Shown here in pieces: positions 1-49,610 of a DNA stretch of 49,610 nucleotides. Location: contig JAEEGT010000115.1 in assembly GCA_016280465.1 (NCBI GenBank), forward strand, positions 1 through 49,610, read 5' to 3'. Every line of letters starts with the position of its first letter. The stretch's first letter is position 1. A program made the translations under genes and the position numbers. The notes beneath the pieces are model-generated. The model saw only the letters and a program-made list of their open reading frames with translations, did no database searches and was not told the DNA's origin. This DNA is from Lachnospiraceae bacterium. Its GTDB lineage: Bacteria; Bacillota; Clostridia; Lachnospirales; Lachnospiraceae.

Positions 1-2744
1 CTTGTAAATACCTTAACATCAACTACGATACCGTATTCGCCGTGAGGAACCTTAAGAGAGGTATCACGAACTTCACGGGACTTCTCACCGAAGATGGCAC
101 GAAGGAGCTTTTCTTCGGCGGTAAGGTCTGTCTCACCCTTAGGTGTAACCTTACCTACAAGGATATCACCGGCACGGACTTCGGCACCGATACGAACGAT
201 ACCTCTGTCGTCCAGATCCTTAAGAGCATCATCGCCGACACCGGGAACGTCGCGGGTGATCTCCTCGGGTCCTAACTTGGTGTCACGTGCTTCTGCTTCG
301 TATTCTTCGATGTGGATGGATGTATAAACATCGTCTCTTACAAGACGCTCGCTTAAAAGAACGGCGTCCTCGTAGTTGTAACCTTCCCAGGTCATGAAGC
401 CGATAAGAGGGTTCTTACCGAGAGCCAGCTCTCCGCCGTTGGTGGAAGGACCGTCTGCGATGACCTCACCCTTTTCAACGCGGTTGCCCTTGAATACGAT
501 GGGCTTCTGGTTGTAGCAGTTACTCTGGTTGCTTCGTGAAAACTTGGTAAGCTTGTAATCTTCTTTTTCACCGTTATCATATGCGATGGTGATCATGTTG
601 GAAGAAACGTACTCAACGGTACCGCTCTCTTTGGCAACAACACACACACCTGCATCAACGGCTGCCTTGGGCTCCATACCGGTACCTACAACGGGTGCTT
701 CGGTAACCATAAGAGGAACCGCCTGACGCTGCATGTTGGATCCCATGAGGGCACGGTTAGCATCGTCGTTGGCAAGGAAAGGAATAAGTGCGGTAGCAAC
801 GGAGAATACCATCTTGGGAGACACGTCCATGAAATCGAACATGGTCTTGGGGTATTCCTGAGTCTCTTCGCGGAAACGACCGGAAATATTGTTCTTAACG
901 AAGGTTCCGTCGGGATTCAGGGCTACGTTAGCCTGTGCTACATGGTAGTTATCCTCTTCGTCGGCAGTCATGTAGACTACTTCGTCGGTAACTCTGGGAT
1001 TCTCGGGATCGGTCTTGTCGATCTTACGATAAGGAGCCTCGATGAATCCGTATACATTGATCCTTGCGTAAGAAGCAAGGGAGTTGATAAGTCCGATGTT
1101 GGGACCTTCGGGAGTCTCGATGGGGCACATACGTCCGTAGTGGGAGTAATGTACGTCTCGAACTTCGAAGGATGCACGCTCTCTTGACAGACCGCCGGGT
1201 CCGAGGGCCGAAAGACGTCTCTTATGAGTCAGCTCAGCAAGAGGGTTGTTCTGGTCCATGAACTGGGACAGCTGGGAGGATCCGAAGAATTCCTTGACTG
1301 CTGCCTGCACGGGCTTGATGTTGATGAGGGCCTGAGGGGTAACCTCATCAGAATCATGTGTCTGCATTCTTTCACGAACCACACGCTCAAGTCTTGCAAG
1401 ACCGATACGGTACTGGTTCTGAAGGAGCTCACCTACGGCACGGATACGACGGTTGCCAAGGTGGTCGATATCATCGTCGTGGCCTACGCCGTACTCAAGG
1501 TGGATGTTATAGTTAACGGAAGCAAAGATATCTTCCTTGGTGATGTGCTTGGGAACAAGGTTGTGTGCGTTGCGCTTGATGGCATCGAAAAGTTCTCCCT
1601 CGTTGCCGGCATACTCCTCAAGGATGGCTGCAAGGGTGGGGTAGTGAACTTTCTCGTTGATACCAAGCTCTGCGGGATCACAGTCAACAAAGCAGGTGAT
1701 ATCTACCATAAGGTTTGAAAGCACCTTAACAACACGTTCCTCGGTCTGTACGAATACAAAAGGAACGGCTGCGTTCTGGATATCGTCCGCAAGTTCTGCG
1801 GTAACCTTGGTGCCTTTCTCGGCGATAACTTCACCGGTAAGAGGGCTTACAACATCCTCGGCCAGAACCTGGTTACGGATGCGGTTACGAAGAGCAAGCT
1901 TCTTATTGAATTTATATCTTCCGACTCTGGCAAGATCGTATCTCTTGGGATCGAAGAACATGCCCTCAATAAGGCTCTTTGCGTTGTCTACGGAAAGAGG
2001 CTCGCCGGGACGGATCTTCTTGTAGAGTTCAAGGAGACCTTCCTGATAGTTGGAAGCGGTATCCTTGGTAAGAGAAGCTTCGATCTTGGGCTCATCGCCG
2101 AATACTTCGTGGATCTCGTCATTGGTGCCAAGACCGAGAGCACGCAAAAGCACGGTAATGGGTACCTTTCTGGTACGATCTACGCGCACGTAGAAAACAT
2201 CGTTAGAGTCTGTTTCGTACTCTAACCACGCTCCGCGGTTGGGGATAACTGTCGTAAAGAAAAGACGTTTGCCGATTTTATCGTGTTCAATATTATAATA
2301 GATGCCCGGAGAACGAACCATCTGGCTGACGATAACTCTTTCCGCACCGTTGATAACGAATGTACCGGTAGCGGTCATTAAGGGAAGGTCGCCCATGAAG
2401 ATATCATGTTCGATGATGTCTCCCGTTTCCTTATTGCAAAGACGCACTTTAACCTTTAAGGGCGCTGCATATGTAGCATCGCGTTCCTTGCACTCTTCGA
2501 TCGTGTACTTGGCATCGTCACGGCAAAGCTCGGAACCGATAAATTCCAAACTTAAGTGACCGGCAAAGTCTTCAATCGGAGAAATGTCGTCAAGCACTTC
2601 CTTGAGTCCGTCATGCACAAACCACTCATAAGAATCCTTTTGTACCTCGATGAGGTTGGGCATTTCCAGGACTTCTTTGGACTTGGAAAAGCTCATGCGG
2701 GAATTCTTACCTGAGGTCACAGGACGTATTCTGTTTTTTTCCAT
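1..2744 (-). CDS. rpoB: RNA polymerase beta subunit (5' part, runs off the left edge)
   Basis: Beta subunit of RNA polymerase, which forms much of the catalytic cleft. About 914 N-terminal codons are visible, out of roughly 1,200-1,300 usual in the family; the C-terminus lies beyond base 1. The ORF track omits it because it has no stop in the window. Diagnostic stretches on the minus strand include [44 protein letters not shown] and [16 protein letters not shown]. The rifampicin pocket has the wild-type Asp, His and Ser residues equivalent to E. coli 516, 526 and 531, so rifampicin sensitivity is expected. Two in-frame ATGs lie close together. The second (base 2744, protein starting MEKNRIRP) sits 7 bases after GGGGTG and is preferred to the one at 2750. 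The gene upstream is a sensor kinase, not rplL, and rpoB has its own promoter. Confidence 0.98.
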
Positions 2745-2832
2745 TGACATTCACCCCGTTCTGATTTTTTGGCTATTTCGGAGCCTTAAAAAAGCGCACA
2801 AAAATACAGCACTCCAAAATAAAGCACTGTAT

Positions 2833-2862
2833 ATTGTACGTCAACGTCCTTGGCGTTGTCAA
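2833..2862 (-). promoter_or_regulatory. Promoter of rpoB
   Basis: A sigma-A type promoter, TTGACA-N18-TACAAT, lies between the sensor kinase stop and rpoB. It predicts a leader of about 80 bases. The spacer holds a short inverted repeat (CAACG and CGTTG, 7 bases apart), which could be chance or an operator. No clear intrinsic terminator is visible between the kinase stop and this promoter. Confidence 0.75.
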
Positions 2863-2900
2863 TATGATATTTCAGTTTTTTAAAAAAATTTTCAAAAGCC

Positions 2901-5492
2901 CTAATGTACAGTCTTTTCGTATATGGTTGAATACATTAAAGAAGGATTTACGGGCTTTGTAAGATATGCATCAAAGATGCTCTCCCTGCTCTCCACCGCA
3001 TCGGGATGGTTGGCGCTCATAGCAATGATCGCAACGGTATGAGCATCGCTCCTTCCGCTCTTTCTCATAAGGCGGCCTGCGGTCTCACCGTCCATGACTG
3101 GCATCCTTATATCCATGATAACGGCATCGTAAAAGCCTTCTTCGGAAGCCATGAACTTATCCACCGCCTCTTTGCCGTTCTCTGCGGTATCCACCTGCAC
3201 GTTCTTTTTCTCAAGGAGGGTCACGGCAATATCACGGTTTATCTCGTTGTCTTCCACCACCAGGATCCTGAGTCCCGAAAGATCCCCCTCCACCGTTTCC
3301 TTAGGCTTCGGGGAAAGTGCCTTTGCCTTTTCTATATCAAGGGTAACGGTGAACTCACTGCCCATTCCCTGTCTGCTGTCGACTTCGATCCTGCCGCCGA
3401 AGGCATCGACTATACCCTTTGTGATGGAAAGTCCGAGACCCGTACCTCCCAGTTCGGAATTAACGACCCTTGATTCCTGAGAGAAGGGCTCAAACAGGTG
3501 CTTCTGGAATTCGGGGCTCATGCCTATACCGTCATCAGAGATCTTGAACACGCAGGACATATGGGTGGGGGTCTCATGTGCAACGGTACCCAGGAACCTT
3601 ACATTACCCCCTGCAGGCGTGTACTTGACGGCGTTGGACAAAAGGTTCACAAAGATCTGGGCAAGACGCAGCTTATCGGTGCGCACTCTTACCACCGAAG
3701 GGATCATGAGTTTGGCGGAGAAGTTTACCCCTTTCTTTTTACACATGGGGGCTATCATCATTTCTACGGAATCAGCCAGGACTCCGACGGAAACCTCTTC
3801 CATCTGCAGTTCGAACTTGCCCTGTTCGAGCTTGGACATATCCAGCACGTCGTTAACAAGGCTCAAAAGAAACTGTCCGGAATACCGGATCTGCTGTATC
3901 TCTTTAATAAGAAGATCCTGTTTGTCAAAGTCCGTCTCAAGAAGGGAGGAAAGGCCGAGGATGGCATTCATGGGAGTCCTTATCTCATGACTTACACGGG
4001 TCAGGAATTCCTTCTGGGAACGCATGGCCTTGTCCTTGTCGATCAGGGCCTTCTCAAGTTCCGAATTGATGGCTTCTTCCCTGGCAATAACTTCCGTAAT
4101 GTCCTGCATGATGACATTGATGAAGCGGTGCTGGGGATCAAGGAAGGAGTGCTGCAATCGTTTCCTGCGAACGGAACCGTCTTCAAGGAGTTCGCTTACG
4201 TAGATCTCGTACACGCCGTTCCTTTCAAGTTCCGTAAGGATATTGGGGATCTCGGCTTCTTTTAAGAACTTTTCTCTGCCTTCGGGCACAACACGTTCCG
4301 AAAAGTCCCTGACGATCTCGGGATATGCGGGCATTCTTTCTATGTTAAGCTCCTTGGCGGACCCTGTCAGGATAAACAGGGTATAGTCTGAATTAACCTC
4401 AAAGCTTATGTCGGCATCGCAGTTCTTCTCAACTATCTTGGTAAGGACACCCATAAGGATACGCTCTTCCGTCACATCCTCAATGAGCAGGGTACCCATG
4501 ACTTCACCGGTGATGGGATGGTTCTTTACCACCAGCTCCATGTCCACCCACATCTTCTCGCCGTTCTTAAGGTTGAAGCCGCACATCAGACTGAAACGCT
4601 TGGAGCCCGAAGCCGCTTTTCGTTCCAGTATGTTTATGTCAAAGAAATTCTTAAGTCTCTTTCTGGAAGTAAGATCCGCGGACATGGTAAGAAAGCGCTC
4701 TCGCATCTGGGTCCAGGACATGCCCTCCGCAAGGTCAAAAACATTTTCTCTGCGGATGTGCATCAGTTTTCTTTTGCTTATATTAAGGACTGCGGAAAGA
4801 ACTTTACGTTCGGACAGGGGCTTGCCGCTCAATACGCCGTACTTGGTGCGGCCCTCCCAGTACACATCGTCGTACTCGGAAAGAAATACGCCTGAATCCT
4901 CGTCGTTAAAAGAAAACATTTCTTCATGGAAGGAAATGATCTCAAGGTTCACATAGCTGCTCACAAGGCCGACGGCAGTGGCGAACATGGCGGAAGAAAA
5001 GATCTCAAGCCCCTGTGTCTCGGTGATAAAGCCCCCGTTTGTGATAAAGACACCCAGACCGAAAAGCAGAGCCCCCACGGTCTGACCCAGCAAAAGCCTC
5101 ACGGGCTCCGTCAGGAACTGCACCGCAAGCAAAAGGGCCACAAGAGCATATACTATCACGCACCACCTGCTCCTATAAATGATCTGAATATGGAACATTG
5201 CGACAAAAATAAAGATATACCAAAGATTGATCCCATAGGCCACCACCGCCGCATGCTTATCGAAAAGCAGCAGTGTCACCACCACCACCGAAAGACTCAG
5301 GGGTGCATATATAAGCAGTGAAAGGCTGATGGGAAGATGAAAAATAAGCCTCTTCGCGATGAAAACAGACAGCGTAACAAAAAGAAACACACAGCCTCCG
5401 ATCATGAGACCCTTGTAGTTTCTTTCTGCTATGCGTGCCTTGTTTCTGGCGAAAAGGCTGATATTAAAGATGCCCGTACGAGAAGATTTCAT
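2901..5492 (-). CDS. Hybrid sensor histidine kinase with receiver domain
   Basis: Membrane-bound hybrid two-component sensor, 863 residues. Residues about 25-185 form five or six hydrophobic segments with no large extracellular domain. Two PAS-like regions follow (about 230-345 and 355-470). The HisKA phosphoacceptor is His502 in FLTRVSHEIRTPMNAILG. The HATPase domain has NLLSNAVKYTP, SDDGIGM and GGTGLGLSI. The C-terminal receiver begins LRILVVEDNEINRD; its phosphoacceptor Asp is about 794 in MDIRMP and its Lys is in LTKP. There is no output domain, so a separate phosphotransfer protein or regulator is needed and none is in the window. The start at 5492 follows AGGAG, 11 bases after the GH3 gene stop, so the two are probably co-transcribed. 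A link to sugar sensing is inferred from this context only. Confidence 0.9.
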   Translation of the reverse strand: MKSSRTGIFNISLFARNKARIAERNYKGLMIGGCVFLFVTLSVFIAKRLIFHLPISLSLLIYAPLSLSVVVVTLLLFDKHAAVVAYGINLWYIFIFVAMFHIQIIYRSRWCVIVYALVALLLAVQFLTEPVRLLLGQTVGALLFGLGVFITNGGFITETQGLEIFSSAMFATAVGLVSSYVNLEIISFHEEMFSFNDEDSGVFLSEYDDVYWEGRTKYGVLSGKPLSERKVLSAVLNISKRKLMHIRRENVFDLAEGMSWTQMRERFLTMSADLTSRKRLKNFFDINILERKAASGSKRFSLMCGFNLKNGEKMWVDMELVVKNHPITGEVMGTLLIEDVTEERILMGVLTKIVEKNCDADISFEVNSDYTLFILTGSAKELNIERMPAYPEIVRDFSERVVPEGREKFLKEAEIPNILTELERNGVYEIYVSELLEDGSVRRKRLQHSFLDPQHRFINVIMQDITEVIAREEAINSELEKALIDKDKAMRSQKEFLTRVSHEIRTPMNAILGLSSLLETDFDKQDLLIKEIQQIRYSGQFLLSLVNDVLDMSKLEQGKFELQMEEVSVGVLADSVEMMIAPMCKKKGVNFSAKLMIPSVVRVRTDKLRLAQIFVNLLSNAVKYTPAGGNVRFLGTVAHETPTHMSCVFKISDDGIGMSPEFQKHLFEPFSQESRVVNSELGGTGLGLSITKGIVDAFGGRIEVDSRQGMGSEFTVTLDIEKAKALSPKPKETVEGDLSGLRILVVEDNEINRDIAVTLLEKKNVQVDTAENGKEAVDKFMASEEGFYDAVIMDIRMPVMDGETAGRLMRKSGRSDAHTVAIIAMSANHPDAVESRESIFDAYLTKPVNPSLMYSTIYEKTVH

Positions 5493-5503
5493 ACCGACTC
5501 CTG

Positions 5504-8248
5504 TTATTCTTCCATGATCCTCATCCTGCGGATGGTGATGCCATCCTGACCAAAGGAAAGACTAAGGTATGCATCGATTGTCATGTAGGTTTCAAGAGAC
5601 ATGGTCTCTTCCCTGAACTCTACATCGTTACCGGTCAGAGAGATGACCTTCTTGGGAGTTCCGTTCAGGGAAAGGGTCAGGGGGATCTGTGCCAGCTCAC
5701 TGCCCTTTGCATTAAGTTCCATCACCAGTTTATATCTTGAAAGTTTGGCAAAATGAAGCTTGATCCTGTTCTCGGTGCCTCTGGAGGTATCAATAAGGGA
5801 AGGATCCACTTCCTTCTCTCCGCCCTCAAGACTTACGTCGAAGTTATTGACCTTACCGGTGGAAACATTCTTTGGAACGTTAAGTACTTCCCACTCATCA
5901 GTCTCACCGTTCATAATATCGTAAGCCAGGGAACCCATGGCTACCGTAAGGATCCTCTTTGCATTTCTTTCAAGCTCGGCCCTTGTGAAGATACCCTTCT
6001 TAAGGCCCTCTTCCGAATCGTCCTTGTTGGCATTCTCGAGAGCATTGGTGGAGCACATATAAACGTCGTTGGCTCCGCGGATCATAAAGGAGGTGTACTG
6101 ACGGCTCGACTCGCCGCCCTCTTCGTTGATGTAGGTCCACCAGTCTGTGGCAACGATTCCCTTAAAGCCCCATTCTTTGCGAAGAACGGTCTCATTCTGA
6201 TCGAAGCTTGATGCGGTGTGGGTGCCGTTCAAAAGTCCGTAGGTAGACATTATGAGATATGCCCCGCCTTCTTTTACCGCCATCTCATAGCCCTTTAAGT
6301 AGATCTCCCTGAGGGCTCTCTTGGAAACCACACTGTCGATGGTGTGACGGCCGAACTCCTGATTGTTGCAGGAGAAATGCTTGATCATGCCGGTAACATG
6401 ATGTCTGTGCATGCCCTTAAGCTCCGATACTGCCATGATGCCCGTAAGGTAAGGGTCTTCGCTGAAGTACTCAAAGTTTCGTCCGTTAAGGGGACTTCTG
6501 TGTATGTTCATACCGGGACCGAGAAGTGAGTCGATCCTGTTAAGTCTCAGTTCTTTGCCGAGATAATCGTAAAGTTTTGTGACAAGCCCGGGGTTAAAGG
6601 TGCAGGCAAGTGATACTCCGTTTGAAACCTGCATGGCCTTGGTGCCGGCATCCATACGGATACCACTGGGGCCGTCCGCACAGCATAGAGTAGGAACACC
6701 GTAGGAATTAAGGGCATCGGTGGATCCGCAAAAGGCACCTGCGGTACCTGCCGTAACCCTGTGGGAGCACATGCCCTCGCCCCTGGTCATGGCGATCATC
6801 TCACTGTCGCTCAATCCCGCAACAAATTCATCAAGAGTGATCCTTCCCTCTTTGACATCCTTAAGTTTATATTCCTGTCTTCCCTTGTAGGGATTCTCTT
6901 TAAGGTTCTTACGCTCTTCGGCGATCCGCTCCATGGGACCGATCTTCCTTAAAGGAGTATCCTGCCAGATAAGCTCACCCTTTTCGGTCCTTGCCATACG
7001 CTTGAAGGGCTTGATGGGTGCCAGTGCTTCGCTGAGTCTTTCGGTAACGATAAGATCTCCGAGGCTGATACCTCCTATGGGCATTGCGCGCCTTACATCC
7101 TCGCCTTCAAAGATGGTATATTCGCCGGGCTCAAGCACATAGCAGTCCGGATTTTCCGTATATCCTCCGTCATCGAAGGAAGCCATTTCCATAACGGAAA
7201 AAGAAACCGAGATCTGTTCCTCGCAGCCGGGCTCGATAACGCCGGTCTTTGCAATGCGAACCAGCTCTCTCTCGGGCTTTGAAAGCTTTCCTGCGGGAGC
7301 TTTATAGTAAACCTGGACCGCATCCTTGCCGGGCACGGTACCTGTGTTCTTTACAGTGACGTTGACGGTGATACCCTTTCCCTCAAAGGATATTCCGGCT
7401 CTGTGCTCAAAAGTTGTATAAGAAAGACCGAAGCCGAAGGGATAGAGCACCTTGTCTCTGGCAAAGGTTTCAAAATAACGGTAACCTACGAAGATATCCT
7501 CAACGTATATCCCCTCATTGGGGTCTCCAAAGTGTCCTTCGCAGGGGTAATCCTTGATGTCTTTGGCAATGGTGTCCGCAAGATGTCCCGAAGGATTGAC
7601 CTTACCCGTAACCACATCCGCCACGGAGTTACCGCCTTCAACACCGCCCTGCCATACATAAAGGACAGCTGAAGGATCAAGTTCACCCACCCATTTCATG
7701 TCGATGATATTTCCGGAATTAATGAGCACGCAGACCTTCTCAAAGTTTGCGGTGAGCACTTTGATCATGTCCTCTTCATCGTCTCTTAAGGTGTAGCTTC
7801 CCCTGTCGGGAGTGTTGTCCTTGTCTTCACCCGCAAGACGGCCGATGACAGCGACAGCAACATCGTTTCTTGATGCAGCCTCCCTTACGATATCCTGATC
7901 CAGTGGCATTTCCACCTGGCTGAAGGGTTCTCCGGCCCAGCCCACACCCTTGTCGTAAGGATGGTCCTTAAGCCAGTCTCTGTAGATATCCGCAACGGTC
8001 TCATCAAGTTCCACGGAACCCGAATTCTTAAGGCCGTCGTAGATGTTTACCACATAGGGAGTATTTACAAGTCCGCCGGAACCGCTGCCGCTTTTGATAT
8101 AGTCAAACTGGGTACGGCCGAAAAGAGCGACCCTCGATCCCTTACTAAGGGGCAGGGTGTTTTTCTCGTTCTTAAGAAGAACACAGCCTTCCGCGCCGGC
8201 TTCTCTTGCTATTTTCGCATATTCCTTCCAATCGAATGTGTATTTCAT
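5504..8248 (-). CDS. GH3 family beta-glucosidase with swapped domain order
   Basis: Glycoside hydrolase family 3 enzyme, 914 residues, expected to release glucose (or xylose) from the non-reducing end of short beta-glycosides. The usual order is reversed. The GH3 C-terminal domain comes first (residues 1 to about 235, with EGCVLLKNE near the start), then a fibronectin-III-like domain (to about 365), then the GH3 N-terminal barrel (about 440-770). The barrel has LLGPGMNIHRSPLNGRNFEYFSEDP, KHFSCNNQE, and the nucleophile Asp in KGIVATDWW. The acid/base Glu is probably in AGEDKDNTPDRG of the first domain. About 130 residues after the barrel look like an added beta-sandwich. There is no signal peptide, so it is cytoplasmic. 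This permuted layout is known from B. fibrisolvens BglA and R. albus. It lies between gtrA and the sensor kinase in one run. Confidence 0.95.
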   Translation of the reverse strand: MKYTFDWKEYAKIAREAGAEGCVLLKNEKNTLPLSKGSRVALFGRTQFDYIKSGSGSGGLVNTPYVVNIYDGLKNSGSVELDETVADIYRDWLKDHPYDKGVGWAGEPFSQVEMPLDQDIVREAASRNDVAVAVIGRLAGEDKDNTPDRGSYTLRDDEEDMIKVLTANFEKVCVLINSGNIIDMKWVGELDPSAVLYVWQGGVEGGNSVADVVTGKVNPSGHLADTIAKDIKDYPCEGHFGDPNEGIYVEDIFVGYRYFETFARDKVLYPFGFGLSYTTFEHRAGISFEGKGITVNVTVKNTGTVPGKDAVQVYYKAPAGKLSKPERELVRIAKTGVIEPGCEEQISVSFSVMEMASFDDGGYTENPDCYVLEPGEYTIFEGEDVRRAMPIGGISLGDLIVTERLSEALAPIKPFKRMARTEKGELIWQDTPLRKIGPMERIAEERKNLKENPYKGRQEYKLKDVKEGRITLDEFVAGLSDSEMIAMTRGEGMCSHRVTAGTAGAFCGSTDALNSYGVPTLCCADGPSGIRMDAGTKAMQVSNGVSLACTFNPGLVTKLYDYLGKELRLNRIDSLLGPGMNIHRSPLNGRNFEYFSEDPYLTGIMAVSELKGMHRHHVTGMIKHFSCNNQEFGRHTIDSVVSKRALREIYLKGYEMAVKEGGAYLIMSTYGLLNGTHTASSFDQNETVLRKEWGFKGIVATDWWTYINEEGGESSRQYTSFMIRGANDVYMCSTNALENANKDDSEEGLKKGIFTRAELERNAKRILTVAMGSLAYDIMNGETDEWEVLNVPKNVSTGKVNNFDVSLEGGEKEVDPSLIDTSRGTENRIKLHFAKLSRYKLVMELNAKGSELAQIPLTLSLNGTPKKVISLTGNDVEFREETMSLETYMTIDAYLSLSFGQDGITIRRMRIMEE

Positions 8249-8292
8249 GCTTTACCTGTCCTTACTGCTTTCTATACGGATGTTTACAGTGT

Positions 8293-8772
8293 TCATTCGG
8301 GCTTGTTGGCAATATCTTCGCCGAGTTCTGCCGGAGTTTCCTCGGGTTTCTTTTTGAAAACAAACAGCTTACTGAGGATATAGTTGAAGATCACAACCAG
8401 TACCATTGATATTCCGGTGGTGATATAAACATTGATGCCGAGTAAAGGTCCCAGTATTTCTGTGATAAGAAGATCCATGAGCCAGGTGGAAAGTCTGGAC
8501 ACGTGGAAACTTATATACTCTTTTAAAACAGGGCCGTTTGACTTAAATACCAGCTTGCGGCTCAAAGGATAGGAAGTCTCTACTCCCGCGATCCAGTTAA
8601 CGACGCTCAGGATAAAAGTCTGAGCTGCCGTGGGATTTAAGGGATTTCCGAAAACAAAAATGTTCCACAGGAACTTGACCCCCAGGGAGGAAATGGTGGC
8701 TATGACTCCCACAACGACGTACCAGAAGAGTTCCTCATACTTGCGGTACATCTTTTTTATAAATTCTATCAT
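8293..8772 (-). CDS. GtrA-like polytopic membrane protein
   Basis: A 159-residue protein with four predicted membrane segments, typical of the GtrA family in both length and pattern. Features are FWYVVVGVIATISSLGVKF near the N-terminus, a central segment ending in PLSRKLVFK, and a final segment ending NYILSKLFVFKKKPEE. GtrA proteins are thought to move or present polyprenyl-phosphate-linked sugars across the membrane. Partners are usually a bactoprenyl glucosyltransferase (GtrB type), and none is adjacent here. The start follows AAAGGA by 6 bases. It lies 44 bases upstream of the GH3 gene and behind a hairpin that separates it from the DUF3048 gene. The family is clear but the substrate is unknown. 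Confidence 0.85.
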   Translation of the reverse strand: MIEFIKKMYRKYEELFWYVVVGVIATISSLGVKFLWNIFVFGNPLNPTAAQTFILSVVNWIAGVETSYPLSRKLVFKSNGPVLKEYISFHVSRLSTWLMDLLITEILGPLLGINVYITTGISMVLVVIFNYILSKLFVFKKKPEETPAELGEDIANKPE

Positions 8773-8797
8773 AACAGATCCTTTGTCTAACTGATAA

Positions 8798-8822
8798 ACC
8801 GCGCAAAATGACTTTGCGCGGT
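8798..8822 (-). terminator. Hairpin after the DUF3048 lipoprotein gene
   Basis: A perfect 10-base stem ACCGCGCAAA / TTTGCGCGGT with a 5-base loop. Outer GATAAA / TTTATC pairing extends it. The following T run is short (TTTATC), so it may be a weak terminator or partial read-through point into gtrA. Confidence 0.7.
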
Positions 8823-8838
8823 ATTTATCATAAAAATC

Positions 8839-9999
8839 TTATTCAATAACGAGTTTCTTCCAGAAATCGGTAGGAACGATGGAAATGTAGGTCTTACCGG
8901 TGTTAAGGGTAATGGGCTCTCCGGTCTTTGCATTGGTGAACTCGGTAAGCTTGTCCATGCCTGCTTTCTTCCACTTGATAGGGATCGCATAACCGTTTGT
9001 GATGTAGTAGCCTTCACCGGAATCGATGGCCCCGTAGATCATGTATCCGTTCTCATCCTGCTCGATAAGCTTTGCGGAGTAGATGATCAGGTTCTTAAAG
9101 GACATTCTCTTTTCGGTCTCGGCCGCAGCATCGGTGTAAAGCTCGCCGTACTCGTAGTAGTCGTAGGTCTTTGTCTCTTTATTGTACTTCAGATTTGACT
9201 TATTGTGAGGGAAAGGCAACTCGATGTTCTCAGCCTTCTGAGCCTTTGCTTCATCCTCTAAGGAAAATTCCTTGTCGGAGAAAGTAAAATGCTCTCCCAT
9301 GTAGTATTTGTTATATTCTTCGCCGAAGCCTGCCTTCTTGATGCGGTTTACAAGTCCGACATAGGTCTTTCCCGCAAAGCCTTCGGTTCCCTTATGGTCT
9401 TCGGTGGTAACGTACTCCTCGTAGAAGTCTGCCTTACCTCTGTCGATACGGGCAAAGCCGCCGCTGAAGTGGTGCTTTGCGATATCATACTTAAGCCAGT
9501 CGTTGATCCAGTGAGGACCGCCGTCGTGGATAAGGATGGCATTGTACTCGGGGAAAAGAATGATATTGGTGGGACGTGCGCTGCGGACATTACCGATAAC
9601 GGGCACGTTCTTCCAGTCCTTGAAGATGCACATCAGACGGGTGATGTAATCGTTCTTGTAGGAATTGACAAGTTCATAAACGATATCGGCTTCGCTGGTT
9701 CCGTAATGAGGAAGGGCAACCTTTTCATTGTCCACCATAACGGCGATGGGGCGCTGATCTTTGATATCTTCGCTGATCCATTCGTTGGTAAGTTCGCTTC
9801 TGTACTGACCGTCGTGATTCTCTTCGGGTTCGGGCTCGGGTTCGGGCTCGGATACGGAAACAACGATGGGATCTTCCTTGATGGAAATAGAAGAAACCGT
9901 TGCTTCGGTAGTCTTGGAAGCTGATGATGCGGAGTCGCCGCAAGCAGTGATTGTGAGTAACAGGGCGGCAAGTACCGTCGATAAAATTTTCTTCTTCAT
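8839..9999 (-). CDS. DUF3048 (YerB-like) lipoprotein
   Basis: A 386-residue exported lipoprotein. The signal peptide MKKKILSTVLAALLLTITAC ends in a lipobox with Cys at about 20. A Ser/Thr-rich linker follows, then an acidic EPEPEPEPEE repeat at about 51-60. The main domain matches DUF3048: RPIAVMVDN, YGTSEADIVYE, ITRLMCIF and GNVRSARPTN. The C-terminal half has GYYITNGYAIPIKWKKAG, as in YerB relatives. The molecular role of this family is not established; an envelope function is inferred from the lipid anchor. It is probably transcribed alone from the promoter at 10045-10073 and ends at the hairpin at 8798-8822. Confidence 0.9.
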   Translation of the reverse strand: MKKKILSTVLAALLLTITACGDSASSASKTTEATVSSISIKEDPIVVSVSEPEPEPEPEENHDGQYRSELTNEWISEDIKDQRPIAVMVDNEKVALPHYGTSEADIVYELVNSYKNDYITRLMCIFKDWKNVPVIGNVRSARPTNIILFPEYNAILIHDGGPHWINDWLKYDIAKHHFSGGFARIDRGKADFYEEYVTTEDHKGTEGFAGKTYVGLVNRIKKAGFGEEYNKYYMGEHFTFSDKEFSLEDEAKAQKAENIELPFPHNKSNLKYNKETKTYDYYEYGELYTDAAAETEKRMSFKNLIIYSAKLIEQDENGYMIYGAIDSGEGYYITNGYAIPIKWKKAGMDKLTEFTNAKTGEPITLNTGKTYISIVPTDFWKKLVIE

Positions 10000-10044
10000 G
10001 ATTACCTGACCTTAATAATATATTCTTGGGCACAGCCCACAGAC

Positions 10045-10073
10045 ATTTTACATAAAAAGCACGAGTAGTGCAA
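10045..10073 (-). promoter_or_regulatory. Promoter of the DUF3048 lipoprotein gene
   Basis: TTGCAC-N17-TAAAAT, about 45-50 bases upstream of the ATG at 9999. A short inverted repeat (GCAC/GTGC) spans the -35 end. A TGGGC/GCCCA hairpin lies in the predicted leader. Confidence 0.55.
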
Positions 10074-10096
10074 GGGGTTTAATAACCTTGGCGGAT

Positions 10097-11935
10097 TTAC
10101 TCCACAGTTACGCTCTTTGCAAGGTTTCTGGGCTTATCCACGTCCAGACCCTTGGCAACTGACATGTAATAGCCCATGAGCTGCAGGGGAACGATGGCAA
10201 GGGAGTTTGCAAATAGAGGCTCGATCTTGGGAATATAGATCGTAAAGTCCACCGTATCCTCAATGGCGTAATTTCCTGCGGTGGTGAGGCCCATAAGGTA
10301 AGCACCGCGGCTCTTTACCTCCACAAGGTTGGATCTTGTCTTCTCATAAAGGGAAGGCTGGGTAAGAACACCGATGACCAGGGTCCCGTCCTCAACAAGG
10401 CTGATGGTGCCGTGCTTTAACTCACCTGCCGCATAGGCTTCGGAGTGCACGTAGCTTATCTCTTTCATTTTGAGGCTTCCCTCAAGGCTGATGGCGTAGT
10501 CCATGCCACGGCCGATGAAGAAAATATCATGGGCAAGGGAGAATTTCGCGGTGAACCACTGGATACGTTCTTTGTCCTCAAGGACCCTTGAGATCTTGTC
10601 CGGAAGTTCCTTCAGTTCGGCAATCAGGGCATCGTAGCGTTCTTTGTCGATGGTTCCCTTGACGAAGGCTGTCTTTATTGCCAGAAGATATCCTGCGATG
10701 AGCTGTGCGCTGTAGGCCTTGGTGGTGGCTACGGCGATCTCGGGACCTGCCATGGTGTAGATAACCTTGTCAGCTTCCCTTGCAATGGTGGAACCTACCA
10801 CGTTGACGATACCCAGGGTGGTAACCCCCTTTTCTTTGGCTTCGCGGATGGCTGCCAGAGTGTCTGCCGTCTCACCGGACTGGCTGATGGCGATCATGCA
10901 GGAACCCTTCTCAAGGATGGGATCTCTGTACCTGAATTCGCTGGCAAGTTCTACTCTCACGGGGATCTTCACCAAAGATTCCACCACATACTGCATGGTC
11001 ACGCCCACATGATATGCGGAACCGCAGGCGGAAATATAAATTCTTTGGAGTTTCTTTAAATCTTCGTCGGTAATGCCGCAGGAAGAAAGATCGATGTCTC
11101 CGTCCTTGACATAGGCGGTGATGGTATCGGAAACGGCCTTGGGCTGTTCGTGGATCTCCTTCATCATGAAATGCTCGAAGCCGCCCTTTTCAGCCGCTTC
11201 ACTGTCCCATTCGATGTGGGAGAGGTCTTTCTTTATCTCGTCACCGTCCAGGTTATAGAAATGAACCTCTCCGGCACGAAGAACGGCCATCTCAAGGTTT
11301 CCGATATAGTAAACGTCTCTTGTGTGCTTAAGGATGGCGGGCACGTCGCTTGCCACAAAAGCAGCATCCTCGGACACACCGATGATCATGGGGCTGTCTT
11401 TTCTTGCAACCCAGATCTCACCGGGATATTCCCTGAACATTACCGCAATGGCATAGGAACCGCGGACTCTCACCATGGTCTTCGCAATGGCGTCGATGGG
11501 TCCGATGTTGTACTTTTTGTAGTAATAATCTATGAGCTTGACAATGGCCTCGGTATCGGTCTCTGAGTAAAAAGAATAACCGTTCCTGATGAGCTTGTCC
11601 TTGATCTCCGTGTAGTTTTCGATGATACCGTTGTGAACCGCCACCACGTTCATATCGTCGCTGATATGGGGATGAGCGTTGTTCTCGGAGGGTTCTCCGT
11701 GAGTTGCCCATCTGGTGTGACCGATTCCCACATTACCGTGAAGGGCGGTACCGTCACCGGTCTTGTCCTTTAATACCTGAAGGCGGCCCTTAGCCTTGAC
11801 CACTTCTACCTTATTGCTGCCGTCTCTGACCGCAAGGCCTGCAGAGTCGTAGCCTCTGTATTCAAGTCTGGTAAGTCCTTCAAGAAGAATGGGGGCTGCC
11901 TGGGCAGCACCTGCATATCCCACTATTCCACACAT
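10097..11935 (-). CDS. glmS: Glutamine--fructose-6-phosphate aminotransferase
   Basis: Makes glucosamine-6-phosphate from fructose-6-phosphate and glutamine, the entry step to UDP-GlcNAc for peptidoglycan. The start is set at the ATG at 11935, not 11956: the catalytic Cys must be residue 2 before processing (MCGIVGYAG), and AAGGAG lies 7 bases upstream. The 612-residue length is normal. The glutaminase domain has TRWATHGEPSENNAHPH and YDSAGLAVRD. Two SIS domains follow, with ACGSAYHVG, ISQSGETADTLAA, GRGMDYAISLEGSLKMKE and the C-terminal KPRNLAKSVTVE that closes the active site. It is a single-gene unit with its own promoter. The short leader leaves no room for the glmS ribozyme found in many Firmicutes. 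Confidence 0.98.
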   Translation of the reverse strand: MCGIVGYAGAAQAAPILLEGLTRLEYRGYDSAGLAVRDGSNKVEVVKAKGRLQVLKDKTGDGTALHGNVGIGHTRWATHGEPSENNAHPHISDDMNVVAVHNGIIENYTEIKDKLIRNGYSFYSETDTEAIVKLIDYYYKKYNIGPIDAIAKTMVRVRGSYAIAVMFREYPGEIWVARKDSPMIIGVSEDAAFVASDVPAILKHTRDVYYIGNLEMAVLRAGEVHFYNLDGDEIKKDLSHIEWDSEAAEKGGFEHFMMKEIHEQPKAVSDTITAYVKDGDIDLSSCGITDEDLKKLQRIYISACGSAYHVGVTMQYVVESLVKIPVRVELASEFRYRDPILEKGSCMIAISQSGETADTLAAIREAKEKGVTTLGIVNVVGSTIAREADKVIYTMAGPEIAVATTKAYSAQLIAGYLLAIKTAFVKGTIDKERYDALIAELKELPDKISRVLEDKERIQWFTAKFSLAHDIFFIGRGMDYAISLEGSLKMKEISYVHSEAYAAGELKHGTISLVEDGTLVIGVLTQPSLYEKTRSNLVEVKSRGAYLMGLTTAGNYAIEDTVDFTIYIPKIEPLFANSLAIVPLQLMGYYMSVAKGLDVDKPRNLAKSVTVE

Positions 11936-11971
11936 AAAAAATCTCCTTTTCAGCAATGCTCACTATCGCTT

Positions 11972-12000
11972 ATTGTACCATCTAACGAAACGGGGCACAA
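11972..12000 (-). promoter_or_regulatory. Promoter of glmS
   Basis: TTGTGC-N17-TACAAT, placing the transcript start near 11965 and giving a leader of about 30 bases before the glmS ATG. It starts directly after the terminator of the preceding gene. Confidence 0.75.
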
Positions 12001-12013
12001 TTTAAGATTATAT

Positions 12014-12036
12014 TAAAACCGCCCAAAGAGGCGGTT
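12014..12036 (-). terminator. Terminator after the DUF3899 gene (end of the opp run)
   Basis: On the minus strand, AACCGCC-TCTTT-GGCGGTT followed by TTTAATATAAT, immediately after the stop codon of the DUF3899 gene. It insulates glmS from the opp operon. Confidence 0.75.
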
Positions 12037-12422
12037 TATTTTTGAACACTGTATATGATAAAGAAAACGATGGAAACCACCAGCCAGATGAGTCCCGCCA
12101 AAACAAGATTTATTGGGGATCTCCGCTTTGCGGCCTTTCTTTCTTTGTACTGAAGAAGGTCTTCATCGCCGTTCTTGGCACCGGGGTAATGGGCAAAGAA
12201 TACAAACTTAAGACTGTACCCTATCGTATCAAAGGATCCGTCATTCCTTGCAGCTATGATACCCGAAAGCCCCAAAAGTATAACGGCGGGAACAAAGGAA
12301 GAGTCACACAGACGTCTGAGCAGGGTGTATTCCCTGTAAGTTCCCAGCCAAAAAACGAGCACCGCCAAGGCGGCGCCCGCTAAGATTGCTTTTATGAAAC
12401 TTGAAAGCTTAAAGTTTTTCAT
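12036..12422 (-). CDS. Small DUF3899-like membrane protein
   Basis: A 128-residue protein with three or four hydrophobic segments: residues about 10-27, 40-58 (VPAVILLGLSGIIA) and 105-125 at the C-terminus. A charged cytoplasmic stretch (EDLLQYKERKAAKRRSP) precedes the last segment. The LRRLCDSSFVPAVILLGLSG pattern fits DUF3899, a family without known function. It starts 2 bases after the oppF stop with only a weak ribosome site, so it is probably coupled to oppF. It ends the opp transcription unit just before a terminator. A role in peptide uptake is possible from position alone. Confidence 0.65.
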   Translation of the reverse strand: MKNFKLSSFIKAILAGAALAVLVFWLGTYREYTLLRRLCDSSFVPAVILLGLSGIIAARNDGSFDTIGYSLKFVFFAHYPGAKNGDEDLLQYKERKAAKRRSPINLVLAGLIWLVVSIVFFIIYSVQK

Positions 12423-12424
12423 AA

Positions 12425-13495
12425 CTATGCGTTAAGTTCCTTTTGGATGCGCTCAAATTCCGCATCGTTGCAGTGAACAAAGTGTCCGGGAGATACTTCT
12501 CTGAGCGAAGGCTTGTCCACGGAATAATCATGCTCTGCAAGAGGATTGTAAACAATACGCTTACGTGCCTTCTCATAGATAGGATCGGGCAACGGGATAG
12601 CAGAAAGAAGCGACTTTGTGTAAGGATGCAGCGGATGAGCAAAAAGCTCATCGGAATCGGCAAGTTCGACCATCTTACCGAAATACATAACTCCGATACG
12701 GTCAGAGAAATACTTTACTACCGACAGATCGTGGGCGATGAACATGATGGTAAGACCGAAACGTTCTCTCAGATCGTTAAGAAGGTTGATTACCTGTGCC
12801 TGTACCGAAACGTCAAGAGCGGAAACGGGCTCATCGGCGATGATAAGCTCGGGGTTCATGATGATGGAACGGGCAACACCGATACGCTGACGCTGACCGC
12901 CGGAAAACTCGTGAGGATATCTTGTGGCATGTTCCTTAACAAGACCTACGAGTTCAAGCATCTCATAAACCTTCTGGTCAATAACTTCCTTATTTCTCTC
13001 ACCTCTGATAACAAGACCTTCGGCGATTATATCTCTTACGGTCATACGGGGATCCAGTGAAGCGATGGGATCCTGGAAGATCATCTGGATCTGGGTAACC
13101 AGCTTGGGATCGGCATGCTTGTGATCCTCTTTGGCTTTCTTCATCTCTTCCTTCTGTTCCGCGATGAGTTTGTTAAGTCTTTCTTTTTCCGCAGGATCTT
13201 TAGCCTCTGCAAGTTCCTTCTTTGCTTTGGCGATGGCCTCTTTGTAGGAACGGGTTCCTGCGCAGATCCTCTGGCCCTTGAAATATACGCTTCCGGAAGT
13301 GATGTCGTAAAGCTTGATGATGGAACGGCCGGTGGTTGTCTTACCGCAGCCGGACTCACCTACAAGACCGAATACTTCACCCTTCTTGATCTCAAAGCTT
13401 ACATCGTCGACAGCCTTGGTCTCAAAACCGCCGCCGGCTTTGAAGTACTGGCAGAGATGCTCGACTTTTAATAATGTTTCCTGATTATCAACCAT
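12425..13495 (-). CDS. oppF: Oligopeptide ABC transporter ATPase OppF, with a charged insertion
   Basis: One of two cytoplasmic ATPases of the oligopeptide importer, 356 residues. Walker A is GESGCGKTT (about 47-55), the Q-loop is [13 protein letters not shown] (about 139-151), the signature is [14 protein letters not shown], Walker B is [12 protein letters not shown], and the switch His is in FIAHDLSVV. Between the first beta subdomain and the Q-loop, at about residues 78-130, lies a roughly 50-residue Lys/Glu/Ala-rich helical insertion that ordinary OppF lacks. The C-terminal tail has [14 protein letters not shown] but not the usual multi-Cys motif. Its ATG overlaps the oppD stop by 8 bases (ATGGTTGA). 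Confidence 0.93.
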
Positions 13496-15653
13496 TATTC
13501 TGCCCTCTCTTTTCCTGCATTCTTCTGATTCTGTCCTGAATGATCTTCGGAGGCTCTACCTTGGGAGCATCGGGATGAAGGAGCCAGGTAGCGGCATAGT
13601 GACTGTCGCTGATCTTAAACATAGGCGGCTGCTTCTCAAAATCGATCTGCATAGCATACTTGTTTCTGGGTGCAAAAGCATCTCCCTTGGGAGGGTAGAT
13701 CATATTGGGAGGAGTACCGGGAATTGCTTCCAGGCGCTCGTTGGTGTCAAGGTCGGGCATGGAGGAAAGCAGGGCCCAGGTATAAGGGTGAGCCGCATGA
13801 TAGAAAATATCCTCGCTGGTACCGTACTCAACGATCTTACCGGCATACATTACCGCAACGCGGTCTGCCATGTTGGCAACCACGCCAAGGTCGTGGGTAA
13901 TGAAGATAACGGTAAGCTGACGCTCTTCTTTTAACTTGTTGATAAGCTCAAGTATCTGGGACTGGATGGTAACGTCCAAAGCTGTGGTGGGCTCATCGCA
14001 GATAAGTATATCGGGGTTAGCGGCAAGTGCGATGGCGATAACGATACGCTGTCTCATACCGCCGGAAAACTCGAAGGGATACTGGTTATAACGCTTATGA
14101 GGCTCTGCGATACCAACTTCGTCCATGAGCTTGATGGCCTTGTCTCTTGCGATACGCTTGGTAATCTTCTCGATGACACCGGAAGCGTTCTCCATAAGGA
14201 AGTCGATTACGCCGACGGTCTCCTTGTCATAGTCACGGTTTCCGGAGGTTGCAAGTAGTTCTTCGTAGTGCTCAACAAGTCTGTCGATGATACGCTCGAT
14301 GTTCTTTTTGATAAGATCCAGATCCGTAACAGCGGCATCGGCAACTTCCCATTCGGGTTTCTTGCCGGAAGCAACGATACGGTCATATTTGCGCTTGTCC
14401 CTCTCATAGGCCTTAACAGCCTTGACATTGGTATGAATGGCCTTGAAGTAGTTCTCGATCTGCTGTCTGACAGCGGGACCGAAGGTGTAGCTTAAGCTGT
14501 CCTTGGTAATGGCAAGTTCATCGATGGTGGCTTTGACTGCTGCCTCAAGTCTGTCAGCTGTCTCCTTGCATTCCTTGTGGTCAAGCTCTGCCTTATCGAA
14601 TACGGACTTGCCGTCCTTAAGTTCTTTGATGGCCTCCTGCATTGCCTTGTAGGAACGATCTGCGGAATACTTAAGAGCGATCTTTGCATCGTCGATAAAG
14701 GCAAGCATGAAGTTGTTGTTAAGGTACTCAAGCAGGAATGCGTTAAGTTCCTCAACAGGCATATCCGGAAGGGGTTTTCCGGAGAATGTCACATAATAAC
14801 CCATTCTGAAGAAATTGGGAACGGGCTTTGCAACGGCACGTTTTAAGATATCGCGGATCTTCTTCATTCTGGGAAGAAGAACGGAATAATCGTTATCCTT
14901 CCTTGCGGATGCAAATGCGGAAGAAAGACCTCTGGAAAGAGTCAGAAGCTCCTGACCTTCATCGGTGACCACATAGTCGCTGACGGATTCTTTGGAACGT
15001 ACTTCCACGTCCTTGACCCAGTATGCGGCATCCTTGGAGGGCTGTTTCTTTTCACATTCGAAAATAAGAGTATCAAGGTCACTGACAGCCTCTACGGCTG
15101 CTTCGTGAGCCATCTTATATTTTTTCTCAAGTTCGATGTGCTTGAATTCAAATTTGTCGAAGTTCCTGCAGTTTGCGGTAAGCTCTGCAGCCTTGGCGGA
15201 ATCTCCCTTGGCGATGGCTTCGATCATGGTGTCGTTAAGGTTCTTTAAGTAGGTATTAAAGGTGTTGCGGCATTCTCTCTGACGCGCCTTGCCCTTTAAC
15301 AGCATGGCCTCTGTAAGCTGACGTCCGATCCTGATGATGGGATTAAGGCTTGACATGGGGTCCTGGAAGATCATGGCGATCTTATCGCCGCGGATCTTAT
15401 GAAAATCTTCTTCGGATATCTTTAAAAGGTCCTTGCCGTCATAGATGATCTCGCCGGATTCCACGATGGAGTTACCTGCAAGGATACCGAGGATTGCCTT
15501 ACTGGTTACGGATTTACCGGAACCGGACTCTCCTACGATTGCAAGGGTCTCGCCCTGATCCAGGTCGAAATTAATATCACGGACTGCCTGAACTTTACCG
15601 TTGCTGGTACGGAATGAAATCCTAAGATTTCTGACTTGTAATTTTTTCTCCAT
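13488..15653 (-). CDS. oppD: Oligopeptide ABC transporter ATPase OppD, with a ~380-residue helical insertion
   Basis: Partner ATPase of OppF. The start is set at ATG 15653 (MEKKLQVRNL), 9 bases after GGAGG, giving 721 residues; typical OppD has about 330-350. Walker A GESGSGKS is at 41-48, the Q-loop IFQDPMSSLNP at about 95-105, the signature FSGGMRQRI near 529-537, Walker B LICDEPTTALD near 550, and the switch His in FITHDLGVV. Residues about 121-499, between Q-loop and signature, are extra sequence rich in Lys, Glu, Ala and Leu. They look largely alpha-helical and in part coiled-coil. The reading frame is continuous and every NBD motif is present, so it is an insertion and not an assembly error. 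The C-terminal cysteine tetrad of the family (GCxFAPRC...C...CWL) is replaced: GDAFAPRN, then Asp, then ATWL. Confidence 0.93.
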   Translation of the reverse strand: MEKKLQVRNLRISFRTSNGKVQAVRDINFDLDQGETLAIVGESGSGKSVTSKAILGILAGNSIVESGEIIYDGKDLLKISEEDFHKIRGDKIAMIFQDPMSSLNPIIRIGRQLTEAMLLKGKARQRECRNTFNTYLKNLNDTMIEAIAKGDSAKAAELTANCRNFDKFEFKHIELEKKYKMAHEAAVEAVSDLDTLIFECEKKQPSKDAAYWVKDVEVRSKESVSDYVVTDEGQELLTLSRGLSSAFASARKDNDYSVLLPRMKKIRDILKRAVAKPVPNFFRMGYYVTFSGKPLPDMPVEELNAFLLEYLNNNFMLAFIDDAKIALKYSADRSYKAMQEAIKELKDGKSVFDKAELDHKECKETADRLEAAVKATIDELAITKDSLSYTFGPAVRQQIENYFKAIHTNVKAVKAYERDKRKYDRIVASGKKPEWEVADAAVTDLDLIKKNIERIIDRLVEHYEELLATSGNRDYDKETVGVIDFLMENASGVIEKITKRIARDKAIKLMDEVGIAEPHKRYNQYPFEFSGGMRQRIVIAIALAANPDILICDEPTTALDVTIQSQILELINKLKEERQLTVIFITHDLGVVANMADRVAVMYAGKIVEYGTSEDIFYHAAHPYTWALLSSMPDLDTNERLEAIPGTPPNMIYPPKGDAFAPRNKYAMQIDFEKQPPMFKISDSHYAATWLLHPDAPKVEPPKIIQDRIRRMQEKRGQNNG

Positions 15654-15657
15654 AGTC

Positions 15658-17199
15658 TTAGTCCTCCACTCCTCTGGTTGTAGGGTTAAATGCATCTCTC
15701 AGACCGTTACCGAAGAGGTTGAAACAGATCATGAGAAGTCCTAAGAACACGCTGGGCCAGAGCATGGCGTGAGGCGCCGTGGTAGCTGCTGCGTTACCCT
15801 GGGACAAAAGGGTACCGATGGTGGTTCCCGCAAAGGAACTCAGATCTACGATACCTAAGTATGTCATGGAAGTCTCGGAACTGATGACACCGGGAATTAC
15901 CAGCGCACAGCTTGTGATGATGGTACCGATGGCGTTGGGGAAGATATGCTTGAACATAAGTCTTCTGTCGGATGCGCCAAGGGTCCTTGCAGCCATGACA
16001 AATTCCTGACTCTTAAAACGATAGAACTGTTTACGGGTAAGTGCTGCCATACCGAGCCAGCCCACCATTACGTAAGCAAAGAGGAAGCTGGGAACAACAC
16101 CCACCTTTCTTGCCAGGTGATACTGGAACAAAGTGGTAACAACGATGAAAGGTACACCGTAAAGGATATCTGCGATACGATCGAGGATCATATCAACTCT
16201 TCCGCCGTAGTAACCCTGTACGGAACCGTAAATGGCACCGATGGTCAGGTTGATGGCAGATACGATGACAGCAAATACAAGGGAAAATCTTGCACCGATA
16301 CCGATGGCACCGAAAAGATCCATTCCCATGCTGTTGGTACCGAACACATACTGAGGCTTGTGTCCGAAAATATAGCGATAGTAATTGTAGTAATCGATAC
16401 GGCACTGAACGGAACCGGACTTAGCCATGGAATAAATGTAGCTTCCGTCATCACCTTCAATTCTTAAGGAGTTGTATTCCGCACCTGCGATCTCCGCACG
16501 CTTTGAGTATACAGGCTGAAGGTTTCCGTCCTTGTCAAGGATCGCCGATCCTTTGGCATCTACCTTGTACCAGATGTTGGCATTGTCCGTGATACCGGAA
16601 ATATCAGCAGGCTCTACATAAGGGTAGATGATCTGAATTCCGTGCTCATTCTGCCAATCCTGGATCTTCTTGAATTCATCGTAAGAAAATACACGATATA
16701 CGACACCGAGTGCGTAATAAGCATTGACCTTGATATCGTAAGTATATCTCTTGACCATCTGGCCACGGTATTTAACCTCTGTCTCATGGGTTCCGATGGT
16801 CTTGATAACGGGGTTTCTTCCGGTCTCTTCCGCAATACCGCGCCAGAAGTTCATGGCGGTATCATTCTGTGAATCAAAGGTCTTTGCTCCGCTCAGAGCT
16901 TCGATACCAAGATCCGCAGCCCACTCAAGGAAGGGCGGATAGTTAACATAGAGTTTATCCGTGTCCTTAATGCCGTAGGGAGAAAGCAAAGGAGAGATAA
17001 ACGAAAACAGGATCAGGAACAAGAGTATCCAGGCTGCCACAACGGAAGATTTATTTTTTGAAAATCTGATCATGGCGTCCGCAAAGAAACTTCTGGCTTT
17101 GGTCTGAAGCTCAATGTCATGTATTTTGTCGGAATCCTGTACAAATGCAAATTTTTCTGCCGGAATGTGTTCATATTCCGCGTTGTTAAAGTTTTCCAT
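15658..17199 (-). CDS. oppC: Oligopeptide ABC transporter permease OppC, with a large external insertion
   Basis: Inner-membrane permease of the Opp importer, 513 residues against about 300 usual. A charged cytoplasmic N-terminus (1-50) leads into membrane segment 1 (about 52-72, VVAAWILLFLILFSFISPLL). Some 200 extra residues (about 78-285), rich in Tyr, Asp and Gly, follow before the conserved YVFGTNSMGMDLFGAIGIGARFSL. By topology this insertion lies outside the cell, where it could contact the binding protein. The remaining membrane segments and the EAA loop (MAARTLGASDRRLMFKHIFPNA) are normal. Its stop is 4 bases before the oppD start. GGAGG precedes its own start. Confidence 0.93.
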   Translation of the reverse strand: MENFNNAEYEHIPAEKFAFVQDSDKIHDIELQTKARSFFADAMIRFSKNKSSVVAAWILLFLILFSFISPLLSPYGIKDTDKLYVNYPPFLEWAADLGIEALSGAKTFDSQNDTAMNFWRGIAEETGRNPVIKTIGTHETEVKYRGQMVKRYTYDIKVNAYYALGVVYRVFSYDEFKKIQDWQNEHGIQIIYPYVEPADISGITDNANIWYKVDAKGSAILDKDGNLQPVYSKRAEIAGAEYNSLRIEGDDGSYIYSMAKSGSVQCRIDYYNYYRYIFGHKPQYVFGTNSMGMDLFGAIGIGARFSLVFAVIVSAINLTIGAIYGSVQGYYGGRVDMILDRIADILYGVPFIVVTTLFQYHLARKVGVVPSFLFAYVMVGWLGMAALTRKQFYRFKSQEFVMAARTLGASDRRLMFKHIFPNAIGTIITSCALVIPGVISSETSMTYLGIVDLSSFAGTTIGTLLSQGNAAATTAPHAMLWPSVFLGLLMICFNLFGNGLRDAFNPTTRGVED

Positions 17200-17212
17200 A
17201 TGCCCCTCCTTT

Positions 17213-18166
17213 CTATTTTCTTGATCCCATACGGATTCTGGGATCTATGAAGCCCATGCTGATATCCACCACAAGACTGGCCGACAGGCTGACTATGGTA
17301 TAGAAACAGGTGGAAAGCATGTAAATGTTGTAATCAAGTCCGTTGATGGCGTTCAGTGTAAGGCCGCCGACACCGGGGATCGCGAATATCTTCTCTATGA
17401 TGAGTGAACCGCCAAGGATTCCGATGAACTCACCGAAGATGGAAGGAACTATGACTATGAAGCAGTTCCTGAGTGCATGACGGATGGTTGCCTGAGCCTT
17501 GGTAAGTCCCTTGGTACGTGCAAGAAGCATAAACTCACTTGTAAGTACTTCGGTAAGCTCCGCTCTGGTGGTACGGGTGAACTGGGCTATTACACCGAAG
17601 GAAAGGGCCATTACCGGCGGTATCATACTTCGGAACATGGCCGGACTGAACCAGTCGGTTCCGGACTTCATAAGGAAGGGGAACCATTTAAGCTTAAAGC
17701 AGAATACATACTGGATGATAAATGCGTACACAAAACTCGGTACCGAGATTACCACCATGGTAAGGGTTGAGATGGTGTAATCCACCCAGGAGTTCTTCTT
17801 AAGTGCAGCAAGAATACCAAGGGCGATACCGAAGGGGATACTTAAGATGATAGAGTACAGGTTTACGATCATGGTCGCAGGAAGTTTCTGGCGGAATATA
17901 GTCCAGACATCCTGTCCGAAATAAAGCTTCTCGGAAAGACCCCAGTCGAATTTGGTAATGACATTCTTTAAGAAAATCCAGAACTGGACAAGATAAGGCT
18001 CATTGTAACCCAAGGCCTCACGTCTCATCATAACAACCTTTGTGTGTGAGTCTTCCGGAGGAAGTGTGGGAAGCGGAAGCATACGCACGAGCACAAAGCA
18101 CATAAGCGTAATGATCAAGAACACAAGGATCATATAAAGTATTCTTTTAATTACATACTTTAGCAT
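17213..18166 (-). CDS. oppB: Oligopeptide ABC transporter permease OppB
   Basis: First inner-membrane permease of the Opp importer, 317 residues, a normal size. It begins MLKYVIKRILYMILVFLIIT, typical of OppB/DppB. It has six predicted membrane segments, the EAA loop LARTKGLTKAQATIRHALRNC, and IIEKIFAIPGVGGLTLNAI near the C-terminus. GGGAG lies 9 bases before the ATG. The gap to oppC is 13 bases. A 189-base gap holding a strong hairpin separates it from oppA upstream, which probably makes its transcript scarcer than that of oppA. Confidence 0.95.
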   Translation of the reverse strand: MLKYVIKRILYMILVFLIITLMCFVLVRMLPLPTLPPEDSHTKVVMMRREALGYNEPYLVQFWIFLKNVITKFDWGLSEKLYFGQDVWTIFRQKLPATMIVNLYSIILSIPFGIALGILAALKKNSWVDYTISTLTMVVISVPSFVYAFIIQYVFCFKLKWFPFLMKSGTDWFSPAMFRSMIPPVMALSFGVIAQFTRTTRAELTEVLTSEFMLLARTKGLTKAQATIRHALRNCFIVIVPSIFGEFIGILGGSLIIEKIFAIPGVGGLTLNAINGLDYNIYMLSTCFYTIVSLSASLVVDISMGFIDPRIRMGSRK

Positions 18167-18273
18167 TTCTTTTATCTCCCTATAAAACTTGTTTTGGACA
18201 AAGCGGTTTCAAAAGGGCTTCCGCAGTATTTATAAAAAACCTTTTTGAAGCCGTTTCAAAAAACTTACCTTTA

Positions 18274-18328
18274 AACAGACCTAAACCTGCGGCAAATTGC
18301 TTCGCCGCAGGCATAGTTTCAGTCTGTT
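18274..18328 (-). other. Long stem-loop between oppA and oppB
   Basis: An inner stem CCTGCGGC / GCCGCAGG is nested in an outer AACAGAC / GTCTGTT pairing, about 28 bases after the oppA stop. No uninterrupted T run follows. It fits a partial terminator or a 3' stabiliser that raises oppA mRNA over oppBCDF, a common arrangement for binding-protein genes. Confidence 0.75.
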
Positions 18329-18355
18329 ATAACTTAAAACTTACAAGTATTTCTT

Positions 18356-20959
18356 TTAGTAATTAAGAGTACCACCCTGGGAAGCTACATAATCCTTCCA
18401 CTCGGTCTCATCGTAGTTGTACTTAGCATAGCGAATACCACCACGGGAAAGAACGGGGTTGTAATCTTCTACTACGTAGTAAACCTGCTGAGAAAGAAGT
18501 GACATAGCACCGTTGTTCATCATAGGGATGTAGTCGTAGGTGCTGAGGATCTCTCCCTCGAATTTAGCAAGGATCTCAAGTCTGGTCTCTACGGGAGCGA
18601 TGCCGTAACCGAAGTTGTACTTAACGCCGTTTACGTCGATCTCGCCCTGAAGAGCATCGGACCACTGCTTAAGGTTAAGGGTAACATCCTTGCCGTCGAT
18701 CTTAACGGTCATGTTATGAGCGGTAGCATCGAACCACTTGCCGTCATAAGCCTGGCCGGGATTTACGTATACGGAGGTGGTGCTGAAGGGATCCATTGCG
18801 GAACCTGACCAACCTGCAAGTACTACGTCGGCAACACCGTTTCTGATGTTGTTGGACCAGTCGTTACCAACAGGTGCGGACTTAACGATCTGTACCTTGC
18901 CTTCAAATCCGGTTCCTACGGTTGTCTCAGCGATCTTCTCGTTGAGGTAATCGATCATCTTGGTCATGAAGTCGGAATCGGAAGAGATGGAGTAAGTAAG
19001 TGTAACGGTCTGATCGGACTTGCCGTCGCCGTCAGCATCGGTAATGTAGTTCTTTTCAAGAGCTTCAGTATAAGCTTCCTGATAAAGCTTCTTAGCGGTC
19101 TCGGGATCGAAACCGGTGATGGAAGCAACCGCATCCTTAAGGGAAGCGTACTTGCTGGTATCTACAGAGTAGAAATCGCAAAGAGCCTGCATAGCCTGAT
19201 CGGAATCACGGTAGTATGCACAGGTCTCGGGATCGTAAATAAAGGTGTTACCGATAAGACCAAAGCCGGCTACACGAGCAGGGCTTACGGTTGCGCAGAA
19301 GAGGTCTCTGTCGAAGGTAACGGCGATCGCACGACGGAAGGTGTTAAGAAGTGCGGTCTGGATATCTGTGGTAGCTGTATCGAAATCGTCAGCTGCTTCT
19401 CTTTCGTTGATAACCTTCTCATATCCGTTAAGGATGATGAAGTAAATGGTCTCAGCGGGAGTAGCGTGAGCGAATTCGGAGTTTCTGTACTGATCGAAGT
19501 CTTCAGCCTGGAGGCCGTAACCCATGATCTCACCTGCAAGGAACATCTGCTTGCGGGTTGCAGCTTCTGCAACGACCTGAGTATCAACTTCGGTGGACTG
19601 GTACATAGGATAGGTCTTACCATCGGTAGGATCTACGTAAATGTGGTTGCCGTCGTTCCAGCCGAACCACTTGTCGTTCTGAACGAAGTGCATGGACTTG
19701 TCGAGCTGATAGTCGCTTACCTTGTAAGGACCATAAGAACGGGAAGTCTCAACGTTGGTGTTGTAGGTACTGGACCATACGGTACCGGAAGCAGTCTCGG
19801 TCTCCTTGAGGCATGCATCGTAAAGATTGGGCTCTACAAGCCAGTTATTGGAAAGAGCGTATATCTTTAAGTAGAAACCGTCAAAGGAGTTGTTTAATAC
19901 ATAAGTGATCTCGTTGTCGCCGGACTTGAAGAGACCAACGTTGGCGAAATCATAGTTGTCTTCATAGTAGTGAGCCTGAACGAAGTAGTTGAATGCATCT
20001 GCTTCGGTCTCGCCCCATGCTTCATTGCCTGTGATAACAGGAAGGAAGAGCTGGTAGTTTTCATCGGTAAGAGGAACAAGTCCGTTCTCATCGATAAGTG
20101 CGGAAAGCTGATCCCAGGTGGATACATCGAAGTACTGTGCGCCGTATGCATCTACATAGTCCTTAAGGGTATCGCCGCCGGTCCACTCAAGAGCATAGCC
20201 AAGTCCGATGTACATCTTGTCTCCGTTGGGAGCTGTGTACTGTCCATCATCGCCCTTTACAAGGTCTGTGATGGCGTACTTGTTGTTCTTGCCGTTATCG
20301 GAGTAGCTTGTGGTACCCTGGAAGTAGTAGTTGGCTGCGTTAACGATTGCATAGTTGCCTTCGTAGTAGTCAACTGCACGGTAGTTTAAAAGCTTGGGAT
20401 CCATGAGTCTCTTGAAGGACTCAACGAATGTATCAGCGGTGATCTTTGTTCCGTCATCGAAGCAAAGGTCATCACGAAGCTGAATTGCCCATGCTACCTT
20501 CTCAGCGGTATCGGAAAGACCGAATTCGGGATGCTCGGTTCTAACCTTAGCGGTAACATCAACGGGATCGGCTGCAGCCATCTCGGGAACGATTACGTAA
20601 CCGGTGAAAGGCTCCTTGCCGTCAATGGGATGATTTGCATCATTGAAGATAAGTCTGTAAAGACTGGAAACTGTTTCGACATCATCGATGGGATAAGCAT
20701 CGTCGGTTGTCTGATAGGTGTGAGGGTTCCAGTTTGTTGCAAGAGTGGAAACCGTATCCTTCCAGATGAAGCTTCCTTCAAACTTTTCAACCTCAACCTG
20801 CTTTTCTTCTACACTGCTTGTCGAAGTCTCTGTACTGGAAGCAGATGCAGGTGTGCTGGTGCTGCTAACGCTGGTCTTCTTGTCGCCGCAAGCGGAAAGA
20901 GAAGCTACGCAAAGAACGGTGGCAAGTGCCAAAGCAACAGCTTTGTTGAACTTTTTCAT
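18356..20959 (-). CDS. oppA: Oligopeptide-binding lipoprotein OppA (oversized)
   Basis: Extracellular binding protein that hands peptides to OppBC, anchored by lipid. The start is ATG 20959 (MKKFNKAVALALATVLCVASLSAC), after GGAGG with spacing 6; the ORF-track start 123 bases upstream is not supported. The lipobox Cys is at about 24, followed by a Ser/Thr-rich linker. The mature domain matches SBP family 5: WAIQLRDDLCFDDGTKITADTFVESFKRLMDP, FRRAIAVTFDRD, VDVVLAGWSGS-like segments near the end, and a final sheet with VEDYNPVLSRGG. At 867 residues it is more than 300 longer than classical OppA (about 540), in step with the enlarged OppC and OppD. It is the first gene of the opp operon. Confidence 0.93.
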   Translation of the reverse strand: MKKFNKAVALALATVLCVASLSACGDKKTSVSSTSTPASASSTETSTSSVEEKQVEVEKFEGSFIWKDTVSTLATNWNPHTYQTTDDAYPIDDVETVSSLYRLIFNDANHPIDGKEPFTGYVIVPEMAAADPVDVTAKVRTEHPEFGLSDTAEKVAWAIQLRDDLCFDDGTKITADTFVESFKRLMDPKLLNYRAVDYYEGNYAIVNAANYYFQGTTSYSDNGKNNKYAITDLVKGDDGQYTAPNGDKMYIGLGYALEWTGGDTLKDYVDAYGAQYFDVSTWDQLSALIDENGLVPLTDENYQLFLPVITGNEAWGETEADAFNYFVQAHYYEDNYDFANVGLFKSGDNEITYVLNNSFDGFYLKIYALSNNWLVEPNLYDACLKETETASGTVWSSTYNTNVETSRSYGPYKVSDYQLDKSMHFVQNDKWFGWNDGNHIYVDPTDGKTYPMYQSTEVDTQVVAEAATRKQMFLAGEIMGYGLQAEDFDQYRNSEFAHATPAETIYFIILNGYEKVINEREAADDFDTATTDIQTALLNTFRRAIAVTFDRDLFCATVSPARVAGFGLIGNTFIYDPETCAYYRDSDQAMQALCDFYSVDTSKYASLKDAVASITGFDPETAKKLYQEAYTEALEKNYITDADGDGKSDQTVTLTYSISSDSDFMTKMIDYLNEKIAETTVGTGFEGKVQIVKSAPVGNDWSNNIRNGVADVVLAGWSGSAMDPFSTTSVYVNPGQAYDGKWFDATAHNMTVKIDGKDVTLNLKQWSDALQGEIDVNGVKYNFGYGIAPVETRLEILAKFEGEILSTYDYIPMMNNGAMSLLSQQVYYVVEDYNPVLSRGGIRYAKYNYDETEWKDYVASQGGTLNY

Positions 20960-20976
20960 GTTCTGTCCTCCTTTTG

Positions 20977-20990
20977 TGTTTTTAACACGT
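20977..20990 (-). promoter_or_regulatory. Operator-like half site in the oppA leader
   Basis: The plus-strand 14-mer TGTTTTTAACACGT is identical to 45320-45333, where it forms the left part of the perfect LacI-type operator. The right half differs here (TGGTGC in place of GTTAA). It lies in the predicted oppA 5' leader, just before the ribosome site. Function is inferred and it may be chance. Confidence 0.3.
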
Positions 20991-21041
20991 TGGTGCGATA
21001 AAGTGTGGGTATAATGTCCGCCACTCACGCACGATATTATT

Positions 21042-21069
21042 ATTGTATACAAAAATCCCACTCTGTCAA
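21042..21069 (-). promoter_or_regulatory. Promoter of the opp operon
   Basis: TTGACA-N16-TACAAT. The -35 box overlaps the TGA stop codon of the upstream GPH symporter gene. The predicted leader to the oppA ATG is about 75 bases. Confidence 0.7.
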
Positions 21070-22556
21070 GACAAAATATCAATAGTATTATTTTCGTACG
21101 ATTCTTTAAGTTTTGCTTCTTTTTTCACCTGTAAAGCCTCTACATTCTTCCTGGAAAGCGGGTAAAAAACAAACAAAATCAGCGCCATCAGGCCAAAGAG
21201 GATTGCCGGGATCAGAGTTGCAAGATCGTACATCTTTTTTAAGTTATCGAGAGTCTGTACCGCACCCTTTTCGTATTTGTAGTTCATGCCGAGAAGTGCG
21301 CCGTTAACACAGATGGCTGCAATGACCTGGCCCAGTTTACGGAAGAAATTAAAGAAGGAATAGGCGGTTCCGTCGTCCCTGGAACCTGTGGTGACTTCGA
21401 TATCGTCAATGGCATCCGTGGCCATGGCCCATAGCTGGAGCACCATGGTGGTAAGTCCCAGGCCGCTTACAAAGCAAAGGGCCAGAAAGATATACATAAG
21501 CTTCGAAGGCTCCATTCCACGCAGGAAGAACAAAACCAGGTTTGCAAGGGCCGCAAGGGATACTCCCACGGCGCACACTTCCTTTTTACCAAGCTTTCTT
21601 GCAAGCTTCGGCATAAAGAACATGAGCACGATCATGGGTGAATAGGTGCAGGCCTGGCTTGCAAGGTTCATCCAGTTGGCATTGAAGTAATCGTTAAATA
21701 AGTAAAGATAAAAACTCTGGGTAAACATCTGTCCTGCAAGGAGCAGCATGGCGGTTAAGCTTATGGCGATGAAAGCCTTGTTTGTAAAGAGGTTCTTTAA
21801 AGCCTTCTTTGCGGCTCCCTTTTCTTTTTCCGCAGGTTTACCGATGACTCTTTCCTTATTAAGAGCGAAGGTTAAAAGCAAAAGAAGGAATGAGCAGAAT
21901 GCCATGGCGGCAACGCCCAGTATCACGGGTTCGTACTGCATGTCCGTGATGATCTTTCCGTTTTCTCCGTATACGAAATTGCCGGCGGCATCCACTCTCT
22001 TTTTATAGGCAAAAGAAGCAAGTACGAACACCGGCACGCTGCCGAGGGCCGCACCGATGGCACGGTATACCGACAACTTGTTTCGCTCGGTAACGTCGGT
22101 AGTCACAACAGAAGCCAAAGAGCCGTATGGAATCTGGAGCACCGTGTAGCACATGCCCCAAAGTATGTAAGTGACCGTTGCGTAGATACAGGTGGCGGTG
22201 TAGTTCTGTCCGCCGCCGATACCGGGGAATCTAAAGAACATAAGGATCGTAAGCACGCAGAGGGGTGCTGCCACATAAAGGAACCACTGGCGGTATCTGC
22301 CGAATCTGGTTGGCTTTACCCGGTCGCAGATACGCCCCATGATGGGATCGTTCACCGCATCCCAGACTCTGGCGCCTATGAACATGAACATGATGAACAT
22401 GGGACTTATGTTGAAGACATCGGTATAGTACTTTTGAAGAATAGAAGTGACCAGACTGAATACAAGACATCCGGCTGCGTCTCCCATGGCGTAGCCTATG
22501 TAATCTTTGGCCTTAAGGCCGCTGGTGCGGGCAATGTAACTGCTGCTGTTATCCAT
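21066..22556 (-). CDS. GPH-family sugar:cation symporter (MelB-like MFS)
   Basis: Inner-membrane symporter of the glycoside-pentoside-hexuronide family, 496 residues, with about 12 membrane segments. Family marks are GLKAKDYIGYAMGDAAGCLVF at the N-terminus, RVWDAVNDPIMGRICDR in loop 2-3, FGRYRQWF, and DDGTAYSFFNFFRKLGQ in the second half. The start at 22556 (MDNSSSY) follows GGAGG by 8 bases; the upstream ATG of the ORF track has no such site. It probably imports a glycoside or uronide with H+ or Na+, but the substrate cannot be read from sequence. No sugar enzyme is adjacent; oppA follows from its own promoter. It is divergent from YitT. Confidence 0.9.
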   Translation of the reverse strand: MDNSSSYIARTSGLKAKDYIGYAMGDAAGCLVFSLVTSILQKYYTDVFNISPMFIMFMFIGARVWDAVNDPIMGRICDRVKPTRFGRYRQWFLYVAAPLCVLTILMFFRFPGIGGGQNYTATCIYATVTYILWGMCYTVLQIPYGSLASVVTTDVTERNKLSVYRAIGAALGSVPVFVLASFAYKKRVDAAGNFVYGENGKIITDMQYEPVILGVAAMAFCSFLLLLLTFALNKERVIGKPAEKEKGAAKKALKNLFTNKAFIAISLTAMLLLAGQMFTQSFYLYLFNDYFNANWMNLASQACTYSPMIVLMFFMPKLARKLGKKEVCAVGVSLAALANLVLFFLRGMEPSKLMYIFLALCFVSGLGLTTMVLQLWAMATDAIDDIEVTTGSRDDGTAYSFFNFFRKLGQVIAAICVNGALLGMNYKYEKGAVQTLDNLKKMYDLATLIPAILFGLMALILFVFYPLSRKNVEALQVKKEAKLKESYENNTIDILS

Positions 22557-22581
22557 ATGTAGATCCTCCCGATACATTGAA

Positions 22582-22609
22582 GATCCTTCGACTTTAAAGC
22601 CGAAAGATC
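22582..22609 (-). repeat. 28-base imperfect palindrome in the GPH symporter leader
   Basis: GATC-TTCG-CTTTAAAG-CGAA-GATC blocks are arranged symmetrically with single mismatched bases at matching positions. It lies between the predicted -10 box and the ribosome site of the GPH gene. It could act as a protein-binding site or an mRNA hairpin. Confidence 0.5.
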
Positions 22610-22622
22610 CTACTTATGGATT

Positions 22623-22651
22623 ATTATAAAATCACCCTCAAATCCACGCAA
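22623..22651 (-). promoter_or_regulatory. Promoter of the GPH symporter gene
   Basis: TTGCGT-N17-TATAAT upstream of the leader palindrome. It is divergent from, and close to, the predicted yitT promoter. Confidence 0.6.
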
Positions 22652-22659
22652 TGTTTTAA

Positions 22660-22688
22660 TTTACTTATTAACAGCTGTAATATATAAT
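22660..22688 (+). promoter_or_regulatory. Promoter of the YitT gene
   Basis: TTTACT-N17-TATAAT on the plus strand, about 75 bases before the ATG at 22764. Confidence 0.55.
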
Positions 22689-22763
22689 GATTCAGGCTGA
22701 TGTATGAGCCACGCGGTCATTCGCACACAATAGTCTTTCTATCACAGACAGGAAATCATTTTC

Positions 22764-23624
22764 ATGAAAGAAAAAGCAAAAAAAGAACTGTTCAGGATAT
22801 TTATCATCATCATTGCTTCGGCGCTACTCGCCATCAACACCAAGAGTTTCGTACGTACCGCGGGACTGTACCCCGGCGGAGCAATGGGTCTTACCATTCT
22901 TTTCCAGGGCATTTTCGAACGTTTCCTTAATATAAGCGTTCCCTATACCCCCATAAACATCATTCTTAACGCCATTCCCGTTTATATCGGTTTCCGTTTT
23001 ATAGGAAAAAAGTTTACCTGGCATTCGCTGCTGGTAATTTTCCTTACGGGCATCTTTACCGATATAATCCCTCCCATCATCATCACCTACGACACCCTGC
23101 TCATCTCCATCTTCGGCGGTGTGATCAACGGTTTTTCAATCTACATGTGCTTAAGTGTTGACTGTACCTCCGGCGGAACGGACTTTATCTCCATCTACCT
23201 TTCCCAGAAAAAGGGCATCGACACCTGGAACATAATCCTTGCCATCAACGCAGTGATCCTTACCGCAGCAGGTTTCCTCTTCGGCTGGGACAAGGCCCTT
23301 TACTCCATCATCTTCCAGTACGCCTCTACCGAAGTGCTGCACATCTTCTATAAGAGATATCAAAAGCAGACCATGCTCATCATAACGGACAAGCCCCAGC
23401 AGATCATCGACGGTATCTACGATGTAGCTCACCACGGCGCCACCATCCTTAAGGGTGAGGGCGGATACACCCACGAAGACAGATCCATTATCTATTCCGT
23501 TGTTTCGAGAGATGAAGTAAAGAAGATAATCGAGATAGTCAAAGAAACCGATGACACGGCTTTCGTGAATACCTTCCGGACCAACGAATTTTCCGGAAAT
23601 TTCTATCACAGACCAAATTCATAG
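22764..23624 (+). CDS. YitT family membrane protein (DUF161 + DUF2179)
   Basis: A 286-residue polytopic membrane protein and the only large plus-strand gene here. Five or six hydrophobic segments fill residues about 10-195. They carry the family marks VRTAGLYPGGAMGLTILFQ, GVINGFSIYMCLSVDCTSGGTDFIS and GIDTWNIILAINAVIL. The C-terminal cytoplasmic DUF2179 domain (about 200-280) has GATILKGEGGYTHEDRSIIYSVVSRDEV. YitT proteins are widespread in Firmicutes; transport of an unknown substrate is suspected but not proven. The ribosome site is modest (AGGAAA, about 10 bases). It is a single-gene unit closed by the hairpin at 23631-23662. Confidence 0.93.
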   Translation: MKEKAKKELFRIFIIIIASALLAINTKSFVRTAGLYPGGAMGLTILFQGIFERFLNISVPYTPINIILNAIPVYIGFRFIGKKFTWHSLLVIFLTGIFTDIIPPIIITYDTLLISIFGGVINGFSIYMCLSVDCTSGGTDFISIYLSQKKGIDTWNIILAINAVILTAAGFLFGWDKALYSIIFQYASTEVLHIFYKRYQKQTMLIITDKPQQIIDGIYDVAHHGATILKGEGGYTHEDRSIIYSVVSRDEVKKIIEIVKETDDTAFVNTFRTNEFSGNFYHRPNS

Positions 23625-23630
23625 CAAAGA

Positions 23631-23662
23631 AAAAAACCTGCCCGATCACGGACAGGTTTTTT
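23631..23662. terminator. Bidirectional terminator between YitT and the small membrane peptide
   Basis: AAAAAACCTG-C-CCG-ATCA-CGG-A-CAGGTTTTTT. It has A and T runs on both sides, so it can stop transcription from yitT (plus) and from the 41-codon ORF (minus), whose stop is 6 bases away. Confidence 0.85.
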
Positions 23663-23667
23663 GATCT

Positions 23668-23793
23668 TCAGAAAAGTCTTAGCGCCGCCCCGGCAAGGGC
23701 GATACAAAAGATCAGGGCGAAGGTTGCGACCGACGCCACGGTTATTTTCTTTTTCCTGCTGATACCTATTGTTTCTGTGCGATATTCTTCCAT
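23668..23793 (-). CDS. 41-residue single-pass membrane peptide (not in the ORF track)
   Basis: A short ORF below the track cut-off. The product begins MEEYRTETIGISRKKK, a charged N-terminus with a KKK stop-transfer cluster. One hydrophobic helix follows, roughly ITVASVATFALIFCIALAGA, and the end is ALRLF. Support for translation: GAAGGA lies 7 bases before the ATG, a TATAAT -10 box lies about 50 bases upstream, and a shared terminator starts 6 bases past the stop. I do not recognise the family. Charge and length fit a small regulatory or structural membrane peptide, or a toxin-like peptide. Confidence 0.6.
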   Translation of the reverse strand: MEEYRTETIGISRKKKITVASVATFALIFCIALAGAALRLF

Positions 23794-23843
23794 GTGTTCA
23801 TCCTTCGTGCACTGTCATCTAGTTTCCCCGAACACCCAAGGAC

Positions 23844-23849
23844 ATTATA
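23844..23849 (-). promoter_or_regulatory. -10 box upstream of the 41-codon ORF
   Basis: Perfect TATAAT on the minus strand, about 50 bases before the ATG. The nearest -35-like sequence (TTGCCC) has a long 20-base spacer, so the promoter may depend on an activator. Confidence 0.4.
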
Positions 23850-23884
23850 AACAACTGCAATTAATCACCGGGCAACCACAGAAA

Positions 23885-23910
23885 AAGGCAGGTCTTTGAT
23901 GACCTGCCTT
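23885..23910 (-). terminator. Terminator of the GT8/acyltransferase operon
   Basis: AAGGCAGGTC-ATCAAA-GACCTGCCTT followed by TTTCTG on the minus strand, 5 bases past the stop of the fusion gene. Confidence 0.88.
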
Positions 23911-23914
23911 AAGT

Positions 23915-25720
23915 TTATTCAGCCTTTTCTTTCACCTCATCACAAAGATAGGTAAGGGGCACTCCATAGGTCTTTTCGTAAGTCTCTTTCCAGAAAGCGT
24001 AGTTTTTCTTCATCATGTAATCGATGTTTTCGTTTCTGTTTCGATTACGCGAAGGGAAAATGGGTGCTCCCACATGAACCGTATAGGCCTGTACGGGATA
24101 ACCGTCACCGTCCACCGTATCCGTATCCTCCATGGTGATAAAACAGGGAACCACAGGCACCATGTTATCCGCCGCAAAGATAAAGCCGCCACGCTTTAAG
24201 GGCTTGGGCTTACGGTAATTCCACCACATGCTCTGCTCGGGATAGATAAGGATGTAATGCCCCTTCTGAAGTATGGTCTTCACCGCCATCATGAGTTTCA
24301 TCATGGTACGCTTGTTGGAGCTTAAAGGAAGGGTATTGCAGTTACGCATAAGGAATCCGTAGAATCCGGGAAATGCGGTGTAGTTCGCTTCGCTTATGAT
24401 GCGGAAGAGTTTCTTTCTCTTGTGAGCGGAATCGTAGGTCAGCTGCATGGCAAAGCTGTCAAAAGCATTGAAATGGTTGCAGGTGATGATGGCGCCGCAG
24501 TCTAAGTTCTTTAAGTTCTCGATACCCTTTATCTCTTTGACACAGAACTGTTTCTTTGCAATAAGAAAATCCACGAACCAGTGAGCGATACGGAAAGCAT
24601 AGATGGCGCGAAGCCGGCTGTTTACGCTCCTTCTTAAGTAGTCCACGTCGCAGGGCTTAAGCTCTTTGGCGGGGGGATCGTCCTCCACGTCCTTGTCAAA
24701 GATACCTGCTTTTTCCAGTTTTTCTATGCGCTTCAACACTTCGGCTCTGGTAAGCTTGATCTCCTCACCGTCACCGTACATGTTCCTGTAATTCATGCGG
24801 TTACTGATCTCGGAAAGGGCCAGTTCCTGAAGCTTGTCGCCGCAGATGCGATCCTTTTCTTTGTCCTCGGGAGAATAATTCTCAAGGACCTGTTCGATCT
24901 CGCCGTAAAACTCGGTTTTCTTCGCATACTCCCAGAAGAAGGAACCCATGCGGCAATCCCTGTAATGCCAGGGCTTAAGGGCAAGATTGTAATGCACGAG
25001 TTTTGCTTTGTCATCGTCGCAGGGAAGGTTACCGGGCATCTGCACGTTCCATCTTGGATCCAGCCAGAGAACACGGTCCTTGCAGAGGATATTAAGATAA
25101 TCCTGATCCTGAGCCACCACAAAGGTGTAGTTGTTAAGGAGTTTGGTAAACTGCTTGAGCATGTGCTCTCTTCTGAACAGTTCGCAGTTTATGAGCACCA
25201 CTCCGGCGTTGAAATAGGCGCCGCGGGAAATTCCCAGGACCTTCTCCGCATAGTCCGCAAACACATCGGTCTGGGCAACGATCTGGTCCCTGATACCGCC
25301 TATAAGGTTCTTGCCAATCTCGTAGCGGTACAGGTTCACGATGTCCTCGCGGATTATGGTGTCGCTGTCGATATAAAGCACCTTTTTGTACTGAGGGAAC
25401 ATATCCGCGATAAACAGACGGTAATAGGTGGTGGCGGAATAATAATCCCTAAGGCAGATCTTCTTTGCGATCTTTGCCATTTCCTCACTCACATCCACAA
25501 AAACAAGTCTGCAGCTTTGAGTTTCCATCCTCTTAAGCTGTGCCTGATGAGCCGCGGAAATATCCGTGTGGAGTATGTGTATCTTGTATCTGTATCTGTC
25601 CGAGGTATTGTCGATAAGAGACTTTAAGGACACGGACAAAAAGGGTACATATCCGTCATCGGCGGCAAAGAACACGGGAATGACCCTGCTTCTTTTTAAA
25701 AGTAATATGTTTGCTTTCAT
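23915..25720 (-). CDS. Fusion of GT8 glycosyltransferase and PlsC-type acyltransferase
   Basis: A 601-residue two-domain cytoplasmic protein. Residues about 12-275 are a family 8 glycosyltransferase: VPVFFAADDGYVPFLSVSLKSL, metal-binding DSD at 118-120 (VLYIDSDTI), YFNAGVVLINC, DQDYLN and a late VHYNLALKPWHY. A charged linker (about 280-355) with a short coiled-coil-like part joins it to a PlsC/LPLAT acyltransferase. That domain has block I CNHFNAFD (canonical HX4D) and YPEQSMWWNY in place of the usual FPEG block. There is no signal peptide. Its ATG overlaps the stop of the preceding GT8 gene (ATGA), and GGAG precedes it. The likely role is to glycosylate and then acylate a lipid or glycan head group at the membrane; substrates are unknown. 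Confidence 0.9.
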   Translation of the reverse strand: MKANILLLKRSRVIPVFFAADDGYVPFLSVSLKSLIDNTSDRYRYKIHILHTDISAAHQAQLKRMETQSCRLVFVDVSEEMAKIAKKICLRDYYSATTYYRLFIADMFPQYKKVLYIDSDTIIREDIVNLYRYEIGKNLIGGIRDQIVAQTDVFADYAEKVLGISRGAYFNAGVVLINCELFRREHMLKQFTKLLNNYTFVVAQDQDYLNILCKDRVLWLDPRWNVQMPGNLPCDDDKAKLVHYNLALKPWHYRDCRMGSFFWEYAKKTEFYGEIEQVLENYSPEDKEKDRICGDKLQELALSEISNRMNYRNMYGDGEEIKLTRAEVLKRIEKLEKAGIFDKDVEDDPPAKELKPCDVDYLRRSVNSRLRAIYAFRIAHWFVDFLIAKKQFCVKEIKGIENLKNLDCGAIITCNHFNAFDSFAMQLTYDSAHKRKKLFRIISEANYTAFPGFYGFLMRNCNTLPLSSNKRTMMKLMMAVKTILQKGHYILIYPEQSMWWNYRKPKPLKRGGFIFAADNMVPVVPCFITMEDTDTVDGDGYPVQAYTVHVGAPIFPSRNRNRNENIDYMMKKNYAFWKETYEKTYGVPLTYLCDEVKEKAE

Positions 25721-26553
25721 AGATCGCTCCTCATTTCCTCAAATTTCTTTCTCAAATAGATGTATTCATACAGTACATCATCGAACTGATCGTACTTAAA
25801 AACCTTGTGGACCTTGGTGACATGCCACTGCTTGATATTGTCGGTATGGGGGTAAGGCAGGTAAAACAGGCGCTTGGAAAAATGCCTTATGACCGTATGG
25901 GGATGCAGGAATTTCTGGTCGTTAAAGCGCTGAGGCAGCATCTTCTTTCGGGTGGTGCTCCTGTAAATGGCGCTTTGATCCGCAAAGACCAGTTTCTTTG
26001 TCTTTATAAGTTCTCTTGCTTTTTCAAAGAGATGAGTGCTGCGGCACTCGGGCATATTAAAAAGCAAAACTCCCGCATTGATGTAATTGGGATTTAACAG
26101 GTACTTTCCGTAATGATCCCTGGCGGCGGCATACTCATAGCCGGTCACATCGATGTCATATAAAAGTTCCGGTTCCCTGTTAAAAAGAATGTCCGCATCA
26201 AGATAAAGGATCTTGTCGGGGATCCCGGGGATCATGTCGATAAAGAGCCTTAGCAGAGTGTAGGGGGAACAATAACACTGCTCGTTGGGACAGCTTGCGA
26301 ATTCGCGGTTGTAGATGTCCGTAACATCAAGCTTTATGATCCGGTTCCCGGGATTGTACTGCTTTGCGATGCCCTCAAGGAAACTTATCTTTTCATCACT
26401 GATGGGTACATATTGGGGCTTAATGTGGGACACGTCCATGGTAAGGACATAGGCCGTTACGGGCTCTTTAGACTTTGTACGCTTATATACCGACAGAAGA
26501 CAGGTCATTATACCGTCAAAAACCCCATCATTTCCCGAAAATAAAAGATTCAT
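25717..26553 (-). CDS. Family 8 glycosyltransferase
   Basis: A 278-residue cytoplasmic retaining glycosyltransferase of the LgtC/glycogenin-like GT8 family. Seen: MNLLFSGNDGVFDGIMTCLLSV at the N-terminus, the nucleotide-sugar metal site DAD in KILYLDADILF (about 120), YINAGVLLFNMPECR, FADQSAIY and a late VIRHFSKR / WHVTKVHK. The C-terminal basic end (YLRKKFEEMRSDL) may aid membrane contact. It overlaps the acyltransferase gene upstream and the fusion gene downstream by 4 bases each (ATGA), so translation is coupled. Together with the fusion protein this gives two GT8 domains and two acyltransferase domains in one operon. Confidence 0.93.
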   Translation of the reverse strand: MNLLFSGNDGVFDGIMTCLLSVYKRTKSKEPVTAYVLTMDVSHIKPQYVPISDEKISFLEGIAKQYNPGNRIIKLDVTDIYNREFASCPNEQCYCSPYTLLRLFIDMIPGIPDKILYLDADILFNREPELLYDIDVTGYEYAAARDHYGKYLLNPNYINAGVLLFNMPECRSTHLFEKARELIKTKKLVFADQSAIYRSTTRKKMLPQRFNDQKFLHPHTVIRHFSKRLFYLPYPHTDNIKQWHVTKVHKVFKYDQFDDVLYEYIYLRKKFEEMRSDL

Positions 26554-27404
26554 GCATCATTCTCCGTTGTTGACGTTTGTGTAGCCTCAGAAGGGGATTT
26601 TCCACCCTCCGGGCTTCCGTTTTCGTTGCGCTTTACGTATTTTACCATAACCACGTTGTTGTGGACCGTGTTCTTTTTCATAGCTTCATAGACACGGTTC
26701 CGAAGTTCCGTTTTCTGCTCGGCTCTCGGAAGTGACTCATCCGCAAAGAAAGGGCCCTCCACATAGGTCACGATCTTCGGAGTTTTGGATCCGCGGCGCT
26801 TTTGGTAGGTATTTGTAAAGCAGAAAACAGGCTTATGATATTTGATCGGGTATCTGAAGGAAGCATCCCGAAAGTTTCTTATGTCTGTGTAATAGGGCCA
26901 GATATGGGCTTCCGGGTAGATTCCCACGCAGGATTTTCCCATTATGGCACGCTTGACCGCTTCCTCAAAGTTTTTAAGTGCTTCTTTGCCGTCGGGTAAG
27001 GGAATGGCTCCCAGACTTGGATTTATTGGACCCAGGATGGGCATGGACACGTTGTTGGCGTGAGCAATCATGTAGACATCCTTGGGGTAGGTTATCATGG
27101 AGGGAATAAAAGCATCCGCAAAGGCGTTGGTGTGGTTTCCGTAGAGGAAATACCCCGTGTTTTTGTAAGGTTTAAGGACCTTGCGGTTTACGATCCTGTG
27201 ATGATATTTGATCTTTAGAGCGATATATCCGATGGGCCTTGCAAGAAGGTAATAAAAAAACAGCCGCCCGATCTTTCTTTTCAAACCGCCGTCATAATCA
27301 TAGGTTTCGTCTATTTTACGAGGAGTGATCTTCGCAGTGGAAAACTCATCCTCAAGCTCATTATCATAGTAAATTACAGGAGTTTCACAAGACGTAGTTT
27401 TCAT
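26550..27404 (-). CDS. PlsC-like acyltransferase, first gene of the GT8 operon
   Basis: A lysophospholipid-acyltransferase-like protein of 284 residues. The start is set at ATG 27404 (MKTTSCETP). The GTG at 27440 in the ORF track lies upstream of the predicted transcript start. A hydrophobic helix at about 50-65 (RLFFYYLLARPIGYIALKI) would hold it at the membrane. Block I reads GNHTNAFADAFIP, which has five residues between His and Asp where the family normally has four. Block III reads GIYPEAHIWPYY. The C-terminal about 30 residues are polar and Ser/Thr-rich. No ribosome site precedes the ATG. It is likely to acylate a glycerol- or glycolipid acceptor that the two downstream GT8 proteins also use. 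Confidence 0.85.
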   Translation of the reverse strand: MKTTSCETPVIYYDNELEDEFSTAKITPRKIDETYDYDGGLKRKIGRLFFYYLLARPIGYIALKIKYHHRIVNRKVLKPYKNTGYFLYGNHTNAFADAFIPSMITYPKDVYMIAHANNVSMPILGPINPSLGAIPLPDGKEALKNFEEAVKRAIMGKSCVGIYPEAHIWPYYTDIRNFRDASFRYPIKYHKPVFCFTNTYQKRRGSKTPKIVTYVEGPFFADESLPRAEQKTELRNRVYEAMKKNTVHNNVVMVKYVKRNENGSPEGGKSPSEATQTSTTENDA

Positions 27405-27413
27405 AACTACTTC

Positions 27414-27442
27414 AGTATAGCAGATTTTTCCCCGGAGCACAA
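27414..27442 (-). promoter_or_regulatory. Promoter of the GT8/acyltransferase operon (leaderless)
   Basis: TTGTGC-N17-TATACT, with the -10 box preceded by TGC (extended -10-like). The predicted transcript start, near 27407, is about 3 bases before the ATG at 27404. The mRNA would therefore be nearly leaderless, which agrees with the absence of a ribosome site. Confidence 0.65.
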
Positions 27443-27460
27443 GTGTTACTTCCGGGACGA

Positions 27461-27487
27461 AAAAAGGACCGGATTTAACTCCGGTCC
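27461..27487 (-). terminator. Terminator of the WG-repeat lipoprotein gene
   Basis: GGACCGG-AGTTAAAT-CCGGTCC followed by TTTTTT on the minus strand, 23 bases past the stop codon. Confidence 0.9.
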
Positions 27488-27509
27488 CGTAATCTCATAT
27501 AACTAACTA

Positions 27510-28946
27510 TTATTCGACAGTCAGAAGATGCTTTAAGCCATCACTCATAGTAACGAAAAATACAGCTTTACCGTCAAGATCCGAATACTCCAAATAATCT
27601 TGTTGAGCAACGCTTGCGCCCAGAGCATCAAATTCTTCGCTTACCTGTTCAAATTTCTCATTGATCAGATGTGCCTTCCCGCCATTAATCACAACTGCAT
27701 AACCATTGCAGAAGTCAGATGCATCATCAAACCATTCCGTTTCGGACATATCCTCATTGTCAATATAACCCCACTTTCCATCCATGGATCGTACAAGGAC
27801 ATACTTTCTATATCCAAACGGTCCTACATAATAGTAAGTCTCTTCAGTTGCCCAGTTTTTAGTTTTTAGGTCAAATATCCGGTAAAAAGGGTTGTTGTTA
27901 TCGTCTTTTCCAAATATATTCTTGGCTTTACCATCCGTTACTGCACATATAGTGCTTCCGTTGTCTGCCGTAAAATAACCCATTAAAACAGAGTCCGTAA
28001 GAGTCCACTCTATAAATTCGCCGGTTTTGACATTATAGAAACCTTTAGATCCCCTCTTTAAAGTATCATCCCTTAGGAACGCATCCGCCCAACCTTCGTC
28101 ATTAGGCGTAGCTAAAGTTGAAAACCTAAGTGCTTTTCCATCATGCGCCAGAGGAGTTCTTTTCACAGTTCCATCCTGTTCGGCAATTTTTAATTCAGCT
28201 CTTCGCCCAATACCTTCTTTGTCAATAAATGCTTTAACATCTGAAGCATCGTCCACCCAGTCTAAGGCCTCTTTATCTTTCCAAAACTTATTATTTAAAA
28301 ATATAATATAGTCATAGGATATATAAGGCTGAGTTTCTGCGAAAATGTTGCCATATCTTATCATTCCGTCTGAGCCAAAGGTTGCAAGCATGTAGGGGTA
28401 ATCAGAATCGCCCTTATCTATAACAGCAATTCCGTCACGATAATTGACAAACTTCCAACCGGAATCTCCAATATCCTGATACTGTGTTAATGTGTTCCCA
28501 TCAATATAATATATTGAAGACGAGATTATTTTTCCGTCTTTCTTCACATTACCTATAAACCTTCCGTCCTGACACTGTAAAGTAACACTGCTAAATTCGA
28601 CATTCGCAAAAGCCCGTTCACCGGTCGAAGAGTTAATGATCACATATTTATCATCGGTGTCCACCATAAGATAATCTTTGTTTAGATACCACATTTTTTT
28701 ATATCCCCAATCGGATATATTTAAAGTCTTGTATGGATTGGTCTCTTCCTCCGGTTCCGCTTCTGCTGCACTCTGAGCTGCCTCTGCAGACTCATCAATT
28801 TGTTCTTCGTCTGCCTTTGCGGTTTCCTGAGTCTGGTCGTTTTCCTGAATCTGAGTATTTCCCTGATCAGTTGATGACCCGCATCCGGCAAGTTGTCCAA
28901 ATGCAAGCACTCCGGAAAGCATAAGTATCACTAATCTTTTTTTCAT
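27510..28946 (-). CDS. WG-repeat lipoprotein
   Basis: A 478-residue exported lipoprotein. The signal peptide MKKRLVILMLSGVLAFGQLAGC places the lipobox Cys at about 22. A Gln/Glu/Ala-rich acidic linker (about 25-72) follows. The rest is a beta-rich repeat domain: DGKWGYIDNED near 390 is a WG repeat, with related VDTDDKYVIINSS, NGYAVVINGGKAHLINEKF and DGKAVFFVT units, probably a propeller or solenoid. The function of WG proteins in Clostridia is unknown; binding of a surface ligand is possible. It is more AT-rich than the flanking operons. GGAG precedes the start. The promoter contains a palindrome between -35 and -10. Confidence 0.8.
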   Translation of the reverse strand: MKKRLVILMLSGVLAFGQLAGCGSSTDQGNTQIQENDQTQETAKADEEQIDESAEAAQSAAEAEPEEETNPYKTLNISDWGYKKMWYLNKDYLMVDTDDKYVIINSSTGERAFANVEFSSVTLQCQDGRFIGNVKKDGKIISSSIYYIDGNTLTQYQDIGDSGWKFVNYRDGIAVIDKGDSDYPYMLATFGSDGMIRYGNIFAETQPYISYDYIIFLNNKFWKDKEALDWVDDASDVKAFIDKEGIGRRAELKIAEQDGTVKRTPLAHDGKALRFSTLATPNDEGWADAFLRDDTLKRGSKGFYNVKTGEFIEWTLTDSVLMGYFTADNGSTICAVTDGKAKNIFGKDDNNNPFYRIFDLKTKNWATEETYYYVGPFGYRKYVLVRSMDGKWGYIDNEDMSETEWFDDASDFCNGYAVVINGGKAHLINEKFEQVSEEFDALGASVAQQDYLEYSDLDGKAVFFVTMSDGLKHLLTVE

Positions 28947-29007
28947 TTAATCGGTCTCCTCTCTGAAATATACCGGCATCCGGCAGATGCACCGAGTGCC
29001 GTAAATA

Positions 29008-29036
29008 AGTTTAGTAAAGATATTTACTAATGTCAA
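29008..29036 (-). promoter_or_regulatory. Promoter of the WG lipoprotein gene with built-in palindrome
   Basis: TTGACA-N17-TAAACT. The spacer and the edge of the -10 box are occupied by a perfect 8+8 inverted repeat TTAGTAAA-4-TTTACTAA (29011-29030). A bound regulator here would block RNA polymerase. The divergent XRE gene starting at 29061 is the obvious candidate. Confidence 0.7.
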
Positions 29037-29060
29037 TGCTATCAAAGACTTTTCCCTAAA

Positions 29061-29306
29061 ATGGGGAATATGGAGAAAGAAACCTGTTCATATCAAAAAA
29101 GAATTAAAGATTTACGGGAAGATCACGACTATACCCAAGAATACGTTGCGCATATCCTTGGAACATCACAGACTATGTATGCACGCTACGAACGTGGTGC
29201 CAATGAATTGCCGTTGCGTCACCTGGTGACTTTGTGCGATTTGTACGGAGTTTCCGCCGATTATATCCTTTGCCGTCAACCGGGCACGGCCAAACAGGCA
29301 AATTAA
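29061..29306 (+). CDS. XRE-family transcriptional regulator
   Basis: An 81-residue helix-turn-helix protein made of little more than one HTH_3 domain: IKDLREDHDYTQEYVAHILGT then SQTMYARYERGANELPLRHL. The DNA-contacting helix is TSQTMYARYERG. The last 20 residues (YGVSADYILCRQPG) match the usual end of these domains. There is no sensor domain. The start is uncertain: ATG at 29061 and ATG at 29070 (MEKETCSY) are 3 codons apart and neither has a strong ribosome site. It is divergent from the WG lipoprotein gene, and the 20-base palindrome between them is a likely operator for it. Confidence 0.85.
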   Translation: MGNMEKETCSYQKRIKDLREDHDYTQEYVAHILGTSQTMYARYERGANELPLRHLVTLCDLYGVSADYILCRQPGTAKQAN

Positions 29307-29324
29307 AGAATAAAGCAAAATGTT

Positions 29325-29442
29325 TTATGCCTGATGGTCCAATACCCATCGAAGTAAGTCCTCATAAGCCTTTTTATTCTGTGCCAGTAATCTCTTTGAA
29401 ACAGCTAAAACATCCTCATCAGATGCAATTGCGTTTTCATCC
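29325..29442 (-). pseudogene. Probable 3' remnant of a small gene downstream of higA
   Basis: An open frame shifted by one base relative to higA continues after the higA stop for about 40 codons to TAA at 29325. It reads NEDENAIASDEDVLAVSKR then LLAQNKKAYEDLLRWVLDHQ. It has protein-like helical composition but no start codon or ribosome site of its own. The pattern resembles the C-terminus of a small antitoxin-type protein. I read it as the tail of a gene displaced by the HigBA pair or lost to a frameshift. It could also be chance coding-like sequence. Confidence 0.3.
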
Positions 29443-29715
29443 TCATTTGAAACTGACTCGCAGTTCCATTCCCAGTCCCTTTGCCAAAGCCTGTAATGTT
29501 GCTATGGTGGGACTGCATGCGCCACTTTCGATACGACTTATATTTGATTGTCGTATACCACTTTTCTCCGCGAGATCCTTTTGTGTCATATTAGCGGCAA
29601 TCCTGGCAGCTATAAGCGCTCGAGTTACGCTGTACTCATTTCTGGTGGCGTCATATTCTTCTTTGAACTCAGGGCTCAGAAGTTGTTTCTCTCTATATTT
29701 CTGCAGATCGCTCAT
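29443..29715 (-). CDS. HigA-type XRE antitoxin
   Basis: A 90-residue antitoxin-like DNA-binding protein. The N-terminus (MSDLQKYREKQLLSPEFKEEYD) is the toxin-contacting arm seen in HigA relatives. The HTH_3 domain is ARIAANMTQKDLAEKSGIR then QSNISRIESGACSP. It ends LGMELRVSFK, the normal family end. Its start overlaps the toxin stop by 4 bases (ATGA), the toxin-first order typical of higBA. It should bind and neutralise the toxin and repress the promoter at 30077-30105. Confidence 0.9.
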   Translation of the reverse strand: MSDLQKYREKQLLSPEFKEEYDATRNEYSVTRALIAARIAANMTQKDLAEKSGIRQSNISRIESGACSPTIATLQALAKGLGMELRVSFK

Positions 29716-30059
29716 GAAGGGAATCTCCTTTCATAATCAGCTTTGTATGTAAACGCTCTCTCTATTTCATTTCGAGGAGTCTTTCTGCCTTTTTTAACAA
29801 ACCCATTCGTAAGAATTATCCTGTTGCCAACCAGAAAAAAGTAAAAGATTCTGGCAATATCGCCGGAAAACTTGATCCTTAGTTCAAACAGGCCATTGCC
29901 CATGGATTTGGAATAAGGCTCCCTCAAATTGTTTCCGAATTCTTCAAGAATGGACAGACTGTCCAATGCCTTGTTTCGCATCTTGACGTTAAGACTGTCC
30001 AGGAATTCTTCCACAGGTGCTTTGCCATCCTCAGTATAATAGAAATCTACTGAAAACAT
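29712..30059 (-). CDS. HigB / RelE-like toxin
   Basis: A 115-residue protein of the phage-derived Gp49-like (HigB, RelE superfamily) group, whose members cut mRNA at the ribosome. Marks: YYTEDGKAPVEEFLDSL at the start; LREPYSKSMGNGLFELRIKFSGDIARIFYFF in the core, with Arg residues in the position of the catalytic basic residues; and LTNGFVKKGRKTPRNEIERA at the C-terminus. GGAGG lies 7 bases before the ATG. It is the first gene of the pair, driven by a strong promoter. Confidence 0.9.
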   Translation of the reverse strand: MFSVDFYYTEDGKAPVEEFLDSLNVKMRNKALDSLSILEEFGNNLREPYSKSMGNGLFELRIKFSGDIARIFYFFLVGNRIILTNGFVKKGRKTPRNEIERAFTYKADYERRFPS

Positions 30060-30076
30060 ATATGATCCTCCATTAC

Positions 30077-30105
30077 ATAATATTCCTTTTTTGATATATT
30101 GTCAA
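30077..30105 (-). promoter_or_regulatory. Promoter of the higBA pair
   Basis: TTGACA-N17-TATTAT, close to consensus, about 18 bases before the toxin start. AT-rich repeats with TATAC/GTATA arms lie upstream. Confidence 0.8.
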
Positions 30106-30115
30106 TGCACATTTA

Positions 30116-30187
30116 TATACTGTTTGTATAATAAATATACTATATCACTATTTATATCCGGTCAATACTTATAGTATACTTTGTATA
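30116..30187. repeat. Two TATAC...GTATA inverted repeats in the higBA / XRE divergent region
   Basis: TATAC-5-GTATA at 30116-30130 and TATAC-3-GTATA at 30175-30187, with related AT-rich matter between. They sit between the higBA promoter and the divergent XRE gene, so they may be operators for HigA or the XRE protein. Low-complexity AT bias could also produce them. Confidence 0.4.
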
Positions 30188-30210
30188 TCAATTCTATTAT
30201 GAGGTTAGCC

Positions 30211-30522
30211 ATGAATGACAATTACGGAGATCAGATAAAAGCGTATAGAATAAAGCTTGGGCTTACACAGAGCCAGGTTGCGGCCGAAATGGAAGTCACA
30301 CCCGGATATATAAGTAATGTGGAAAACGGTCGCACCGCAATGTCACTGAGATTTTTAATTTACTATGCTAAGATCATGGGAATCACACTTGATGAATTAG
30401 TTGGCAATCTGGAGCCTCAATACGCTCCAACGTCATTAGACAATGCGCTGATGGCTGAGATTTCCAAGTTGAACACCTCGGAAAAAGAAAAACTGCTGGA
30501 AACAATAAAAATCTGGAAATAA
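30211..30522 (+). CDS. XRE-family transcriptional regulator
   Basis: A 103-residue HTH protein. The start is set at ATG 30211 (MNDNYGDQIK), 6 bases after GAGG; the ORF-track start 30 bases upstream is a TTG. The HTH_3 domain is IKAYRIKLGLTQSQVAAEM then VTPGYISNVENGRTAMS. A C-terminal helix (LMAEISKLNTSEKEKLLETIKIWK) could serve for dimerisation. It is divergent from higBA and shares the AT-rich intergenic region with it. It may control itself, the TA pair, or neither. It is not a sugar-responsive regulator by domain content. Confidence 0.85.
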   Translation: MNDNYGDQIKAYRIKLGLTQSQVAAEMEVTPGYISNVENGRTAMSLRFLIYYAKIMGITLDELVGNLEPQYAPTSLDNALMAEISKLNTSEKEKLLETIKIWK

Positions 30523-30527
30523 AAACA

Positions 30528-30545
30528 GACCGGCAATTGCCGGTC
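30528..30545 (-). terminator. Terminator at the end of the GH105 locus
   Basis: A perfect 18-base palindrome GACCGGCAATTGCCGGTC. On the minus strand it is followed by TGTTTTTATTT, 21 bases after the MBL gene stop. It may also slow plus-strand transcription from the XRE gene. Confidence 0.8.
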
Positions 30546-30566
30546 CGTTACACTGAAAGTTTGAGA

Positions 30567-31379
30567 TCAACGAGATGATATGACCATCCGCTCCATGACC
30601 TTGGGTATGTGGCAGATGGGTTTTTCTTTATACTTTGCGGAGATATAATCACGAAACAGATTGGGATCCTCACTGTTGTCCGCAAACATGTCCCAGTGTC
30701 CCGGGATCACAATGCCGGTTCCCGATTCTCCCGCAAAGTCTGCTGCCTCCTGATGAGTCATGTTACCGATGCAGTCGTTAAGATATCTCTTTGCATCCCT
30801 TCCGTTTATGGGAATGAGCGATGCATCAATAACGCCATACTGTGTAACCGCAGGCAACATCCCTTCATAGCGTACGGTATCCCCTGCGTGGTGGATCCTT
30901 ACGCAGTTTCCTTCGATAACATACTGAAGATAGGGATACAGGCCGGTAGCAGGATCCCGGTCCAAAAACTCGTGGGCTGCGGCCACCGCATGGATCGTGA
31001 TGTCTCCCACCCGGACGCTCTCTCCGGCATTGAGTCCTATGGCATTTTCAAACTTAACACCATCCGCAAGCACCCCTTTTTCATGGGCCCGGGGAAAGAT
31101 AAATTTAGCCTGCGGGTTGCTTTTTGCAAATATCTTCCAAGCCTCGTGATCTATGTGATCGAGATGGTCGTGGGACCCTATAAAGGCATCGATACCTGTA
31201 AGTTCCTCCGCAGGGATCGGAGGCGGAGTAAGCCTTCCGTACCCCGGTGTGGCAAAATAGTCGACACATATAAGGGTCTTTCCGATCTTTATCACAAGGC
31301 CCATCTGCCCAAGCCACCAAAGTGCCGCAGTATATTCCGGCACCTTTGTATCCAGGATCTCTTTCAGTTTGTCGTTCAT
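30567..31379 (-). CDS. UlaG-like metallo-beta-lactamase-fold hydrolase
   Basis: A 270-residue cytoplasmic MBL-fold protein. The start is set at ATG 31379 (MNDKLKEIL) after AAAGG; the GTG at 31415 lacks a ribosome site. The metal site is clear: SHDHLDHID (HxHxDH), then AAAHEF, HHAGDT, and a late IPGHWDMF. Order and length match the L-ascorbate-6-phosphate lactonase UlaG group, which opens sugar-acid lactones, though several members are phosphodiesterases. It is the last gene of the LacI-controlled locus before the terminator. The true substrate is unknown; a lactone or cyclic phosphate of a uronic-acid product is inferred. Confidence 0.85.
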   Translation of the reverse strand: MNDKLKEILDTKVPEYTAALWWLGQMGLVIKIGKTLICVDYFATPGYGRLTPPPIPAEELTGIDAFIGSHDHLDHIDHEAWKIFAKSNPQAKFIFPRAHEKGVLADGVKFENAIGLNAGESVRVGDITIHAVAAAHEFLDRDPATGLYPYLQYVIEGNCVRIHHAGDTVRYEGMLPAVTQYGVIDASLIPINGRDAKRYLNDCIGNMTHQEAADFAGESGTGIVIPGHWDMFADNSEDPNLFRDYISAKYKEKPICHIPKVMERMVISSR

Positions 31380-31414
31380 AAAAACCTTTCTGCCGACAGG
31401 TATCGATTTCCGCA

Positions 31415-32635
31415 CTATCTGTACAATGCTTGTATTGCAGGCTGCGCTTCGGGATACAGGTCCTCGTTGTGAACCTGTTCAAGTCTGTAGGTACCGTCAC
31501 TTAAGAAGGTGTATCTTGTGAAGCCCTGCAGGAGATAATCGGCGCGCTTTGAAGAAATTAAATTGTAACTTGAGTAACCGCTGGGTACATTGTAAGAAAG
31601 AACAATGCCCTTGTAACTTAACACAAAGTCATTAACGTGATCATGACCGCTCACCACCAGATCCGTTGACCCTGTTTCCTTAAGTACGTCAAAGAAGCCG
31701 CTGTTGTGCCCCGGATGACATACATCTTCCCAGCGCCTGCCCATAATGATATAATCACCGTTTTCATTGGGAACATTGTACTCAGGCTCCTCCATGGTGA
31801 CCTTGGTCTCTCCCGTGATCTCTTCGTAGGCGATTCTAAACTCCGTAAGGGGAATATGATCGAAGACCACGGACTTAACAGGATGTCCGGCCTTCTTTTC
31901 GATATCAGCCACGGTTTCTTTGTACCACTTCATCTGACTGTCTTTGATGTAATCGTAGTCATTGTGGTTCTTGTCGAAGATCTCGGCATCGTATTTTTCC
32001 ATGTCCTCTTCACTCATGTAGGCACCGCCGTCCACAAGATAAAGGGAACGCACGATCTTTCCGTTCTCATCGGCCAGATTGAGCACCATATTGTTCCAGC
32101 CGTATACCTTTTCTTTGTCCGAAGTATATTTTACACCCGGTTCGGCAATACAGTGTTCGTATTTTGCAAAACGCTTCACCATATTTTTGCGGGTCACGCT
32201 CCAGATATTGTCTCCCTCGTGATTTCCAAGGACAAAGGTCCAGTAGACACCCAGCTTTTCCATAACGGAACCAAGCTGTCTCACGCGCTTCGAATTCAGG
32301 CCGCCGGTAATATTGTCACCCACAAATACCACAAGATCCGGCTTTTCGTTAACAACGTTTCGCACGATATATTCAAGGGTCACATCGCCCCTCTGTTTCT
32401 TCTGATCAAGATGAGTGTCGGTAAAACCGATGACCTTGAATTCACCGCCGGGCTTTGAAAGGGTAAAATACCCGTCGGTTCTGGAAAGAGTCACATTGTA
32501 ATCGGGATTTTTCTTTATCAGTGACTCATCAAGATCGAAAGTGACCGACTTATAGGATAAAACAAACTGTCCCACGATGGCGCAAACTGCCACAAAACCG
32601 GGAACTGCCGCCGCTATGACTTTTTTCTTTTTCAC
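31415..32635 (-). CDS. Membrane-anchored calcineurin-like metallophosphoesterase
   Basis: A 406-residue phosphoesterase of the Metallophos superfamily. Basic residues MKKKK precede one hydrophobic helix (about 6-27) that acts as a signal anchor, so the enzyme probably faces outside. Metal ligands by motif: FTDTHLD, VFVGDNITGG, LGNHEGDN, FDHIPL and SGHDHVNDF. The layout resembles purple-acid-phosphatase-like enzymes. The start is GTG at 32635, 7 bases after GGAGG, overlapping the TGA of the upstream gene (GTGA). It is coupled to the uncharacterised 34494 gene. A phosphomonoester or diester on an extracellular glycan is a plausible substrate, by inference from the locus. Confidence 0.88.
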   Translation of the reverse strand: MKKKKVIAAAVPGFVAVCAIVGQFVLSYKSVTFDLDESLIKKNPDYNVTLSRTDGYFTLSKPGGEFKVIGFTDTHLDQKKQRGDVTLEYIVRNVVNEKPDLVVFVGDNITGGLNSKRVRQLGSVMEKLGVYWTFVLGNHEGDNIWSVTRKNMVKRFAKYEHCIAEPGVKYTSDKEKVYGWNNMVLNLADENGKIVRSLYLVDGGAYMSEEDMEKYDAEIFDKNHNDYDYIKDSQMKWYKETVADIEKKAGHPVKSVVFDHIPLTEFRIAYEEITGETKVTMEEPEYNVPNENGDYIIMGRRWEDVCHPGHNSGFFDVLKETGSTDLVVSGHDHVNDFVLSYKGIVLSYNVPSGYSSYNLISSKRADYLLQGFTRYTFLSDGTYRLEQVHNEDLYPEAQPAIQALYR

Positions 32636-34494
32636 AATGCTGCCTCCTTTGCAAGTTCTTCTCTCACTATATCCGCGGGTCTTCTGAAATCAGGTCTGAA
32701 TTCCCTTCCTTCCACAGTGAATTTTCCGCTAAATCCAAATTTAATTTTATTGAGACTATACTCCAAAGTGCCGTTTTCTGCGCTGAATTCAAGTGTTCTT
32801 TCTTCCATGAGTTTTTTAAACTCGGCAAAAGAAAGTGTGTTATCCACCTCGTAAGCGTAGAAATGGAAGCCCTTTGTTTCGTTCATTAAATCATACTCGT
32901 TATCATAATAATCCCTTGGGATCTTCTCATCCTGATACACTGCCAGATCGTTTTTACGGCTGTCCTCAAAGGCCCTAAAATACACTCCCGGATTTGTGCG
33001 AAGGCACACATTGACGCCCGAAGTACGTCCCAGGAGCACACCCTTAAGGATCCCCGAAAGATCCACCTCGTCAAACAGACCCACCGGAAAATAAGCATGG
33101 CTTTTCTTAAGGCCCAGACGGGCATGACACGCATCGAAAATGATCACTCCGAAGTTTTTATAGGCCGCTGCCCTTCCCGCAGCACCGCTTCCTATCCAGT
33201 AGCAGGGGGAACCGGTCTTATCAGACTCGGAAAAAGGCGTATTTGCGAAAAGACTCACCTTGTGGGAAAGGTTCAGAGACAAACTGTTTTGCTGGTAAAG
33301 CACCTGCCCCACCCTGTAATCAAAGGCCGCGGAAATGGAATAATTCCCGTCCGCATAGGTGTAGATCCTTCCCTCCTCCATGGATACTCCGTCAAAGCCC
33401 ACATAAACAAATCTCTTGAGGGCCTTCAATAGTCCGGACCTGTACAGAACCGGCTTTGCAAAGGGCTTTAAGGATTTAAGCATCCCGTTATCTATAAGCC
33501 CTGTTTCCCGAAGATATCTCATGTTGTTTGAGATCACTCTGTAGTCTGAAATGGCTCCCGAGACAAAAGCATAGCGTACGTTTTCGGGGCTGTATTCCTT
33601 AAAGCCCTCTTTACCGTAGTCATCGATATCGATACCCTGTCTTAAGCAGATCTCCCGACCCTTTTTGTCGGGAAGTTCAAGCCACTTTTTCGGAATCTCA
33701 AACAGGGGCTTTCCGCTTTCATCCTTTGCCTGCAGGAGCAAAAACATACATGCTTCTTTTTCCTTGTAAAGACTTGTTTTTTCGCCGCGCATGGCCTTTA
33801 TCTGCACTTCCATGTAATTGCCGTGAAGAGCTGAGACTTTATTGTCCACGTAGGCTCTTGCGCAGGCAGGATTATACATATAGCCATCATTGTAAACGGT
33901 CTGGGAAAGAATATCGTAGACCAGCATATAAAGGGCTTCTTTGGCAAGGTTCTTTATATCAGGATCCTGCGCAAACTGAACAAGGTTTGCAAGCCCTGCC
34001 ATGGTCTCTGAATAATAGTTGTTGCTGCACCACTCGGAAAAGCCGTATTTTATCATGTGCGAAAGGCCCGTTATCAGGCTTTTCCTGCCGTGCTCCCTGT
34101 GATAGTCCGCAGGCTTTTCGTCAGCGAATTTGCCTCCGGGATACCGAAGGGCCAGCAGATACTCGGTCCCTGCGGCATAGAGCCTGTGGTTTTCTGTCCA
34201 GGTGCACATGCTGTGGCCACCGCAGTCCTCGTAGGGGAAGCTCAGAAGCTCATCTGCGATCTCCGCAGTCATTCCTTCTCCGATGACCCCGGAAAAAGAA
34301 TATATTACCCGCAGCAAATAAGCTGCCCGGAAATCCGCGCAGTCCCTGCGGGCACGGACATAATCCAGGATGTCCTGCGCCAGGATATGTATAGTTTTTT
34401 CATCTGTGCCTCCCTGGGTAAGATACTCAAGAAGGTTGGAGGCCCGCAGGCCTCCGACGCTTTCATACTTATATGATTTGGATCTGTCTCTCAT
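32632..34494 (-). CDS. Uncharacterised alpha/alpha-toroid-like protein (polysaccharide-lyase-like)
   Basis: 620 residues from ATG 34494 (MRDRSKSYKYES), with GGAG just upstream. There is no signal peptide, so it is cytoplasmic. The N-terminal about 300 residues are helical with a conserved-looking TWTENHRLYAAGTEYLLAL and FSEWCSNNYYSETMAGLANL; Asn-His and Trp-Tyr positions like these recur in alpha/alpha-barrel lyases and hydrolases. The C-terminal half turns beta-rich (GRIYTYADGNYSISAAFDYR, QNSLSLNLSHKVSLFANTPF), as in heparinase-type two-domain lyases. I cannot assign a CAZy family. In this operon a role in cleaving or trimming an acidic oligosaccharide is likely but unproven. Confidence 0.6.
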   Translation of the reverse strand: MRDRSKSYKYESVGGLRASNLLEYLTQGGTDEKTIHILAQDILDYVRARRDCADFRAAYLLRVIYSFSGVIGEGMTAEIADELLSFPYEDCGGHSMCTWTENHRLYAAGTEYLLALRYPGGKFADEKPADYHREHGRKSLITGLSHMIKYGFSEWCSNNYYSETMAGLANLVQFAQDPDIKNLAKEALYMLVYDILSQTVYNDGYMYNPACARAYVDNKVSALHGNYMEVQIKAMRGEKTSLYKEKEACMFLLLQAKDESGKPLFEIPKKWLELPDKKGREICLRQGIDIDDYGKEGFKEYSPENVRYAFVSGAISDYRVISNNMRYLRETGLIDNGMLKSLKPFAKPVLYRSGLLKALKRFVYVGFDGVSMEEGRIYTYADGNYSISAAFDYRVGQVLYQQNSLSLNLSHKVSLFANTPFSESDKTGSPCYWIGSGAAGRAAAYKNFGVIIFDACHARLGLKKSHAYFPVGLFDEVDLSGILKGVLLGRTSGVNVCLRTNPGVYFRAFEDSRKNDLAVYQDEKIPRDYYDNEYDLMNETKGFHFYAYEVDNTLSFAEFKKLMEERTLEFSAENGTLEYSLNKIKFGFSGKFTVEGREFRPDFRRPADIVREELAKEAAL

Positions 34495-34507
34495 AACTCT
34501 CCAATGT

Positions 34508-34583
34508 AGAAACACTTACAGTGTTTCTTTGATTTGACTGCGTCAAGCGCGACGCAGACCCGCTGTCTTGCCTGCGGCAAGAC
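34508..34583 (-). repeat. Three consecutive perfect hairpins between operon genes
   Basis: 34508-34528 AGAAACACT-3-AGTGTTTCT; 34538-34557 CTGCGTC-6-GACGCAG; 34565-34583 GTCTTGCC-3-GGCAAGAC. They fill the 91-base gap between the 34586 and 34494 genes. None has a clear T run on the minus strand, so RNA processing or stability control is more likely than full termination. Confidence 0.7.
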
Positions 34584-34585
34584 GA

Positions 34586-35971
34586 TTACCATCCACAGCT
34601 CACATGCGCGCTCAAATGGTTATATCCGGTGCCCATGAAATGCTGCATTCTTACGTGATAAGGGTGACTGAAGCGCTTCTTGGCGTATTCGTTCTCAACC
34701 GCATCTTCATCGCCCCAGATACGTACTTTTCCTTCCTCAGCATAGTATACCATAATGGTTTCCCCGGGGTGGTCCGCAATAACCTTGCCGCTCCTGACCT
34801 GTTCGCCTCCGATAAAGCCGTACCTGTTGCCCTCGGCATCTGTCACGAAGCCTTTAATATTTCCGCCTGTGCCGAAAAACTCATGGGTCCCGTCGCCGTT
34901 AAAATCTACGGGCATAACCGTATGTCCCACAAAAGGAAGGGGATTCTGCAATTCTTCTCCGGTAACCGCATCAAAGAAGAAATCCGTGGGTTCAAGATCG
35001 ACTATGGCATTGTTGACAACCTGTCTGTTTATGCGCATGGCCATGGCAATCTTGCGGCGATTCGGTCCGATGTTTGCCATCCAGCCCGTATGCATATGAC
35101 CGATATCGTTGATGGCTTTCCATACCCTGTTACCTTTTTCATCGTAAGTGACCACTCTGGGCACTCCCGGGCGTTCATCGTCCTCACGGGCGGTAAAGAT
35201 GTACTTTTTCCCATTCTCATCGTAGAAGGGGAATACAAGATCCGAATGCCCGAAGTAAAGCCCCTTATCGCAACAGAACAGTTCGTGACCGTCATCAAGG
35301 CTTATAAGACGCTCGCCCCAGAACATTTCGTCCACGCCGTCCTCGTCAAAGTCAAGAATGGGGCACAGATGGCTTGCTCTTGCACCGCCGTCGCCGTAAG
35401 GAATCTTGATATCCCAGCGCTTGCTCATACCGGTATTGTATCCCTGAAGGTACATATCCCTGTAGGTTCCCTGAGCTGTTACAAGCACCGGCTCTCCGTG
35501 AACATATCCGCCGGTGATGTAGAATCTGTAGGAGTGGGACATGGTGTCATCCACGGTATTCTGAGGCCACTTCCACTGTCCGGTGGTCTCACCGCTTAAG
35601 GGATCGATCCTTTCCAAAACCCTGGCATTAAGGCTGAAGGGAAGATTGGGATTTAAGTTATTCAAAAAGAAGATCTCATCCACTCCGTCCCGGTCCAGAT
35701 CAAAGGAAATAAAGGGAGCATACCATACCCCGGGAATAACACCGTTTCCAAGGTCTCTTGTCCACATGGGCACTCCGTCCATGGTATAAAGGGACATCTT
35801 CAAAGTGTCCGTGGGGTAGTTAAACTCTTCGTGCCAGGGGTCGATATTACCCTGGGCGGAATAAACAAAAAGTACAGCCTCGGGCATGCCTTTTCCCAAA
35901 GATACGGGGCAGCTTCTTAACTGGCCCAGCTTCATACCCAGATCAAATTCTTTTAAACATTTTATTCTCAT
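34586..35971 (-). CDS. FG-GAP/VCBS-like beta-propeller protein, possible polysaccharide lyase
   Basis: 461 residues from ATG 35971 (MRIKCLKEFDLG), 9 bases after AAGGAG. There is no signal peptide. Repeated calcium-type loops mark a propeller: FDLDRDGVDEIFFLN, ILDFDEDGVDEMFW and PVDFNGDGTHEFFGTGG. Conserved-looking polar spots are HSYRFYITGGYVHG, RASHLCPILD and the C-terminal HVRMQHFMGTGYNHLSAHV, which is rich in His and Asn. The layout recalls rhamnogalacturonan-lyase-type propellers (PL11 and relatives), but I cannot match a family. It neighbours PHP and phosphodiesterase genes in the LacI-controlled locus, so it probably acts on an imported acidic oligosaccharide. Confidence 0.6.
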   Translation of the reverse strand: MRIKCLKEFDLGMKLGQLRSCPVSLGKGMPEAVLFVYSAQGNIDPWHEEFNYPTDTLKMSLYTMDGVPMWTRDLGNGVIPGVWYAPFISFDLDRDGVDEIFFLNNLNPNLPFSLNARVLERIDPLSGETTGQWKWPQNTVDDTMSHSYRFYITGGYVHGEPVLVTAQGTYRDMYLQGYNTGMSKRWDIKIPYGDGGARASHLCPILDFDEDGVDEMFWGERLISLDDGHELFCCDKGLYFGHSDLVFPFYDENGKKYIFTAREDDERPGVPRVVTYDEKGNRVWKAINDIGHMHTGWMANIGPNRRKIAMAMRINRQVVNNAIVDLEPTDFFFDAVTGEELQNPLPFVGHTVMPVDFNGDGTHEFFGTGGNIKGFVTDAEGNRYGFIGGEQVRSGKVIADHPGETIMVYYAEEGKVRIWGDEDAVENEYAKKRFSHPYHVRMQHFMGTGYNHLSAHVSCGW

Positions 35972-36017
35972 TGCTATGTTCTCCTTATAAAACCAATTTG
36001 CCGTCCGGCAGAAACTA

Positions 36018-36941
36018 TCACTCCAGGAATATGGGATTCGTGTAGGCGGAGCGTCCCGCGGCATCCATAACCTCGGCGCGGATCAGTTTCTCCGTTCCCT
36101 TAAGTTTTGTAACAAACTCCGTCACATGGCGGCCAAGCTTTCTTTGATACTGGCGCATATGTCCCATCATCCAGATACGCACGCAGGGTGAGCACACAAT
36201 ATGCACTTCATCGTCCTCTACATAAAAATCATAGATCGAAGGACCCGTCGAAGTATAAAAGCTTCCCGTGAACAGGGCTTCCATTATGGCTTTGGGAGAC
36301 CTGTCTCTTGCTTTTACCACCGTAAAGCCTCCGAAGGAATCGCTGTAGGGATCGTCAAGGGGTGCGTGGTTATGATTGTCATCGCTGCCGGTGCCCCAGA
36401 GCTTGCAGCCCCTGAAGAGCATCTCAGACCAGAACACGCTGCCGTCTCCGGTGTTTTCCAGCCACTCGGTGCCGTAATTTATGATCTCCACCGCGTGGTA
36501 AGGATTTTCGTCCGGTATCTCCGAACTCCAAAGGAATGACCAGTGGGGGTGATTTAACTGTACAAAAGCACCCTTTTCCCTCATGGAATAAGCAAACTCT
36601 TTGGCTGCCTTACTCGTTCTTTCGGGCAAGCTTACTGGGGAGTTTGGCGGAAACAGTTCCAAGGAATCGTCCCACAGATAATGCTCATGTATATCCTTTT
36701 CATCGGGAGCATTGGAATAAAGCTCAAAGCCCTGAACCATGGTAAACTTGTCATCTGTGTACTTTCTTGTGTCGGTATAAAAGTTGTGGTCCGAGATGAC
36801 AAGAAAGTCGTAGCCGTGGTGTTTGTACGCCTCGATCATCTCCTCCGGCGACAGACACCCGTCCGAATTTGTGGTATGACTGTGAAGGTTTCCCTTAAGC
36901 CACACAGCGTTCTTATCATCCAGAAATGTTGTGCGTTTCAT
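36018..36941 (-). CDS. PHP-domain metallohydrolase (CehA/McbA-like)
   Basis: A 307-residue cytoplasmic PHP phosphoesterase-fold protein. The metal site is intact: NLHSHTTNSDG (His20, His22, Asp27), SDHNF (Asp51, His52), a Glu in GFELY, QLNHPHWSF and GSDDNH. A small C-terminal beta domain (about 230-307, PSIYDFYVEDDEVHIVCS onward) is typical of CehA/McbA-type proteins. PHP enzymes hydrolyse phosphoesters or related bonds using two or three metals. A strong GGAGG site precedes it, 29 bases after the phosphodiesterase gene. Substrate unknown; a phosphorylated sugar product of the locus is inferred. Confidence 0.88.
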   Translation of the reverse strand: MKRTTFLDDKNAVWLKGNLHSHTTNSDGCLSPEEMIEAYKHHGYDFLVISDHNFYTDTRKYTDDKFTMVQGFELYSNAPDEKDIHEHYLWDDSLELFPPNSPVSLPERTSKAAKEFAYSMREKGAFVQLNHPHWSFLWSSEIPDENPYHAVEIINYGTEWLENTGDGSVFWSEMLFRGCKLWGTGSDDNHNHAPLDDPYSDSFGGFTVVKARDRSPKAIMEALFTGSFYTSTGPSIYDFYVEDDEVHIVCSPCVRIWMMGHMRQYQRKLGRHVTEFVTKLKGTEKLIRAEVMDAAGRSAYTNPIFLE

Positions 36942-36970
36942 GTTATATCCTCCGGTTTCAATTTAAGTCT

Positions 36971-38233
36971 CTAAATATCAAGTATTTTTCTGAACAGTCC
37001 GAAATGGTCAAGTATGTTGCCTCTTTCAATGACCTCTCCCGCCTTGAAGTCCGGTCCGAAGCCTATAAGTACCGGTTGTGGGCCCTTGTGGGGCATATGA
37101 CCGTGCGCGGAGTGGGAAAGTCCCGGTTCAACGGGTGCATCTTCATGAATGAAGGGTTCCGTCAGGCCGTCCTCAAAGGTGTAGCCGGGAAGGGCCTCGA
37201 TCACATAGGAAAAAGAACCCGTAAGCCCGTACCTGTCCTTGGCTTCATCTAAACCCATGAAGCTTTCAAGCCCCTTGTCTCCTTCTTCGATCCAGCGGTT
37301 CAAAAGAGCTTCCGTGCGTTTTTTCAAAGCCTCGTTGGCGGAATCCTTAAGATACACGTGAGCCGAAAGGTCGCAGCCCTGAACGTAGACCTTCCAGTCC
37401 CTGACCCTGCCCGATCCGTCAAGATCCATGAGTCCTTCTTTGGACAGGAAACCGTTAAGATATACGACCTTTGAATAGGGCAGGTGCCCGTGGTCGCTAA
37501 GTACCACTATATCCGTGGATTCCTCGATCCCCGCATCCTTAACTGCCTTTAATATCTCACCGATCCATTCGTCGCACCGCTTGACCGCAAGTCTTACATA
37601 CTTTGAAAACAGCCCCGTACGATGCCTCTCCGCATCCACAAACCCGGGGTGCGTGAACAAAAGATTGGGTCTGTACTTTCTGATTATCTCGCAGGCACAA
37701 TGATTGTTCACTTCGTCTATAACGGGATGGGTAATATCAAACCCGTGGGTCTCCACCGCTTCCCTTACGATTTCAAGAAGGCACTCCGTTGTTCCCACGT
37801 TTACATGGGCTTTGTACCAGTCACCCTCCGCATCTTCCATATCCTTACCCATTATCTCGGGAACAAGAAGATCGATCCTGTCTCCCGCTCTTGCGGTAAC
37901 GGGCCAGGCACAGGCCGCAGTGACAAGCTGCTTTTTCCGCGCCGCATCAAATACAGTCTCACACCCGATATCATCGTAATCGTTGTACCAGGGCATGTCT
38001 GTAACCCCCGGTGTAAAACGGGTATTTTCCGTAATCCCCGTTACTCCCGCGGGCTGCCCCGTGATTATGGAAGCGTGTATGGGGTGAGTGAGGGCGGGAT
38101 ATATGGTGGTCACCTTCTTTGTAAAACTTCCGCCCTCTATCAGTTTTCTGAGGTTCGGAAGCTCCGAAAGATCCGAAAGATCCTCCGTGACCAGCGCATC
38201 CACGCTGATGACTATCAAATGTTTTTCTTTCAT
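36971..38233 (-). CDS. Type I phosphodiesterase / nucleotide pyrophosphatase (alkaline phosphatase superfamily)
   Basis: A 420-residue protein of the NPP/alkaline phosphatase fold. Two-metal motifs appear in order: HLIVISVDAL (Asp12), the nucleophile region KKVTTIYPALTHPIHASIITG with the Thr of TTIYP, THPGFVDAERHRTG, VVLSDHGH and LSHSAHGHMPHKGPQP. There is no signal peptide, so it is cytoplasmic, unlike many glycan phosphodiesterases. NPP-type enzymes cut phosphodiester or pyrophosphate bonds. Two genes away are a PHP hydrolase and a propeller protein. The upstream gap of 60 bases holds a CATG-CGGCC palindrome. Confidence 0.9.
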   Translation of the reverse strand: MKEKHLIVISVDALVTEDLSDLSELPNLRKLIEGGSFTKKVTTIYPALTHPIHASIITGQPAGVTGITENTRFTPGVTDMPWYNDYDDIGCETVFDAARKKQLVTAACAWPVTARAGDRIDLLVPEIMGKDMEDAEGDWYKAHVNVGTTECLLEIVREAVETHGFDITHPVIDEVNNHCACEIIRKYRPNLLFTHPGFVDAERHRTGLFSKYVRLAVKRCDEWIGEILKAVKDAGIEESTDIVVLSDHGHLPYSKVVYLNGFLSKEGLMDLDGSGRVRDWKVYVQGCDLSAHVYLKDSANEALKKRTEALLNRWIEEGDKGLESFMGLDEAKDRYGLTGSFSYVIEALPGYTFEDGLTEPFIHEDAPVEPGLSHSAHGHMPHKGPQPVLIGFGPDFKAGEVIERGNILDHFGLFRKILDI

Positions 38234-38258
38234 TTCCCACTTCCCAAGTTCATTCTGT

Positions 38259-38279
38259 CATGTCGGCCGGGCCGGCATG
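38259..38279 (-). other. GC-rich palindrome before the phosphodiesterase gene
   Basis: CATG-N-CGGCC-G-GGCCG-N-CATG in the 60-base gap between the NMT1-like gene and the phosphodiesterase gene. There is no T run. Probably an mRNA structure. Confidence 0.5.
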
Positions 38280-38293
38280 TGTGTACAACAGTG

Positions 38294-39040
38294 TCAGTCT
38301 TTATCATCAAAGGCTTTAATGGCCAAAGAAAGGTCAAAAAGTTCTTCGAAGGTCTCACAGTCCGTGCCGCAGTAAGCCCCGTAAGCTTCCAGGCACAGTT
38401 CATAACCCTCACCCTTCTTTTCGTCAAAGCCTTCAAACATGGTTTTTAAAGATGCCGAATCCTTTGATACGAACACTGTATCCGAAAGGACTTCGTTGTT
38501 TGCCGTGGCATAAGCCGCGCAATACTCCATAACCTCGGGATATTTATCCCAGTCTATATCCCTTACTCCCTTTAGCTCGGCAAGGGCCTCCGAATAACTC
38601 ATGCTTAAATGGTTCGTTCTGTAATCGGCGCTCCTTGCAAGTCCCTTAATGAACCTGTAGGAGTAGGTGGGTGCGTTTGTAAGCCAGTTAGAGTTTGCCA
38701 CCCAGACGCCTTTGATCTTCCCGCTTTCCGTGAAGCAGTCGATGAAAACCACCTTAAGATCATCCCCTGCTTTGATCAGCGAAAGATCTTCCGCCGGAAG
38801 ATAGGTGATGTCTATCCCGTGCTTTTTCATTCGGACTCTTTCAACGGCTTCTTCAGAGTTCTCTGCAAAAAGCACGTAGCTCGAAACCTTGGAAAAGCCC
38901 TGAACCGTATTGGTGAGGTATAAACTCATGCCTGCCGTAGACATATTGACCCCCACGTTGACATACTTGTTCTCTTTGCCGCAGCCGGAAAAAAGAAGGG
39001 TACACACAAGGATCAATGCAAAGACCTTTATCTTCTTCAT
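38294..39040 (-). CDS. Orphan NMT1/SsuA-like substrate-binding lipoprotein
   Basis: 248 residues from ATG 39040, after AAGGAGG. The signal peptide MKKIKVFALILVCTLLFSGC has its lipobox Cys at about 20. The mature part looks like a type II periplasmic-binding fold of the NMT1/ABC-nitrate group (YVNVGVNMSTAGMSLYLTNTVQG, GIDITYLPAEDLSLIKAG, VVFIDCFTESGKIKGVWVANSNWL). No cognate permease or ATPase of this class is adjacent. Its ATG overlaps the stop of the GPH symporter (ATGA), so it is translationally coupled to a secondary transporter. It may bind a small anionic product, or have lost its transporter. Confidence 0.65.
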   Translation of the reverse strand: MKKIKVFALILVCTLLFSGCGKENKYVNVGVNMSTAGMSLYLTNTVQGFSKVSSYVLFAENSEEAVERVRMKKHGIDITYLPAEDLSLIKAGDDLKVVFIDCFTESGKIKGVWVANSNWLTNAPTYSYRFIKGLARSADYRTNHLSMSYSEALAELKGVRDIDWDKYPEVMEYCAAYATANNEVLSDTVFVSKDSASLKTMFEGFDEKKGEGYELCLEAYGAYCGTDCETFEELFDLSLAIKAFDDKD

Positions 39041-40530
39041 GCCTGTGTACCTCCTTCCCCGGGATGCTCGGCATCCCACTGGGCCTGCCGCTTTGCGCGC
39101 ATCTCGTAGAGCTCCTCTAAGATCTTCTCTTTTCTTTTGCCTGTATAATTGTCAAAGGACATTATTATGCCGGGAATGATGTTTCCGATGATACCTGCGC
39201 CCGTGATCAGGTAAAATATGCCGTCCAGGGTCTTTGTGGACTGTACCACGCTGATGGTGGTGTTGCCGAAGGACTTGGCGCTTACATAGCCGATGATCAC
39301 AAGACCTGCAGGGAAAAGAAGGCTCTTCCAAAGCCCGCTGATCCTTGCTGCAGTTGAGCGAAGGGCAAATACCATTGCTTCGCTACGGACAGGTTCACCG
39401 TACCGTTTCCAGGTCATATACTCCATGTAATCCGTGGAGTCCGCCAGAAGGATGCTTCGGGATGAAGACATCGCCCCGTTGGGAAGTCCCGCAAAACCCA
39501 CAAGGAGCGCCACGAAGACCAGAGACTGATAGCCCACAAAAAGAAACAGTACATACAGGATCCCGGTATAGAAATAACCGTACATGATGATGTCTCTTGA
39601 GGACAGCTTGTTTCCGATAAAGGGAACCGCAGCGATACCAATGTAGGAAAGAGTTGCCGAAATGGTACCCGCAACGGAAGCCATCCAGAAAGCCCCCAGG
39701 GTCTCAAGATAAAAGTAGGCAAGACCCGTGTAGCACACCTGTCTCACGGAATCCACGATCTGTGAGAATATAAGGCACCACATAGGGCGGTTCAGCATCA
39801 GGGCCTTGAAGTTCAATTTCACGGGAGCGTTCTTTCTCCAGGCGGCATCGGTCTTTTCCTTAAGGGTAAAGTAAGGTACCACCATGAGGCAGAATCCCAC
39901 CGCTCCGAAGAAGAGAGCAAACAGAAAGTATATAAGAGCTTCTTTTTCCATGTAAAGAGCCACAAACACAGGAATGAGACCGCTGGGGAGCATTCCTCCG
40001 AAGGTGGAGGCAAACTGGGCAACGGTGTAGAAATTCTTACGATCCTTGGGGTTTGTGGTCATGCGGGCCGATATGGTAAGTAAGGACATATCGTAGAAGC
40101 CGTCCGCAAAACAGTAGATCAGATAGAAAACAAAGACATAGACTATCCTGGCTGTAAGGTTGATCTTCGGCACAACAAACAAAAGAACGGAGGACACCGC
40201 CAAGGGCAGAGGCATCACAAGTGTAAATGCCTTGGCACGGCTTCTCCCGTTCTTTCCTTTTCTGTCCAGAATGACCCCTGCAACAGGGTCTATGATGATA
40301 TTGGCGATCTTAGCCACCATCTCAAGGATGAGCACATATGAGGCGGCAATTCCCATGAAGCGGGTAAGAAAGAGCGTAAGAGCATAAGCCTCCACGTCCT
40401 GCGCCATGGAATTGCCCATTATTCCGGATGAAAATCCGAACTGTTCTTTAATGGTGAAGGAAGGGTTGTGGATGACCTTGCTCCACCCCGCCTTGACCTT
40501 GGCTATTATCGAAGTCCTTTCACCTCTCAT
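39037..40530 (-). CDS. GPH-family sugar:cation symporter
   Basis: A 497-residue, about 12-segment MFS transporter of the glycoside-pentoside-hexuronide group. Marks: FTIKEQFGFSSGIMGNSMAQD, the loop motif IANIIIDPVAGVILDRKGKNGRSR, ISARMTTNPKDRKNFY, and the late SILLADSTDYMEYMTWKRYGEPVRSEA typical of uronide and oligosaccharide GPH members. The C-terminal tail is charged (RKEKILEELYEMRAKRQAQWD). It gives the locus a second import route beside the ABC system. It lies behind an internal promoter (40554-40582) and before the NMT1-like lipoprotein, which it overlaps by 4 bases. Confidence 0.9.
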   Translation of the reverse strand: MRGERTSIIAKVKAGWSKVIHNPSFTIKEQFGFSSGIMGNSMAQDVEAYALTLFLTRFMGIAASYVLILEMVAKIANIIIDPVAGVILDRKGKNGRSRAKAFTLVMPLPLAVSSVLLFVVPKINLTARIVYVFVFYLIYCFADGFYDMSLLTISARMTTNPKDRKNFYTVAQFASTFGGMLPSGLIPVFVALYMEKEALIYFLFALFFGAVGFCLMVVPYFTLKEKTDAAWRKNAPVKLNFKALMLNRPMWCLIFSQIVDSVRQVCYTGLAYFYLETLGAFWMASVAGTISATLSYIGIAAVPFIGNKLSSRDIIMYGYFYTGILYVLFLFVGYQSLVFVALLVGFAGLPNGAMSSSRSILLADSTDYMEYMTWKRYGEPVRSEAMVFALRSTAARISGLWKSLLFPAGLVIIGYVSAKSFGNTTISVVQSTKTLDGIFYLITGAGIIGNIIPGIIMSFDNYTGKRKEKILEELYEMRAKRQAQWDAEHPGEGGTQA

Positions 40531-40553
40531 ATGTGATCCCCCCGGATAAGTAA

Positions 40554-40582
40554 ATTCTAAGCCCTGCCAGAAATGAGGTCAA
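40554..40582 (-). promoter_or_regulatory. Internal promoter upstream of the GPH symporter gene
   Basis: TTGACC-N17-TAGAAT in the 89-base gap after the GH105 gene. An 8+8 inverted repeat GAAATGAG / CTCATTTC (40570-40612) spans the -35 region and could be a regulator site or a hairpin of the upstream mRNA. Confidence 0.55.
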
Positions 40583-40619
40583 CTTTTTCCCATAATCCCA
40601 ATGTCTCATTTCCATCGGA

Positions 40620-41720
40620 TCATATCTCTATCCCCCTGACCCTGAAGCCTTCGATCATGGCCAAGAGAGCCAGTGCCTGTCCGTAATGCATCTTAACAAG
40701 GGGAATATCTTTGTAGTGCTGCAGTGTTGTGCCCACGTTGGTGCCGTAAGACACATTGGCAAGTTCGCCGTTTTCGTCGATGTTATCAAGGATGGCGTTT
40801 AATGCCCTCTCCCCGCATTCTTTGTAGGAATCGTCCAGGTAACCCATTCTGATCCCCTTTAATATCCCGTAGCAGAAGCCTGCGGTAGCGCTTGCTTCGA
40901 GATAGGATGTTTCATCGGTGATAAGTGTGTGCCACAGGCCGCAATCGCTTTGATACTTTTTAAGGGCATCGGCCTGGTTTTTTAGGAACCCGATGGCGTA
41001 CCTTTTGGTGGATGCCTCAAGTTCCATTATGTCGATAAAGTCCGGTATGAACACCGTAAGCCAGCAGTTTCCCCGGCCCCAGAGAGCCCCCGCAAAATGA
41101 TTCCTGCCAAGGAAGGTCCAGCCGTGATACCAAAGACCGGTGGAAGTATCGAACAGGTACTTTGTATGGATCAAAAACTGGTACTTTGCTTCTTCCAGAC
41201 AGTCTTCGCGGCCTGTCATCTTACCGTACTTGGCAAGAAAAAGAACGGTCATCATAAGGGTATCGTCCCAAAGCTGGCCCTCGTTCGCAAGCTCCGCATG
41301 CTCATGCTGGATACCGCCCTCTTCGGTGCGTTTCATGTCCTTAAGGATCCACTCGGCCCAATCGTCCATGATCTTTTTATATTCGGCCTTGGGACGTTTC
41401 TCGTACAGGAAAGCCATGGTCAAAAGCGGACACGTAGTATTAACATTTCGGTCGGGAAGCCCTATTTCAATCCTGTCTGCGAACCATTGCTCTATCTTGT
41501 CCAGATACTTATCGTCACCGGTGAAATCATGGAGCTTTTTCAGGCCGTAAAGGCCGATGCCGTGGGTCCAGTCCCAGGCCCCCAGGCTCCGTGCCTCCTT
41601 GGGTGTTCTTCCAAGGGTCTTAACCAGATTATCTATGTATTTTTCATCAATGTTGTACAGAAAACCATAGAGATTCTTCTGAACAGATTCGAAAATCTTC
41701 AAGTATTCTGCTTTGTTCAT
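40620..41720 (-). CDS. GH105 unsaturated rhamnogalacturonyl hydrolase
   Basis: A 366-residue cytoplasmic (alpha/alpha)6-barrel hydrolase of family GH105 (YteR/YesR/YtfR type). It removes the 4,5-unsaturated uronic acid that polysaccharide lyases leave at the non-reducing end. Seen: GAWDWTHGIGLYGLKKLHDFTG, HEHAELANEGQLWDDTLMMTVLFL carrying the catalytic Asp, WYHGWTFLGRNHFAGALWGRGNCW, and SYLEASATAGFCYGILKGIRMGYL. Length and motifs are normal. The start follows GAGG and lies directly behind a GC-rich stem-loop that separates it from the binding-protein gene. It is the best marker that the locus handles lyase-generated uronic-acid oligosaccharides such as rhamnogalacturonan. Confidence 0.92.
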   Translation of the reverse strand: MNKAEYLKIFESVQKNLYGFLYNIDEKYIDNLVKTLGRTPKEARSLGAWDWTHGIGLYGLKKLHDFTGDDKYLDKIEQWFADRIEIGLPDRNVNTTCPLLTMAFLYEKRPKAEYKKIMDDWAEWILKDMKRTEEGGIQHEHAELANEGQLWDDTLMMTVLFLAKYGKMTGREDCLEEAKYQFLIHTKYLFDTSTGLWYHGWTFLGRNHFAGALWGRGNCWLTVFIPDFIDIMELEASTKRYAIGFLKNQADALKKYQSDCGLWHTLITDETSYLEASATAGFCYGILKGIRMGYLDDSYKECGERALNAILDNIDENGELANVSYGTNVGTTLQHYKDIPLVKMHYGQALALLAMIEGFRVRGIEI

Positions 41721-41737
41721 GCAATCCTCACCTTCCG

Positions 41738-41761
41738 GGGCCCGGGGATCGCCCCGGGCCC
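41738..41761 (-). other. Very GC-rich stem-loop after the sugar-binding protein gene
   Basis: A perfect GGGCCCGGGG-4-CCCCGGGCCC stem, 15 bases past the binding-protein stop. CGGAAGG follows and there is no T run. It is likely to protect the 3' end of the binding-protein mRNA or to set its ratio to GH105 and the genes beyond. Confidence 0.8.
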
Positions 41762-41775
41762 TTTCGGATCAATCC

Positions 41776-43374
41776 TTAGTGATTTTTGTCGTACCATGCC
41801 GCACGTTCGTCCAGCACTTCCTGTAAGTGGTTGTCGAGCAGGATCTGGTATTCTTCCTGATATACCTTTTCAAACTGGCCTTCGGGAGCCTGGATCACCT
41901 TGAATACGAATTCGCAGATAAGGGTCTGAAGGTTGGGAACATATTCGTCGGTGGAAAGAGCTGCGCCGATGAGCATCTTGTCATAGTAATTGCTGTACTG
42001 GGATGCATATTTCTGTACTACAACGTCGTGAGGGATCTCGGGATGTGTTGTTTCCAGGTTCTTTACAAGGTTATTGTACTCAAACTCGAAATTGGAGATA
42101 AGGAATGCATTGTCGCCCGCATCGGTGGTGGTACCTGCGTTCTTGCAGTCGTCTCTGGATCTTCCGATGGGATAACCGTCGGCATCGAGGTCGGAACCGT
42201 AGCCGTATACACCGTACTTAACCTGCATTGCATATTCTTCGGTGGATAAGAAGTTTAAATACTCCATGACTGCATCGATCCTGTCTTCTGCGGTCTTGGG
42301 AACATATACATAGTGGTCAAATGCATCCTGTGAAGGTACTTCGTAAGAGCCGTCGAGGTTCTCTATGCAGTCAACCTCTACCATGTGGTAGTTGGGATCG
42401 TCTGCTGTAGCGTAAGAACTGGTTATGCAGGCACTTGAACCGTTCATGATAAATCCGTACTTACCGTTTGCTACATTCTGATCGTAAACGGAGTCATCGG
42501 TATCGGTCACGAAGTTGGGGTCGATTATACCGTCAAGGAAGAATCTGTTGAGCTGCTTTAAGCCGTCCTTGTGGCCGGGCTTAAGGATCATGGTGAAGGT
42601 AGGCTCGTAAATATAGTTGTCACGCTCGTTCTTTCTGCTGGTATAACCAAGTATGAAGTTGGTGAACTTGCCGTCCGTTACCTTGCCGCTGAAGCCGTAA
42701 GGGATGATGTCGGGGTATTTAGCCTTCATGGCATAAAGAACATCGATGAGTTCCTGTTTGTTGGTAGGCATCTTCATGCCCATGCCTTCAACAAGGTCCT
42801 GACGAAGGAAGGTCTCATGGTTCTTGCCGTGATAGGAATAAACACCGGGGATAGCGTACTGAGCACCGTCGAACTTGCACCAGTCAATGGCATCCTTGTT
42901 CTTTGAAAGGTAGTCGGCATCAAGTCTGTCGAGATAGGGTCCTAAGTCTACAAGACCGCCCTGGGCGCCGTAGGTACCAACTCTCTGTCTGTCATAGGTC
43001 CTGATGATGTCGGGTGCGTTGCCGCCTGCCAGCATAAGGTTAACTTCGTTGTCTGCGCCGGAACGGGGAACGGGTACGTAATTTACATGTACTCCCCTGG
43101 GCTCCATGATAGAGTTTACCCAATCGGTAAATACGTTGTCTGTAAGGGATCTGCCTGCGCCGTATTCACGACCGCGGTCATAAACCATAACGTTGATCGT
43201 AACAATCTCCTTGGGCGCATCTTCCGTCTTTGAAGCGGAAGCGGATGCGGATGCTGCCTTGGGTGTACTGGTGCTTGACACATTTGTAGTGCCTCCGCCC
43301 TTATCGCCACAGCCTGCAAGAGCCATGGAGCAAGCAAGTAACAAAGCTACTATCTTACTGATTCTTTTCTTCAT
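41776..43374 (-). CDS. Sugar ABC transporter substrate-binding lipoprotein (LipO/YtcQ-like)
   Basis: 532 residues from ATG 43374, 5 bases after GGGAGG; the ORF-track start 99 bases upstream is not supported. The signal peptide MKKRISKIVALLLACSMALAGC has its lipobox Cys at about 22. A Ser/Ala/Thr-rich linker precedes an SBP family 1 domain: VNLMLAGGNAPDIIRTYDRQ, YHGKNHETFLRQDLVEGMGMKMPTNKQELIDVLYAMKAKYPD, and a long C-terminus with DDCKNAGTTTDAG. Size and layout fit the LipO/YtcQ group that works with LplB/YtcP permeases on complex uronic-acid oligosaccharides. No dedicated ATPase gene is in the locus, so a shared MsmX-type ATPase is expected from elsewhere. Confidence 0.92.
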   Translation of the reverse strand: MKKRISKIVALLLACSMALAGCGDKGGGTTNVSSTSTPKAASASASASKTEDAPKEIVTINVMVYDRGREYGAGRSLTDNVFTDWVNSIMEPRGVHVNYVPVPRSGADNEVNLMLAGGNAPDIIRTYDRQRVGTYGAQGGLVDLGPYLDRLDADYLSKNKDAIDWCKFDGAQYAIPGVYSYHGKNHETFLRQDLVEGMGMKMPTNKQELIDVLYAMKAKYPDIIPYGFSGKVTDGKFTNFILGYTSRKNERDNYIYEPTFTMILKPGHKDGLKQLNRFFLDGIIDPNFVTDTDDSVYDQNVANGKYGFIMNGSSACITSSYATADDPNYHMVEVDCIENLDGSYEVPSQDAFDHYVYVPKTAEDRIDAVMEYLNFLSTEEYAMQVKYGVYGYGSDLDADGYPIGRSRDDCKNAGTTTDAGDNAFLISNFEFEYNNLVKNLETTHPEIPHDVVVQKYASQYSNYYDKMLIGAALSTDEYVPNLQTLICEFVFKVIQAPEGQFEKVYQEEYQILLDNHLQEVLDERAAWYDKNH

Positions 43375-43414
43375 TTTGTCCTCCCATAACATTAAATAGT
43401 GTGTTTGTTTATCT

Positions 43415-43446
43415 GAAACCGGCGGTTTCCCGGGACGCCGGATTTC
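43415..43446 (-). other. Competing hairpins before the binding-protein gene
   Basis: Two mutually exclusive stems share the same bases: GAAACC-GGC-GGTTTC (43415-43429), and GAAACCGGCG pairing with CGCCGG-A-TTTC (43415-43446). They lie in the 85-base gap between the permease stop and the binding-protein start. They could serve as an RNA-processing site or a fold switch that favours high binding-protein output. Confidence 0.5.
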
Positions 43447-43459
43447 GTACTTTTTCGGT

Positions 43460-44332
43460 CTATTCTTTGACACCGCCGATATTAACGCCCTTGGTAAAGT
43501 ATTTCTGCACGAAGGGGTAGAAGATCAGCATGGGCACCATAGCAAACACGATGGCAGCCGACCGGATATTCTCCGGTGTTACCAGGACTTCCTCCAGTTC
43601 GTTGGCGTTGTAATCGATGCTGATGGAATCCAGCATCAGCTTGACCTGATATTGAAGGGTGTAGAACTGTGTGCGGTTTTCGTAGTACATTACGTCCGAG
43701 ATTGAATTCCATCTCGATATTCCGTAAAAAAGCATTATGGATGATATCGAAGGCATGGACAGCGGTACCGCGATCCTGAAAAGGCACCCCCACTCTCCGC
43801 AGCCGTCCATGTAGGCTGCTTCAAAGAGCGATTTGTTTATTCCCAGGAAAAAGGTCCTCAGGATGATCAAATTAAAGGGACTTATCATTCCCGGGATTAT
43901 CAGTGCCCACACCGTGTTGATCATGCCCAGTTTGCTGACCAGCAGGTAGTGAGGGATGATACCAGCATCGATATACATCGTGATGGTAATGATGGTAAGG
44001 AATATTCTCCTGCTCTTAAGTGTCTCCCTTGAAAGCGCATAGGCCGCAAGGATCGTCATAAATGTGGTAAGAAGCACGAAACCTACAGTCAGCGCTACTG
44101 AGTAAAACAGGGAGTTTACTATGTTTCTGTTGCTGAATACCGACTTGTAACCTTCAAGGGTAAATTCCCTTGGTATGAGTCCTACAAGACCCTTGGCGAT
44201 GGCGTTCCTGCCGCTTAGGGACACCGCGATGATATTTAACATCGGTGTAAGGGTTACAAGGATCAGCACACCGCACAAAAGAAGCATCATAAGCTGGAAG
44301 AAACTGAATTTTCTGTCATATACGGAGTTCAT
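43460..44332 (-). CDS. Sugar ABC transporter permease (LplC/YtcP-like)
   Basis: A 290-residue inner-membrane permease with six predicted segments, a normal size. It begins MNSVYDRKFSFFQLMMLLLCGVLILVTLTPMLNIIAVSLS. It has the conserved GLIPREFTLEGYKSVF and an EAA loop, EAAYMDGCGEWGCLFRIAVPLSMP. The C-terminal VQKYFTKGVNIGGVKE is the classic end of the LplC/YtcP group. Its ATG shares one base with the TAA of the first permease (TAATG), so translation is coupled. It forms the channel with the 44332-45234 product. Confidence 0.95.
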   Translation of the reverse strand: MNSVYDRKFSFFQLMMLLLCGVLILVTLTPMLNIIAVSLSGRNAIAKGLVGLIPREFTLEGYKSVFSNRNIVNSLFYSVALTVGFVLLTTFMTILAAYALSRETLKSRRIFLTIITITMYIDAGIIPHYLLVSKLGMINTVWALIIPGMISPFNLIILRTFFLGINKSLFEAAYMDGCGEWGCLFRIAVPLSMPSISSIMLFYGISRWNSISDVMYYENRTQFYTLQYQVKLMLDSISIDYNANELEEVLVTPENIRSAAIVFAMVPMLIFYPFVQKYFTKGVNIGGVKE

Positions 44333-45234
44333 TACATTATGCCCTCCTCTCCCAGTTTTCTCGCCACTTTATTGGCTATGAGCACCATGCATACGCAGAC
44401 AACCGACTGGAACACTCCCACTGCCGCAGCGAAGTCGTATCGCCCCGCCTGAAGACCTACGGAATATACATAGGTACTGATAACGCTTGAAGCATTCTTG
44501 ACCGCTACGTTGCTTAACAGATAGGGTCTTTCAAATCCGATGGAAAGGATCTTGCCCACATTCATAACCGTCATGGTAACGATGGTGGGACGCATCTGCG
44601 GAAGTGTTACATGCCATATCCTTTTCCACCTGCCGGCACCGTCTATGTATGCTGCATCGTAAAGCTCCGTATTGATGCCCGCAATTGCTGCAAGGTATAT
44701 GATCATTCCGTATCCGAGTCCCGACCAGACACCGCTGCCCCAGTAAATCAAACGCCAGCTTATCTCATTGGTCATGAAGGGGATGGCGCTGGCACCGGTC
44801 CTTCCGAAGAGACCGTTAACGATCCCGCGGGGTCCGAATACCTGGTACATGATACCGGCAATAACGACCATCGAAAGGAAGTGCGGAATGTAAAGGATGG
44901 TCTCGGTTATCTTCTTAACCTTCTTGTAACGCATCTCACTTAAAAGGATGGCAGTTACGATGGGGAAAGGAAAATTGATTATAAGACCGCCGATGTTGAG
45001 GATAAGGGTGTTTCGGATCGCCAGTCTGAACTCTCTTGCGGCAAAGGCTTCCTTGAAATGTTTAAAGCCCACCCAGTCGCTTGCGATGATCCCCTTAAAG
45101 ATGTTGTACTTTTTGAATGCCACAACGGTTCCCAGCATGGGTACATACTTAAAGAGCAGGATGTATACCATGGGAATGATGAGCATGATGTAGAGAGGAA
45201 TGTTCCTCTTTATTCTTGACAGTTTTCTGTTCAA
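44332..45234 (-). CDS. Sugar ABC transporter permease (LplB/YteP-like), first gene of the locus
   Basis: A six-segment inner-membrane permease of about 300 residues. I choose the TTG at 45234 (NRKLSRIKRNIPLYIMLIIPM), 8 bases after AGAGGGG. The ORF-track start is a GTG 45 bases upstream with no ribosome site, and its extra N-terminus is unlike the family. Marks: RNIPLYIMLIIPMVYILLFKYVPMLGTVVAFKKYN, LLSEMRYKKVKKITETILYIPHFLSMVVIAG, the EAA loop DAAYIDGAGRWKRIWHVTLPQMRP, and the late YLLSNVAVKNASSVISTYVYSVG. It follows the LacI-controlled promoter at 45351-45379. Confidence 0.92.
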   Translation of the reverse strand: MNRKLSRIKRNIPLYIMLIIPMVYILLFKYVPMLGTVVAFKKYNIFKGIIASDWVGFKHFKEAFAAREFRLAIRNTLILNIGGLIINFPFPIVTAILLSEMRYKKVKKITETILYIPHFLSMVVIAGIMYQVFGPRGIVNGLFGRTGASAIPFMTNEISWRLIYWGSGVWSGLGYGMIIYLAAIAGINTELYDAAYIDGAGRWKRIWHVTLPQMRPTIVTMTVMNVGKILSIGFERPYLLSNVAVKNASSVISTYVYSVGLQAGRYDFAAAVGVFQSVVCVCMVLIANKVARKLGEEGIM

Positions 45235-45324
45235 TGCCGATACCCCTCTTGTGTAACCCGATAAACACGTCAGGTGCACACGTAATTGTAATCCCCCGAT
45301 CAGAATTCCGGTGCATCTCTGTTT

Positions 45325-45338
45325 TTAACACGTGTTAA
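45325..45338. promoter_or_regulatory. LacI-type operator O1
   Basis: A perfect 14-base palindrome TTAACACGTGTTAA, located just downstream of the -10 box of the locus promoter. Binding here would block initiation. The centre CACGTG is unusual in lacking the single central CG of CcpA sites but keeps the CG step of LacI-family operators. Confidence 0.8.
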
Positions 45339-45350
45339 CTTTGTAAGGTC

Positions 45351-45379
45351 ATTATAGCTCTGTTTTTATTCATTGGCAA
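45351..45379 (-). promoter_or_regulatory. Main promoter of the GH105/ABC locus
   Basis: TTGCCA-N17-TATAAT. Operator O1 lies just downstream and O2 just upstream of the -35 box, with centres 72 bases apart. The leader to the TTG start is about 110 bases. Confidence 0.8.
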
Positions 45380-45396
45380 GAGATTTTTGTAATTTT

Positions 45397-45410
45397 TTAA
45401 CACGTGTAAT
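45397..45410. promoter_or_regulatory. LacI-type operator O2
   Basis: TTAACACGTGTAAT, which matches the left 11 bases of O1 and then deviates. It lies upstream of the -35 box. Two sites in this position allow looping or cooperative repression. Confidence 0.65.
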
Positions 45411-45455
45411 GGTTATGTAACCCTTGATGAAACTGGTTTCTTTAAGCAAAAGAAA

Positions 45456-45482
45456 ACGCGGATCCTTTAAAATCCGCGTTTT
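45456..45482 (-). terminator. Terminator of lacI
   Basis: AACGCGGAT-8-ATCCGCGTT followed by TTCTTTT on the minus strand, 33 bases past the lacI stop. It separates lacI from the permease operon. Confidence 0.85.
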
Positions 45483-45515
45483 TTAACTCGTGTATAAAAT
45501 TGTTAATCTGCTTAG

Positions 45516-46550
45516 TTATTTAAACCTGGCCAGAGACCCTCTCTCCATATATTCGGTGGGAAGTTCTATATGGTTCACCACCTCTTTGTTTTCGATAAGA
45601 TCTATCAGGGAATCCACACAGGTGGAAGCGATCTGTCCGAAACTGCACCGCATGGTGGTAAGTCCAGGAGTCAGATACTTGGACATGGGGATATCATCAA
45701 AGCCTATGACCGAAACGTCCTCGGGGATACGATAACCCATATCCTTAAGGGCATTCATGGCACCGATGGCCATGACATCGTTGGCGGCAAATATCCCGGT
45801 GGGTTTAGTACCGGTCTTCTTACCGTATATCTCCTTAATGGCTTCGTATGCTTTTTCCTCATTAAAGTCACAGTCGACTTCTATTACGGACTCGATCCTG
45901 TCCTTGTTCTTTTCAAGGGCACTCTTTACGCCTTCGTGACGTCTGATGGCCGGAAGACGGTTTCTTTCGCAGCCTATGTATAAAAGGTTCTTATGGCCGT
46001 ATTCCACCAGTTTTTCAATGGCGAAGTAAGCCGAAACCTGGTCGTCCATATTAACGGCCACCACGTTCTTGTAATGGGAATCCCGTTCCTGATTCACAAG
46101 TACCAGGGGCACGCCCAGTTTGCCCAGCTTCTCTATGTCTTCGTTGCCCGTATTGTATCCCAAAAGGATCGCACCCCGGACCAGCTTGCTGTTAAAGATC
46201 TTTGCGATGGATTTAACATCCTGTTCAACATCGGTGAGATACACAAGGGTTTTGTAGCCCCTCTTCTGGGCACAGTTCGCTACCAGGTTCACAAGTTCCG
46301 TGGCGAAATGTGAGGTGATATCCTTGCTCACGCCTGCATAGGCATCGGAGTATGCGGAAAAGAAGCCTATGATCTGCTCTTCCTTGCCCACAAGGCTTCT
46401 GGCCTTGGAATTAGGTTCAAAATTGTATTCTTCGATATATTTGCGTATCTTGGCCTCGGTCTTGGGAGACACTCCTCCCACACCGTTGATCACTTTGGAC
46501 AGTGTTACACGGGATACGCCTATGATCTTTGCAAGTTCTTCTGTAGTCAT
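45516..46550 (-). CDS. LacI-family transcriptional regulator
   Basis: A 344-residue repressor. The N-terminal HTH (MTTEELAKIIGVSRVTLSKVINGVGGVSPKTEAKI) has the recognition helix and a hinge region near EPNSKARSLVGKEEQIIGFF. The sugar-binding core follows: VRGAILLGYNTGNEDIEKLGKLGVPLVLVNQE, GHKNLLYIGCERNRLPAIRRHEGVKSAL, GIFAANDVMAIGAMNALKDMGYRIPEDVSVIGFDDIPMSKYLTPGLTT. Length is normal. It lies directly upstream of the ABC/GH105 locus, and all three clear operator copies flank it. Its own promoter overlaps an operator, so it should be autoregulated. The inducer is probably a sugar produced by the locus. Confidence 0.95.
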   Translation of the reverse strand: MTTEELAKIIGVSRVTLSKVINGVGGVSPKTEAKIRKYIEEYNFEPNSKARSLVGKEEQIIGFFSAYSDAYAGVSKDITSHFATELVNLVANCAQKRGYKTLVYLTDVEQDVKSIAKIFNSKLVRGAILLGYNTGNEDIEKLGKLGVPLVLVNQERDSHYKNVVAVNMDDQVSAYFAIEKLVEYGHKNLLYIGCERNRLPAIRRHEGVKSALEKNKDRIESVIEVDCDFNEEKAYEAIKEIYGKKTGTKPTGIFAANDVMAIGAMNALKDMGYRIPEDVSVIGFDDIPMSKYLTPGLTTMRCSFGQIASTCVDSLIDLIENKEVVNHIELPTEYMERGSLARFK

Positions 46551-46602
46551 TTGTTGTTTCCGCTTTCTTCCCCTTGTTTATTCGTCGCTATCCTACGGAT
46601 AA

Positions 46603-46635
46603 ATCGATAGTATATGGTATTTTATCACGTGTCAA
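46603..46635 (-). promoter_or_regulatory. lacI promoter region with operator O3
   Basis: TTATCACGTGTCAA (46622-46635) matches 12 of 14 bases of O1 and overlaps a TTGACA -35 box. TATACT follows with a short 15-base spacer. This suggests autoregulation of lacI. Confidence 0.6.
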
Positions 46636-46653
46636 GAAATCGAATATTAAAAA

Positions 46654-47328
46654 TCATTTTCTTCGTTCCAAAAGCCGTACCACCAAAGCGGATACAAGCC
46701 CCACCGGAACAGCGGCAATGACATCGAGAGCGGAATGCTGTTTTACAAAGGTCGTGGAAGCCGCAATGGCTACAGCTGCAATGACAGTGAAGATCTTAAA
46801 GCCGAGGGATGCATATCTGTCCCTGCACCAGGTATATGCCACAGCCATGGAAAAAGCAACGTGCATGGAAGGAAACACACCTGTAGGAGTATCAAAGTTA
46901 TAGATTATATCAAGGATCCATGTGAAGAAATTCTCATGTGCAAAGCTTTCCGGTCTGAGGTTCTGAACACTGGGGAACAGGATGATGGTCACCACACCGA
47001 TTATCTGGCAGGTGATTATGAATCTTTGGACCCTTCTGAAACATTCTTTGTCAAAAAGGAGGTAAAAGAGCAGGGTCCCAAAAACGTAAAGATACCAGAA
47101 CACGTATATAAGGACAAATTCTTCCCTGAAGGGAATGATGTCATCCAGTTTTGAATGTATCACATGGCACTTTTCCACGGGGATCAGGTTCTCCGTGATA
47201 AAGTACATTGAAAAGTAAAACACCCATCCGAGTATCAACAAAAGATGGGAGTATTTGGGATCTGTCAAATTGGTAAGGCGAAGGCCTCTGTAATCTACGA
47301 GGGTCCTTCGCTCTTTTCTTTCTTTCAC
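46654..47328 (-). CDS. PAP2-family membrane phosphatase
   Basis: A 224-residue membrane protein with about six hydrophobic segments. The PAP2 active site shows as PTGVFPSMHVAFSMA (domain 2, His) and STTFVKQHSALDVIAAVPVG (domain 3, His with following Asp). Domain 1 is less clear (NLRPESFAHEN). Such enzymes dephosphorylate phosphatidate, polyprenyl diphosphate or inositol-phosphate lipids on the outer membrane face. The start is GTG at 47328, overlapping the acyltransferase stop (GTGA). It is the last gene of a three-gene run. The lacI promoter begins about 20 bases beyond its stop, with no terminator visible, so some read-through is possible. Confidence 0.88.
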   Translation of the reverse strand: MKERKERRTLVDYRGLRLTNLTDPKYSHLLLILGWVFYFSMYFITENLIPVEKCHVIHSKLDDIIPFREEFVLIYVFWYLYVFGTLLFYLLFDKECFRRVQRFIITCQIIGVVTIILFPSVQNLRPESFAHENFFTWILDIIYNFDTPTGVFPSMHVAFSMAVAYTWCRDRYASLGFKIFTVIAAVAIAASTTFVKQHSALDVIAAVPVGLVSALVVRLLERRK

Positions 47329-48146
47329 TGTAAATCTTTCTCCTTGTTGTCATCAGAGGCTGTGCCGGAAGTCAGATCGACTATAGGCAGGCTCTTTGGA
47401 TAGTGCTTTTTGGAAACATTGGGGTAGGGTACCACCGTATGCTCCGGAAGGGCCGCAGCCAGGGCTGTGATCTCGTCCATAAGGCATTTGGCTATACGCT
47501 CGCGTTCTTCTTCGGTAGGAGCTTCTGAATCGAATTTTATCGGTTTTCCAAACTCTATGCGCTTGAGCAAAGGCGCCAGATACATGGGCACAAAGGCAAG
47601 ATCCTTGCCCGTTTTCTTTCGGTACATCTTCGCGATATCGATAAACCTGTTTTGGAACATGTGAACGATATTGTTGTACTCATCGTAACACTCGGGAAAA
47701 ATGACCACGCGGACACCCTTTGAGAGCTCCTCGGTGGTCTCCTTGAAGGTCTTGACTATTCGCATGTCATGATAAACAGGGATCGTGTGTGCCGAATTGA
47801 AGACTATGTCAGCAATAGGCGGGATGATATAACTTAAGATTTTAAAGAACCAGCGGATCCAAAGAGGTTTTTTTGACCAAAAATCCCGATAAGCATAAGC
47901 CGAAACGGTCTTGGGGTCCATCATATCCCCTATGCACCAGGTGGCGTGCTTGCCGGGTATATACAGTTCTCCCGCAATGGGGCCATACATATGGCTGTGA
48001 TTCCCCACGATCACGCAGGGGCCGTCCTCCGGCAGGTTTTCTTCTCCGTATATTTTATATTTGGGCGAAAACATCCAGACCGAACGTCGAATAAATCGAT
48101 ATCCGGGCTTCAGTTTTTTATCATCAAGGTGTGCAAATCTGTTCAT
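47325..48146 (-). CDS. PlsC-like acyltransferase lacking the block I aspartate
   Basis: A 273-residue LPLAT-fold protein. A hydrophobic or amphipathic helix at about 85-105 (KKPLWIRWFFKILSYIIPP) suggests membrane association. Block I reads VGNHSHMYGPIAGE: His is kept, but the Asp of HX4D is Gly. Block III reads VIFPECYDEYNN, with FPE kept but no Gly after it. A downstream RFIDIAKMYRKKTGKDLAFVPMYLAP is strongly retained in character. The changed block I means it may use another base partner, act on an unusual acceptor, or be non-catalytic. It is coupled to the PAP2 gene by GTGA overlap, 16 bases after the E2-like gene. Confidence 0.82.
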   Translation of the reverse strand: MNRFAHLDDKKLKPGYRFIRRSVWMFSPKYKIYGEENLPEDGPCVIVGNHSHMYGPIAGELYIPGKHATWCIGDMMDPKTVSAYAYRDFWSKKPLWIRWFFKILSYIIPPIADIVFNSAHTIPVYHDMRIVKTFKETTEELSKGVRVVIFPECYDEYNNIVHMFQNRFIDIAKMYRKKTGKDLAFVPMYLAPLLKRIEFGKPIKFDSEAPTEEERERIAKCLMDEITALAAALPEHTVVPYPNVSKKHYPKSLPIVDLTSGTASDDNKEKDLQ

Positions 48147-48162
48147 GCCGATCTAAACTGCC

Positions 48163-49053
48163 TTACTCCTTATTAACCTTGGGCTCGCTGTACTCACAGT
48201 CCTTGTCAAATCTGACGGTCTCCGGGGGTACCTCCAGGTCTTCGGGGTGGTTGAGGAAATACTTCATATCGGCAAAAAACTTGGCATAATATGCTCCGGC
48301 GCAAACTCTTTCATCCACAACGATACCTATGGGAAGAAAACGCTTCATGGAGGTTCCTTCTTCGTTGGTCACCGCTACCTGTTCCGTGGTGCCGAGGCTG
48401 AAGAACATGCCCACATTACCGAAATTGTAAATGTGATGATTAACGTGATGAAGGCCTATGGATGCTGTATTGGTGATATATGCACCCACATAGAAGGGCA
48501 GCTCCTCAATAAGGGTTTTCGGGCACATATCGTGCTTGTCAAGAAACTTTACCAGCGCAACCAGGAAAGAAGGCAGACCCGGGATCTTGAATACAGCCGC
48601 AGCAAGCTTATTTGACACATTGGAAGGGGTATCCTTACGCTCTGCCTCCACAGCCGCATTAAAGCGGTCACGGACGTCAAAAAGGGTATCGTAGGGATCG
48701 AACTTTAACTTAACAACAGCCTCGCCCTCGGAGTAGTCACCGGGGTTTTTAAGTATGGTAAAAGCACAGCTTAAGTTGTTACGGGCATAGAACCTTCTGT
48801 TCATGATAAATCTGTTAACTTCGGGGTTCTTGCTGACGGAACGTACATAGGCTGCTATAAAAAGCTGCATATGTGTAATGGTTTCGTTGCGTTCCTGTCT
48901 CAACTTACGTATGTATTTATTCATCCTGTCCATGTCCACCCTGTGCTGCAGGAAGACCTGGGCATCACAGCGCATGGGCATAAGATAGGGAGTTATCTGA
49001 ACAATGGGGTCTACACCTTTGATTCTGCGTCCGTCGGTTCTCTTTCCAAACAT
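48163..49053 (-). CDS. Stand-alone E2/CAT-like acyltransferase-fold protein without the catalytic histidine
   Basis: 296 residues from ATG 49053 (MFGKRTDGRRIK), 5 bases after GGAGG. It matches the C-terminal catalytic fold of 2-oxoacid dehydrogenase E2 and chloramphenicol acetyltransferase, without lipoyl or subunit-binding domains. Seen: RNETITHMQLFIAAYVRSVSKNPEVNRFIMNRRFYARNNLS, INTASIG-type segment TNTASIGLHHVNHHIYNFGN, and the C-terminal GIVVDERVCAGAYYAKFF. The last aligns with the HxxxDG active-site motif (VDHRVVDG), with His replaced by Glu and Asp by Ala. The standard CoA-dependent transfer chemistry should therefore be absent or altered. It is the first gene of a run with an acyltransferase and PAP2. 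Confidence 0.85.
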   Translation of the reverse strand: MFGKRTDGRRIKGVDPIVQITPYLMPMRCDAQVFLQHRVDMDRMNKYIRKLRQERNETITHMQLFIAAYVRSVSKNPEVNRFIMNRRFYARNNLSCAFTILKNPGDYSEGEAVVKLKFDPYDTLFDVRDRFNAAVEAERKDTPSNVSNKLAAAVFKIPGLPSFLVALVKFLDKHDMCPKTLIEELPFYVGAYITNTASIGLHHVNHHIYNFGNVGMFFSLGTTEQVAVTNEEGTSMKRFLPIGIVVDERVCAGAYYAKFFADMKYFLNHPEDLEVPPETVRFDKDCEYSEPKVNKE

Positions 49054-49085
49054 AGTTGCCTCCAATAATAGACACTCACTATTGA

Positions 49086-49114
49086 ATGATACCAAAATAT
49101 GGTAGTTTATACAA
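49086..49114 (-). promoter_or_regulatory. Promoter of the E2-like/acyltransferase/PAP2 operon
   Basis: TTGTAT-N17-TATCAT, about 35-40 bases before the ATG at 49053. A TACCA/TGGTA inverted repeat lies in the spacer. Confidence 0.6.
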
Positions 49115-49164
49115 GTGTAAAAAGAGGGGGTAAGCTAGCCAGCACCATACAGATAAGTAAAAAA

Positions 49165-49195
49165 AGACCGGTTGCGAGTAAACTCGCACCGGTCT
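49165..49195 (-). terminator. Terminator of tuf
   Basis: GACCGG and GCGAGT stem blocks pair with ACTCGC and CCGGTC, with single-base bulges. TTTTTTTACTT follows on the minus strand, about 32 bases past the tuf stop. Confidence 0.9.
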
Positions 49196-49226
49196 ATTTT
49201 TACTGTTTTGCTTGGCTTGTAACTGA

Positions 49227-49610
49227 TTACTCGATGATTGTAGCTACACGGCCTGAACCAACGGTACGTCCACCTTCACGGATAGCGAAGGTAAGACCCT
49301 GCTCCATAGCGATGGGGTGGATGAGTTCGATGGTCATTTCTACGTTATCACCAGGCATGCACATCTCGGTACCTGCAGGAAGGTTGCAAACACCGGTAAC
49401 GTCGGTTGTTCTGAAGTAGAACTGAGGACGATAGTTGTTGAAGAAAGGAGTGTGACGTCCACCTTCATCCTTGGTAAGAACGTATACCTGAGCGGTAAAT
49501 TTCTTGTGGCACTTTACTGAGCCGGGCTTTGCAAGAACCTGACCTCTTTCGATGTCGGTTCTGTTGATACCACGAAGAAGTACACCGATGTTATCACCTG
49601 CCATAGCCTC
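49227..49610 (-). CDS. tuf: Elongation factor Tu (3' part, runs off the right edge)
   Basis: The C-terminal about 128 residues of EF-Tu, the GTPase that brings aminoacyl-tRNA to the ribosome. The visible part covers the end of domain 2 and all of domain 3: [105 protein letters not shown], ending TIIE. Domain 3 is complete and normal. The ORF-track Met at 49604 is internal; the gene continues beyond the window. It is followed by a strong terminator and then by an unrelated operon with its own promoter. Confidence 0.97.

Follow-up and report, generated by a model that had tools for sequence, protein, structure and literature searches.

Locus architecture

The window, the whole 49,610-nt stretch of Lachnospiraceae DNA that we analyzed, contains three acyltransferase/phosphatase genes that form a tight unit on the minus strand in the order E2-like, PlsC-like and PAP2. 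The first gene (48163..49053, minus strand) encodes a 296-aa protein of the E2/CAT fold, as indicated by PF00198, profile matches to PDB entries, Foldseek and 128 relatives. The second (47325..48146, minus strand) encodes a 273-aa PlsC-like (LPLAT) protein with an HX4G motif, recognized by PF01553 and a profile match to 5kym, and the third (46654..47328, minus strand) encodes a 224-aa membrane protein of the PAP2 superfamily, recognized by PF01569 and PF14378, its triad and its hydrophobic segments. All three proteins passed the Pfam cut-offs, with 44.5 bits for the E2-like protein against PF00198 and 30.5 bits for the PlsC-like protein against PF01553 (cut-off 23 in each case), and 31 bits for the PAP2 protein against both PF01569 and PF14378, which fit it equally well. 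The three-gene observation is therefore not due to chance, and the layout proposed in a first-pass annotation of this DNA held, with every open reading frame in its place. Against the NCBIfam models, all three scored below every cut-off.

The most likely start of the E2-like gene is the ATG at 49053, which has a GGAGG just upstream; the longer start given in the list of open reading frames, a TTG at 49095, is less likely. A gap of 16 nt separates the E2-like and PlsC-like genes, and the PAP2 gene starts with a GTG in a 4-nt overlap with the stop of the PlsC-like gene. These overlaps and short gaps, which the first-pass annotation had taken to show co-expression, are indeed present, and from them we infer that the three genes are expressed together. 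An EF-Tu gene ends upstream of the operon, and behind it stand an inverted repeat with a one-base bulge and a T-run (49159..49194, minus strand), which we identified by eye and which are probably an intrinsic terminator setting EF-Tu apart from the operon; a simple terminator scan did not list this repeat. Downstream lies a gene for a LacI-type regulator, preceded by a TTGACA/TACTAT promoter-like match. Sequences resembling promoters or terminators were no commoner in this region than in shuffled sequence, so the transcript limits given here are putative.

A candidate His-Glu dyad in the PlsC-like protein

In profile searches of the PDB, the PlsC-like protein matched T. maritima PlsC (5kym) with an E value of 7.6e-07, and across all PDB searches E2 cores and this enzyme were the only sensible matches. 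The PF01553 score above cut-off and the 5kym match are thus shared with PlsC (1-acylglycerol-3-phosphate acyltransferase), but the protein scores only 21.8 against TIGR00530 (cut-off 102.95), carries an insertion of ~30 residues relative to 5kym between its His and FPE motifs, and does not have HX4D. Its NHSHMYG segment reads HX4G (His50, Gly55), confirming the earlier remark that the Asp of this motif is gone. Among 14 operon-type relatives the motif is HX4G in 13 and HX4C in one, and none has HX4D or HX4E. His50 (codon 47997..47999, minus strand) is His in all 25 relatives aligned and, like the PE-motif Glu and an Arg after the VYxD strand, is kept in 14/14 operon-type relatives. This Glu, Glu152 of the FPE motif (codon 47691..47693, minus strand), aligns on the Glu of FPEG in T. 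maritima PlsC, where it lies 72 residues past the His, and is the proposed partner of His50.

Two characterized sugar acylators offer a precedent. In PatA, H126 and E200, 74 residues apart, form a charge relay in which either alanine mutant is inactive, and the Asp of HX4D is differently placed and dispensable (PMC4792965); VexE has a Tyr at the acid position of HX4D and is active, depending on H466 and D532 (PMC9597891). The His50–Glu152 pair appears to match these dyads, with Glu152 equated to PatA E200 by motif and spacing rather than by structure. Shared with both enzymes are a catalytic His and an acid at the FPE position, with the HX4D acid unneeded or replaced, whereas HX4G in place of HX4D or its Tyr variant, and an operon with a PAP2 and an E2-like protein, set the PlsC-like protein apart; sequence similarity is very low, and the likeness is one of motif, drawn without direct sequence comparison. 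Because PatA and VexE are active without the HX4D acid, calling this protein degenerate, as the first-pass annotation did, is unjustified, and His50 and Glu152 are candidates to fill the catalytic positions, a situation that the annotation itself had named as one that would refute its reading. The genome encodes further strong PF01553 proteins as well as PlsY, so the operon protein is an additional one. No viral contigs were found among the PlsC-like relatives. Two distant HX4G PlsC-like proteins (L100 and L102) lack the FPE acid as well, reading FAKR and FSRR at that position, and may be truly inactive.

An E2 fold with an altered motif

When the PDB was searched with the family profile of the E2-like protein, all matches were 2-oxoacid dehydrogenase E2 components; a single-sequence PDB search with the protein gave chance matches. 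An AlphaFold model of the monomer, for which the window protein was aligned with 37 relatives, reached a mean pLDDT of 69.8, falling below 50 in the loop 197-211, and its best Foldseek matches were E2 cores (E near 2e-9). Compared with 2-oxoacid dehydrogenase E2 (1b5s, 1dpb), the protein has the same fold, DxR positions, oxyanion Thr/Ser and final helix, but it differs in a Glu for the catalytic His, in a His-His pair carried by the low-confidence loop and in its gene neighbors, and it scores far below every NCBIfam E2 cut-off. The lipoyl and subunit-binding domains of E2 are also missing, with no Pfam match to either, and the 296 aa correspond to the catalytic domain only. The protein is the sole PF00198 match in the window's genome, which is 81% complete.

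The key residues are T194, H206, H207, D247-E248-R249, A252 and G253. DERVCAG aligns on DHRMIDG of E2, which places Glu248 (codon 48310..48312, minus strand) at the catalytic His and Ala252 at the Asp, in agreement with the first-pass statement that both catalytic residues are gone. In the PDB profile alignment T194 aligns with the Thr/Ser at the oxyanion position, which in E2 stabilizes the tetrahedral intermediate (PMC8421416). The flanking Asp and Arg of E2 are joined in a salt bridge by which the catalytic His is kept in place, and the DHR triplet has been described as conserved across all E2 sequences (PMC8421416); the E2-like protein keeps both salt-bridge positions, so the setting of the site is kept and the His itself exchanged.

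We aligned 128 E2-like sequences, 50 from Clostridia MAGs near Christensenella and 78 from wider sampling together with the window. S198, H206, H207, G212, D247, R249 and G253 are invariant, and position 248 is acidic throughout, with Asp in three sequences and Glu in all the others. At position 252, 72 of the 78 wider relatives have Asp, and the close clade has Ser, Gly or Ala. As judged from this alignment, the exchange of His for Glu is a family-wide change, and absence of the E2 Asp marks the window's clade only. The altered residues of the E2-like and PlsC-like proteins are thus family traits, and we dismissed the idea that the window copy has decayed locally; their conservation across homologues, which the first-pass annotation had proposed to check, is borne out for both proteins.

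The HHxxxDG motif of CAT, WS-DGAT and condensation enzymes is absent from the E2-like protein, which has DERVCAG instead. The His-His pair of the family (His206-His207, codons 48433..48438, minus strand; a pair in 128/128 relatives) sits ~40 residues upstream of the DERVCAG position. It would lie in the substrate channel, as suggested by alignment to the Thr-Pro of FTPxxN, whose position in the Azotobacter E2 structure we take to be within that channel. As controls we used 20 proteins of the class sample that matched with lower scores, most of them as long as a lipoyl-E2: 17 have DHR and one has DQR, and the pattern used found nothing in the other two. In the controls for which the corresponding segment was displayed, it reads like FTPIIN and holds no His-His pair; for a few of them another segment was displayed. 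The control with DQR is a lipoyl-E2-like protein (L274:1-1440).

The PAP2 protein

The active site of the PAP2 protein had been described as intact. This holds for the triad, H156 (in PSMH) and H198/D202 (in KQHSALD), which is conserved in 13/13 relatives aligned, and for the RP of the C1 motif (R125); it does not hold for the Lys of KX6RP, as the window sequence has no Lys seven residues before RP, or for the Arg of C3, a PAP2 motif residue, which is a Thr in the window sequence. For the triad and the C1 motif we followed published definitions (PMC5798408). The His-His-Asp triad and RP are common to the LppA/LppB-type phosphatases of Streptomyces and to PAP2_3 lipid phosphotransferases, from which the window protein differs in having neither the C1 Lys nor the C3 Arg. 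It may be a phosphatase or a transferase. In Streptomyces, PAP2 enzymes supply DAG for triacylglycerol (PMC3599759).

Linkage of the three genes across Clostridia

Four relatives from the same genus carry the genes in the order PlsC-PAP2-E2. Their PlsC proteins are 57-62% and their PAP2 proteins 48-49% identical to those of the window, whereas the E2-like proteins are only 29-31% identical. The window's E2-like protein groups instead with copies in two other family genomes (L235, genome G556; L236, genome G537) inside a Christensenella-like set, with a support of 0.93 for the clade of nine, and in G556 this E2 subtype adjoins PlsC-PAP2 in divergent orientation. The simplest reading of these sequence relationships would be that one E2 subtype took the place of another while the PlsC-PAP2 pair next to it stayed the same, a replacement whose direction of transfer we infer. 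A mis-binned contig is an unlikely source of the odd E2, since the same subtype occurs in two other family genomes, one of which has it beside a PlsC-PAP2 pair of the family type. In G537, the window's E2 subtype and an EF-Tu-like gene lie ~5.5 kb apart on the same contig (L236:78-1034 and 6518-7744), which recalls the position of the E2-like gene beside EF-Tu in the window.

A check on co-occurrence of the three genes, also proposed in the first-pass annotation, came out positive. All eight family genomes with a strong operon-type PlsC carry an E2-like gene, compared with 35/250 overall (hypergeometric p 7e-8 across the 250 family genomes, relatedness not corrected for), and PlsC, PAP2 and E2 are adjacent in several different gene orders. 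Many E2-like genes stand alone, and around the stand-alone E2 genes of Christensenella-like MAGs, the closest clade, no lipid-related neighbors were seen. PlsC-PAP2 occurs without an adjacent E2 at two loci (L119, L237) and PlsC alone at one (L241). In the class sample (Clostridia), 122/292 genomes have any E2-like match and ~80, by reading of the match list, have full-length strong matches; in a phylum-wide sample the gene is present in 9/300 genomes. One locus from another class of the phylum (G603:C15:3856-5720) has a tandem pair of E2-like matches.

A single open frame of ~505 codons spans PAP2 and E2 in two genomes that belong to one genus (G083 and G222). The junction holds a GGAGG and a TTG, and the frame may give one product or two.

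A same-strand acyl-CoA ligase gene adjoins 14/140 E2 loci, all outside the close clade. The six adjacent ligases tested all matched PF00501, with long-chain-fatty-acid--CoA ligase models as their best matches, and in one genome (G518, locus L240) PlsC, PAP2, E2 and ligase stand in a row. No strong ligase match was found in the window's genome (81% complete) or in most genomes with the triad, and we accordingly rejected the ligase as an obligatory partner. In the open-access library that we searched we found no paper on an E2/PAP2/ligase operon or on the combination of the three proteins, and for clostridial neutral lipids we found only unrelated papers on diet.

Discussion

The folds and the PAP2 protein are of known kinds. 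Since many species share the altered residues, the three proteins are probably working enzymes of an uncharacterized lipid pathway and not the products of decay. The conservation of linkage and of polar residues, together with the ligase neighbor, favors a lipid-acylation module that is catalytic but has non-standard active sites, a reading of the sequence comparisons to which we would give an even chance. It corresponds to the better of two ideas in the first-pass annotation, that of non-standard catalysis in lipid remodeling. In such a module, the PlsC-like protein would transfer an acyl chain to a membrane-lipid acceptor through a His50–Glu152 dyad of the PatA/VexE kind, the PAP2 protein would remove or exchange the phosphate head of the product, and the E2/CAT-fold protein, presumably a trimer, would make or remodel the final acyl linkage. 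With Glu248 at the place of the former catalytic His, we speculate that His206-His207 could supply the base or the nucleophile, or could form a relay together with Glu248; in the E2-like protein, too, other residues may then fill the catalytic positions.

By analogy, the order of enzyme classes resembles the end of a Kennedy-type route (ligase, PlsC, PAP and a final acyltransferase), and the classes of the triacylglycerol route (ligase, PlsC, PAP2, WS/DGAT) have one-for-one counterparts in the four-gene run of L240. The differences are that the CAT-fold member is E2-like and without HHxxxDG, and that most triad genomes gave no strong ligase match. Several points count against the module: the model is weak at the His-His loop and is that of a monomer, a strong ligase match is lacking in the window's genome and most triad genomes, many E2 genes are alone, those of the closest clade among them having no lipid-related neighbors, and the window's clade also lacks the Asp of the E2 motif. 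It is a more tentative and somewhat doubtful proposal that these proteins make up a clostridial class of the CAT/E2 fold in which the His became Glu and the His-His pair of the channel took over, a class that ends a lipid-acylation route together with a PatA-type HX4G acyltransferase, PAP2 and sometimes a ligase.

A serious rival, although we think it unlikely, is acylation of a glycolipid or polyprenyl-linked sugar, in which the PlsC-like protein, in the manner of PatA, would have a sugar lipid as its acceptor and the PAP2 protein would recycle a lipid pyrophosphate or transfer a head group. A His and an FPE Glu without the HX4D Asp is the pattern of PatA and VexE, the PAP2 protein fits PF14378 as well as PF01569, and distant HX4G relatives are fused to GtrA (L098, L101) or stand beside a family 2 glycosyltransferase (L127). 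However, these GtrA and GT2 links are confined to distant relatives, and no glycosyltransferase or GtrA gene is present in the operon or in the operons of close relatives that we examined. These distant relatives are also the only ties to the polyprenyl carrier that the first-pass annotation had put forward as a possible substrate.

The same annotation had proposed that the two acyltransferase folds are degenerate and act as a binding or scaffold pair. Catalytically dead, they would bind acyl-CoA or lipid and organize or regulate PAP2, an explanation we regard as less likely than the catalytic module and quite improbable in itself. It would account for the loss of both the canonical HX4D Asp and the E2 His, a regulatory domain would suit the frame shared by PAP2 and E2 in two genomes, and the distant proteins L100 and L102 are likewise without the acid. 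Yet the invariance of H206, H207, D247 and R249 and the always acidic position 248 indicate constraint rather than drift, the E2-like protein retains its fold, DxR and oxyanion Thr/Ser, and His50 and the FPE Glu are present in all operon-type PlsC proteins, as in the active PatA and VexE. For the E2-like protein, a scaffold role may still apply. That the genes are chance neighbors serving separate lipid tasks is very improbable: the many lone E2-like genes, the PlsC-PAP2 pairs without E2 and the lone PlsC would fit incidental linkage, but the 8/8 co-occurrence, the persistence of adjacency across different arrangements and two E2 subtypes, and the fused PAP2-E2 frame argue against it.

Domain names alone would call these proteins pyruvate dehydrogenase E2 and PlsC, crediting the bacteria with enzymes that they possibly do not have. 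If the lipid-acylation module is active, the LPLATs would gain a branch that does not need the HX4D acid, and the relocation of an active site within the CAT fold would become a clear hypothesis that mutants can address. The host group consists of Clostridia whose lipids are poorly known, with many relatives coming from animal gut samples.

Other LPLAT genes

Further LPLAT genes of unusual composition were observed among the relatives and in the window. Two genes (L123:7121-8200 and L128:1076-2152, the same genes as L098 and L101) encode fusions of a membrane domain of the GtrA type with a distantly related HX4G PlsC-like domain, and two others (L120:6311-8338 and L121:5380-7353) encode proteins of 657-675 aa in which ~450 N-terminal residues without a Pfam match precede a C-terminal HX4G PlsC-like domain. 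The family 2 glycosyltransferase encoded beside the HX4G PlsC-like gene at L127:6432-7950 is akin to polyprenyl-phosphate sugar synthases. In the window itself, a minus-strand gene at 23915-25720 encodes a 601-aa fusion of a family 8 glycosyltransferase with PF01553, with an intact HX4D (NHFNAFD) and a YPE motif, and adjoins another GT8 gene (25717-26553) and a further PlsC-like gene. A PF01553 protein encoded at 26550-27440 (minus strand), with NHTNAFAD, in which the acid stands one residue past its HX4D position, and YPEAHIWPY, is another non-canonical LPLAT of the window.
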